From: Acidobacteriota bacterium
Lineage (GTDB): Bacteria; Actinomycetota; Acidimicrobiia; ATN3
Reading direction: 5' to 3'
DNA length: 35,484 nucleotides
NCBI GenBank assembly: GCA_003577105.1
Contig: QEUQ01000025.1
Location: 1 to 35,484, forward strand
The notes beneath the pieces are model-generated. The model saw nothing but the letters and a program-made list of their open reading frames with translations, ran no database searches and was not told the DNA's origin. Shown here piece after piece: positions 1-35,484 of the stretch (position 1 is the stretch's first letter; each line of letters opens with the position of its first letter). The translations under genes were made by a program, and so were the position numbers.

Positions 1-2
1 CC

Positions 3-401
3 ATCGCCCAAATGGCAATGCCAAACATGGAGGCGCCAATTGGATTTGCTCTGGGCGCCCCACACCGCCTCGACGATTGCGTAGGGGCAATTGACTGGAG
101 CAAGAAGATGTCGCTCACTTTCGAGCCGGTGGACATGGACACTTTCAGATGCTTGAGAATCGCCCTTGATGCCGGAATCGAGGGAGGCACCGCACCAGCG
201 ATCATGAACGCTGCAAACGAGGAAGCGGTTGCCGCATTTCTCTCGGGCGAGATCTCATTGACGTCGATTCCCGATGCAATAGAAGCGACTCTTGAGGTGT
301 TGGATCATTCGCCGGTGCGATCCGATGAGGATCTCTATGCCGTAGAGGTGAATGCGCGTGAGGTCGCGCGCACCCATGTCGTACGGCTGGGGCAGAATTA
401 G
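3..401 (+). CDS. dxr: 1-deoxy-D-xylulose 5-phosphate reductoisomerase, C-terminal part (5' end outside window)
   Basis: DXR converts 1-deoxy-D-xylulose 5-phosphate to 2-C-methyl-D-erythritol 4-phosphate with NADPH, the committed step of the MEP isoprenoid pathway, in the cytoplasm. Only about the last 132 residues are present; the reading frame is open from base 3 and the start lies upstream. The visible part matches the DXR C-terminal region: the MPNMEAPIGFAL stretch, then LTFEPVDMDTFRCLRIALDA, then the conserved GGTAPAIMNAANEEAVAAFL block. It ends at TAG, 64 bases before the proposed rseP start, and the dxr-rseP-ispG order is common in bacteria. Alternatives are unlikely because the motif run is specific to DXR. 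Confidence 0.93.
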   Translation: MAQMAMPNMEAPIGFALGAPHRLDDCVGAIDWSKKMSLTFEPVDMDTFRCLRIALDAGIEGGTAPAIMNAANEEAVAAFLSGEISLTSIPDAIEATLEVLDHSPVRSDEDLYAVEVNAREVARTHVVRLGQN

Positions 402-465
402 GGAATTGAGTTCTCGCGGGCGTGCCGGTTCCGCGGAAAATTCAGGCGAAAAAACGGAGTGGGAC

Positions 466-1848
466 TTGCTGTTAGCTGTCAACATGCGTTCGATCACAGG
501 CGTTGTCGTCTTCATCGCCGCGCTCTTTTTCGCCGTCATGTTCCACGAGTTCGGTCATTACGTCTTCGCCAGGCGTGCGGGCATGAAAGTTAGCGAGTTC
601 TTCTTCGGTTTCGGTAAGAGAATTTGGTCGACGACCCGCACCTACTGCGTTCTTTACGACACTGACACCGGCAGGGAAGTCCGAACAATCAGGATCAAGG
701 ACCAGGCCGATACCGATGAATACGAGGCGAAGACTCAGGACGAGCTAGCAGAACTCGCCGGCAAGCGAGGGCGCGGGAAACTGCTCGGAGCTTATGTGAC
801 GACAACCGAGTTCGGGATCAAAGCGATACCTGCAGGCGGGTACGTCAAGATCGCCGGCATGGATCCTTTCGAGGAGACTCCCGAGAGGGATCGCGGTCAC
901 ACATATGCAGACAAGTCATATGGCTCACGAGCCATGGCGATTCTGGCTGGGCCAATGGCCAACATTTTGGTTGCCTTCTTGCTTCTCTGGGTCCTCGCGG
1001 TGGCGGGTGAATTGCCGGGGCAGGCGAAGGCAATTCCGGTAGTCGGTGAGGTCAGCCCTCCGGCGGGGTGTCTGACCACCGAGGGCGTATCAGATCTAGA
1101 TGGCAGGAGCTGCGCCGACGCAACACCGGCTCAGGTGGCCGGACTCATGCCGGGCGATCGCTTCGTCGCGATTGACGGAACCGCAATCAAGTCATGGGAT
1201 CAGGTCAAGCAGATCATCGGCGATTCGCCCGGTAAGACCCTCGTCTTCACCATCGAGAGATCTGGCGAACAGCTTGATTTGCCGGTGACAGTCGGGGAAC
1301 GCCCCGCATTTGCCGGGGAGACCGGGCCACAACCGTTCGTTGGGGTGATCGTCAGCACGGCCAAGCAAGGAGACAATCCCGCTGTCGCGACGGTGACCGC
1401 TGGCAAGGCGATGGCGTCGATGACCGCAGTTGCCTTCTACTCGGTGTACAAGTTCTTTACGCCGGAGAACTTGAAGCGTTATATAGGTCTGATCGGCGGC
1501 GAGTCCGACCCAGAGGCAAACAATGCGCGTTTCGTCTCACCTGTTGGAGTCGCCCGCCTCAGCGCTCAGGCCGCACAACAAGGCTGGGCGATTCTCATGA
1601 TGATCATGGTGATCTTCAATCTCTTTCTGGGAATCTTCAATCTCGTCCCCCTCTTGCCGCTCGACGGCGGCCACCTGCTGGTCGTTGGCTACGAGAAAGT
1701 CGCGAGCATGATCATGCGGAGGAGAGTCAGGGTGAACCTCAAGCGCCTCGTACCGGTCATGGCCGCGGTGATCATCTTGTTCGTCCTGATTGGAGCGTCT
1801 TCGCTTTATCTCGACATCGTCAACCCCATTGCTGATCCGTTTCGTTGA
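466..1848 (+). CDS. rseP: RseP-type site-2 zinc metalloprotease (M50)
   Basis: This intramembrane protease family cleaves anti-sigma factors and leftover signal peptides in the cytoplasmic membrane. The first membrane segment holds the zinc motif HEFGH (about residues 27-31). A PDZ-like region follows mid-protein (the GLMPGDRFVAIDG turn), and the third zinc ligand sits near the end in NLVPLLPLDGGH. The total of about 460 residues is normal to slightly long. An open frame extends up to ATG 352, but the family-like sequence begins around 466-484. I chose TTG 466 because GGAG lies 6 bases upstream; ATG 484 is the main alternative. An insertion of about 50 charged residues lies between the first helix region and the conserved FGIKAIPAGGYVKIAG block. 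The gene ends at a 16-bp tandem duplication leading into ispG. Confidence 0.9.
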   Translation: MLLAVNMRSITGVVVFIAALFFAVMFHEFGHYVFARRAGMKVSEFFFGFGKRIWSTTRTYCVLYDTDTGREVRTIRIKDQADTDEYEAKTQDELAELAGKRGRGKLLGAYVTTTEFGIKAIPAGGYVKIAGMDPFEETPERDRGHTYADKSYGSRAMAILAGPMANILVAFLLLWVLAVAGELPGQAKAIPVVGEVSPPAGCLTTEGVSDLDGRSCADATPAQVAGLMPGDRFVAIDGTAIKSWDQVKQIIGDSPGKTLVFTIERSGEQLDLPVTVGERPAFAGETGPQPFVGVIVSTAKQGDNPAVATVTAGKAMASMTAVAFYSVYKFFTPENLKRYIGLIGGESDPEANNARFVSPVGVARLSAQAAQQGWAILMMIMVIFNLFLGIFNLVPLLPLDGGHLLVVGYEKVASMIMRRRVRVNLKRLVPVMAAVIILFVLIGASSLYLDIVNPIADPFR

Positions 1849-1878
1849 GTTCATCTGACGTGGAGTTCATCTGACGTG
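1847..1878 (+). repeat. Perfect 16-bp tandem duplication at the rseP/ispG junction
   Basis: GAGTTCATCTGACGTG occurs twice back to back at 1847-1862 and 1863-1878. The first copy overlaps the rseP TGA stop (1846-1848); the second ends exactly with the ispG GTG start (1876-1878). The GTG of the first copy reaches an in-frame TGA after three codons, so only the second copy can start ispG. The spacer between the genes therefore consists almost wholly of the duplication, and the GGAG-containing part of the second copy provides the only Shine-Dalgarno-like sequence. Confidence 0.9.
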
Positions 1879-3048
1879 ACCGAGAGGCCGCTCTTGCCGC
1901 GGAGGCGGAAATCCCGGCAAATCATGGTTGGCTCAGTGCCAGTCGGGGGCGATGCGCCCGTTTCGGTGCAGTCGATGACGACCACAAAGACAGCAGACGT
2001 GGAGGCTACCCTCAGTCAGATTTACGCACTTGCCGGTTCGGGCGCAGACATAGTGAGAGTGACCTGCAACGACGAAGACGCCGCAACTGCCCTGGGCGAG
2101 ATAGTTCCAAGGTCTCCTGTTCCCGTCATTGCCGACATTCATTTCCAGTACAAGCTTGCCTTAGCTGCTCTGGAAGCGGGAGTGCATGGTCTGAGGCTCA
2201 ACCCCGGAAACATTCGCGACGCTGAGCACATTCGGATGGTCGCCAAAGAGGCTCTCGACCGTTCGGTACCAATTCGAGTGGGAGTCAACGCCGGATCACT
2301 GGACAAGGAGATCTACGAGCGACATGGCGGGGCGACTCCCGAGGCGCTTGTGGAGTCCGCACTACTCGAAGTTGGCCTCCTCGAAGAGGTCGGAGTTCAA
2401 GACATCAAGATCTCGGTCAAGGCGTCAAACGTCCCGCTGATGATCGCGGCATACAGGCTACTGGCAGCAGAAACCGAGTACCCGCTTCATCTCGGCGTAA
2501 CGGAGGCAGGTCCGCCACCGTCGGGAACGATCAAGTGCGTCGCCGGGATCGCTTCGCTCCTCGCCGAAGGAATTGGCGACACTATCCGCTTCTCGCTTAC
2601 AGCGGATCCGGTGGAAGAAGCCAAGTCGGGACGGACCCTGCTAGAGGTCATGGGTCTCAAGGAGAAGAAGGGGCTCGACCTTGTTGCATGTCCAAGCTGT
2701 GGGCGAGCCGAAGTTGATGTAATCCGGCTTGCGAAGCTGACCGAGGAGGCATTTGAAGAGCTCGGCATTCCCCTCCAGGTGGCTGTAATGGGATGCGTGG
2801 TTAACGGGCCAGGTGAAGCTCGTGAGGCCGACATCGGGCTTGCATCCGGGCGTTCAGGGGCACATCTCTTCATAAAGGGCCAAGTCGTAAGGGTTCTGAA
2901 GATCGGAGAAGACCTCGCAGACCCCTATGAATCAGTTGTAGCCGAGTTGGTCGCCGAGGCCCGGAGGCTTATTGACGAAGGCGCCGAGGCGCGTATCGCA
3001 GCATCGAGAGCCGATTCGATAGCTGTGGAGTCACAGCACATGGACTAG
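1876..3048 (+). CDS. ispG: 4-hydroxy-3-methylbut-2-enyl-diphosphate synthase (GcpE/IspG)
   Basis: IspG is the iron-sulfur enzyme of the MEP pathway that reductively opens methylerythritol cyclodiphosphate to HMBPP, using ferredoxin or flavodoxin electrons. The 390-residue length matches the short bacterial form. The TIM-barrel half begins with PVSVQSMTTTKTADVEATL. The 4Fe-4S half contains CPSCGRAEVDVI and GCVVNGPGEA, which supply the three cysteine ligands and the glutamate ligand. The GTG start at 1876 follows from the position of the family N-terminus and the preceding stop. It lies 27 bases after the rseP stop in the same direction. Two MEP enzymes (dxr, ispG) thus flank rseP. Confidence 0.95.
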   Translation: MTERPLLPRRRKSRQIMVGSVPVGGDAPVSVQSMTTTKTADVEATLSQIYALAGSGADIVRVTCNDEDAATALGEIVPRSPVPVIADIHFQYKLALAALEAGVHGLRLNPGNIRDAEHIRMVAKEALDRSVPIRVGVNAGSLDKEIYERHGGATPEALVESALLEVGLLEEVGVQDIKISVKASNVPLMIAAYRLLAAETEYPLHLGVTEAGPPPSGTIKCVAGIASLLAEGIGDTIRFSLTADPVEEAKSGRTLLEVMGLKEKKGLDLVACPSCGRAEVDVIRLAKLTEEAFEELGIPLQVAVMGCVVNGPGEAREADIGLASGRSGAHLFIKGQVVRVLKIGEDLADPYESVVAELVAEARRLIDEGAEARIAASRADSIAVESQHMD

Positions 3049-3083
3049 CTGGCGCGATGCGTTGAGGGGGGAAATCCGTGAGA

Positions 3084-3110
3084 CTGACGTTAAGTCCAGG
3101 GTGCTATAAT
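3084..3110 (+). promoter_or_regulatory. Predicted sigma-70-type promoter for rimP-nusA operon
   Basis: A perfect TATAAT at 3105-3110 is preceded by TG one base earlier, giving an extended -10. The best -35 match is CTGACG at 3084-3089 with a short 15-base spacer, so the extended -10 probably carries most of the strength. It lies in the only sizeable gap between ispG and rimP and precedes a hairpin leader. Confidence 0.7.
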
Positions 3111-3148
3111 CGCCGGGACCGCCAAGTACATTGAAGATTGTCCTCGGG

Positions 3149-3174
3149 GTGGGCTTATGCCCACTCTCTTTTTT
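3149..3174 (+). terminator. Hairpin with T-run in the rimP leader (possible attenuator)
   Basis: GTGGGC (3149-3154) and GCCCAC (3159-3164) form a perfect 6-bp stem around a TTAT loop. TCTC and six T residues follow (3165-3174). This is an intrinsic-terminator shape, but it lies about 40 bases downstream of the predicted promoter and 31 bases upstream of rimP, so it would act on the operon leader rather than end a gene. Because nusA in this operon encodes a pausing and termination factor, feedback attenuation is a reasonable inference. Confidence 0.65.
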
Positions 3175-3204
3175 GGCCTGAAACAGCATGAGGAGGGGCT
3201 GGCA

Positions 3205-3663
3205 ATGCCCGAGATTTCCCAGGACCTCTGGGACCGGGCTGAGTCGATTCTCGACGCAATGGGTGTTGAGTTGGTCGACATCGAGATCATTGGTAGCAGG
3301 AAGAATCGCCTACTGCGAGTGACGATCGACCACCCGGACGGAGTGAACCTCAATCTGTGTGGCGAGGCGAGCGCGATTTTGGGCTCGCTTTTCGAGGAAG
3401 ACGAGCCAATCCGGGGTCACTACGTACTAGAGGTTTCTTCGCCTGGCGTGGAGAGGCCTTTGAGGTCGAAGCGGCACTGGGAGCGATCGATCGGCGAGCA
3501 GGCAAAGGTCAAGCTCGCTGAGGGCGAAGGTGTAGTTCACGGTCGAATCGATTCGGTAGATGGCGAATCGATTGTCCTCGTGAAAGAGGACGGTGAACGG
3601 GTTGAAGTTCCGTTCGCGAAGGTGGTTTCGGGGCGGACCATTTTCGAATGGGACGGGAATTGA
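3205..3663 (+). CDS. rimP: Ribosome maturation factor RimP
   Basis: RimP (DUF150) binds the 30S subunit during maturation. The 152 residues match the family. An N-terminal alpha/beta domain contains LRVTIDHPDG and the diagnostic LEVSSPGVERPL, and a C-terminal SH3-like barrel ends with VPFAKVVSGRTIFEW. An in-frame ATG at 3157 falls inside the leader hairpin loop; ATG 3205 is preferred because AGGAGGGG sits 6 bases upstream and the product then begins like the family. It is first in the rimP-nusA-ylxR-infB operon, the standard bacterial order, with nusA starting 13 bases downstream. Confidence 0.94.
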   Translation: MPEISQDLWDRAESILDAMGVELVDIEIIGSRKNRLLRVTIDHPDGVNLNLCGEASAILGSLFEEDEPIRGHYVLEVSSPGVERPLRSKRHWERSIGEQAKVKLAEGEGVVHGRIDSVDGESIVLVKEDGERVEVPFAKVVSGRTIFEWDGN

Positions 3664-3675
3664 GGTTAGAGGCCG

Positions 3676-4860
3676 ATGGCGAATACGAACGAAAACGTCG
3701 AGATGATGGAGGCTCTCCGCAACATTGCGGCGGAGAAGGATCTCCCCTTTGAGACGTTACTCGACGCGCTCGCGAACGCTCTTGCAACTGCTTACAAGCG
3801 ACGCCCAAATGCCGCCGAAGAAGCGAGAGTGACAATAGATGCAGACAGCGGCGAGTATCACGTCTACGCCCAGGAATTCGATGAAGAAGGCAATCTGGTC
3901 CGCGAATGGGAAGACACACCAGATGATTTTGGGCGAATAGCCGCTCAGACCGCCAAGCAAGTAATCCTCCAGCGCATCCGCGAAGAAGAGCGGGAACTCA
4001 AGTTTCAGGAGTTCGAGGGGCGCGAAGGTGACCTGGTTACCGGCATTGTCCAGCAGGGGGATGCGCGGTTCCTAATTGTTGACATTGGTAAGGCGGAAGC
4101 ACTGCTGCCGAAGTCCGAGCAAGTGCCCCATGAGCGCTACGAGGCGGGAAGCCGGATTCGGGCGTACATCAGCAAGGTCAGCAGGTCTGCCAAGGGACCT
4201 CAGGTGATTATTTCGAGAACGCATCCCAATCTGGTGTGCGAGTTGTTTCGCTTGGAGGTGCCTGAGATCTTCGAAAAGGTCGTCGAGATCAAGGCAATTG
4301 CCAGGGAGGCGGGGCACAGAACGAAGATCGCGGTCATGTCAAACGACCCGGCCGTCGATCCTGTTGGAGCCTGCGTCGGAGCGCGAGGAGCTCGGGTGCG
4401 TATGGTCGTCAACGAGCTGCGGGGCGAGAAGGTGGACATTGTCCAGTGGACTCCTGATGTCCACCAGTTCGTTGCCAACGCGCTGAGCCCAGCGAAGGTC
4501 AAGGAAGTCCGGATCGATCCCGACGAGAACAGCGCGCAGGTAATTGTCCCGGACTTCCAACTCAGTCTGGCGATCGGCAAAGAGGGGCAGAATGCTCGTC
4601 TGGCTGCGAAGCTGACCGGTCTGCGGATTGACATCAAGAGTGAGACGCAAATCGCAGAGGAGAATTCTCCGCCGCTCGCCGAGGGTGAGGAGGCTCCGCA
4701 GGGTGAGGCGAGTGAAGATGGCCCGCCCGCCGAGGCTACGCCCGAGGGCGCGAGTGAGGCCGCTCCCGAAGCCGAATCAGCTACCGCGGCCGCGACTACT
4801 GAAGACGTTGATGAATCGGGGTCAAAGGTGGAATCCAGCGAGGAGGAGGCTGACGAATAG
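3676..4860 (+). CDS. nusA: Transcription termination/antitermination protein NusA
   Basis: NusA binds RNA polymerase and nascent RNA and modulates pausing, termination and antitermination. In order the 394 residues show the polymerase-binding N-terminal domain (about 1-112), an S1 domain (about 115-182, VTGIVQQGDARFLIVDIG), and two KH domains with loops GARGAR (about 235-240) and GKEGQNARLAAKLTG (about 301-315). They end in an acidic, Ala/Glu-rich tail of about 65 residues. The tail is low complexity, lacks the repeats of the E. coli C-terminus and is probably disordered. The gene follows rimP by 12 bases. Its TAG stop overlaps the proposed ATA start of ylxR, and AGGAGGAGG lies inside its last codons. 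Confidence 0.95.
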   Translation: MANTNENVEMMEALRNIAAEKDLPFETLLDALANALATAYKRRPNAAEEARVTIDADSGEYHVYAQEFDEEGNLVREWEDTPDDFGRIAAQTAKQVILQRIREEERELKFQEFEGREGDLVTGIVQQGDARFLIVDIGKAEALLPKSEQVPHERYEAGSRIRAYISKVSRSAKGPQVIISRTHPNLVCELFRLEVPEIFEKVVEIKAIAREAGHRTKIAVMSNDPAVDPVGACVGARGARVRMVVNELRGEKVDIVQWTPDVHQFVANALSPAKVKEVRIDPDENSAQVIVPDFQLSLAIGKEGQNARLAAKLTGLRIDIKSETQIAEENSPPLAEGEEAPQGEASEDGPPAEATPEGASEAAPEAESATAAATTEDVDESGSKVESSEEEADE

Positions 4861-5141
4861 GAATTCCGGAGCGCTCCTGCATCGGTTGCGGTTCGAGAAA
4901 GCCGAAGCGCACGATGCTTAGGATTGCCAGCACTCAAGGGGGCGAGGCCGAGATTGATCGCCTCCAGGTGTTGCCCGGCCGAGGTGCATACCTCTGCTAC
5001 TCGAGAGAGTGCGCCGGCCGTGGTCGCAAGAAGCTTGCACATGCGCTGAGAACTAGAGGGGGACCGGCCGAGGGCCTGTTTGACGAGATCGATCGAGAGA
5101 TCGGCAGTAGGGATAACTTTGGGAAAGACGAGAGTTCATGA
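4857..5141 (+). CDS. ylxR: YlxR/RnpM-family RNA-binding protein with apparent non-canonical start
   Basis: YlxR (DUF448) is a small RNA-binding protein encoded between nusA and infB in many bacteria. The frame reads GIPERSCIGCGSRKPKRTM and then LRIAS, followed by GRGAYLCYS and ECAGRGRKKLAHALRTR, all typical of the family. The problem is the start. The frame is closed by TGA at 4851-4853, and the only codons before the CIGC motif are CGA ATA GGA ATT CCG. The first ATG (4914) would remove the conserved CxxC segment. A strong AGGAGGAGG at 4841-4849 lies 7 bases before ATA 4857, which overlaps the nusA stop as ATAG. I therefore propose ATA (or ATT 4863) as start, about 94 residues. The identity is firm; the start is inferred. 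Confidence 0.8.
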   Translation: MGIPERSCIGCGSRKPKRTMLRIASTQGGEAEIDRLQVLPGRGAYLCYSRECAGRGRKKLAHALRTRGGPAEGLFDEIDREIGSRDNFGKDESS

Positions 5142-7908
5142 CTTAGCGAAGACGCTGGAGATCAGCAGCGCCGAGCTTCTTGAAATGCTCAAGGAGCTCG
5201 GTATCGACGCGACTTCACATTCGGCGACCCTGGAAGATTCCGAGTGCGACCGGATTCGCATCTCAATGGCCGGACGAATCAAGCGTGCCAAGAAGCCAAA
5301 GCGGCCCGTACGAAGGCGTCCACCGGAGTCTGCGGACACAGAGGGAGAAGCCAAGCCTGTCAAACGGGTTCGTAAGCGCCCTGCTGCTGAGGAGCCCGAA
5401 GTCGAGGCCGATCCTGGAGCGCGTGCCAGGGCGAGAGCCGCCAAGGCAGCAGCTGCTAAGGGCGTAAAGCCCAAAGGGGCTTCGACGAAGTCGAAGACCA
5501 CGAAGCCAAAGACTCCCACCAAGACCGCTGCCGCCAAGGCTGCCGCGGCGCGCGCGGCGAAGTCGGACGCAACCGAGGCGGAACCCAAGGTAGAGCCGCC
5601 ACCGAAGAAGGAGCCGGCAAAGGAAGCCGCGAAAGCGGAGAAGCCAGAGACCGCAGAGGCGGCGACCAAAGCAGAGGAAGTCGGCGCGGAGAAGCCTGCG
5701 AAGGTCTCGAAATCCCCGACCAAGAAGCCCCCCGCCGACTCCAAGCCGGCACCCGCTGCGAAATCAGACGCGCCGGAGAAAACGCCGGAGGCTCCAGCTG
5801 CTGCGGGCAGCGGGAAGAGCGCTCCGAGATCTGACGACGGCGCCAAGGTCAAGCGCGCGAGAAGCGCGGACAAGGCGGGCGGCAAGGGCGCGCGTCGAGC
5901 GGGACTCTCCGGAGGTCCAGCCACCGATCAGACACCCTCCAAGCCCCCGTCGGCCCCGGCGCAATCCAAGGCTGGAGTTGCTCCAAGCCAGCCAAAGCCA
6001 CCCTCGCAGGACCTCGAGTTCCCATCACTCCCCAGCGAAGTTGTTGACGAGCTTGCCGGCGAGGAGGAGTCCGAGGTTGCCGTACAAGTGCCTCGCGAGC
6101 GCCAGGCACGACAGCCGGAGGCACCAGCGGGACCGGCGGTCGCTGAGGTGGTCGTGAGACGCGGCGTAACGATTCAGGAATTTGCCGCCCTAATAGGCAT
6201 GTCCGCCACAGAAGTCGTCAAGCGACTCATGGCTTTAGGCGAGATGAAGACCGTGACCATGAGCTTGACCGACGAAGAGGTCGAACTTCTCGGAGCTGAA
6301 CTAGGGGTCGAGACAAGTATCACCTCGCCCGACGCAATGCGGGAGGCCGAAGATGCTTCCCTAGCCGAAGACGAGGCACTTGAAGACGAAGGGAAGCTCA
6401 AGCCCCGCCCGCCCGTGGTTACCGTCATGGGCCATGTCGATCACGGCAAGACGTTGCTTCTCGATCGGATTCGCGAGGCAGACGTGGTCTCGGGCGAGGC
6501 TGGTGGAATTACGCAGCACATCGGTGCATACATGGTCCATCACAACGGCAAGGCAATCACTTTCATCGATACCCCAGGTCACGAGGCTTTCACTCGCATG
6601 CGGGCGAGGGGCGCATCGATTACCGACATCGCCGTACTCGTCGTCGCGGCCGATGACGGTGTGATGCCCCAGACTGTTGAGGCCATCTCCCACATTCGGG
6701 CCGCGGAAGTTCCGATGGTTGTTGCGATCAACAAGATCGACAGGCCGAACTCGGATCCACAGAAAGTCAGAGCTCAGCTGACCGAGCACAGCGTGATCGT
6801 TGAGGACTTTGGCGGTGATGTCCCGGTCGTCGAGATTTCGGCACTTGAGAGGCTCGGTATCGACGATCTTCTCGAGATGATCCTTCTCATGGCGGACATC
6901 GCCGAGCTCAAGGCGAATCCTGATGTTGCCGCGTCGGGGGTCTGCCTGGAGGCGCATCTCGACGTCGGGCGCGGTGCCGTCGCGACGGTTCTCGTCAGGC
7001 GAGGAACCTTGCGCAAAGCCGATGTCTTCTACGCCGGCTCAACCCTGGGTCGAGTTAGGGCACTCCTAGATGAAAACGGAAACCAGATCGAAGCTGCTGA
7101 ACCCTCGACGCCGGCCCAGGTTCTCGGTTTCGAGGCGGTGCCCGAGGCGGGAGACGACTTCCGGGTAGTTGCTGATGAGAGGCGCGCCCGCGAGGTGGCA
7201 TCAGGGCGCGAGCAGGCGGAGCGCCAGGCGGAACAAGTGATGACGCCAGCCGTCGCCAGGCTGGAAGATCTGTTCGCTCAAATCCAGGACGACCAGCAAG
7301 CGACGCTCAATCTTATTCTCAAGGCAGATGTCCAGGGTTCGCTTGAGGCGCTAGCTGGATCGTTGCGCAAGCTCGAGCGCCCTGACGTTCATCTGCAGAT
7401 CGTCCACGCGGCCGTCGGCGGAGTCACTGCAAACGACGTCTCACTTGCGCTCGCCAGTGGAGCACTTGTTGTCGGTTTCAACGTTCGTCCCGATCGGAAT
7501 TCGCGTGAGCTCGCGCAGCGCTCGGGTGTTGAGATTCGCACGTACGAAGTCATCTACAAGGCCGTCGAGGAAATCGAGGCGGCATTGAAGGGCCTGCTTA
7601 CTCCCGAATACGAGGAAATTGTCACCGGCACAGCCGAAGTCAGGGCGGTCTTCAAAGTTCCGAAGATCGGCAATATTGCCGGCTGCTATGTGACTGAAGG
7701 CCAGGTGACCCGTGGTTCAAGTGCCAGGCTGCTGAGAGACGGCGCCATCATCTATTCGGGCTCGGTGTCGAGCCTGCGCCGCTTCAAAGACGATGTGCGC
7801 GACGTTCAGTCCGGATATGAGTGCGGAATCGGACTCGAGGACTACAGCGACATCAAAGAGGGCGATGTCATCGAGCTCTTTGAGCAGCGTGAGATACCAC
7901 GGACCTGA
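5119..7908 (+). CDS. infB: Translation initiation factor IF-2
   Basis: IF-2 is the GTPase that places fMet-tRNA on the 30S subunit and promotes subunit joining. The family N-terminus ([19 protein letters not shown]) sets the start at TTG 5119, with AGGGA 5 bases upstream; the in-frame ATG 5080 gives an implausible extension. Residues about 50-330 are a low-complexity Lys/Ala/Pro/Glu linker, common in actinobacterial IF-2. A second IF2-N-like domain follows ([20 protein letters not shown]). The G domain has GHVDHGKT (about 438-445), DTPGHEAF and NKID. Domains II, III and the fMet-tRNA-binding C-terminus close the protein at 929 residues. It overlaps the ylxR end by 23 bases. Confidence 0.95.
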
Positions 7909-7964
7909 TTCGTCAGTACACAGAGGAATCTCCGGCCCGCCGGCTGCAGAGTTAGAACTTGATC

Positions 7965-8255
7965 ATGATTGCAGTTGCGATTCGATACGAGCTGAGACTC
8001 CCCGGAGTCACCAGCCTGAAGGAAAAGCGCCGGATAGTCAGGCACATCGTCGACGGGTTGTCATCGCGTTTCAGGATTGCGATTGCCGAGGTCGGTGAGA
8101 ACGACATTCACCAGCGGGCACAGGTCGGAGTAGCCATCGTGTCTCGGACAGCCTTCGGCGCCGATAAGGTTGCTCATCAGGTTGAGAAGTTCATCGAGGC
8201 CACCCACGGTGTGGAGATCCTTGGGCGGCATCGTTCCTACATCGAGGAGGACTAG
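7965..8255 (+). CDS. ylxP: YlxP-like DUF503 protein
   Basis: The 96 residues match the DUF503/YlxP family, encoded between infB and rbfA in many Gram-positive bacteria and thought to take part in ribosome assembly; its biochemical role is not settled. The family start MIAVAIRYELRLPG, the SLKEKRRIVRHIVDGL helix and the FNVAVAEV-like strand (here FRIAIAEVGEND) are visible. ATG 7965 is preferred, while TTG 7959 adds two residues; neither has a strong ribosome binding site. The gene lies 56 bases after infB and ends 6 bases before rbfA. Confidence 0.85.
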   Translation: MIAVAIRYELRLPGVTSLKEKRRIVRHIVDGLSSRFRIAIAEVGENDIHQRAQVGVAIVSRTAFGADKVAHQVEKFIEATHGVEILGRHRSYIEED

Positions 8256-8261
8256 GCGGCC

Positions 8262-8642
8262 ATGTCAGAACATCCATACCCGCGCTCTGAGCGGCTGTCC
8301 TCGGTAATTCGCGAGTCTCTGGCGGAAGAAATAGAGAAGCTGGCGGACCCGCGCCTTGAACTCGTGACGATCACCGACGTCGAGGTCGGGACTGATCTAA
8401 CCCTTGCGCAGGTGTACTTCGCGACTCCCGACGAAGAGCGCCTCGATGATGCTCGCGCAGGACTTGAAGCTGCCTCCAAGCGCCTTAAAAAGACTCTCGC
8501 CTTGCAGCTTAGGATCAAGCGCATTCCGGCACTTCGGTTTGTGCCGGACAGCGCGATTTTGCAGGGTGCGCGAATTGAGGAAGTCATTCGCGAGCTAGAC
8601 GGAAATGATGGGGCAGAGGGCCAGCCGGCAGGTGACGACTAA
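8262..8642 (+). CDS. rbfA: 30S ribosome-binding factor RbfA
   Basis: RbfA is a single KH-type domain protein needed for 16S rRNA 5' end processing and late 30S maturation. The 126 residues contain the family pattern: an N-terminal helix with RLSSVIRESLAEEIEKLADPRL, the strand VTITDVEVGTDLTLAQVYFA, and the C-terminal strand RIKRIPALRFVPDSAILQGARI. A short acidic tail follows. AGGAGG (8245-8250) precedes the ATG. The TAA stop shares its last base with the ATG of the DHH gene, so the two are likely coupled. Confidence 0.94.
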   Translation: MSEHPYPRSERLSSVIRESLAEEIEKLADPRLELVTITDVEVGTDLTLAQVYFATPDEERLDDARAGLEAASKRLKKTLALQLRIKRIPALRFVPDSAILQGARIEEVIRELDGNDGAEGQPAGDD

Positions 8643-9631
8643 TGGAATCGCAACTAGTCAGGGCCGCAGAGATCCTCGAGTCCGCGTCGAGCGTGGCTCT
8701 CGCCTGCCACACATCCCCAGACGGTGACGCACTCGGCACAATGCTGGGCCTCCACCACATCCTCACAAGTAGAGGGATCTCTGCTGTCTCGGGATTCCCA
8801 AGCCCGCTGGAGGTGCCCCCGCACTATGCATTCCTCCCCGGCGCAGAATCACTTACGGCGCAGCCCGCCTATCCCGCGGCTCCGGAGGTAATGGTTACGG
8901 TTGACTGCGGAAGTATCGACCGGCTAGATGATCTGAGGCCTTCGGCCGAAGCGGCCAGAACGCTGGTGGTTATCGATCATCACGGGTCCAATACCAACTA
9001 CGGACATGTCAACGTCATCGACCCCAGTGCAGCTGCCTCCGCCCTGATTGTGTTTCGCATGGCCCGAGAGAGAGGTTGGGAAATCAACTCTGACGCGGCG
9101 ATGTGTCTCTACACGGGAATAGCAACCGATACCGGACGATTTCAGTTCGACAACACGACTCCCGAGGTGTTCCGAGCGGTAGCAGACCTTGCCGAGATCG
9201 GAGTCCCGATTGCGCCGGTATCGCGCACGCTGTTCGAAGAGCATCGCCTCGCGTTCATGAAGTTTCTCGGCCGGGTCCTCTCCCGGTGCGAGCTCGATGC
9301 TGAACGTCAAATGGTGATCAGTTGGTACGACCAGGCGGACTTGGAGTACTTCGGCGTGACCATGCCCGAGACGGAATCGGTAATCGACTTCATCAGGCAG
9401 GCCAAGGAAGCAGAGGTGGCCTTGCTCGTAAAGGAATCCGCACCCGGAGAGATCAAGGTTTCGCTTCGTTCACTCGGCGGAATCGATGTGGCTTCAATCT
9501 GTGTCGAGCGCGGCGGGGGAGGGCACAGGATGGCGGCCGGCTACACCTCTCGCATGGGTATTCACGAGACGATCGCTGAGCTGAAGATGGCAGTGGGGGC
9601 CGCAATGTCAGAGCGCGGACCGACGGCGTGA
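8642..9631 (+). CDS. nrnA: DHH/DHHA1 phosphoesterase, NrnA-type oligoribonuclease / pAp phosphatase
   Basis: Members degrade short RNA oligonucleotides (nanoRNA) and dephosphorylate pAp or cyclic dinucleotide products, using Mn2+. The 329 residues show the metal-binding motifs in order: HTSPDGDALG (about 23-32), VTVDCGS, the name-giving VIDHHGSN, and a DTGRFQF segment. The C-terminal DHHA1 domain has ERGGGGHRMAAG for substrate binding. Position between rbfA and truB is the usual Gram-positive arrangement. The start overlaps the rbfA stop by 1 base and the stop overlaps the truB GTG by 4 bases. The family and metal site look intact; the exact substrate cannot be read from sequence. Confidence 0.9.
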   Translation: MESQLVRAAEILESASSVALACHTSPDGDALGTMLGLHHILTSRGISAVSGFPSPLEVPPHYAFLPGAESLTAQPAYPAAPEVMVTVDCGSIDRLDDLRPSAEAARTLVVIDHHGSNTNYGHVNVIDPSAAASALIVFRMARERGWEINSDAAMCLYTGIATDTGRFQFDNTTPEVFRAVADLAEIGVPIAPVSRTLFEEHRLAFMKFLGRVLSRCELDAERQMVISWYDQADLEYFGVTMPETESVIDFIRQAKEAEVALLVKESAPGEIKVSLRSLGGIDVASICVERGGGGHRMAAGYTSRMGIHETIAELKMAVGAAMSERGPTA

Positions 9632-10542
9632 CCCAGGCACTGAGTGGGCCGGACGGCTTGCTGATAGTTGACAAGCCCGCTGCGCACACGAGCCACGATG
9701 TCGTCGCGCGCTCCCGCAAGTATCTCGGCACACGCAAGGTCGGCCACTCCGGCACGCTCGACCCTGACGCGACGGGGGTTCTAGTGCTCGGCGCGGGCCG
9801 GGCGACCAGACTGCTTCGTTTCATTCAAGGTCTCGATAAGGCGTACAGGGCAACGATTTGTTTCGGTGTCGAAACCGACACACTAGACGCGTCGGGCAAG
9901 GTGCTCAGTCGTCACGAAATGCCGCTAAGCGAGAGCCAGCTTCAAGATGTGCTTCCTAAGTTCGCCGGTGAGATCGAGCAAATCCCCCCGATGGTCTCCG
10001 CCATAAAGGTCGAAGGTGAACCGCTCTACAAGCGTGCGCGCCGAGGTGAGGAGATCGAGCGCGAGGCTCGCAAGTTGAAGATCTATGACCTGCGGCTGGA
10101 GCAGTTTTCACCAGGTCCATTCCCGGAGGCGACGCTCTACGTCATGTGCTCATCCGGAACCTATGTGAGGTCGCTGGCCGCGGACATCGCGACAGCACTT
10201 GGCGGAGTTGCTCATCTAGGCGCGTTGAGACGCTTAGCCGTCGGGCCATTTGATGTGGCAATGTCACACGCCATTGAAGAGATAGAGGCACACGCCGAGG
10301 CTGGCACAATAGGCGAAATCCTGGTGCCACTCGAGGAGTCGCTTCCGCACCTGCCGCGCGTCGAAGTCGGCGATGAAGTAGCCGAAGGGGTTCGTCACGG
10401 GATGGTATTCCCTGCAAGTGTCCTAAGCGGGTGCTCTGGATCGCTGGACGGACCATTGGCGGTTTTCGGGCCGGAGCAACGTCTGCTTGCGGTTTACGGC
10501 CCGCACCGCAAAGGAGCCAAGCCGCTGTGCGTGATGGCGTAG
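9628..10542 (+). CDS. truB: tRNA pseudouridine(55) synthase TruB
   Basis: TruB isomerises U55 in the T-loop of most tRNAs. The 304 residues begin with GLLIVDKPAAHTSHDVV and contain the catalytic motif GHSGTLDPDATGVL, with the nucleophile Asp at about residue 45. KAYRATICFGVETDTLDASG and CSSGTYVRSLAADIATALGG follow, and a PUA-like region forms the end. The GTG start is fixed by the GTGA overlap with the upstream stop and by the family N-terminus. It sits between nrnA and ribF in one run. Confidence 0.95.
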   Translation: MTQALSGPDGLLIVDKPAAHTSHDVVARSRKYLGTRKVGHSGTLDPDATGVLVLGAGRATRLLRFIQGLDKAYRATICFGVETDTLDASGKVLSRHEMPLSESQLQDVLPKFAGEIEQIPPMVSAIKVEGEPLYKRARRGEEIEREARKLKIYDLRLEQFSPGPFPEATLYVMCSSGTYVRSLAADIATALGGVAHLGALRRLAVGPFDVAMSHAIEEIEAHAEAGTIGEILVPLEESLPHLPRVEVGDEVAEGVRHGMVFPASVLSGCSGSLDGPLAVFGPEQRLLAVYGPHRKGAKPLCVMA

Positions 10543-10582
10543 GCACGTGGGGGGCGGTCCGAATCTTGAGAGGAGGTGAAGC

Positions 10583-11515
10583 ATGGAGGTGATTCGCGAT
10601 CTCGACGCCTGTCCGGCACCGGGGGTGGGGTCGGTCGTGGCGATTGGCAACTTCGATGGATTTCACCTCGGGCACAGGGCAGTTGCCGCGTCTGTGATCG
10701 AGCGCGCCGGGGCGCTAGGTGCCAAGAGTGCCATCGTGACTTTCGATAGGCATCCGATGGAGTGGCTCAAGCCCGAAGAAGCTCCTTGCCGGCTGACGAC
10801 ATTGGACAAGAAGCTGGCGCTAATGGCCGAGGCTGGTATCGATTACGCATGTGTACTGACCTTCGATGAACAGCTATCGGGTCAGGAGCCCGAGCGCTTT
10901 GTGGAGGATGTGATTTCTAAGTGCTTGCGCGCCAAGGCCGTAGTAGTCGGGGAGAATTTTCGTTTTGGGCACAACCGGCGCGGGGATCTGGCAATGCTTG
11001 GAGCAATCGGTGAGGAGCTGGGCTTTGAAGCAGACTCGCTTGATTTGATCAAGGCCGGGAGTGTGGCGATCTCATCGACCCGGATTCGTCACGCGATTCG
11101 AGAGGGCGAGATTGCCTGGGGGTCGATGGCGCTGGGGCGGGATCACTCGATCCAGGGCGTCGTGCAGGCGGGGGATCGGAGGGGTAGAGATCTGGGATTC
11201 CCGACCGCGAATCTAATGCCGGATCCACGTATCTGCATTCCCGCCGATGGCGTCTACGCGGGATGGGTGCGGATTGATGATGTGAGTTACGGGGCGGCGA
11301 TCAATGTTGGGAAGCGACCAACATTTGGGAAGGATCTCCAAATGCTGATCGAAGCTCACATCCTCGATTTTGAAGGTGACATTTACGGTCAAGAGATCGA
11401 GGTCGGATTTCACGCTCACGTGCGAGGCGAGTATCGCTTTTCCGGGCCTGAAGAGCTTGCCGAACAGATCAAGCAAGATGTGTTGGAGGCCCGACGACTC
11501 ATGGAAGTGGATTGA
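10583..11515 (+). CDS. ribF: Bifunctional riboflavin kinase / FAD synthetase
   Basis: RibF makes FMN from riboflavin and then FAD. The 310 residues combine an N-terminal nucleotidylyltransferase domain (GNFDGFHLGH at about 22-31, ENFRFGHNRRGD, and SSTRIRHAIREG) with a C-terminal kinase domain (GRDLGFPTANL, DGVYAGWV, INVGKRPTFG, and EAHILDFEGDIYG). AGGAGG at 10571-10576 lies 6 bases before the ATG, the best ribosome binding site in this stretch. The stop overlaps a TTG start of the next ORF as TTGA. Confidence 0.95.
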   Translation: MEVIRDLDACPAPGVGSVVAIGNFDGFHLGHRAVAASVIERAGALGAKSAIVTFDRHPMEWLKPEEAPCRLTTLDKKLALMAEAGIDYACVLTFDEQLSGQEPERFVEDVISKCLRAKAVVVGENFRFGHNRRGDLAMLGAIGEELGFEADSLDLIKAGSVAISSTRIRHAIREGEIAWGSMALGRDHSIQGVVQAGDRRGRDLGFPTANLMPDPRICIPADGVYAGWVRIDDVSYGAAINVGKRPTFGKDLQMLIEAHILDFEGDIYGQEIEVGFHAHVRGEYRFSGPEELAEQIKQDVLEARRLMEVD

Positions 11516-12126
11516 CGCCCACAGGGGATCCCAAAGCAGGGGAATCCGCAGAACCCGCAGAGGAGCCTGGTGCAACCAACGGTCGCGCAATCGCCGTTGG
11601 TTGTTTCGTCCTCGCCGGTGCAGTTATGGCGCTGGGTATTGTGCTCGGAGCCGCCCTCACTCTGACCTCGGTAGTTCGCAATCCCGCGACGGAAGCCTCT
11701 CGACCGGAGGTGCGGGGCCTTGTGGTGAACCACTGCAGTCAGCCGATTCGAGCGGGGTGGGTGCTATCTGACACCGCTGCTCCCTTCGGGTTGGAGGACG
11801 CGGGGAGATTCTTCCCGCCGTTGAGGGCGAGAACCGAGGACGCTGATACTCCGGTGACCGAGAATCAGACTCGCCTCATCGCACCCGGCTCGTCGGCTCC
11901 ACTCGGACTCGGTAGTCCCGAGAGCGCCGAGCGGGAGCGCATCCTGCTGATCGAGGCATCTTCGCTTGGCTCAGAGCCGCCGGATGCTCGAAGCAGCGCC
12001 CTAGATTCGGTTAGGGCCTACGCTCTGAAGCCGGCGTCTTTCGAACTCACCGACGGAGTCGTGCCACTAGTCGTATCCGGAGAGCAATGTGCGCCCGTAG
12101 ACCTTGCGGGATTGACCCTGCCATAG
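11512..12126 (+). CDS. Hypothetical single-pass membrane protein
   Basis: I do not recognise this 204-residue protein. A short Pro/Glu-rich N-terminus (about 1-24) is followed by one clear membrane segment (AIAVGCFVLAGAVMALGIVL, about 26-45, continuing with GAALTLTSVV). A region of about 150 residues without further membrane segments then follows, probably outside the membrane. Two cysteines there (NHCSQP and EQCAPV) could pair. The TTG start at 11512 overlaps the ribF stop (TTGA), the only link to its neighbours. Composition is Ala/Pro/Glu-rich with no catalytic motif visible. It is followed by a long gene-free interval, so it probably ends the rimP-ribF operon. Confidence 0.65.
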   Translation: MTPTGDPKAGESAEPAEEPGATNGRAIAVGCFVLAGAVMALGIVLGAALTLTSVVRNPATEASRPEVRGLVVNHCSQPIRAGWVLSDTAAPFGLEDAGRFFPPLRARTEDADTPVTENQTRLIAPGSSAPLGLGSPESAERERILLIEASSLGSEPPDARSSALDSVRAYALKPASFELTDGVVPLVVSGEQCAPVDLAGLTLP

Positions 12127-12598
12127 GCCGGTCATTTCCCAGAGGGGTGTTCTAGAAGGATGTGCACTTTGAGGGCGAATTGTCCGAAACACTCATGAGA
12201 TGATAGTGTTCTAGCTCTTGAGTGGATAGCAACCTTTGCCACCAAATGCGGCATCTGGGCCGGTGTGGACGTGAGTCACTGCTGGTAGTGGAGTTGAGTG
12301 CTGGGAATTTGTCGAAGGTCGCGCCATCCCCAGGAGAAATGTTGTGCTATCAGCTTGTGACAGGTTCAGCCGAGTGGTCGGGCTGAGACTTTGGACTGCA
12401 AGCTGCTGCCCGCGGTTGAGCCGGTCGCCCTGATCGACAGGCCATTTACCCCCCCGGTCTCAAGTCGGGGCGGCCGGCTGAGCCGCAGGTGATGCGCTCG
12501 TCTTCTGTCGTGCGGGTTTCAGGCGGGTCGGCAAGGCGCCTGTAATGTAGAAATGAATCCGCCGGCCGAGGGCGGGAATCGCTTGAGAAGTTCGGGCC
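12127..12598 (+). other. 472-base gene-free interval with RNA-like structure
   Basis: No convincing protein gene lies here. It contains a possible promoter (TTGTCC 12180-12185, 16 bases, GATAGT 12202-12207), two copies of GTGTTCTAG (12147-12155, 12206-12214), a dyad AACACT/AGTGTT around the promoter, a small hairpin CAGCC/GGCTG near 12367-12385, and the large hairpin at 12412-12486. A structured RNA or an untranslated leader of the downstream protease gene are both possible. Confidence 0.5.
12412..12486 (+). ncRNA. Candidate structured RNA: long imperfect hairpin with C-rich loop
   Basis: Bases 12412-12434 pair with 12464-12486 through 22 of 23 positions, counting G-U pairs; the single mismatch is G12418/G12480. 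Inside, GAC (12436-12438) pairs with GTC (12457-12459) and GG with CC, leaving a loop with a C-run (seven C at 12449-12455). It could belong to an RNA transcribed from the weak promoter at 12180-12207. A single C-rich loop recalls the actinobacterial 6C RNA, but that motif has two such hairpins and I see only one. RNase P, tmRNA and SRP RNA signatures are absent. Confidence 0.35.
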
Positions 12599-13783
12599 TT
12601 GCGAATCATTGACGTCGTGCTAGTTCTACTGGTGGCCGCCGCGGGCGTGCGCGGTTACTATCGGGGTGCCCTGCTCCAGCTCGCGTCCTACGGCGGAATG
12701 CTTGCTGGGATTTTCGCGGCAGGAATCCTGGTCATTTTGCTTGAGCCGGTCATCACCAATTGGTCTCCGACCTGGAGGGCACTCACCGCGCTTGTGATAT
12801 TCGTACTTCTACTGGCAGTAGGTGAGACAGCCGGATTCGCGCTGGGCAGGCGGATCAAAAGGCGGCTCAGGAGCCGCTCCACGAGCGGTACCGATCGCAT
12901 TCTCGGTTTTCCGGTTGCAGGTGTCGCGACACTGCTCCTCCTCTGGCTGCTCGCTGGGATCTTCATCGCCTCTCCGCTGGCCTCAGCCGCGCCGGCGGTC
13001 AGCTACGACATCCGCCAGTCGAAGATTCTCAGAGCAACCAGCCAGGCTCTCCCTGTCGGCGACGATGTCATGGGGCCATTGCGCCGCTTCCTTACGGCCA
13101 ATCGTCTTCCGCTCCCGCTGCCCCCGTTTGAGTCGCCAGATGCCCCGCCGGTCGTCATCGATCCGGCGCTCGCAGGCTCGAAAGGGGTCGCCCGAGCTTC
13201 AAAATCGGTCTTCGTAGTCCGAGGGGCTGCGTGCGGACAGCAGGTGGAGGGGTCAGCGTGGGTGGCAAGCCCCGGATATCTCGTAACCAATGCTCACGTC
13301 GTTGCTGGAATGGCCGAGCCCAGGGTTATCCAGGGACCGAGGTCATTGGCGGCCACCGTTACATATTTCGACCCTTCGCTCGATCTCGCGGTTCTGAGGG
13401 TTCCGGGTATTCAGGCGGAACCGCTGGCTCTGGCCGGCGGAGATCCAGCTCCGAGAACTCAGGGGGCGACGATTGGATTTCCGGGCGGAGGATCGCAAGT
13501 GATAGCGGCAGCTGCCGTGCGTACGACTGCGTCTACCCGTACGGCCGACATCTATGGATATCCGGGGGTCATACGCGAACTGGTCTTTTTTGCGGGCGAG
13601 GTGAAACCGGGGAATTCAGGGGGTCCGCTCGTCAATTCCGACGGAGTTGTAATAGGAGTCGTCTTTGCCACGGCACTCGCGGGAAGCGACGACGACTACG
13701 CTTTGGCACCCTCCGCGGTGCGCGAGCCCATCATCAATGGCACGTCGGCGAGCAAGGCGGTGTCGACCGGTCGGTGCGCTTGA
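12599..13783 (+). CDS. marP: MarP-like membrane serine protease (CvpA-type TM domain plus trypsin-like domain)
   Basis: The 394 residues have the layout of mycobacterial MarP (Rv3671c), a periplasmic protease tied to acid resistance. An N-terminal CvpA/colicin-V-like region with about four membrane segments (within 1-130) leads to a chymotrypsin-fold protease. The triad is visible as His233 (TNAHVV), Asp262 ([11 protein letters not shown]) and Ser340 (KPGNSGGPL). Cys212 and Cys393 occupy the places of the two cysteines that form the regulatory disulfide in MarP. TTG 12599 is the best start because the following [21 protein letters not shown] is the normal CvpA-type start. It lies between the ribF region and rpsO, not the mycobacterial neighbourhood. 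Substrate and role in this organism are not known. Confidence 0.88.
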
Positions 13784-13816
13784 GCCGGGCCGCCTTCGAT
13801 TCTGCCTCTGCATGCG

Positions 13817-13825
13817 TGCTAACAT
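13817..13825 (+). promoter_or_regulatory. Possible extended -10 for rpsO
   Basis: TG, one base, then TAACAT (13820-13825) lies 74 bases before the rpsO ATG. No good -35 hexamer is seen at the usual distance, so the call is weak. It is listed because rpsO is normally highly expressed from its own promoter. Confidence 0.3.
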
Positions 13826-13898
13826 GCCCAACCGGTTCGGGTGTTCCGAGCCGTTCGCGGTTCCCCTTTACATCGCACAGGAGTGCAGCGCGATATCT

Positions 13899-14153
13899 AT
13901 GGACAAAGCCGGCACAATTGCCCAATACCGTACGAGTGAGTCCGACACGGGCTCGCCCGAGGTGCAGGTGGCTCTTCTCACGGAGCGCATCAATCACCTG
14001 ACGGAGCACCTCAAGGTGCATGCGAAAGACCATCACAGCAGGCGGGGCCTGCTGATGTTGGTGGGCAAGCGTCGCCGACTCCTCGACTACTTGAGAGACC
14101 AAGATGTCGAGCGATATCGGAGCCTCATAGAGAAGCTCGACCTAAGGCGATAG
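13899..14153 (+). CDS. rpsO: 30S ribosomal protein S15
   Basis: S15 is a primary 16S rRNA binder in the 30S platform. The 84 residues (family about 89) contain the signature [17 protein letters not shown], then [20 protein letters not shown] and [21 protein letters not shown]. The frame is open far upstream, but the family N-terminus fixes ATG 13899; AGGAG lies at 13879-13883, rather far from the start (15 bases), so the leader may fold. A weak extended -10 (TGCTAACAT, 13817-13825) is upstream. rpsO followed by pnp is a conserved pair in bacteria. Confidence 0.94.
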
Positions 14154-14324
14154 AGGGGCAACAGACAGGGGATCACACGGGGTTAGGCGAGTCAGTTATC
14201 AGTTGCCAGGTCTCGCACCGACATTGCGTGTTGTCATAGCGAGGCGTGACCACTGAGAACTGGCCCACACCCCTGGCGTGTTTCCTGAACTTAGGCGGCC
14301 AATTTAGGAGCCGCAGGAGGACAT

Positions 14325-17102
14325 ATGTCAGAGATCAAGAGTGTCACGTTCGATTTTGACGGACGTGAACAGACGATTGAGACCGGGCGCTACGCATTTC
14401 AGGCAGATGGCGCCGTAACCATCACGAGCGGTGAGACGCAGCTTCTCGTCACCGCTATGGCAACTCGCGGAGCGCGTGAGGGCATCGACTTCTTCCCCCT
14501 CACAGTCGATATCGAAGAGCGGATGTACGCCGCGGGGCGCATACCCGGCTCGTTCTTCCGCCGCGAGGGCCGCGCTACTGAGGCAGCTATCCTTATGTGC
14601 CGTCTCATTGACAGGGTGCTGCGCCCGAATTTCGCCGACGATATGCGCTCGGAGGTCCAAATAATCGGGACCGTGCTTGCGGTCGATCAAGAAGTGCAGC
14701 AAGACGTACTTGGGATAAACGGCGCCTCGGCCGCACTGGTCATTTCGGGAATTCCGTTCCTGAGCCCCGTCGGAGGCGTGCGCCTCGGACTGGTGCACGG
14801 CGAGTGGATTCCCAACCCAACCTACCAAGAGATCGATGAGGCAACTTTCGACCTGGTAGTCGCAGGGCGCCGCAACGATGCCGGCGAGGTCGACATCATG
14901 ATGGTCGAGGCCGGGGCCCCCGAATTCACGATGGACTTGATTGAAGACGGCGACCCCGGTGCGACCGAGTCGTCGATTGCCGAGGCGCTCGAGGCCGCGA
15001 AGGGTTACATCGGCAAGGCGATTGACGCGCAGCTTGAGCTCAAGGACATGGTGAACCCCGAGCCCAAGGAGGTGACGCTAACACCCCTCTATTCGCCAGA
15101 GACCTTTGAGGCTGTCGAGCGGGTAGCTGCCGAGAAGACCCGCGAGCTGATCAAGATCGCGGACAAGGCCGATCGGGCCGATGCCGAGGCGGCTATTGCC
15201 GAGGAGACCCTTGCGGCGCTTGCCGACGAACTTCCCGGCCAAGAGACAGAGATTCGCAGGGCGCTCCGCAGCCTTCAGAAGAAGCTGGTCCGAGAGCGCA
15301 TCGTCAATGATGGAGTTCGGATCGACGGGCGTAGCCCGACCGAGATTCGACCGCTGAGTGCAAACACGGGGGTCGTTCCCCGAGCGCACGGATCTGGCCT
15401 GTTCCAGCGCGGCGAGACTCAGGTGCTGACAATTACGACGCTCGGCATGCTCAGATTGGTGCAACAGCTCGACACGCTTTCACCCGATGAGTCGAAGCGC
15501 TACATCCATCACTACAACTTCCCTCCGTTCTCAACCGGAGAAGTCAGTTTCATGCGGGGACCGAAGAGGCGCGAGATCGGCCATGGCGCGCTTGCGGAGC
15601 GAGCCCTCCTTCCGGTGATCCCACATGAAGATGAGCTGCCCTACGCGTTGCGCTTGGTCTCAGAGGTGTTGTCCTCAAACGGATCGACCTCGATGGCCTC
15701 CGTGTGCGGCTCGACTCTCTCGCTTATGGATGCGGGCGTACCGATCAAGGCCCCGGTCGCGGGAATTGCAATGGGTCTCATCTCAGAGGGGGATAACTTC
15801 GTCACGTTGACCGATATCCTCGGTGCAGAAGACGCGTTTGGCGACATGGATTTCAAGGTCGCGGGTACCAAGGACATCGTCACTGCGCTGCAGCTCGATA
15901 CCAAGATCACTGGATTGCCGTCGACAGTGCTTGCTGATGCCCTCAACCAGGCGAAGGATGCCCGGCTCAAGATCCTCCAGGTAATCCTCGACGAAATCCC
16001 CGCCCCGAGGGAGGCAATGGCCAAGTCGGCCCCGAGGATCCTCACCATTCATATTCCCGTGGACAAGATCGGAGAGGTGATCGGCCCGAAGGGCAAGGTA
16101 ATCAATGAAATCCAATCTGAGACCGGAGCGGAAATCAATGTGGAAGATGATGGGACTATCCACGTCGGCTCGACTGAAGGTGACTCCGCGGACAGGGCAC
16201 TTGAGTGGATCGATCAGATCGTCAACCCACCGACGGCCGAGGTCGGAGAGGTCTATCACGGAACTGTCGTGAACATTACGAAGTTCGGTGCTTTTGTAAA
16301 CATTCTTCCCGGGCGAGACGGCCTGCTCCACATCTCCAAGCTTGGAGGCGGTCGGCGAATCAACAGAGTCGAAGACGTTCTCGACGTTGGCGATGAAATC
16401 GATGTTCTGGTTGAGGGAGTAGACGAGAAGGGCAAGATCTCGTTGACTCCGGTCGAAGGCGACTCAGGTCCTGATTCGGGTGGCGACGGTTCAGACGACC
16501 TCGATGCAGATCTCGACGACGGCTATGACGAGGAAGTCGAAGATATCGATGAGGCGATGGGGGAGGTTGGGCCCTACGACGAGGGCTCGGGTGAGCCAAT
16601 GGGCGCCGATTTCGAAGAAGCGGACCGCGGTGAAACCCGGCGTTCAGGGGGTCGATCCGATCGCGACCGTGGAGGCCGTGGAGGCCGCGACCGCGATGAT
16701 CGATCCGATCGCGACCGTGGAGGCCGCGGAGGCCGCGACCGCGATGATCGATCCGATCGCGACCGTGGAGGCCGCGGAGATCGCGGTGGCCGCGGGGGAT
16801 CCCGTGATTCCGGGCGCGGAGGCAGTCGCGGCGGGCGTGAGGTCGCAAGATTCGAGGAGGACTTCGAGCGCGACGCCGAGGATCGTTGGGGCATTCCGAA
16901 GGGGGAGTCACCGAGGTCGGGCGGAAACCGTGGAGGCGGCGGAGGCCGTGGCGGCGGAGGCCGTGGCGGCGGCGGAAACCGTGGAGGCGGCGGCGGCGGA
17001 GGCCGTGGCGGCGGAAACCGTGGAGGCGGCGGAAACCGTGGAGGCGGCGGCGGAGGCCGTGGCGGCGGAAACCGTGGAGGCGGCGGTCGCGGCGGCCGCT
17101 AA
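14325..17102 (+). CDS. pnp: Polyribonucleotide nucleotidyltransferase with acidic and RGG-rich C-terminal tail
   Basis: PNPase degrades RNA 3' to 5' with phosphate. At 925 residues it is about 200 longer than usual. Residues 1-705 show two RNase PH domains (early motif FPLTVDIEERMYAAGRIPGS; second domain RAHGSGLFQRGETQ and MRGPKRREIGHGALAERAL), a KH domain (VIGPKGKVINEI) and an S1 domain (VVNITKFGAFVNILPGRDG). From about 710 an acidic segment (DDLDADLDDGYDEE) is followed by RDRG/RGG repeats, a short acidic insert (about 840-865), and a Gly-Arg-Asn tail to the end. Such tails usually bind RNA and promote assembly; that is inference here. AGGAGG (14315-14320) precedes the ATG. rpsO lies upstream, an M16 peptidase downstream. 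Confidence 0.95.
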   Translation: MSEIKSVTFDFDGREQTIETGRYAFQADGAVTITSGETQLLVTAMATRGAREGIDFFPLTVDIEERMYAAGRIPGSFFRREGRATEAAILMCRLIDRVLRPNFADDMRSEVQIIGTVLAVDQEVQQDVLGINGASAALVISGIPFLSPVGGVRLGLVHGEWIPNPTYQEIDEATFDLVVAGRRNDAGEVDIMMVEAGAPEFTMDLIEDGDPGATESSIAEALEAAKGYIGKAIDAQLELKDMVNPEPKEVTLTPLYSPETFEAVERVAAEKTRELIKIADKADRADAEAAIAEETLAALADELPGQETEIRRALRSLQKKLVRERIVNDGVRIDGRSPTEIRPLSANTGVVPRAHGSGLFQRGETQVLTITTLGMLRLVQQLDTLSPDESKRYIHHYNFPPFSTGEVSFMRGPKRREIGHGALAERALLPVIPHEDELPYALRLVSEVLSSNGSTSMASVCGSTLSLMDAGVPIKAPVAGIAMGLISEGDNFVTLTDILGAEDAFGDMDFKVAGTKDIVTALQLDTKITGLPSTVLADALNQAKDARLKILQVILDEIPAPREAMAKSAPRILTIHIPVDKIGEVIGPKGKVINEIQSETGAEINVEDDGTIHVGSTEGDSADRALEWIDQIVNPPTAEVGEVYHGTVVNITKFGAFVNILPGRDGLLHISKLGGGRRINRVEDVLDVGDEIDVLVEGVDEKGKISLTPVEGDSGPDSGGDGSDDLDADLDDGYDEEVEDIDEAMGEVGPYDEGSGEPMGADFEEADRGETRRSGGRSDRDRGGRGGRDRDDRSDRDRGGRGGRDRDDRSDRDRGGRGDRGGRGGSRDSGRGGSRGGREVARFEEDFERDAEDRWGIPKGESPRSGGNRGGGGGRGGGGRGGGGNRGGGGGGGRGGGNRGGGGNRGGGGGGRGGGNRGGGGRGGR
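16651..16790 (+). repeat. 48-bp in-frame tandem repeats in pnp
   Basis: A 48-base unit beginning near CGATCCGATCGCGACCGTGG repeats with exact period (anchors 16653, 16701, 16749), nearly three copies. It encodes 16-residue units rich in Arg, Asp and Gly (RSDRDRGGRGGRDRDD). Copies differ by single bases, so the array is recent or kept uniform, and its copy number is likely to vary between strains. Confidence 0.85.
16920..17100 (+). repeat. Gly-Arg-Asn coding repeats at the pnp 3' end
   Basis: Short units built from GGAAACCGTGGAGGCGGC and GGAGGCCGTGGCGGC variants encode runs of Gly broken by Arg and Asn-Arg. The array ends directly at the pnp stop codon. Apparent ORFs on other frames and on the minus strand through this region arise from the repeat. 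Confidence 0.8.
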
Positions 17103-17147
17103 AACGATTCGAGTCGAGGCAAGAGCGGTAGCTCAAGAGGTAACCGC

Positions 17148-18404
17148 GTGAGCAAGCCAGTCAAGTCAACGCTTGATAACGGCATTCGAGTGGTATCTGA
17201 GTTCATGCCCGGAGTTCGGTCGGTGACCGTCGGATTCTGGGTAGGAGTCGGTTCTCGCGATGAGCCTGTTGAGCTTGGCGGAACAACACACTTCCTCGAA
17301 CATCTGCTCTTCAAAGGGACTGATAAGCGCACCGCTCTTGAGATTGCCGAAGAGATGGATGCCGTTGGGGGCGATCTCAACGCCTTCACGACGAAGGAGT
17401 TCACCTGTTACTACGCGCGCACCCTCGATGATGACCTGCCTCTCGCTCTTGACATACTGACTGACATCACATGCAATCCGGCCTTTCCAGAGGATGAGGT
17501 CGACATCGAGCGCGGCGTGATTCTTGAAGAGATTCGAGCTCATGAAGATGATCCAGCAGACGTTGCGCACGAGCTGTTCTACGCGGCGCTGTGGCCGACT
17601 CACCCCCTCGGGCGGCCGATTCTTGGTCAGGCGGAGACGATAGCGACGCTACCGCGGGCAGATATTGCCGACTACTTCCGTGACTACTACCTTCCCGAGA
17701 ACATGGTGATCTCGGCCGCCGGGAACGTTGAGCACGAGAATCTACTCGCGAGAGTCCATGAGGCGTTTGGCGCCATGTCTGGTGGCCGGGCACCAAGGGT
17801 CCACACGCCAGAAAATGAGGAAGTCACCGTTGCCATTACGGAGCGCTCGAGCGAACAGGCCCATCTCGTCTACGGGATGCCGGCGCTCGGGCATCGGGAT
17901 CCCGATCGCTACGCCTTGACTGTTATGAATCACATTCTCGGGGGGAGCATGTCGAGTCGCCTCTTTCAAGAAATTCGGGAAAAGCGGGGACTCGCATATT
18001 CGGTCTATTCCTACCGGTCCCTGTACGACGAGACCGGCACTTTCGGCGTTTACGCGGGCACGAAGCCGGACCAAGCGCACCAAGTTGCCGAACTGATCAT
18101 CAGCGAGCTTTCCAAGATCGCTGATTCAGGTGTGACAATCGAAGAACTCGAGCGAGCCAAGGGTCACGTCAGGGGATCGCTTGCCCTTTCAAACGAAGAC
18201 TCTGGATCGAGGATGAGCCGTATTGGAAGAGGCGAACTCGTTGCAGACGAACTCCTGACAATCGACGATCTTGTCGGCGTTGTCGACGCGGTGACCCAAG
18301 ACGACATCGCTCGGGTTACCGGTAGAGTTCTCGGTGACAGCCGGCGAGTTCTGGCAGTGGTCGGTCCGTTCCAAGAGGGCGCATTTGACTCGGTAATCAT
18401 GTGA
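17148..18404 (+). CDS. M16 family zinc peptidase (processing-peptidase-like)
   Basis: M16 peptidases cut short peptides and leader sequences inside a clam-shell chamber. The inverted zinc motif is present as HFLEH (His48, Glu51, His52), with the third ligand at about Glu128 in ERGVILEEIRAHEDDP, the 76-residue spacing of the family. The second half has the partner domain with RGLAYSVYSYRSLYDETGTFGVYAG. At 418 residues it is the single-chain half-size bacterial type. GTG 17148 is preceded by AAGAGG with 7 bases. Its place directly after pnp is shared with other Gram-positive bacteria. The substrate is not known. Confidence 0.92.
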   Translation: MSKPVKSTLDNGIRVVSEFMPGVRSVTVGFWVGVGSRDEPVELGGTTHFLEHLLFKGTDKRTALEIAEEMDAVGGDLNAFTTKEFTCYYARTLDDDLPLALDILTDITCNPAFPEDEVDIERGVILEEIRAHEDDPADVAHELFYAALWPTHPLGRPILGQAETIATLPRADIADYFRDYYLPENMVISAAGNVEHENLLARVHEAFGAMSGGRAPRVHTPENEEVTVAITERSSEQAHLVYGMPALGHRDPDRYALTVMNHILGGSMSSRLFQEIREKRGLAYSVYSYRSLYDETGTFGVYAGTKPDQAHQVAELIISELSKIADSGVTIEELERAKGHVRGSLALSNEDSGSRMSRIGRGELVADELLTIDDLVGVVDAVTQDDIARVTGRVLGDSRRVLAVVGPFQEGAFDSVIM

Positions 18405-18464
18405 CTGCCCCCGAACGGCCAACACCAGATTTGGCAGGCGGTAGGTCAACTGAGGAGTGATTCG

Positions 18465-19232
18465 GTGATCAAGGTCGGAGTTGTTGGAGCCGCAGGCAAG
18501 ATGGGCTCCGAAGTCTGCAAAGCGGTCGTTGCTGATTCGGGTACCGAACTTGCCGCTGCGGTTGACCCGTTCTCACCGGGCGCCCTGGTACACGGCGTGG
18601 TAGTGGAGTCCGATCTCAAGGCCTTGTCGGGCGCGGGCGTCGAAGTTGCCGTTGATTTCACTCATCCCAATGCGGTCTTTGAAAACGCCCTCCATTGCCT
18701 CGAAGCTGGAATTCATGTCGTCATAGGAACGACAGGGCTGGGCGAAGATGAGATTGGGACCATTGAGAAGGCGGCTGCCGACTCAGATGCAAATGCATTC
18801 ATCGCTCCAAACTTCGCAATCGGGGCGGTGCTGATGATGCAATTTGCCAAGGAGGCCGCTCGCCATTTCGAGCGGGCCGAGATCATCGAGCTGCATCACG
18901 ACCAAAAGGCCGATGCTCCATCTGGCACCGCGATCCGAACGGCGGAACTCATGGAAGCCGAACGCGGTGAGTGGCCAGAGCGACCTGATTCGGTCGAATC
19001 AATAAATGCCGTCCGCGGCGGCTTAGTAGGGGGAGTCCGAATTCATTCGGTGAGGCTCCCCGGTCTGGTTGCTCATCAAGAGGTTGTTCTTGGAACTGAT
19101 GGGCAGACTCTCACGATTCGCCATGACAGCACGGACCGCTCCAGCTTCATGCCGGGAGTGATTCTCGCAATCAAAGAGGTGGCACAGCGCCCCGGGCTGA
19201 CAGTGGGACTGGAGAGCCTTCTAGGTTTCTAA
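18465..19232 (+). CDS. dapB: 4-hydroxy-tetrahydrodipicolinate reductase
   Basis: DapB reduces hydroxy-tetrahydrodipicolinate in the lysine/diaminopimelate pathway, which feeds peptidoglycan. The 255 residues show the Rossmann motif VGAAGKMG (about 7-14), VAVDFTHPNAV, VIGTTG, APNFAIG and the signature ELHHDQKADAPSGTA with catalytic His and Lys. GTG 18465 is preceded by GAGGAG with 7 bases. It is the last of the long plus-strand housekeeping run and is followed at once by a G+C-rich hairpin. Confidence 0.95.
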   Translation: MIKVGVVGAAGKMGSEVCKAVVADSGTELAAAVDPFSPGALVHGVVVESDLKALSGAGVEVAVDFTHPNAVFENALHCLEAGIHVVIGTTGLGEDEIGTIEKAAADSDANAFIAPNFAIGAVLMMQFAKEAARHFERAEIIELHHDQKADAPSGTAIRTAELMEAERGEWPERPDSVESINAVRGGLVGGVRIHSVRLPGLVAHQEVVLGTDGQTLTIRHDSTDRSSFMPGVILAIKEVAQRPGLTVGLESLLGF

Positions 19233-19234
19233 GT

Positions 19235-19263
19235 CGCCCGATCCTGCCGGGCGCGCCGGGCGA
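19235..19263 (+). terminator. G+C-rich hairpin after dapB
   Basis: CGCCCG (19235-19240) pairs with CGGGCG (19248-19253) over a 7-base loop, and alternatively TCGCCCG pairs with CGGGCGA at 19257-19263. There is no T-run, so this would be a hairpin-only terminator or an mRNA 3' end stabiliser. It lies 2 bases after the dapB stop. Confidence 0.45.
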
Positions 19264-19346
19264 AAGTCCGACCCGCTCAAGCGACTCGGTGGCGTGTGCC
19301 GATTCAAGTGCATCAAACCGAGTCGCGAATTTGTGAGCTGATCCAG

Positions 19347-21575
19347 GTGAAGCATCACTTCATAAGGGGTATTGCCGTCGTAGTGGCGTTTGTAGCTCAG
19401 GTTGCCGTTGTGCCAACGGGGGCGTCCCTTGCTGGAGGGTCAACAGGTTGCCAAGGCACAGGTGAGCCGGCGCATTTGGCTGAAGGCTCAACCGGGAACG
19501 GATTTCGCGAATGGGTTTTGCTTGCCAATCCTTCGCTAACAGAGCCAGCCGAGGCCTGCATCACCTACCTGACTGGCGGAGGCCCCGTCGCCGGAGGCCA
19601 AGTCTCAGTACCGCCTCGCTCCCGGCGCTCAATCGACGTGAACGCGGCCTTGACGGCGAATTCCGTTTCCACCGTAGTCGAGTCGCTTTCGGGGCGAATA
19701 GTTGCCGAGCGATCAATGTCAAACAGCAATGACGGGCTCAAAGGCGCTCACGCGGGCAAGCAGACACCGGAGCCTCGCGATCGTTGGTACCTGCCTGAGG
19801 GATCTACTCTGGGTGGGACTACGACGTGGATTCTGATTTCCAATCCCGCCGATGAGGCTGTCGAGATCACGGCGACTTTTCTGACGGGCGCGGGCGCGGT
19901 TGATGGTCCGAAGTTCTCGATACCGCCATTGACTCGCAAGTCAGTGCGCGCGAATGACTTCGTGAGCAGTTATGACGTCGCCACCGAAATCGTTGCGTCG
20001 GGTGGTGTGCTAGCAGAGAGAGCGACCTATCTCGCGCATTCGGGCCTGGCCGGTTCGACAGCGTCGCCTGGAACGGCGAGCCCCGCGAAGGAGTGGTATT
20101 TCAGCGAAGGCGCAACGGCAGGGGGATTCGAGACATGGATACTTGTCGCGAACCCGTCAGAGACCGAAACAGCCGCTGTCGCGCTCGAACACATAACCAA
20201 ATCGGCAAGCTTCCCTGGGGCGTCGATACAGATTCCGCCGCGATCTCGCCGAAGTGTGAGACTCGGCGCGTTTGTGACTTCGTACCATGTCGCGACGATC
20301 GTGAGATCCAGTGTTGCTGTCGTGACTGAGCGCGCAATGTACTCGGATCACCCGCAACTCGGGCGCGGGTCAGCAACCTCCGAAGGGTCGAGCGAGCTGG
20401 GCAAGCGCTGGCTATTTGCGGAGGGTGCCACCACCGGGGGCTACGAGACTTGGCTCCTGATCTCGAATCCTGGCGTGAGCGAAACGGCGGAGGTCGCCAT
20501 CAGCTACTTGACGACTTCCGGTGGAATAGACGGCCCGTCGGTCTCGGTCTTGCCCGGGCGGCGAGCTTCGATCCGTGTTGATGACTCGATCACCTCATTT
20601 GACGTGGGTATTGATATCTCAGTCGTCGACGGCCCGCCGGTGATGGCCGAGCGAAGCATCTTCACTCCCTCGGGCCCAGGTCGTGATCTGACAACTGGCC
20701 CCGGACTAATCTTGGATGAGCATCCGGCGCTCAATTCTGATCCTGTGGTGATTGCCGTCGGCGATGCTGCCTGCGATCCGACCAGTCCGAATTTCAACGG
20801 GGGAGTCGGCATCGGAGATGCATGCCGGCAATTGGCAACATCTGACATTGCACTCAGTGAGTCCGCATCCGCTGTTCTCATGCTTGGCGACGCGCAGTAC
20901 GAGACCGGTGCGCTTCCTGCTTTCATGGCTTCTTATGAGCCGAGCTGGGGAAGGCTGAAGTCGATCACTCGTCCGGCGCCGGGCAATCATGAGTACTTCT
21001 ACGGTTCAGCAGATGGCTACTACACCTATTTCGGTGACAGCGCGGGCGATCCTGCGAAGGGTTGGTACAGCTTCGACATTGGTGCCTGGCACCTCGTTGC
21101 TCTCAATTCCAACTGTGGTTACGTGGGTGGCTGTGGCGCGGGTTCAGCTCAGGAGGTGTGGTTGAGAGCCGATCTTGCGGCACATTCGAATCAGTGCACA
21201 CTCGCGTATTGGCATCATCCGCGTTTCAGTTCAGGTCAACACGGCGAGAACCCGAGCATGGACGCTTTCTGGCGAGCTTTGCACGATGCGGGCGCAGACC
21301 TGATTCTTGGCGGCCATGATCACAACTACGAAAGGTTCGCCCCTCAGACCCCCGATTCAGTCTCCGATTCAGCGGGCGGCATTCGGGAGTTCGTTGTGGG
21401 AACAGGGGGTAAAGACCTTCGCTCGAGATCGTTTACCCCTGCTCACAGCGAGGTCTACGACTACTCCGCTCCTGGAGTGCTCAAGCTGACACTGCGGCCC
21501 AGTGGATACGACTGGGAGTTCAAGGCAATCCCAGGGGAGCTCTTTGCCGACTCCGGATCCGCGAGCTGCCATTGA
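19347..21575 (+). CDS. Secreted four-repeat protein with C-terminal metallophosphoesterase
   Basis: GTG 19347 gives a good signal peptide (KHHFIRGIAVVVAFVAQVAV, cleavage near GASLAGG); the frame opens earlier at 19296. Four repeats of about 105 residues follow, each starting like WYLPEGSTLGGTTTWILISN and containing a IPPRSRRSVR-type turn and an AERxMY end. They look like beta-rich modules of actinobacterial surface proteins. The last 280 residues are a calcineurin-like phosphoesterase with VAVGDAACD-type metal motif (VIAVGDAACD), LGDAQYETG, GNHEYFYG, WHHPRFSSG and GGHDHNYERF, closest in style to purple-acid-phosphatase-like enzymes. It probably hydrolyses extracellular phosphate esters; the repeats may bind wall or surface polymers (inference). 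Confidence 0.85.
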   Translation: MKHHFIRGIAVVVAFVAQVAVVPTGASLAGGSTGCQGTGEPAHLAEGSTGNGFREWVLLANPSLTEPAEACITYLTGGGPVAGGQVSVPPRSRRSIDVNAALTANSVSTVVESLSGRIVAERSMSNSNDGLKGAHAGKQTPEPRDRWYLPEGSTLGGTTTWILISNPADEAVEITATFLTGAGAVDGPKFSIPPLTRKSVRANDFVSSYDVATEIVASGGVLAERATYLAHSGLAGSTASPGTASPAKEWYFSEGATAGGFETWILVANPSETETAAVALEHITKSASFPGASIQIPPRSRRSVRLGAFVTSYHVATIVRSSVAVVTERAMYSDHPQLGRGSATSEGSSELGKRWLFAEGATTGGYETWLLISNPGVSETAEVAISYLTTSGGIDGPSVSVLPGRRASIRVDDSITSFDVGIDISVVDGPPVMAERSIFTPSGPGRDLTTGPGLILDEHPALNSDPVVIAVGDAACDPTSPNFNGGVGIGDACRQLATSDIALSESASAVLMLGDAQYETGALPAFMASYEPSWGRLKSITRPAPGNHEYFYGSADGYYTYFGDSAGDPAKGWYSFDIGAWHLVALNSNCGYVGGCGAGSAQEVWLRADLAAHSNQCTLAYWHHPRFSSGQHGENPSMDAFWRALHDAGADLILGGHDHNYERFAPQTPDSVSDSAGGIREFVVGTGGKDLRSRSFTPAHSEVYDYSAPGVLKLTLRPSGYDWEFKAIPGELFADSGSASCH

Positions 21576-21770
21576 AGAATCCAGGCCACCGATTGCCCAG
21601 TAAGTATTGAAGTATGAAATTAGTCACTTCGTGCGGAGATGAGCGCTGGCGCAGTTGTGCGCGCAAACCTGCAAACTCTCACACAACGTGCCGCAGACCA
21701 GACTACACCATATAAACCAGCAGGTCAACACATATAAGCGATATAGCCATGTGTAGATGCACTAATTCTG

Positions 21771-21799
21771 CTATTCCTAGCTAGAATAGCTAGGAATAG
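21771..21799. repeat. Perfect 12-bp inverted repeat upstream of tetR
   Basis: CTATTCCTAGCT (21771-21782) and AGCTAGGAATAG (21788-21799) are exact reverse complements around AGAAT. It sits in an A+T-rich stretch unlike the surrounding genome, between the phosphoesterase gene and the tetR promoter. It could be a regulator site or a transcript hairpin; there is no T-run. A second shorter dyad, ACACAT/ATGTGT (21728-21733, 21749-21754), lies just upstream. Confidence 0.7.
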
Positions 21800-21821
21800 T
21801 CTGCCACTAAATGCCGCACTC

Positions 21822-21851
21822 TTGACGATGAGACAAGAACTCAACTATTGT
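21822..21851 (+). promoter_or_regulatory. Predicted promoter of tetR-diiron operon
   Basis: TTGACG (21822-21827), 18 bases, TATTGT (21846-21851). The -35 is 5 of 6 and the -10 is 4 of 6 to the sigma-70 consensus. A dyad overlaps its spacer and -10. Confidence 0.5.
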
Positions 21852-21855
21852 CTCA
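21829..21855. promoter_or_regulatory. Operator-like dyad overlapping the tetR promoter
   Basis: TGAGACAA (21829-21836) and TTGTCTCA (21848-21855) are perfect 8-bp reverse complements separated by 11 bases. The site covers the promoter spacer and the -10 hexamer, the usual place for a TetR autorepressor operator. The regulator is encoded about 50 bases downstream, so self-control is likely but inferred. Confidence 0.55.
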
Positions 21856-21865
21856 GTTGTAACAG

Positions 21866-21902
21866 GGCACGCTACTGAGGGAAAGATGCCTCTCAGCGTG
21901 CC
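21866..21902 (+). repeat. Inverted repeat in the tetR leader
   Basis: GGCACGCT (21866-21873) pairs perfectly with AGCGTGCC (21895-21902), and GAGG with CCTC inside. The stem ends 3 bases before ATG 21906, so in RNA it would occupy the ribosome landing zone of that start. Confidence 0.5.
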
Positions 21903-21905
21903 GAG

Positions 21906-22592
21906 ATGGTTGGGCCGGCCGCAGTCGTTGAGGAAGTACGCCAGTTGGTTGACCTGGCCACGGTGGCCTACATGCCAGATGCTCATGTTCGGATCCGGCG
22001 CGATTCTGAAGTGAGTGAGCGGATATGCCGCGCGGCCATTACCTGCTTTGAGCGCTTTGGCGTAAGAAAGACATCGCTGGAGGACATTGCCGGGGAAGCC
22101 CAGTGTTCTAGGGCGACGATCTACAGGTACTTCGAGGGCAAGGACTCAATTGTTCTCGAGACTCTTAGGCGTGAGGCCGTCAGCTTCTTCTCAATCCTCG
22201 CGGATCGCCTCGAAACCGTTGACACTTTTGAGGAGCTGTTTGCCGAGGCAGCGACTACCTCTGCCGAGGTGATCGGAAACCACCGCCTCCTTAACGTGAT
22301 GATTGAAGTCGAGCCACAGCTGCTCCTTCCTCACGTTGCATTTGGCCCCTCTAACGCCGTCGAGATTGCATCAACCTTCCTTGCGCCCTACATGGCGCGC
22401 TTGCGCGACTCGGGCGACATCGGTGATGTCGACGTAGAACGCGCATCCGAATGGATTGTGCGGACAGTGCTGAGCTATCTGCTCACACCTAGCCGCACAC
22501 TTGACCTCTCCGATCGCCAGCAGGTGACGGAGCTTGCCCGCTGCTACTTGAGGCCGGCATTGGGTTGTGGCGCACCAATCAACAACGAATAG
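21906..22592 (+). CDS. TetR family transcriptional regulator
   Basis: The 228 residues have a TetR N-terminal helix-turn-helix (RICRAAITCFERFGVRKTSL, then EDIAGEAQCSRATIYRYFEG at about 60-80) and a variable helical ligand domain. The family-like part starts about 35 residues in; ATG 21972 or GTG 21963 are alternatives to ATG 21906, and none has a clear ribosome binding site. Immediately upstream lie a promoter and dyads that look like its own operator. The stop is 13 bases before the preferred start of a diiron ferritin-like gene, so regulator and oxidase-like protein probably share a transcript. The ligand is unknown. Confidence 0.88.
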   Translation: MVGPAAVVEEVRQLVDLATVAYMPDAHVRIRRDSEVSERICRAAITCFERFGVRKTSLEDIAGEAQCSRATIYRYFEGKDSIVLETLRREAVSFFSILADRLETVDTFEELFAEAATTSAEVIGNHRLLNVMIEVEPQLLLPHVAFGPSNAVEIASTFLAPYMARLRDSGDIGDVDVERASEWIVRTVLSYLLTPSRTLDLSDRQQVTELARCYLRPALGCGAPINNE

Positions 22593-22605
22593 AGAGGACC
22601 AGGAA

Positions 22606-23721
22606 ATGGCCGATCAACTTGCATCGCTCTATAGCGAGGAGGACGCCAAGCTTCTTCGGGCGGCGACCGACATAGAGACAATCATTGAGAAGCGGGCCGA
22701 CTGGGATGAGACGGTCCATACGGTCGAGCAGAATTGCGACACCATCTTCACTTGGGACTACGAGCAGGCGCGTCCTGGCCTCATGAAGCTCTATGAGAAG
22801 GCCAAGACCTCACAGTGGAACGTATCGACCGACATTGACTGGTCCATCGAAGTCGACCCCGAGCGAATTGCGTCATCTGCTCCTGATCCACGTTTTGCCG
22901 TGATGCAAAACGTTGATTTGTCTGGCACGCCGTTTGGAAAGTTCGGCGAGAAGGAGTGGACTGAGCTCAACGTGGAGAGCCAGAACTGGATGCTCAGTCA
23001 GTTCCTTCACGGCGAGCAGGGCGCACTGCTATGCACGGCGAAGATCGTCGAGACAGTTCCGTGGATTGACGCGAAGTACTACGCGTCAACTCAGGTCATG
23101 GATGAAGCTCGTCACGTCGAGGTATTTGGGCGCTATCTGAAAGAGAAGCTTGGTGGCGAGTATCCGGTCAACGCACACCTGCGTGGTCTTCTCGACGCGA
23201 TCATTGAAGATCACCGTTGGGATATGACCTACCTCGGCATGCAGATAATGGTCGAAGGCCTGGCCCTGGCGGCCTTCGGTTTCATTCATAGCATGACTCC
23301 TGATCCGCTGCTCAAGGAGATCTTGCGCTATGTGATGAGCGACGAGGCGAGACACGTCGCATTCGGCGTGCTGTCGCTGAAAGAGATCTATCAGGACATG
23401 ACTGCGGCCGAGATCCGGGACCGGCAGGAATTCGCGTATGAAGCCGCGGTGTCGATGCGGGACCGTTTCCTACAGCAAGAGGTCTGGGAGAAGATGGGCT
23501 TGCCGGTCAAGGAGTGCGTTGAGCTCGCATTCGTCTCTCCCACTCGGATCGAGTTTCAAAAGATGCTCTTCTCTAAGATCGTCCCCAACCTCAAGAAGCT
23601 TGGGCTTCTCGAAGGCTGGCTCCGGGAGAAGTTTGCCGACCTTGGAGTTCTTCAGTTCGAGAATGCGCCAGACACCGAAATCGAGTACGAGGCATTTCAG
23701 GTAGTGGGCGTGAGCGCCTAG
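22606..23721 (+). CDS. Diiron ferritin-like / R2-like oxidoreductase
   Basis: The 371 residues form a ferritin-like four-helix protein with a full set of diiron ligands in order: Glu137 (HGEQG), Glu167 and His170 (MDEARHVEV), Glu217 (MVEGLAL), Glu247 and His250 (SDEARHVAFG). The two-iron pattern of ribonucleotide reductase R2, AurF-type N-oxygenases and related oxidases is satisfied, but size and motifs do not fit a class I R2 subunit. Function and substrate are unknown. An upstream GTG at 22567 exists; ATG 22606 follows GAGAGG and AGGA elements and starts the family-like sequence. It shares many motifs with the gene at 31482, and lies just after tetR. Confidence 0.85.
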   Translation: MADQLASLYSEEDAKLLRAATDIETIIEKRADWDETVHTVEQNCDTIFTWDYEQARPGLMKLYEKAKTSQWNVSTDIDWSIEVDPERIASSAPDPRFAVMQNVDLSGTPFGKFGEKEWTELNVESQNWMLSQFLHGEQGALLCTAKIVETVPWIDAKYYASTQVMDEARHVEVFGRYLKEKLGGEYPVNAHLRGLLDAIIEDHRWDMTYLGMQIMVEGLALAAFGFIHSMTPDPLLKEILRYVMSDEARHVAFGVLSLKEIYQDMTAAEIRDRQEFAYEAAVSMRDRFLQQEVWEKMGLPVKECVELAFVSPTRIEFQKMLFSKIVPNLKKLGLLEGWLREKFADLGVLQFENAPDTEIEYEAFQVVGVSA

Positions 23722-23745
23722 CACAAGCGAAAGGCGCGCGCTCAC
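23710..23745 (+). terminator. Hairpin over the stop codon of the first diiron gene
   Basis: GTGAGCGC (23710-23717) pairs with GCGCTCAC (23738-23745), a perfect 8-bp stem around 20 bases that contain the TAG stop; GCGCC/GGCGC offers an alternative inner pairing. No T-run follows, so it is a weak intrinsic terminator or a 3' stabiliser. Confidence 0.4.
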
Positions 23746-23761
23746 GGGCGGTTGTTGCCTA

Positions 23762-23767
23762 TAGAAT
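23762..23767 (+). promoter_or_regulatory. Possible -10 for the membrane-anchored hypothetical gene
   Basis: TAGAAT within TATAGAAT (23760-23767) matches the -10 consensus at 5 of 6, but no -35 is visible. A dyad CCACGG/CCGTGG (23791-23796, 23810-23815) lies between it and the gene. Confidence 0.3.
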
Positions 23768-23842
23768 TCGCAGCCTGCTAGCTGGGACTGCCACGGGTCG
23801 CTCTTGGCGCCGTGGTGAGATGCAGGCAAGGGATTTCAAGCG

Positions 23843-24403
23843 TTGCTTTTTGCCGTCACAGTTGAATCAGTTCTACTTGTCCTCCTCATTATTGGGGTGG
23901 CAGCTGGACTGGGGATATACCGAGTGCTGCTCGCGAAGCGTCGCGTCAGCCAGTGGAGGAAGGGTCACGGTCCGGGGCACGAGTCCTTCATTGAGCTTCC
24001 GTACAAGCGCGACGCGGTGTTCGCGATAGCAGGCGAAATTCTCGGATCCGAGTACACGGTGACAACGGTTGCCCGTGTTGAAAGGCTGCTACTGGGCGAG
24101 AAGTCCGGTGGTAAACGCGTTGAGCGTGTCACCGTTCGCGTAGCTCCGACTCTTGAGGGTTGCGAAGTCATATTCGTGCGATTGGGCCCTGGATGGAAGT
24201 CAATGCCGGCAGGTACCAACAGCCCTGAGGCCGAACGCTTCTTCGGAGCACTCACGGCGCGCCTTGGTATGACTACGCAGGTGGGCGCTCCGCAACAACT
24301 CCAGCCGGGAGCTCAGGCGCCTGCCCAACCTGCACCTTTGGCGCATGCGCCGGAGCAGCCGTATCAAGGAGGCGCGCCGGGCGGGGGCTATCCGACCCAG
24401 TAG
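23843..24403 (+). CDS. Hypothetical membrane-anchored protein with Pro/Gln/Gly tail
   Basis: I do not recognise this 186-residue protein. One N-terminal membrane segment (VESVLLVLLIIGVAAGLGIY, about 7-26) is followed by a basic stretch (LLAKRRVSQWRKGHG), placing the rest in the cytoplasm by the positive-inside rule. A compact domain of about 100 residues follows (ELPYKRDAVFAIAGEILGSE to RFFGALTARLG), with alternating strand-like segments. The last 40 residues are Pro/Ala/Gln/Gly-rich and end GGGYPTQ. The only start in the frame is TTG 23843. It converges on the Pro/Ala-rich gene of the minus strand, 67 bases away, which also has a Pro-rich tail. Confidence 0.6.
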   Translation: MLFAVTVESVLLVLLIIGVAAGLGIYRVLLAKRRVSQWRKGHGPGHESFIELPYKRDAVFAIAGEILGSEYTVTTVARVERLLLGEKSGGKRVERVTVRVAPTLEGCEVIFVRLGPGWKSMPAGTNSPEAERFFGALTARLGMTTQVGAPQQLQPGAQAPAQPAPLAHAPEQPYQGGAPGGGYPTQ

Positions 24404-24470
24404 CGTTCAGATCTTGGTCGCTCGGACCTCGGTCGCCTAGACGACTTGGAGCGTCAGAGCGCGTTGGGAC

Positions 24471-25916
24471 CTATTCGCCAGGGCCAGCTGTCCACTCCGG
24501 CGGCACCGGGCGCACCCCTTGTCCGGTCGGCGGGGCCGGGGTCTCACCCGAAAGGTCATCAAGGCTAAGCGGTTGAATTGCCTGAGTCGGCCTGCTGGGC
24601 GAGGCCGCCACAGGCGGTGGTGGTGGTGCGGTTGGAGCGGCAGGAGCGGCTGGTGCCTCGCCTTGCGCTGGAGCAGCAGGTGAAGGAGCGACCGGTTCGG
24701 CCGGGGCAAATGCTCCAGCCGCGACGCGGCGTTCGCGTGCTTGCTCGTCGGCAAGTTCGCGCTGCTTCTCAACGGCCTGCTGCACGACGGCTGATTGTGC
24801 TGTCCATGCTTGAGTCTGCCCCGTATCCGGATTCATCATCGCTGCAGGACTTGGAGCAGGCTGGCTTGAACTCCCCATTGCTCCCATGACTTCTGAGAGC
24901 GGAGCGTCCGAGTCGACCGGCGGGGGTTCGTATCCGGCGGGGGCAGCCGGAGCCGATGGGGGAGTAGGCGCCGCAGGAACCGTCGCTGCGGCTGCAGGCG
25001 GAGCCTGGTAGTCGGGCATCACGCGCTGTGTCGTACTCAGATCAGGTGAGATTTCCATGGTCGGCGCGGGTTGTGCATCGGCGGCCATTGGGGTCTCCAC
25101 ATACCCGGGCGGCGGAGCTTGCAGCGGCGTGGCCGGCGGTTCCGGCATTGGAGCGGCGTCGGGATACGCGGCGGGCATCATCGGCGTGGAGAACTCATCG
25201 GACTCCTGGGCCTGCCTACGGCCTCGCCTGCCCCGCCTCTTCGGTTCGGGTGGCGCCGGAGCTTCATAGCTTCCGGCTGAAGCAGGTCCGGCAACCATCG
25301 GTGGCGGAGGCGCCTCTGCGCCCTTGCGCCGCAGTTTGCGCGAGCGCTTCGGTGGTTCTTCGACCGGCTGGGGCATGGGTGGCATGCCGGGTGCTGGGAA
25401 CTCGCCTGATTGATACGGCGGAGGCGCCATCTCGCCGGATTGATACTGCGGCGGAGCCTGGACCGCTTCTGGGGCTGGCATCGGGGCGGCAGGAGGCTGA
25501 GGGATCGCCTGATCTTGAGCTGGCATAGGGGCCGGTGCGGGGGCAGGTGCGGGAGCGGGAATCGGCGCAGGGGGGGCAGCGGCGACTGGAGGTTGCGGGG
25601 CAGCTGGTGCTCCGCCTTCCATCTCGTTGAAGAAGCCTGCGAGTTCAGGAGCGACGCCAGCCGGCGCTGCGGGAGGCGGGGCCGGGGCTGCGGGAGCCGG
25701 GGCTACCGGGGCTGCCATCGGAGCCGGGGCTGGCTGGCCGGAAGCGAAGTCGGCCATTGGCGCGGCGTTCGCATCTGGTTGGGGCGCGAAGCCCATTACG
25801 GGCGTCTCACCACCCAGCCGGTGCCCGAGAAAGCAGTACCCCGCTCTGCCTCCGGGAACTTGACCGTGACACCAGTCGCATTCAACAACGGTACTGCTCA
25901 TCATGCTCATACTCAT
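24471..25916 (-). CDS. Pro/Ala-rich protein with N-terminal Cys-His zinc-binding-like motif
   Basis: The family is not recognised. The 481 residues begin with CDWCHGQVPGGRAGYCFLGH, a CxxC followed by CxxxH that could bind zinc. The rest is nearly all Pro, Ala, Gln and Met: PAPAPAPAPAPMPAQ-type runs, two YQSGE(M/F)xxP repeats, two basic clusters (KRSRKLRRKG and PKRRGRRGRRQ), and a more helical segment with VVQQAVEKQRELADEQARER. No signal peptide or membrane segment is seen, so it is probably a cytoplasmic, mostly disordered scaffold. GGAGG (25926-25930) stands 9 bases before ATG 25916. The plus-strand ORFs inside it are shadows. dut is divergent upstream. Confidence 0.75.
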   Translation of the reverse strand: MSMSMMSSTVVECDWCHGQVPGGRAGYCFLGHRLGGETPVMGFAPQPDANAAPMADFASGQPAPAPMAAPVAPAPAAPAPPPAAPAGVAPELAGFFNEMEGGAPAAPQPPVAAAPPAPIPAPAPAPAPAPMPAQDQAIPQPPAAPMPAPEAVQAPPQYQSGEMAPPPYQSGEFPAPGMPPMPQPVEEPPKRSRKLRRKGAEAPPPPMVAGPASAGSYEAPAPPEPKRRGRRGRRQAQESDEFSTPMMPAAYPDAAPMPEPPATPLQAPPPGYVETPMAADAQPAPTMEISPDLSTTQRVMPDYQAPPAAAATVPAAPTPPSAPAAPAGYEPPPVDSDAPLSEVMGAMGSSSQPAPSPAAMMNPDTGQTQAWTAQSAVVQQAVEKQRELADEQARERRVAAGAFAPAEPVAPSPAAPAQGEAPAAPAAPTAPPPPPVAASPSRPTQAIQPLSLDDLSGETPAPPTGQGVRPVPPEWTAGPGE

Positions 25917-26117
25917 GGAGACGATCCTCCAGACCCTCGCGTCGATTTCGAGCTTCGCCCCGACTCATTGATGCCTTCGCCTGCGTGACTTGAACGCCGG
26001 TTCGGGCCATAACGAGATTTCCCGCTGCTCGATCCTTCAAATGTTCCATGTTGTCGCCGTGTGGCGATCGGAGTTCGCACTTGCCCCAGCAGCGCTTTCA
26101 TGCGCAGTCTGTGTGCC

Positions 26118-26552
26118 ATGGAGCTCCGAATACAACAATTGGCCCCTAATCTTCGCATACCTGAGCAAGCTCATGAAGGGGATGCGGGAATTGATCTGAG
26201 ATCCGCTGTGGACTTTTCGCTCGCGCCCGGCGAGAGAAGACGTGTGCCGACGGGCATCGCAGTCGAGATTCCACCAGGTCACGCGGGTCTTGTTCTCCCC
26301 CGTTCGGGCCTGGCCGACCGTCATGGAATCGCTCTCGTGAACTCACCAGGGCTGATCGACGCTGGCTACCGAGGCGAGATCCACGTGATTCTCATTAACC
26401 TCGATGCCAATGAGGTCGTTGAGTTCAGCTGTGGTGATCGAATCGCGCAGCTGGTGCTTGTGAGGTTTGAGTCTGTCGAGATCAAGATAGCCGATGCTCT
26501 TACCGAGTCCACTCGCGGCGACCGAGGATTCGGCAGCTCAGGAAAGGGCTAA
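26118..26552 (+). CDS. dut: Deoxyuridine 5'-triphosphate nucleotidohydrolase
   Basis: dUTPase hydrolyses dUTP to dUMP and pyrophosphate, keeping uracil out of DNA and supplying dUMP for thymidylate. All five motifs are present in the 144 residues: GDAGIDLRSA, PRSGLADRHG, IDAGYRGEIHV with the uracil-discriminating Tyr, RIAQLVLVRF, and the Arg/Gly-rich C-terminal RGDRGFGSSG arm. The frame opens at 26061, but ATG 26118 (MELRIQQLAPN) gives the family start. No Shine-Dalgarno is visible. It is divergent from the Pro/Ala-rich gene. Confidence 0.94.
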   Translation: MELRIQQLAPNLRIPEQAHEGDAGIDLRSAVDFSLAPGERRRVPTGIAVEIPPGHAGLVLPRSGLADRHGIALVNSPGLIDAGYRGEIHVILINLDANEVVEFSCGDRIAQLVLVRFESVEIKIADALTESTRGDRGFGSSGKG

Positions 26553-26617
26553 CCAACTTCTGCGCGCGCTCGGCAGCAGCTCCGATCTTGATCTTGGCGA
26601 TACCGGAGGCTTCTTGA

Positions 26618-26646
26618 TTGCCGTACTTTGAGTTGGGCCATACAAT
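26618..26646 (+). promoter_or_regulatory. Predicted tRNA promoter
   Basis: TTGCCG (26618-26623), 17 bases, TACAAT (26641-26646), ending 11 bases before the mature 5' end of tRNA-Gly. The -10 is 5 of 6. It probably serves both tRNA genes, which are 35 bases apart. Confidence 0.6.
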
Positions 26647-26657
26647 TCGAAGTCCAA

Positions 26658-26730
26658 GCGGACGTGGCTCAGCTGGTAGAGCATCACCTTGCCAAGGTGA
26701 GGGTCGCGGGTTCGAATCCCGTCGTCCGCT
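26658..26730 (+). tRNA. tRNA-Gly (anticodon GCC)
   Basis: A 73-base cloverleaf: acceptor GCGGACG pairs with CGTCCGC, D-arm GGCTCAGCTGGTAGAGC, anticodon stem CACCT/AGGTG with loop TTGCCAA (anticodon GCC), and T-arm GCGGGTTCGAATCCCGT. The discriminator is U. No CCA is encoded. Confidence 0.96.
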
Positions 26731-26765
26731 CTGATTCGGGTTTCTCTAATGCGACCCGGTTCGCC

Positions 26766-26837
26766 GGCGGCGTAGCCGAGTGGTTCAGGCAGGGGTCTGC
26801 AAAACCTCATACGGCGGTTCGATTCCGCCCGCCGCCT
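26766..26837 (+). tRNA. tRNA-Cys (anticodon GCA)
   Basis: A 72-base cloverleaf: acceptor GGCGGCG pairs with CGCCGCC, anticodon stem GGGGT/ACCTC with loop CTGCAAA (anticodon GCA), T-arm GCGGTTCGATTCCGC, and the U73 discriminator that is an identity element of tRNA-Cys. No CCA is encoded. The stop codon of the opposing GH4 gene begins at the very next base. Confidence 0.95.
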
Positions 26838-28175
26838 CTAGTCGGGTGATGATCCGGCCCGCATCGGCGCCATCGATTCCCAGTCCGGAATCCATTCGCG
26901 CTGTGCTTCGAGGAGGCCCCGGAGGATCAAGCGAGCACTATCCGTCGAAGGTACGAGCGGATCGAGTGCCATCGCGCCGAGCGCAAGCTGCGCGTCCCTC
27001 AGATAGGCGGCCTGAGCGGTAAGTTCCTCGACATCAGTCACCCTCGCAACGAGGCTGCGCGTCGGATCAGCAAGCGGCCTCTCAAGTGCGATGGGGACAA
27101 TCGTCGCACGGTCGACGAGGGCGGGAGCTTCGATGACCGCGTGCTCTGGAAGGCCGCTTATGACGGGCTGGCCGCTTGGCATGGAATTTGGAAGATTGAG
27201 GTGGATCGTCAAGCCGGGGCCATAGAGCCAGGCGCCAATCATCTCGACGAGTCGCTCATTGCGAGGCGGGTGAAATATTGGATCGTTCGACTCGAGCTGA
27301 GCCTTCAGCTGATCGACAATCTGGTCGTAGTTGTCGAGCAGGAAATCCTCGAGTATTCGTGACACCCCCCATTTCTTGCCCCCATCGGTTTCGGCGCGCA
27401 AGTAGTAGGGGACGAATTCTGCCGGGTGCCGGTCGTTGTTGATGGGAAATTCGCCGAAGGTCTCCCAGAAGTCGAAGATCGACGGATGGAGCGCCTTTAG
27501 CTGTTCGTAGTGCTGGTGGATCAGCGGCCAGGCGTCGTGTCCGTCGAGCGTAACTTCTCGCATGAAGAGGAAGTGATTGACGCCCCACGCTCGGATATCC
27601 ATGGCGTGGTGGTCCGTCTTCAGAGTTGATGAGAGGATTTCGAGCGTCTCGTATGCGCCGTGGCAATATCCCACGTGCTTGGTCTTTCCATGAATGTCAA
27701 GCATGCGGCAGAGCTGGGCCATTGGATTTGTGAGTTCTACTAGCAGAGCGTCAGGAGCTTCCGACGCCACGGTGTCCGCTATCTCAATGAGTGCCGGGCC
27801 CTGGCGAATCGCTCTGATGATTCCCCCTGGTCCGACGGAATCGCCGACGGTCTGGAATACCCCGTGCCTCTCCGGCACGTCGAGTTCAATTCTTCTAGCG
27901 GCATTTCCGCCAACGCTGATCTGGACGATTACGACGTCGGCGCCTGATATCGCTCTAGCGCGGTCAGTCGTCGACTCCACCTCGATTGCCGAGTCCTGCT
28001 CGCCGAGGTATCGCCGGCACCAGCTCTCGAGCAGGTCAACTTTGGCTTCATCGATGTCCATGAGTGAGACGCTTGCCGTGTCAAAGCGCGTGTCCGCGGC
28101 CAAGTCAGCTAGGAGGTTGCGTGTCCAGACAGCACTTCCTCCACCGATGACGGCGATTCGAGGAGATGCCGTCAC
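26838..28175 (-). CDS. Glycoside hydrolase family 4 (NAD+/Mn2+-dependent alpha-galactosidase or 6-phospho-glycosidase type)
   Basis: GH4 enzymes cleave glycosides by an oxidation-elimination mechanism with NAD+ and Mn2+. The 445 residues start with the Rossmann motif IAVIGGGSAVWT (about 7-18). Family marks are DSVGPGGIIRAIRQGP, ELTNPMAQLCRML, the metal Cys171 in GYCHGAYE, and His201 in WGVNHFLF. Whether the substrate is phosphorylated cannot be decided, and no PTS or sugar ABC gene lies nearby. The GTG start at 28175 touches the stop of the small upstream gene, suggesting one transcript. The stop touches tRNA-Cys on the other strand without a spacer. Confidence 0.9.
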   Translation of the reverse strand: MTASPRIAVIGGGSAVWTRNLLADLAADTRFDTASVSLMDIDEAKVDLLESWCRRYLGEQDSAIEVESTTDRARAISGADVVIVQISVGGNAARRIELDVPERHGVFQTVGDSVGPGGIIRAIRQGPALIEIADTVASEAPDALLVELTNPMAQLCRMLDIHGKTKHVGYCHGAYETLEILSSTLKTDHHAMDIRAWGVNHFLFMREVTLDGHDAWPLIHQHYEQLKALHPSIFDFWETFGEFPINNDRHPAEFVPYYLRAETDGGKKWGVSRILEDFLLDNYDQIVDQLKAQLESNDPIFHPPRNERLVEMIGAWLYGPGLTIHLNLPNSMPSGQPVISGLPEHAVIEAPALVDRATIVPIALERPLADPTRSLVARVTDVEELTAQAAYLRDAQLALGAMALDPLVPSTDSARLILRGLLEAQREWIPDWESMAPMRAGSSPD

Positions 28176-28403
28176 CTACCCATCCCTCTTCATTTCCTGG
28201 ACCTCGAGTTGCGCGTTGATCCGCGTACATAGGTCGCAGGCGTGATCGCCAAGAATCTCTCGAATGTGCGCGGCCGCTTGGTCAGAGAGGACGACTACCG
28301 ATTCTGCGGCCGGGTCATAGCTAATGATGTGGTGACCTCCGGCAACGACGTCCTCAGCAAACTCCTCTATAAGCTGGTCGTCGTCTGCGGACTCACCAGT
28401 CAT
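28176..28403 (-). CDS. Small hypothetical protein with CxxC motif
   Basis: The 75 residues from ATG 28403 are acidic at the N-terminus (TGESADDDQLIEEFAEDVV), have a strand-like middle (HHIISYDPAAESVVVLSD), and contain HACDLCTRI near the end, a CxxC that could bind metal. The family is not recognised. The frame extends to 28481, but that N-terminal part is Arg-rich and less protein-like. Its TAG stop abuts the GH4 GTG start, which argues for co-expression. No clear ribosome binding site is seen. Confidence 0.5.
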   Translation of the reverse strand: MTGESADDDQLIEEFAEDVVAGGHHIISYDPAAESVVVLSDQAAAHIREILGDHACDLCTRINAQLEVQEMKRDG

Positions 28404-28474
28404 AGTCACTCGCGCAAGCAGGCTTGACCAAGATCTCACTGCCACTCCTCCTACATCTCGTCGGCGCATTATCG

Positions 28475-28499
28475 CCGCCAACCACGCAGAAGTTGGCGG
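28475..28499. repeat. 8-bp inverted repeat between divergent small gene and tRNA-Val
   Basis: CCGCCAAC (28475-28482) and GTTGGCGG (28492-28499) are perfect reverse complements over 9 bases. It lies in the divergent space and just before the possible tRNA-Val extended -10 (TGCTAGCAT, 28510-28518). Operator or hairpin are both possible. Confidence 0.45.
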
Positions 28500-28509
28500 T
28501 GGTAACGCG

Positions 28510-28518
28510 TGCTAGCAT
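28510..28518 (+). promoter_or_regulatory. Possible extended -10 for tRNA-Val
   Basis: TG, one base, TAGCAT (28513-28518) ends 10 bases before the tRNA 5' end. The nearest -35-like TTGGCG (28493-28498) is only 14 bases away and lies inside the dyad. Confidence 0.4.
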
Positions 28519-28528
28519 CGGTGACCTC

Positions 28529-28600
28529 GGGTGCTTAGCTCAGGGGGAGAGCGCTTCCCTGACACGGAAGAGGTCAGAGGTTCAAATCCTCTAGCACCCA
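28529..28600 (+). tRNA. tRNA-Val (anticodon GAC)
   Basis: A 72-base cloverleaf: acceptor GGGTGCT pairs with AGCACCC, anticodon stem CTTCC/GGAAG with loop CTGACAC (anticodon GAC), T-arm AGAGGTTCAAATCCTCT, A73 discriminator. No CCA is encoded. The MNT/HEPN genes lie directly downstream. Confidence 0.96.
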
Positions 28601-28689
28601 CTCAGGGCTTCTGCGGTCGTAAGTGGCCGAACAATGTGGTCGAGGTCCTTGAGCGGATTTCTCGATCGCCGACCCCGACTCATCTTCGC

Positions 28690-28695
28690 TATAAA
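28690..28695 (+). promoter_or_regulatory. -10 for a probably leaderless MNT/HEPN transcript
   Basis: TATAAA ends 8 bases before the MNT ATG at 28704, and no Shine-Dalgarno lies between. Transcription would begin at or within two bases of the ATG, giving a leaderless mRNA, a common form in actinobacteria. No -35 is recognisable. Confidence 0.5.
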
Positions 28696-28703
28696 GTCGA
28701 TGT

Positions 28704-29039
28704 ATGGAAGCGAGCAAACCGCCAATTCCACAAGCAGTCACTGACATGGTCGAGCGGATCGTCTCGGAGTTCGATCCGGATCTAGTGTTGTTGTTCGGCT
28801 CATATGCGCGCGGTACGGCCGACGAAGGCAGCGACGTTGATCTTCTCGTCGTCATGCCGGTCGTCGGGTCGCGGAGGTCGGCGGCCACGGAGATCGACAG
28901 GCTCCTAATAGACCGGCGAATCCCGCTCGACGTCATCGTCGTTACCCCCGAGGAGTTCGAGCGGAATCGAGACCTGGTGGGATCCGCAGTCAGACAGGCA
29001 ACGCTAGAGGGCCAAGTCGTCTATGAGCGAGCAGCCTGA
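28704..29039 (+). CDS. MNT-type minimal nucleotidyltransferase
   Basis: The 111 residues are a single polymerase-beta-like nucleotidyltransferase domain with FGSYARGTADEGSDVDLLVV: Gly32-Ser33, ten residues, then Asp44 and Asp46, plus the third Asp76 in PLDVIVVT. The active site is thus complete. Stand-alone MNT proteins act as antitoxins that AMPylate a HEPN partner in known MNT/HEPN systems. Here the HEPN gene overlaps its end by 17 bases, fixing the pair. The role here is inferred from family and context. Confidence 0.88.
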   Translation: MEASKPPIPQAVTDMVERIVSEFDPDLVLLFGSYARGTADEGSDVDLLVVMPVVGSRRSAATEIDRLLIDRRIPLDVIVVTPEEFERNRDLVGSAVRQATLEGQVVYERAA

Positions 29040-29424
29040 GTCGTATGCGGCGCAATGGGTCGCCCGCGCCGAAAACGACCCGAAAAATGCCGAGCGTGCC
29101 CTGGAACTTGGGGATGACTGCCCCTTTGACACCGTCGCGTTTCATGCCCAGCAGTGCGTTGAGAAGTACCTCAAGGCATGGTTGGTTGAGCATGGCGTCG
29201 AGTTCGCTAGAACCCATGATCTCGTGGTCCTCGTCGGCATGGCGAAGGACGCTGGCCTAGTCGGCGTCGAGGAGAGCGAAGTGTTGGCTCTCAACCGGTT
29301 CGCGGTCGAGGCTCGATATCCAGGAGAGTGGGATCCGATTCGTGGTGACGAAGCGATCGATGCGGTTGAAGCCGCCCGACGCCTCCGAGGCTCAATTCGG
29401 GAGTCTATGGAGCTGGCCGATTGA
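29023..29424 (+). CDS. HEPN domain protein, partner of MNT nucleotidyltransferase
   Basis: The 133 residues match the PF05168-like HEPN group: a helical bundle with ENDPKNAERALELGDDCPFD, then TVAFHAQQCVEKYLKAWLVE, FARTHDLVVL and the EARYPGEWDPI segment. In related systems HEPN proteins are RNase-like toxins with an Rx4-6H motif. In this copy the nearest Arg/His are R63-T-H65, so the classical spacing is not seen and RNase activity cannot be assumed. It overlaps the MNT gene by 17 bases and is followed within a few bases by a third small ORF. Confidence 0.85.
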   Translation: MSEQPESYAAQWVARAENDPKNAERALELGDDCPFDTVAFHAQQCVEKYLKAWLVEHGVEFARTHDLVVLVGMAKDAGLVGVEESEVLALNRFAVEARYPGEWDPIRGDEAIDAVEAARRLRGSIRESMELAD

Positions 29425-29457
29425 TTGTCGCCGGTCGTCCGGGCTGTGGAACACGCC

Positions 29458-29766
29458 ATGACATCGACTAAGAAGCAACTTCTCGTGGCCGAGCGAGCGG
29501 CCTTGGGCGCTTTTCGCAATGGCGGCTGCGTCCGAAAGCCGCGGGATGAGCGTCGCGATGAGGGCCACCGTTCGTACAAGAAGGGATGGGAAGTCCGGTT
29601 CTACGCCGACAGCGAGGAGGACGCGAGCCGGATCTGCAAAGTTCTTGCCGACTCAGGTCTTCGTCCCGGTCGCCCATACGAGAAGCGGGCGAGGCGATGG
29701 ATCGTGCCGCTATATGGGCGTGATGCGGTCGCCAAACTTCTGAGTTGGGACGAGCTGCTTACGTGA
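29458..29766 (+). CDS. Small hypothetical protein downstream of MNT/HEPN
   Basis: 102 residues from ATG 29458; TTG 29425, 1 base after the HEPN stop, would add 11 residues. The family is not recognised by name. The protein is basic, with a compact alpha/beta-looking core: KGWEVRFYADSEEDASRICK, VLADSGLRPGRPYEKRARRW and IVPLYGRDAVAKLLSW. Close spacing to HEPN suggests a third gene in the transcript. It could be an accessory gene or an unrelated neighbour. The stop overlaps a possible GTG start of the next ORF as GTGA. Confidence 0.6.
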   Translation: MTSTKKQLLVAERAALGAFRNGGCVRKPRDERRDEGHRSYKKGWEVRFYADSEEDASRICKVLADSGLRPGRPYEKRARRWIVPLYGRDAVAKLLSWDELLT

Positions 29767-30059
29767 CCGGACACCAGCGGGCAACGTTCCGCCTGGCGCG
29801 CCGACTGGTCGGCAGCCCCCCATACTTCGGTTCAGAGGTGCAGACTGTCCATTACTCAATCAGGCGACTAGAAGCCTCGCTAGTTGAGATGCCGGTTGGC
29901 ACGAGGGTCATCACGCAGGGGTACCGGAGGGCCTTGGACGGACCGGTGATAACGGCCAAGACTAGGTCAAGGATCGCGACCGACAGGGATGCTCGCGTGC
30001 GCCCGCTCCATGGAGTCGGATCCGCATTCTCGCGAATCGGAATCATTACGAAAGAATAG
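29763..30059 (+). CDS. Doubtful small ORF after the MNT/HEPN operon
   Basis: A 98-residue frame starting at GTG 29763, overlapping the preceding stop (GTGA). The product is Arg-rich (HQRATFRLARRLVGS, VITAKTRSRIATDRDARVRP), has no recognisable domain, and may be a remnant. The opposite strand also stays open here (29852-30451), which shows how weak open frames are as evidence in this G+C-rich sequence. The overlap alone supports it. Confidence 0.3.
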   Translation: MTGHQRATFRLARRLVGSPPYFGSEVQTVHYSIRRLEASLVEMPVGTRVITQGYRRALDGPVITAKTRSRIATDRDARVRPLHGVGSAFSRIGIITKE

Positions 30060-30115
30060 CTGCAAGATCGGGATCCACGCGACGCCAGCATTGGATTTCG
30101 GGCGATAGTCAATCC

Positions 30116-30361
30116 ATGACCATCAGCAAAGAAGAGCGCGAGCGTTTCGAACGCCAGGCCCGTTCGCTCCGGGAGATCGAGACCGACAGCCCCGGCACCC
30201 CTGAACAGCGGCAAAGGATGCTCGAGCTGGTCAACTATCTTCGCGTTGGCGATGGGTTCGAGCCGCTGACCGAAGAGGATGAAGAGGAGTTTCCTGAGCT
30301 CGGATTCTTCAGGCGCGCCCAAGCCCTTGGAATAGCTCGGATCCGTCGCAAAGGAACTTGA
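30116..30361 (+). CDS. Small acidic hypothetical protein
   Basis: The 81 residues begin with a charged helix (SKEERERFERQARSLREIET), have a second helix with PEQRQRMLELVNYLRV, and an acidic stretch (EPLTEEDEEEFPELG) before a basic end (ARIRRKG). No family is recognised. The TGA stop overlaps the TTG of the next short frame. It could be the antitoxin-like first gene of a small pair whose second gene is now truncated; this is inference from the neighbour. Confidence 0.5.
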   Translation: MTISKEERERFERQARSLREIETDSPGTPEQRQRMLELVNYLRVGDGFEPLTEEDEEEFPELGFFRRAQALGIARIRRKGT

Positions 30362-30501
30362 TCGCATGGCGGCCGCGCGACAGAGATGACATTGCTTCGA
30401 TCCTTGCCGCGGGGCACGAGCTCGACTGCGGATATGTAGATCACTGGGCAAGAGAGTGGGATGTGGCCGACCGCTGGGCGCAGGCCAGGCGCGCCATCTG
30501 A
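30358..30501 (+). pseudogene. Probable C-terminal remnant of a nucleotidyltransferase
   Basis: A 47-residue frame from TTG 30358 reads IAWRPRDRDDIASILAAGHE and then LDCGYVDHWAREWDVADRWA. This pattern (W-R-P-R-D, D-I-x-x-I-L, L-D, Y-V, W-A) resembles the C-terminal end of stand-alone nucleotidyltransferases of the AbiEii/MNT type, where it follows a catalytic domain of over 100 residues. No catalytic motif lies upstream in any frame: the same frame is closed by TGA at 30295. I infer that the body of the gene was lost. It could also be a genuine tiny protein; the 4-base overlap with the upstream ORF fits both. Confidence 0.45.
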
Positions 30502-30560
30502 TCGATCCTGCGCTTTGCCGGCTGCCAAGGCTACCAGCAGCTAGGCACCCCTAGAACGCG

Positions 30561-30575
30561 ACTTGTTGGACAAGT
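30561..30575. promoter_or_regulatory. GntR/FadR-type operator in front of the regulator gene
   Basis: ACTTGT-TGG-ACAAGT is a perfect 6-bp palindrome with a 3-base centre. Its core TTGTTGGACAA fits the TNGTNNNACNA pattern known for FadR-subfamily GntR regulators. It lies 28 bases before the GTG of the GntR gene, with a TAGCCT -10-like element (30590-30595) between, so autoregulation is likely. Confidence 0.65.
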
Positions 30576-30602
30576 GAATAGGTTCGCGGTAGCCTTGCCT
30601 TC

Positions 30603-31358
30603 GTGGCCTTCGAAGCAGTTGACAGACGTGATCTGGGCGACATCGTCGCATCGGAACTCCGTACCGCAATATTGCGTGGCGAATTCGCGGCCGGTGACAC
30701 CCTCCCCTCAGAGTCCGCGTTGGCGATGCAGTTTGGGGTCAACCGAACCACGCTGCGTGATGCGATGCGCGAGCTCGAACATCTCGGCCTGGTCGATAGG
30801 CGGCAAGGGGCTAGGGCACGTGTTCTGGATTGGCGTCAGACTGGTTCGATCGCGTTGCTGCGTCACTTGATCGAATCAGACGTCGGTGGCGAGGAATTCG
30901 ATACCGAACTAGTCGAGACGCTTGCGAACGTGCTCGAGGGCTTCTTCGCAATTGCGGCCGACGCGATTGTCGCGAGGCAAGCACCGGTTGATTCTCTGGT
31001 ATCAGGGCTCGATGGACTCGAAGTTGCCGCCGGGAATCAGGATCTCGAAGCAATCGAGGTCGAGCTTCGCGAGCTCTGCGACATCTACGTCGAGACGACG
31101 GAATCGATTGTGATTTGTCTGTTGTGGAACACATTCGTCCACATTCTCGAAATTGACCTCGACCCGGAGATGAAGATGGTCCATGCGATTGCCGCGGACA
31201 TCGCGACAAGTGACTCGCCGATTTCGATTTTGAGGCGATTGGTCACTTCCCTTGGTGAGCATGATCGTTCGAAATCCCAAGAAGGTGTCGGCGATCTCTT
31301 TGCCTACCTGAAATCACTGATTGGCATTGGTGCGCAATTGCCTGGAAGCCAACCGTGA
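30603..31358 (+). CDS. GntR family regulator, FadR-like
   Basis: The 251 residues have a winged helix-turn-helix (SELRTAILRGEFAAGDTLPS, then SALAMQFGVNRTTLRDAMRE at about 36-55) and an all-helical C-terminal ligand domain of the FadR/FCD type. Such regulators often sense organic acids or acyl-CoA. GTG 30603 has no ribosome binding site and a TAGCCT element 7 bases upstream, so the mRNA may be leaderless. A palindromic operator precedes it, and a matching motif precedes the diiron gene downstream, so it is the probable regulator of that cluster. Confidence 0.87.
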   Translation: MAFEAVDRRDLGDIVASELRTAILRGEFAAGDTLPSESALAMQFGVNRTTLRDAMRELEHLGLVDRRQGARARVLDWRQTGSIALLRHLIESDVGGEEFDTELVETLANVLEGFFAIAADAIVARQAPVDSLVSGLDGLEVAAGNQDLEAIEVELRELCDIYVETTESIVICLLWNTFVHILEIDLDPEMKMVHAIAADIATSDSPISILRRLVTSLGEHDRSKSQEGVGDLFAYLKSLIGIGAQLPGSQP

Positions 31359-31391
31359 GGAGGATCGATAGCTGGCAGTAACTCGGCGGAT

Positions 31392-31402
31392 TCGTGAAAC
31401 AA
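31392..31402. promoter_or_regulatory. Second FadR-type motif, upstream of the diiron operon
   Basis: TCGTGAAACAA fits TNGTNNNACNA exactly, 79 bases before the diiron gene ATG. The pattern has six fixed bases, so about one match per 4096 positions is expected by chance; on its own it is weak, but it agrees with the palindrome before the regulator gene. Confidence 0.4.
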
Positions 31403-31481
31403 CTGACCCGATCCGGAGAACTACAACGAGAAGTTTCTTGTGGCCGGCGCCCAAAGCGCCCAGGCGGAGGAGATACCCAAC

Positions 31482-32543
31482 ATGACAGATATGGCGATAG
31501 ACGTTGACTATGTAATGAGGGTGGCCCAGGGCGACCTTGACCTCGAGTGGCTGCGCAACTGGGATCACGAAGTGGGTCAGGAGATCACGCCTTCACGGGT
31601 GGGCCTGACCATGAAAGACATTGCCAAGGGGCGCTATGGAGAGATTCCAGATGAAGCCCCGATGCGCACCATGGCTCCTCGCGGCGGTGAGCGTGAAGCG
31701 GTCATGCCGGACATGGGATACACGCTTAACAAGAAGTCCGACGTGTGGGCAGAGAACGTAATGGACCTCTATGAAGAGGCTGTCAGCCGCCAGTGGTCGG
31801 CGACACGTGACATTGCCTGGAACGAAATCCCCGACCTCGATCCAGATATCGAGCACGCGCTCTGCCAGGTCTGCACAGTCCTCTCCGAGGTCGAAATGAT
31901 CGCGTCGGACTTCCCGGCCAAATGGATGTGGCGGATCAATCACGACTACGTCGAAGCCAAGATGTTCCTCGCCACCCAGATTATGGATGAGTCACGCCAC
32001 ACCGAAGTCTTCCGCAAGAGGGCACTGGCCAAGGGCGCAGGACTTGGGCGCTCAAGGGCGGCAACTGAGGAGTTCCTCAAGCTGATTCTCGACGCCGATA
32101 CCTATGCCGAGGGGTCAGCTCTAATGCACCTTCTGGGCGAAGGAATTGTGCTCTCACTCTTCCGCGCAGGTGAGCTGATTTCGCCGAGTCCGGTTGAGAA
32201 GAAGATCTTCCGTCTCTGCATGCAAGACGAGGCGCGCCACGTTGCATACGGGACCATGCACTTGCGCTATTCGCTCGCCCAGGACCCTTCCAAGGAGGAT
32301 GAGTATCACGAGTTTCTCGACAAGGGCGAGGGAATCCTGACGGGGCTCTTCACAATCCCAGAAGTGATCGAACCTCTCATGATTCTTGCGACCGGTGGCG
32401 AGGAGCAGGCATCCGCCAATGGCTTGGCCGCATTGGAAATGTTGCGAGGCCGTGTCGTTGAGGAGTATCTCCAGCGTTGTGACCGAGCAGGTATCGATAG
32501 ACGTTCACGGATCCAGTTGGTAGGTGCCGGCCAGTCGGCCTGA
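31482..32543 (+). CDS. Second diiron ferritin-like / R2-like oxidoreductase
   Basis: The 353 residues carry a full diiron ligand set: Glu136 or Glu138 (SEVEM), Glu170 and His173 (MDESRHTEVF), Glu220 (LLGEGIVL), Glu250 and His253 (QDEARHVAYG). It is a paralogue of the gene at 22606: both share an LYE..(S)RQW/SQW....DI.W element before the ligands and the two E-x-x-H motifs. GGAGGAG (31466-31472) precedes ATG 31482 by 9 bases; the frame opens at 31440. Downstream, in the same direction, are an SCP2-like candidate and a ferredoxin that could supply electrons. An oxygenase role on a lipid-like or aromatic substrate is possible but unproven. Confidence 0.85.
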   Translation: MTDMAIDVDYVMRVAQGDLDLEWLRNWDHEVGQEITPSRVGLTMKDIAKGRYGEIPDEAPMRTMAPRGGEREAVMPDMGYTLNKKSDVWAENVMDLYEEAVSRQWSATRDIAWNEIPDLDPDIEHALCQVCTVLSEVEMIASDFPAKWMWRINHDYVEAKMFLATQIMDESRHTEVFRKRALAKGAGLGRSRAATEEFLKLILDADTYAEGSALMHLLGEGIVLSLFRAGELISPSPVEKKIFRLCMQDEARHVAYGTMHLRYSLAQDPSKEDEYHEFLDKGEGILTGLFTIPEVIEPLMILATGGEEQASANGLAALEMLRGRVVEEYLQRCDRAGIDRRSRIQLVGAGQSA

Positions 32544-32562
32544 CAGCGAGCCGGCTGTGTAC

Positions 32563-32588
32563 GCGGAGTTGTCAGAGAGCGGCTCCGC
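32563..32588 (+). repeat. Hairpin between the diiron and SCP2-like genes
   Basis: GCGGAG (32563-32568) pairs with CTCCGC (32583-32588) around 14 bases in the 60-base gap. There is no T-run. It may tune relative expression or mRNA stability within the operon. Confidence 0.4.
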
Positions 32589-32609
32589 AATACTTGAGGA
32601 GGAATGACA

Positions 32610-33056
32610 ATGGCTGAGTTTCCATCAGTTGAGTGGTTTGAGGCATTGGCAGCCAAGGCCAGTGAGAAGTCCGAGGAGCTCGCCGAATTTGGCTTCGCTT
32701 ACATCCGGCTGGCCTGTCGAATTGACGGTTTACCCGGGGGCTCCAAGGCCTTTGGGATTCGCATCGAGGGCTACGATGTGGCTTCCGATGGCGAAATCGA
32801 GCCCGGATCATGGGGCGCGGATTGCGTTCTTGAGGGGCCAGCTGAGGCCTGGTTTGCGATGATCTCGAGCATCCAGGCCAACGGTGCGGCTGAGCTCTCG
32901 CAGACCTTGAACGCACTGACATTGGCAGAAGATCCGATGAAGGTGACAGGTGACGATCCGATGGGTCGAGATCTGTTCTATCGGTTCAATCAGACGTTGC
33001 AGGAGCTCTTTGACCTTGCGGCAGAGATCCCTACTGAATTGCCGGTTGGAACCTAA
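32610..33056 (+). CDS. Small protein, possibly SCP2-like lipid-binding fold
   Basis: 148 residues from ATG 32610, chosen because AGGAGG (32597-32602) is 7 bases upstream; ATG 32604 is too close. The sequence runs from a helix (SVEWFEALAAKASEKSEELA) through strands (AYIRLACRID, AFGIRIEGYDV, ADCVLEGPAEAWFAMISS) to helices (LFYRFNQTLQELFDLAAEI). The strand followed by a VLEGPAEAW turn and LNALTLAEDPMKV looks like the SCP2 sterol-carrier fold, but I am not certain. No catalytic residues stand out. Between diiron and ferredoxin genes it could present a hydrophobic substrate (inference). Confidence 0.6.
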   Translation: MAEFPSVEWFEALAAKASEKSEELAEFGFAYIRLACRIDGLPGGSKAFGIRIEGYDVASDGEIEPGSWGADCVLEGPAEAWFAMISSIQANGAAELSQTLNALTLAEDPMKVTGDDPMGRDLFYRFNQTLQELFDLAAEIPTELPVGT

Positions 33057-33095
33057 GAAGCGCGAGGTCCGTGTAGCTGACGAGGGCTGCGGCAG

Positions 33096-33491
33096 ATGAG
33101 CCTGAAGGTACTTGACGACTGTCTTGGGTGCGGAGCCTGTGAGATTCCATGCGAGCAGGGTGCGATCACGCAGGGTGACGACTTTCAGATCGCGTTCGTA
33201 ATCGATCCGCTCTTGTGCAACGACTGCGGTGAGTGCATCCCCGTTTGCTCGGTGGACGCACTCGTTGAGGACAGCGAATGGGCGGTTTGCCTGGGTCGGG
33301 GGTGTCCGCTCAGCACTTCGCGATTCGAGGACTGGACCTGCGCTCAAGGAAAGCAACTCTGCCCCGAATGCGGAGCGGTGCTTTGGCGACCTGCAGATCA
33401 AGAGGGCTGGGTGTGCCCTCGTTGCGACGCAGGGATGAAGGTGATCTGCCCCAAGAGCCGGAAGGTGGCCTCGATCGGAGCTGGTGCCTGA
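33096..33491 (+). CDS. Two-[4Fe-4S] ferredoxin with C-terminal cysteine-rich zinc-ribbon-like tail
   Basis: The 131 residues have two complete ferredoxin motifs: Cys9, 12, 15, 19 (CLGCGACEIPC) and Cys41, 44, 47, 51 (CNDCGECIPVC). A tail of 70 residues then adds Cys65, Cys70 and Cys82 and a pair of knuckles, CPEC (89-92) and CPRC (107-110), spaced like a zinc ribbon or rubredoxin. Ordinary bacterial ferredoxins lack this tail. As third gene after the diiron protein, 39 bases behind the SCP2-like gene, it is the natural electron donor candidate. No strong ribosome binding site is visible. Confidence 0.88.
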   Translation: MSLKVLDDCLGCGACEIPCEQGAITQGDDFQIAFVIDPLLCNDCGECIPVCSVDALVEDSEWAVCLGRGCPLSTSRFEDWTCAQGKQLCPECGAVLWRPADQEGWVCPRCDAGMKVICPKSRKVASIGAGA

Positions 33492-33503
33492 GATATCCGT
33501 CGG

Positions 33504-33532
33504 GCAGGGTCAGAGAGTCTCTCTAGCCCTGC
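33504..33532. terminator. Hairpin between convergent ferredoxin and DUF6941-like genes
   Basis: GCAGGG (33504-33509) pairs with CCCTGC (33527-33532), and AGAG with CTCT inside. It spans the 3' end of the minus-strand gene and could serve both directions, but lacks a T-run. Confidence 0.45.
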
Positions 33533-33966
33533 TGGGCCGCAGGCGGCTGGTCGTGAACCCGGAAGCTGACGGACTTGCATTCGTCGTCGGTGAGGCGGGC
33601 CATCACCCGATAGCCGCCCGCAGCCGGGAATTGAATATCGGCATTGATCGCGAGAATTGCCCGTTGGTCGGAGCCTTCGGGCAGGCCCGGCGGCCTTCCC
33701 ATCTCGATGTCAGCCTCAATTGGCTCACCTAAGATCTGACCGTCTTCATCTTCGATCTTGACTACCAGATGATGCGGCTGATTGGTGGCGGCCCAGGGGA
33801 CCAAGACGCCGATGGCGATTCCAAAGTGGGTTATCGGCGGCCCTGATGCTTCCGGGGCCGGACCTCTCCACAGGTCCGTCCAGCCCGCGCCGAGCATGTT
33901 CAGCTTCCCGGAGTTGGCCTCCGCGTGATCCCCAACGAGCAAGAACTCAACTTGCGCCACGTCCAT
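33523..33966 (-). CDS. DUF6941-like actinobacterial protein
   Basis: The 147 residues resemble a family of small actinobacterial proteins of unknown function (DUF6941 by memory of its pattern): VEFLLVGDHAEANSGKLNML near the start with a GAGWTDL turn, FGIAIGVLVPWAATNQPHHL, then VVKIEDEDGQILGEPIEADI, and MGRPPGLPEGSDQRAILAIN. The pattern suggests a compact beta-sandwich. No signal peptide, membrane segment or catalytic site is seen. ATG 33966 has GAGGT just upstream. It converges on the ferredoxin gene and is probably transcribed alone. Confidence 0.8.
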   Translation of the reverse strand: MDVAQVEFLLVGDHAEANSGKLNMLGAGWTDLWRGPAPEASGPPITHFGIAIGVLVPWAATNQPHHLVVKIEDEDGQILGEPIEADIEMGRPPGLPEGSDQRAILAINADIQFPAAGGYRVMARLTDDECKSVSFRVHDQPPAAQQG

Positions 33967-34151
33967 ACCTCACATCATCTCCAAAGCAATGCACTCTAGC
34001 CGGGTAGTTCCCGGTCGGCGAGATCGTCGGTGGACGCGGACGCCAAGGAAATTCTGCATCGCCAAGCACCGATCATATGGCCTGTTCAGTGAGGGTAGAA
34101 TCCGATGCTCGGAGTAATATATTGTGCAGTTAATTAGAAGTTTGCGAGCGT

Positions 34152-34176
34152 GGGGCCGGGCTGGGGGACCGGCCCC
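34152..34176 (-). terminator. Strong G+C hairpin downstream of the cupredoxin gene
   Basis: GGGGCCGG (34152-34159) pairs with CCGGCCCC (34169-34176) over a 9-base loop, 41 bases beyond the cupredoxin stop. No T-run follows on the minus strand. The remaining gap back to 33967 shows no gene. Confidence 0.45.
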
Positions 34177-34216
34177 CTGGGGGGGCGCCTCGGCAAGCGC
34201 TAAACCTGAGATTCGA

Positions 34217-34665
34217 TCAGCTGACCTCGAGAGTGCCGGTCATTCCGAGTTGCTTGTGGCCTGCTACCGAGCAATAGAACTCGTAGCGTCCCGCTTCGAC
34301 GCTGTATGGCTTTTTGACCGTTTGTCCGGCCGCGACGTTGAAGTGAATTCCGAGCTGATCGACTGTGAAGTCATGGATGATCTGCCCCTTGTTCTCAACA
34401 ACGAACGTCGCGGGCCCCGGTTTGGCTTCGATTTTCGATGGCGCAAATGAGTATTCCGTTGTCTTGATCGAGAACTCCTGGGTTCCCGGCGCAACGTCGG
34501 TCAGCTCGGGAGCGCCGCCGGCCGGGCCCGAGTGCCCTCCCATGTGTCCGTCTTCGCCCATTCCCCCCCCCCATCCATGGGTGAGTGATTGGCTGCTCCG
34601 CAGGCTCCGAGCGAGAGAACTCCGACGACGGTCGCAAGGACGAGGATCAGTCGAATTCGGTTCAC
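34217..34665 (-). CDS. Cupredoxin lipoprotein, frame broken at a run of ten G
   Basis: Two frames together make one blue-copper lipoprotein. From GTG 34665 (AAGGAG 5 bases upstream) the product starts NRIRLILVLATVVGVLSLGA followed by the lipobox Cys, then CGAANHSPMDGGG, and stops early at about 34501. The other frame carries a His-rich linker (EDGHMGGHSG) and a cupredoxin domain: EFSIKTTEYSFAPSKIEAKP, the first copper His in IIHDF, and Cys, His, Met in YCSVAGHKQLGM. They switch at ten G on the coding strand (plus 34563-34572); eight or eleven would join them. Phase variation, a decayed gene or a sequence error are all possible. The intact protein would be an exported electron carrier or copper binder. 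Confidence 0.75.
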
Positions 34666-34692
34666 GATGGCTCCTTGCTTGGGGCTGAGCAT

Positions 34693-34721
34693 TCAATATG
34701 CATTATGCAGTGGCGTGCCAA
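34693..34721 (-). promoter_or_regulatory. Predicted promoter of the cupredoxin gene
   Basis: On the minus strand TTGGCA (plus 34716-34721), 17 bases, TATTGA (plus 34693-34698), about 28 bases before the GTG start. The -35 is 5 of 6; the -10 is weak. Between here and the next gene (34873) nothing else is seen. Confidence 0.5.
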
Positions 34722-34872
34722 GTCGGTTGCCAAATAGAGCCAACTTTCGCGTCGATTCTCATGCCCTTGCGCATCTCTCTGGAGGACCAGCGCGGTAGGG
34801 GAGAGTCCCAAGTGGCTCGTCACCCGAGGCTAGTAGGCGAGCTGAGCGCCGCGATTCCAATGCGTCTTCGCG

Positions 34873-35220
34873 CTACTGAGTGATTCGCTCTGTGATGGGC
34901 TCGAAGAACCGGATCGAGATGCTTGCCGGGTCAATAGCGTCATCTAAGACCCAGCCGTCACTTATTGCCTGCTCTTGCAGGGCATTTGCCGCCGCTGCGA
35001 CGTCGTCTGCCTCGATCTCCCACAGCGCCAGGTACTGCGGGCCCTGGGACTCTGCGCCCGGCAGGAATTGCGAGGCTGAGACCTTGTAGCGAGTAACGCC
35101 AACGAAACCGGGCGTCCTGAGTATCTCAGGGATGTGAACGTCGGTGTACCACCGATTGAACTCCTGCTCAACCTCAGGAGACCTCGGACTCGTGAGGACC
35201 ACCATGAGAGCTTTGGGCAT
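34873..35220 (-). CDS. Dimeric alpha/beta-barrel (EthD/DUF4286-like) protein
   Basis: 115 residues from ATG 35220, preferred over upstream starts because AGGAG (35227-35231) is 6 bases before it. The sequence PKALMVVLTSPRSPEVEQEF, then NRWYTDVHIPEILRTPGFVG and VTRYKVSASQ follows the ferredoxin-like dimeric barrel pattern with a conserved HIPEIL-type helix, and LALWEIEADDVAAAANALQE completes the second half. Such proteins include EthD-like and small-molecule-modifying barrels; the activity is not predictable. A quasi-palindrome and a divergent TetR-like gene lie upstream. Confidence 0.75.
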   Translation of the reverse strand: MPKALMVVLTSPRSPEVEQEFNRWYTDVHIPEILRTPGFVGVTRYKVSASQFLPGAESQGPQYLALWEIEADDVAAAANALQEQAISDGWVLDDAIDPASISIRFFEPITERITQ

Positions 35221-35248
35221 TGGCTGCTCCTTTGCCAAGGTCGAATGC

Positions 35249-35278
35249 GTGGCAGGCTAATCGTGTGGCAGGCAATCG
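35249..35278. repeat. Imperfect 15-bp direct repeat upstream of the barrel gene
   Basis: GTGGCAGGCTAATCG (35249-35263) and GTGGCAGGCAATCG (35265-35278) differ by one base deletion. They lie in the leader region of the barrel gene. Confidence 0.6.
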
Positions 35279-35294
35279 ATACAATGCGAGTCTA

Positions 35295-35304
35295 ACTGAT
35301 CGGT
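35295..35304. promoter_or_regulatory. Operator-like quasi-palindrome between divergent genes
   Basis: ACTGATCGGT is symmetric at 8 of 10 positions around GATC and resembles TetR-family half-site pairs. On the minus strand it abuts TTGACC (plus 35301-35306), a plausible -35 for the barrel gene, so repressor binding would block that promoter. Confidence 0.4.
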
Positions 35305-35414
35305 CAATACGCAAATTCTTATGGCGGCAACGAAGCCCCAGCTAGGGCGCGGACGTCGGGAGCGGTGACCGTATGAGGTCGGTTTGCGACCGTGGCGCCG
35401 GAGATTCGCAGGTG

Positions 35415-35484
35415 ATGAGGATGGGAACAAAGGCGCATAGGCGGCGGATCGGGCGGCCTCCAGCAACGTCGAGTGATGAGACCC
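35415..35484 (+). CDS. Start of a TetR-like regulator (3' end outside window)
   Basis: Only 23 codons are visible. ATG 35415 (or 35421) gives RMGTKAHRRRIGRPPATSSD, then ET. A basic patch followed by GRPP and a Ser/Asp/Glu stretch is the usual lead-in to the helix-turn-helix of TetR regulators. Divergence from the barrel gene, with a quasi-palindrome between, supports a local regulator. The call rests on a short segment. Confidence 0.5.
   Translation, partial: MRMGTKAHRRRIGRPPATSSDET

Follow-up and report, generated by a model that had tools for sequence, protein, structure and literature searches.

A cupredoxin lipoprotein gene split at a ten-G tract, and candidate G/C-tract switches near the starts of genes for exported proteins in an uncultured actinobacterial genome

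Structure of the cupredoxin locus

The window analyzed, 35,484 nucleotides in length, is the entire contig C104 of the draft genome G000, which consists of 2.87 Mb in 104 contigs and was judged 95% complete. Its minus strand includes two reading frames that, taken together, have the organization of a gene coding for a secreted cupredoxin lipoprotein (Table 1). The product of the first frame is VNRIRLILVLATVVGVLSLGACGAANHSPMDGGGEW...LPS, and its stop codon (34501-34503) is located beyond a tract of ten G, the only homopolymer longer than 7 bases in the whole window. The N-terminal portion of this product, VNRIRLILVLATVVGVLSLGAC, has a short positively charged start, then a stretch of hydrophobic residues, then the lipobox LGAC (…LSLGAC), and a few residues separate the lipobox cysteine from the tract. 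The second frame is open without break from upstream of the tract to its own stop codon, and its translation matches PF13473 (1.6e-10) and PF00127 (8.3e-6), both above the curated cut-off. The predicted cupredoxin fold and ligands are clear from the sequence, with the ligand positions of the alignment occupied by His, Cys, His, and Met, which are candidate copper ligands. Neither a plausible signal peptide nor a Shine-Dalgarno-led start of its own was found upstream in the domain frame. As assembled, the signal peptide and the domain are both present but out of frame with each other.

The original prediction for this locus had placed the signal peptide and lipobox in one frame and the complete copper-binding domain in another, with the switch at ten consecutive G, and had proposed that eight or eleven G would restore the protein. 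Translation and the Pfam matches bear out the two frames, the tract was found at exactly this point, and the arithmetic is also correct: lengths that are 2 modulo 3 join the frames and ten does not.

Table 1. Features of the cupredoxin locus in the window and G/C tracts at the 5′ ends of other secreted-protein genes of G000.
Feature	Position	Strand	Description and basis
Shine-Dalgarno AAGGAG	34671..34676	-	5 nt ahead of the GTG start at 34665; sequence
Signal-frame ORF as assembled (candidate OFF product)	34501..34665	-	54 amino acids, GTG start; translation
Lipoprotein signal peptide up to the lipobox cysteine	34600..34665	-	Sequence and alignment (five relatives, two paralogs)
Ten-G tract	34563..34572	-	Site of frame change; sequence
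Domain-frame part	34217..34561	-	Met/Gly/His-rich linker and complete cupredoxin, to stop at 34217-34219; sequence, Pfam, alignment
Cupredoxin domain	34223..34492	-	Union of PF13473 and PF00127 matches; Pfam, solved homologs (nitrite reductase and nitrosocyanin), alignment
C10 tract, C42:1304	L090 1304-1313		MESRRTTTFLRRLVSTPIAAALILALAVVPADAKKHQSPPP then stop; DUF7948 protein of 1149 codons in the other frame
G8 tract, C42:17005	L090 17005-17012		MSRYAKSKHSTTVAAAAVFAVAL, frame change, then remaining signal and a DUF7948/PD40 homolog, open over at least 868 codons
G8 tract, C30:93348	L094 13349-13356		Start codon shares a frame with the n-region; the hydrophobic core lies in the other frame, open for at least 680 codons
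C10 tract flanked by CT repeats, C95:497	L091 497-506		Between strong Shine-Dalgarno/ATG and secreted protein; probably split
G9 tract, C38:3568	L092 3568-3576		Occupies most of the spacer in TTGACG-16-TACATT, a promoter-like sequence ahead of a gene for a secreted PD40 protein

Five relatives of the same class (L009, L010, L011, L012, and L015) have the signal peptide, lipobox, a variable linker, and the cupredoxin domain in a single frame, and alignment showed the same single-frame order in two intact G000 paralogs located on contigs C5 and C40. Since the intact relatives have all parts in one frame, we consider the signal half and the domain half as portions of one gene. Linkers of the same Met/Gly/His kind are found in L010 and L011. 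The four ligands are kept at this locus, in the five relatives, and in the C40 paralog; the C5 copy is devoid of the Met. The His...Cys..His..Met pattern is common to secreted single-domain cupredoxins (PF13473/PF00127), nitrosocyanin, and the cupredoxin domain of nitrite reductase, but identity to the secreted cupredoxins and solved relatives is only moderate and, unlike in them, the frame is here interrupted at the linker. From what is known of the family, a lipid-anchored protein with one cupredoxin domain and a Met/His-rich linker has a putative function in electron transfer or copper binding on the cell surface. No copper genes were recognized among the examined neighbors of the locus, and the viral contigs contained no additional copy of it.

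The tract is not conserved in the aligned relatives, and the frameshift site is likewise absent from them. L012 has a longer glycine stretch at the tract position, encoded without any run of 6 or more, and GGG represents 22% of the glycine codons in the sampled genome. Therefore, the protein does not force the presence of the tract.

G/C tracts elsewhere in the genome

Counting of matches to G7, G8, G9, and G10 across G000 resulted in 133 G/C runs of exactly 7 bases, 13 of 8, one of 9, three of 10, and none of 11 or more. All four runs of 9-10 bases, and two of the thirteen 8-mers, are located at the 5′ ends of genes for secreted proteins, the total of runs of at least 8 being 17. At four of these six 5′-end tracts, the signal peptide is cut off from a gene that otherwise remains open, for up to 1149 codons; the same probably holds for a fifth, and the sixth lies in a promoter-like spacer (Table 1). 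The exported-gene 5′ zones, about 5% of the sequence, thus contain 4/4 runs of at least 9 (5e-6) and 6/17 runs of at least 8 (1e-4), figures that are descriptive, resting on a rough gene call and a zone chosen after the loci were seen. An excess of long tracts by count was dropped as evidence because the number of ten-base runs is just marginally above extrapolation.

The direction in which the frames are out of phase differs among the loci, that of C42:1304 being opposite to those of C42:17005, C30, C95, and the cupredoxin gene. The C95 tract may instead be part of a 5′ UTR, because the n-region would otherwise span about 60 residues. The G9 of C38 is a candidate transcriptional switch; its promoter-like arrangement was found once, versus 0.1 expected from shuffles. 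The two split DUF7948 secreted proteins of contig C42 are homologous to each other. The C30 and C95 secreted proteins are partly similar and have no Pfam match, and both genes run off their contigs.

The remaining eleven 8-mers are all in open frames, including those of genes that, by reading of their sequences, we take to be moeA, nuoG, sdhA, ribBA, and apgM. Among the seven-mers, about 75 of the 133 were examined: almost all of them keep the frame of a long ORF, a few fall between genes, and none was seen to split a gene. Two seven-mers at the 5′ ends of exported-protein genes, C5:15188 and C53:700, are both in frame and could be ON switches or simply stable.

Searches for MutS (PF01624, PF00488) and NucS (PF01939) in the 95% complete draft found neither, while the controls were detected; at this completeness, such a negative does not prove that the genes are missing. 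NucS was detected in 42 of 60 relatives, and the single genome of the same order, G001, had neither NucS nor MutS by the same searches. The Mycobacterium smegmatis NucS leaves indels of 1-2 bases unrepaired, which was linked by the authors of that study to homopolymer phase variation (PMC11551767).

Interpretation of the split genes

These observations suggest that the locus encodes a cupredoxin that is secreted and anchored to lipid, that its expression is probably subject to phase variation by slipped-strand changes, and that the consensus captured in the assembly is OFF. Replication slippage would lead to the gain or loss of a G in the tract, whose position is in the linker immediately past the lipobox. 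In one length class out of three, signal peptide and copper domain would be fused, and the protein would be exported and lipid-anchored (ON). The other two classes, ten G included, would stop translation early, after 54 residues in the case of ten G, and the cupredoxin domain would be left untranslated or unexported (OFF). Tract length would change within the population, in which ON and OFF cells would coexist, and the cupredoxin locus would belong to a limited group of switches that rely on G/C tracts near the starts of genes for exported proteins, in a genome in which neither MutS nor NucS was detected. Several characteristics of contingency genes are found here: a homopolymer of at least about 8 bases within the gene, a length change that would toggle an otherwise intact gene between joined and broken frames, and several loci with exported functions. 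On the other hand, each of the four tracts that clearly lie in coding sequence is in the OFF state, as against a chance expectation of one ON in three, the tract is not common to the relatives, and the number of long tracts barely exceeds extrapolation; these facts count against phase variation.

Phase variation, sequencing error, and a dead gene had been left undecided by the original prediction. The genome-wide context favors the first, while for single genes a recent death or a misassembled tract length could still apply. The real tract could be constant and in frame and the gene intact, the ten G being an error of sequencing or assembly, an explanation that we consider unlikely. Sequencing of long G runs is difficult, the two halves show no damage apart from the split, the genome offers no housekeeping control for runs of ten, and the cupredoxin gene is about 800 bases from the contig end. 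The assembly is less certain at four of the five genes that are split or probably so, because these genes or their neighborhoods are near contig ends, and the authors of the work on Bifidobacterium breve have warned that tract lengths in databases may deviate from the true ones (PMC9187656). However, runs of 7-8 bases elsewhere are in frame, and the out-of-frame 8-mers are 2/2 in signal peptides versus 0/11 in other places (Fisher p = 0.013). An error would not select secreted proteins, and the off direction varies by locus. Since an error is blind to gene type, the difference between housekeeping and secreted genes argues against it, but not against a tolerated loss.

Such a loss, by which slippage inactivated a gene that is now drifting as a fixed pseudogene, seems to us quite unlikely. 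The gene is out of frame as assembled, and its loss may be tolerated because the two paralogous cupredoxin lipoproteins of the genome are intact. However, the cupredoxin gene has no second lesion and keeps its ligands in the alignment, and the other split genes are still open over 1149, at least 868, and at least 680 codons. Because they stay open, several independent and very recent losses would be required, all of them at the longest runs.

It is improbable that the joined protein is produced from unchanged DNA, either by −1 ribosomal frameshifting at G_GGG_GGG or by RNA polymerase slippage. While the slippery heptamer at the cupredoxin tract sits in the correct frame for −1, and C42:17005, C30, and C95 require a shift in the same direction, C42:1304 requires the opposite one, relatives lack the site, and the structure behind the cupredoxin tract is no stronger than in shuffles (z 0.34). 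As compared to programmed −1 frameshifting, therefore, the heptamer is present but the stimulatory structure and the conservation in relatives are absent. Uniform programmed −1 frameshifting as a general mechanism was rejected on account of the direction at C42:1304 and the lack of structure. RNA polymerase slippage could contribute leaky expression. Finally, internal initiation, by which a cytoplasmic cupredoxin would be made in this length class from the ATG located in the domain frame one base past the tract with the G run as Shine-Dalgarno, is very improbable: the anti-Shine-Dalgarno can pair with G-rich sequence, but no such use is found in the relatives and a cytoplasmic copper protein of this cupredoxin kind would be unusual.

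Relation to known phase-variable systems

Phase variation by a tract behind a signal peptide belongs to a class of mechanism already known, the nearest precedent being probably in the same phylum. The B. breve genes bbr_0113 and bbr_1889, which code for sortase-dependent pilins, likewise have a short Sec-signal ORF, a G-tract, and the body of the surface protein in another frame, and their reference sequence is out of frame, as is the case here (PMC9187656). B. breve is a member of the Actinomycetota, as G000 appears to be. In that system mixed tract lengths were shown in one culture and the in-frame strains make pili (PMC9187656), whereas one consensus is known here, and the pilins are unrelated to the cupredoxin lipoprotein and the DUF7948/PD40 proteins. 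Cutibacterium (Propionibacterium) acnes also has G/C tracts in reading frames and upstream regions, including those of putative surface proteins and a −35/−10 spacer, but there the variable tracts are 54 across 90 genomes (PMC4746626), as opposed to six candidate loci in one genome. In Gardnerella, runs of at least 8 are similarly found at or upstream of surface-protein genes (PMC11287997); the tracts are far more numerous than here and include A/T, and one of them varied in vitro as determined by Sanger sequencing. That homopolymers acting as inactivation sites are biased to the 5′ side is a general idea, which has been published for A/T runs (PMC2831843).

In a more tentative generalization, this uncultured actinobacterial lineage, in which MutS and NucS were not detected, may keep a small G/C-tract phasome inside signal peptides that switches the export of a copper lipoprotein, large DUF7948/beta-propeller proteins, and further secreted proteins, beyond the host-associated species from which phasomes are best known. 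The lineage, perhaps within Acidimicrobiia, the gene set, and a cupredoxin among the genes proposed to switch are new; the best matches listed in the literature included no phase-variable cupredoxin and no phase variation in Acidimicrobiia. If true, signal-peptide phase variation reaches beyond host-associated Actinomycetota to an uncultured lineage without close sequenced relatives, and the tract lengths of the six named loci can be read from existing metagenomic reads. Annotation should be viewed with caution, as proteins of this kind get called truncated or unexported.

In the other genomes of the class, none of the sampled runs of at least 10 bases (mostly one locus per genome) was at a signal peptide; these runs correspond to contig ends, gap edges, and low-complexity or intergenic stretches. 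Pure poly-C of 40-118 bases is found at contig edges elsewhere (L063 1-118, L072 1-49, L075 1-48, and L083 1501-1540), and these edges are probably sequencer poly-G artifacts that remain in public assemblies.
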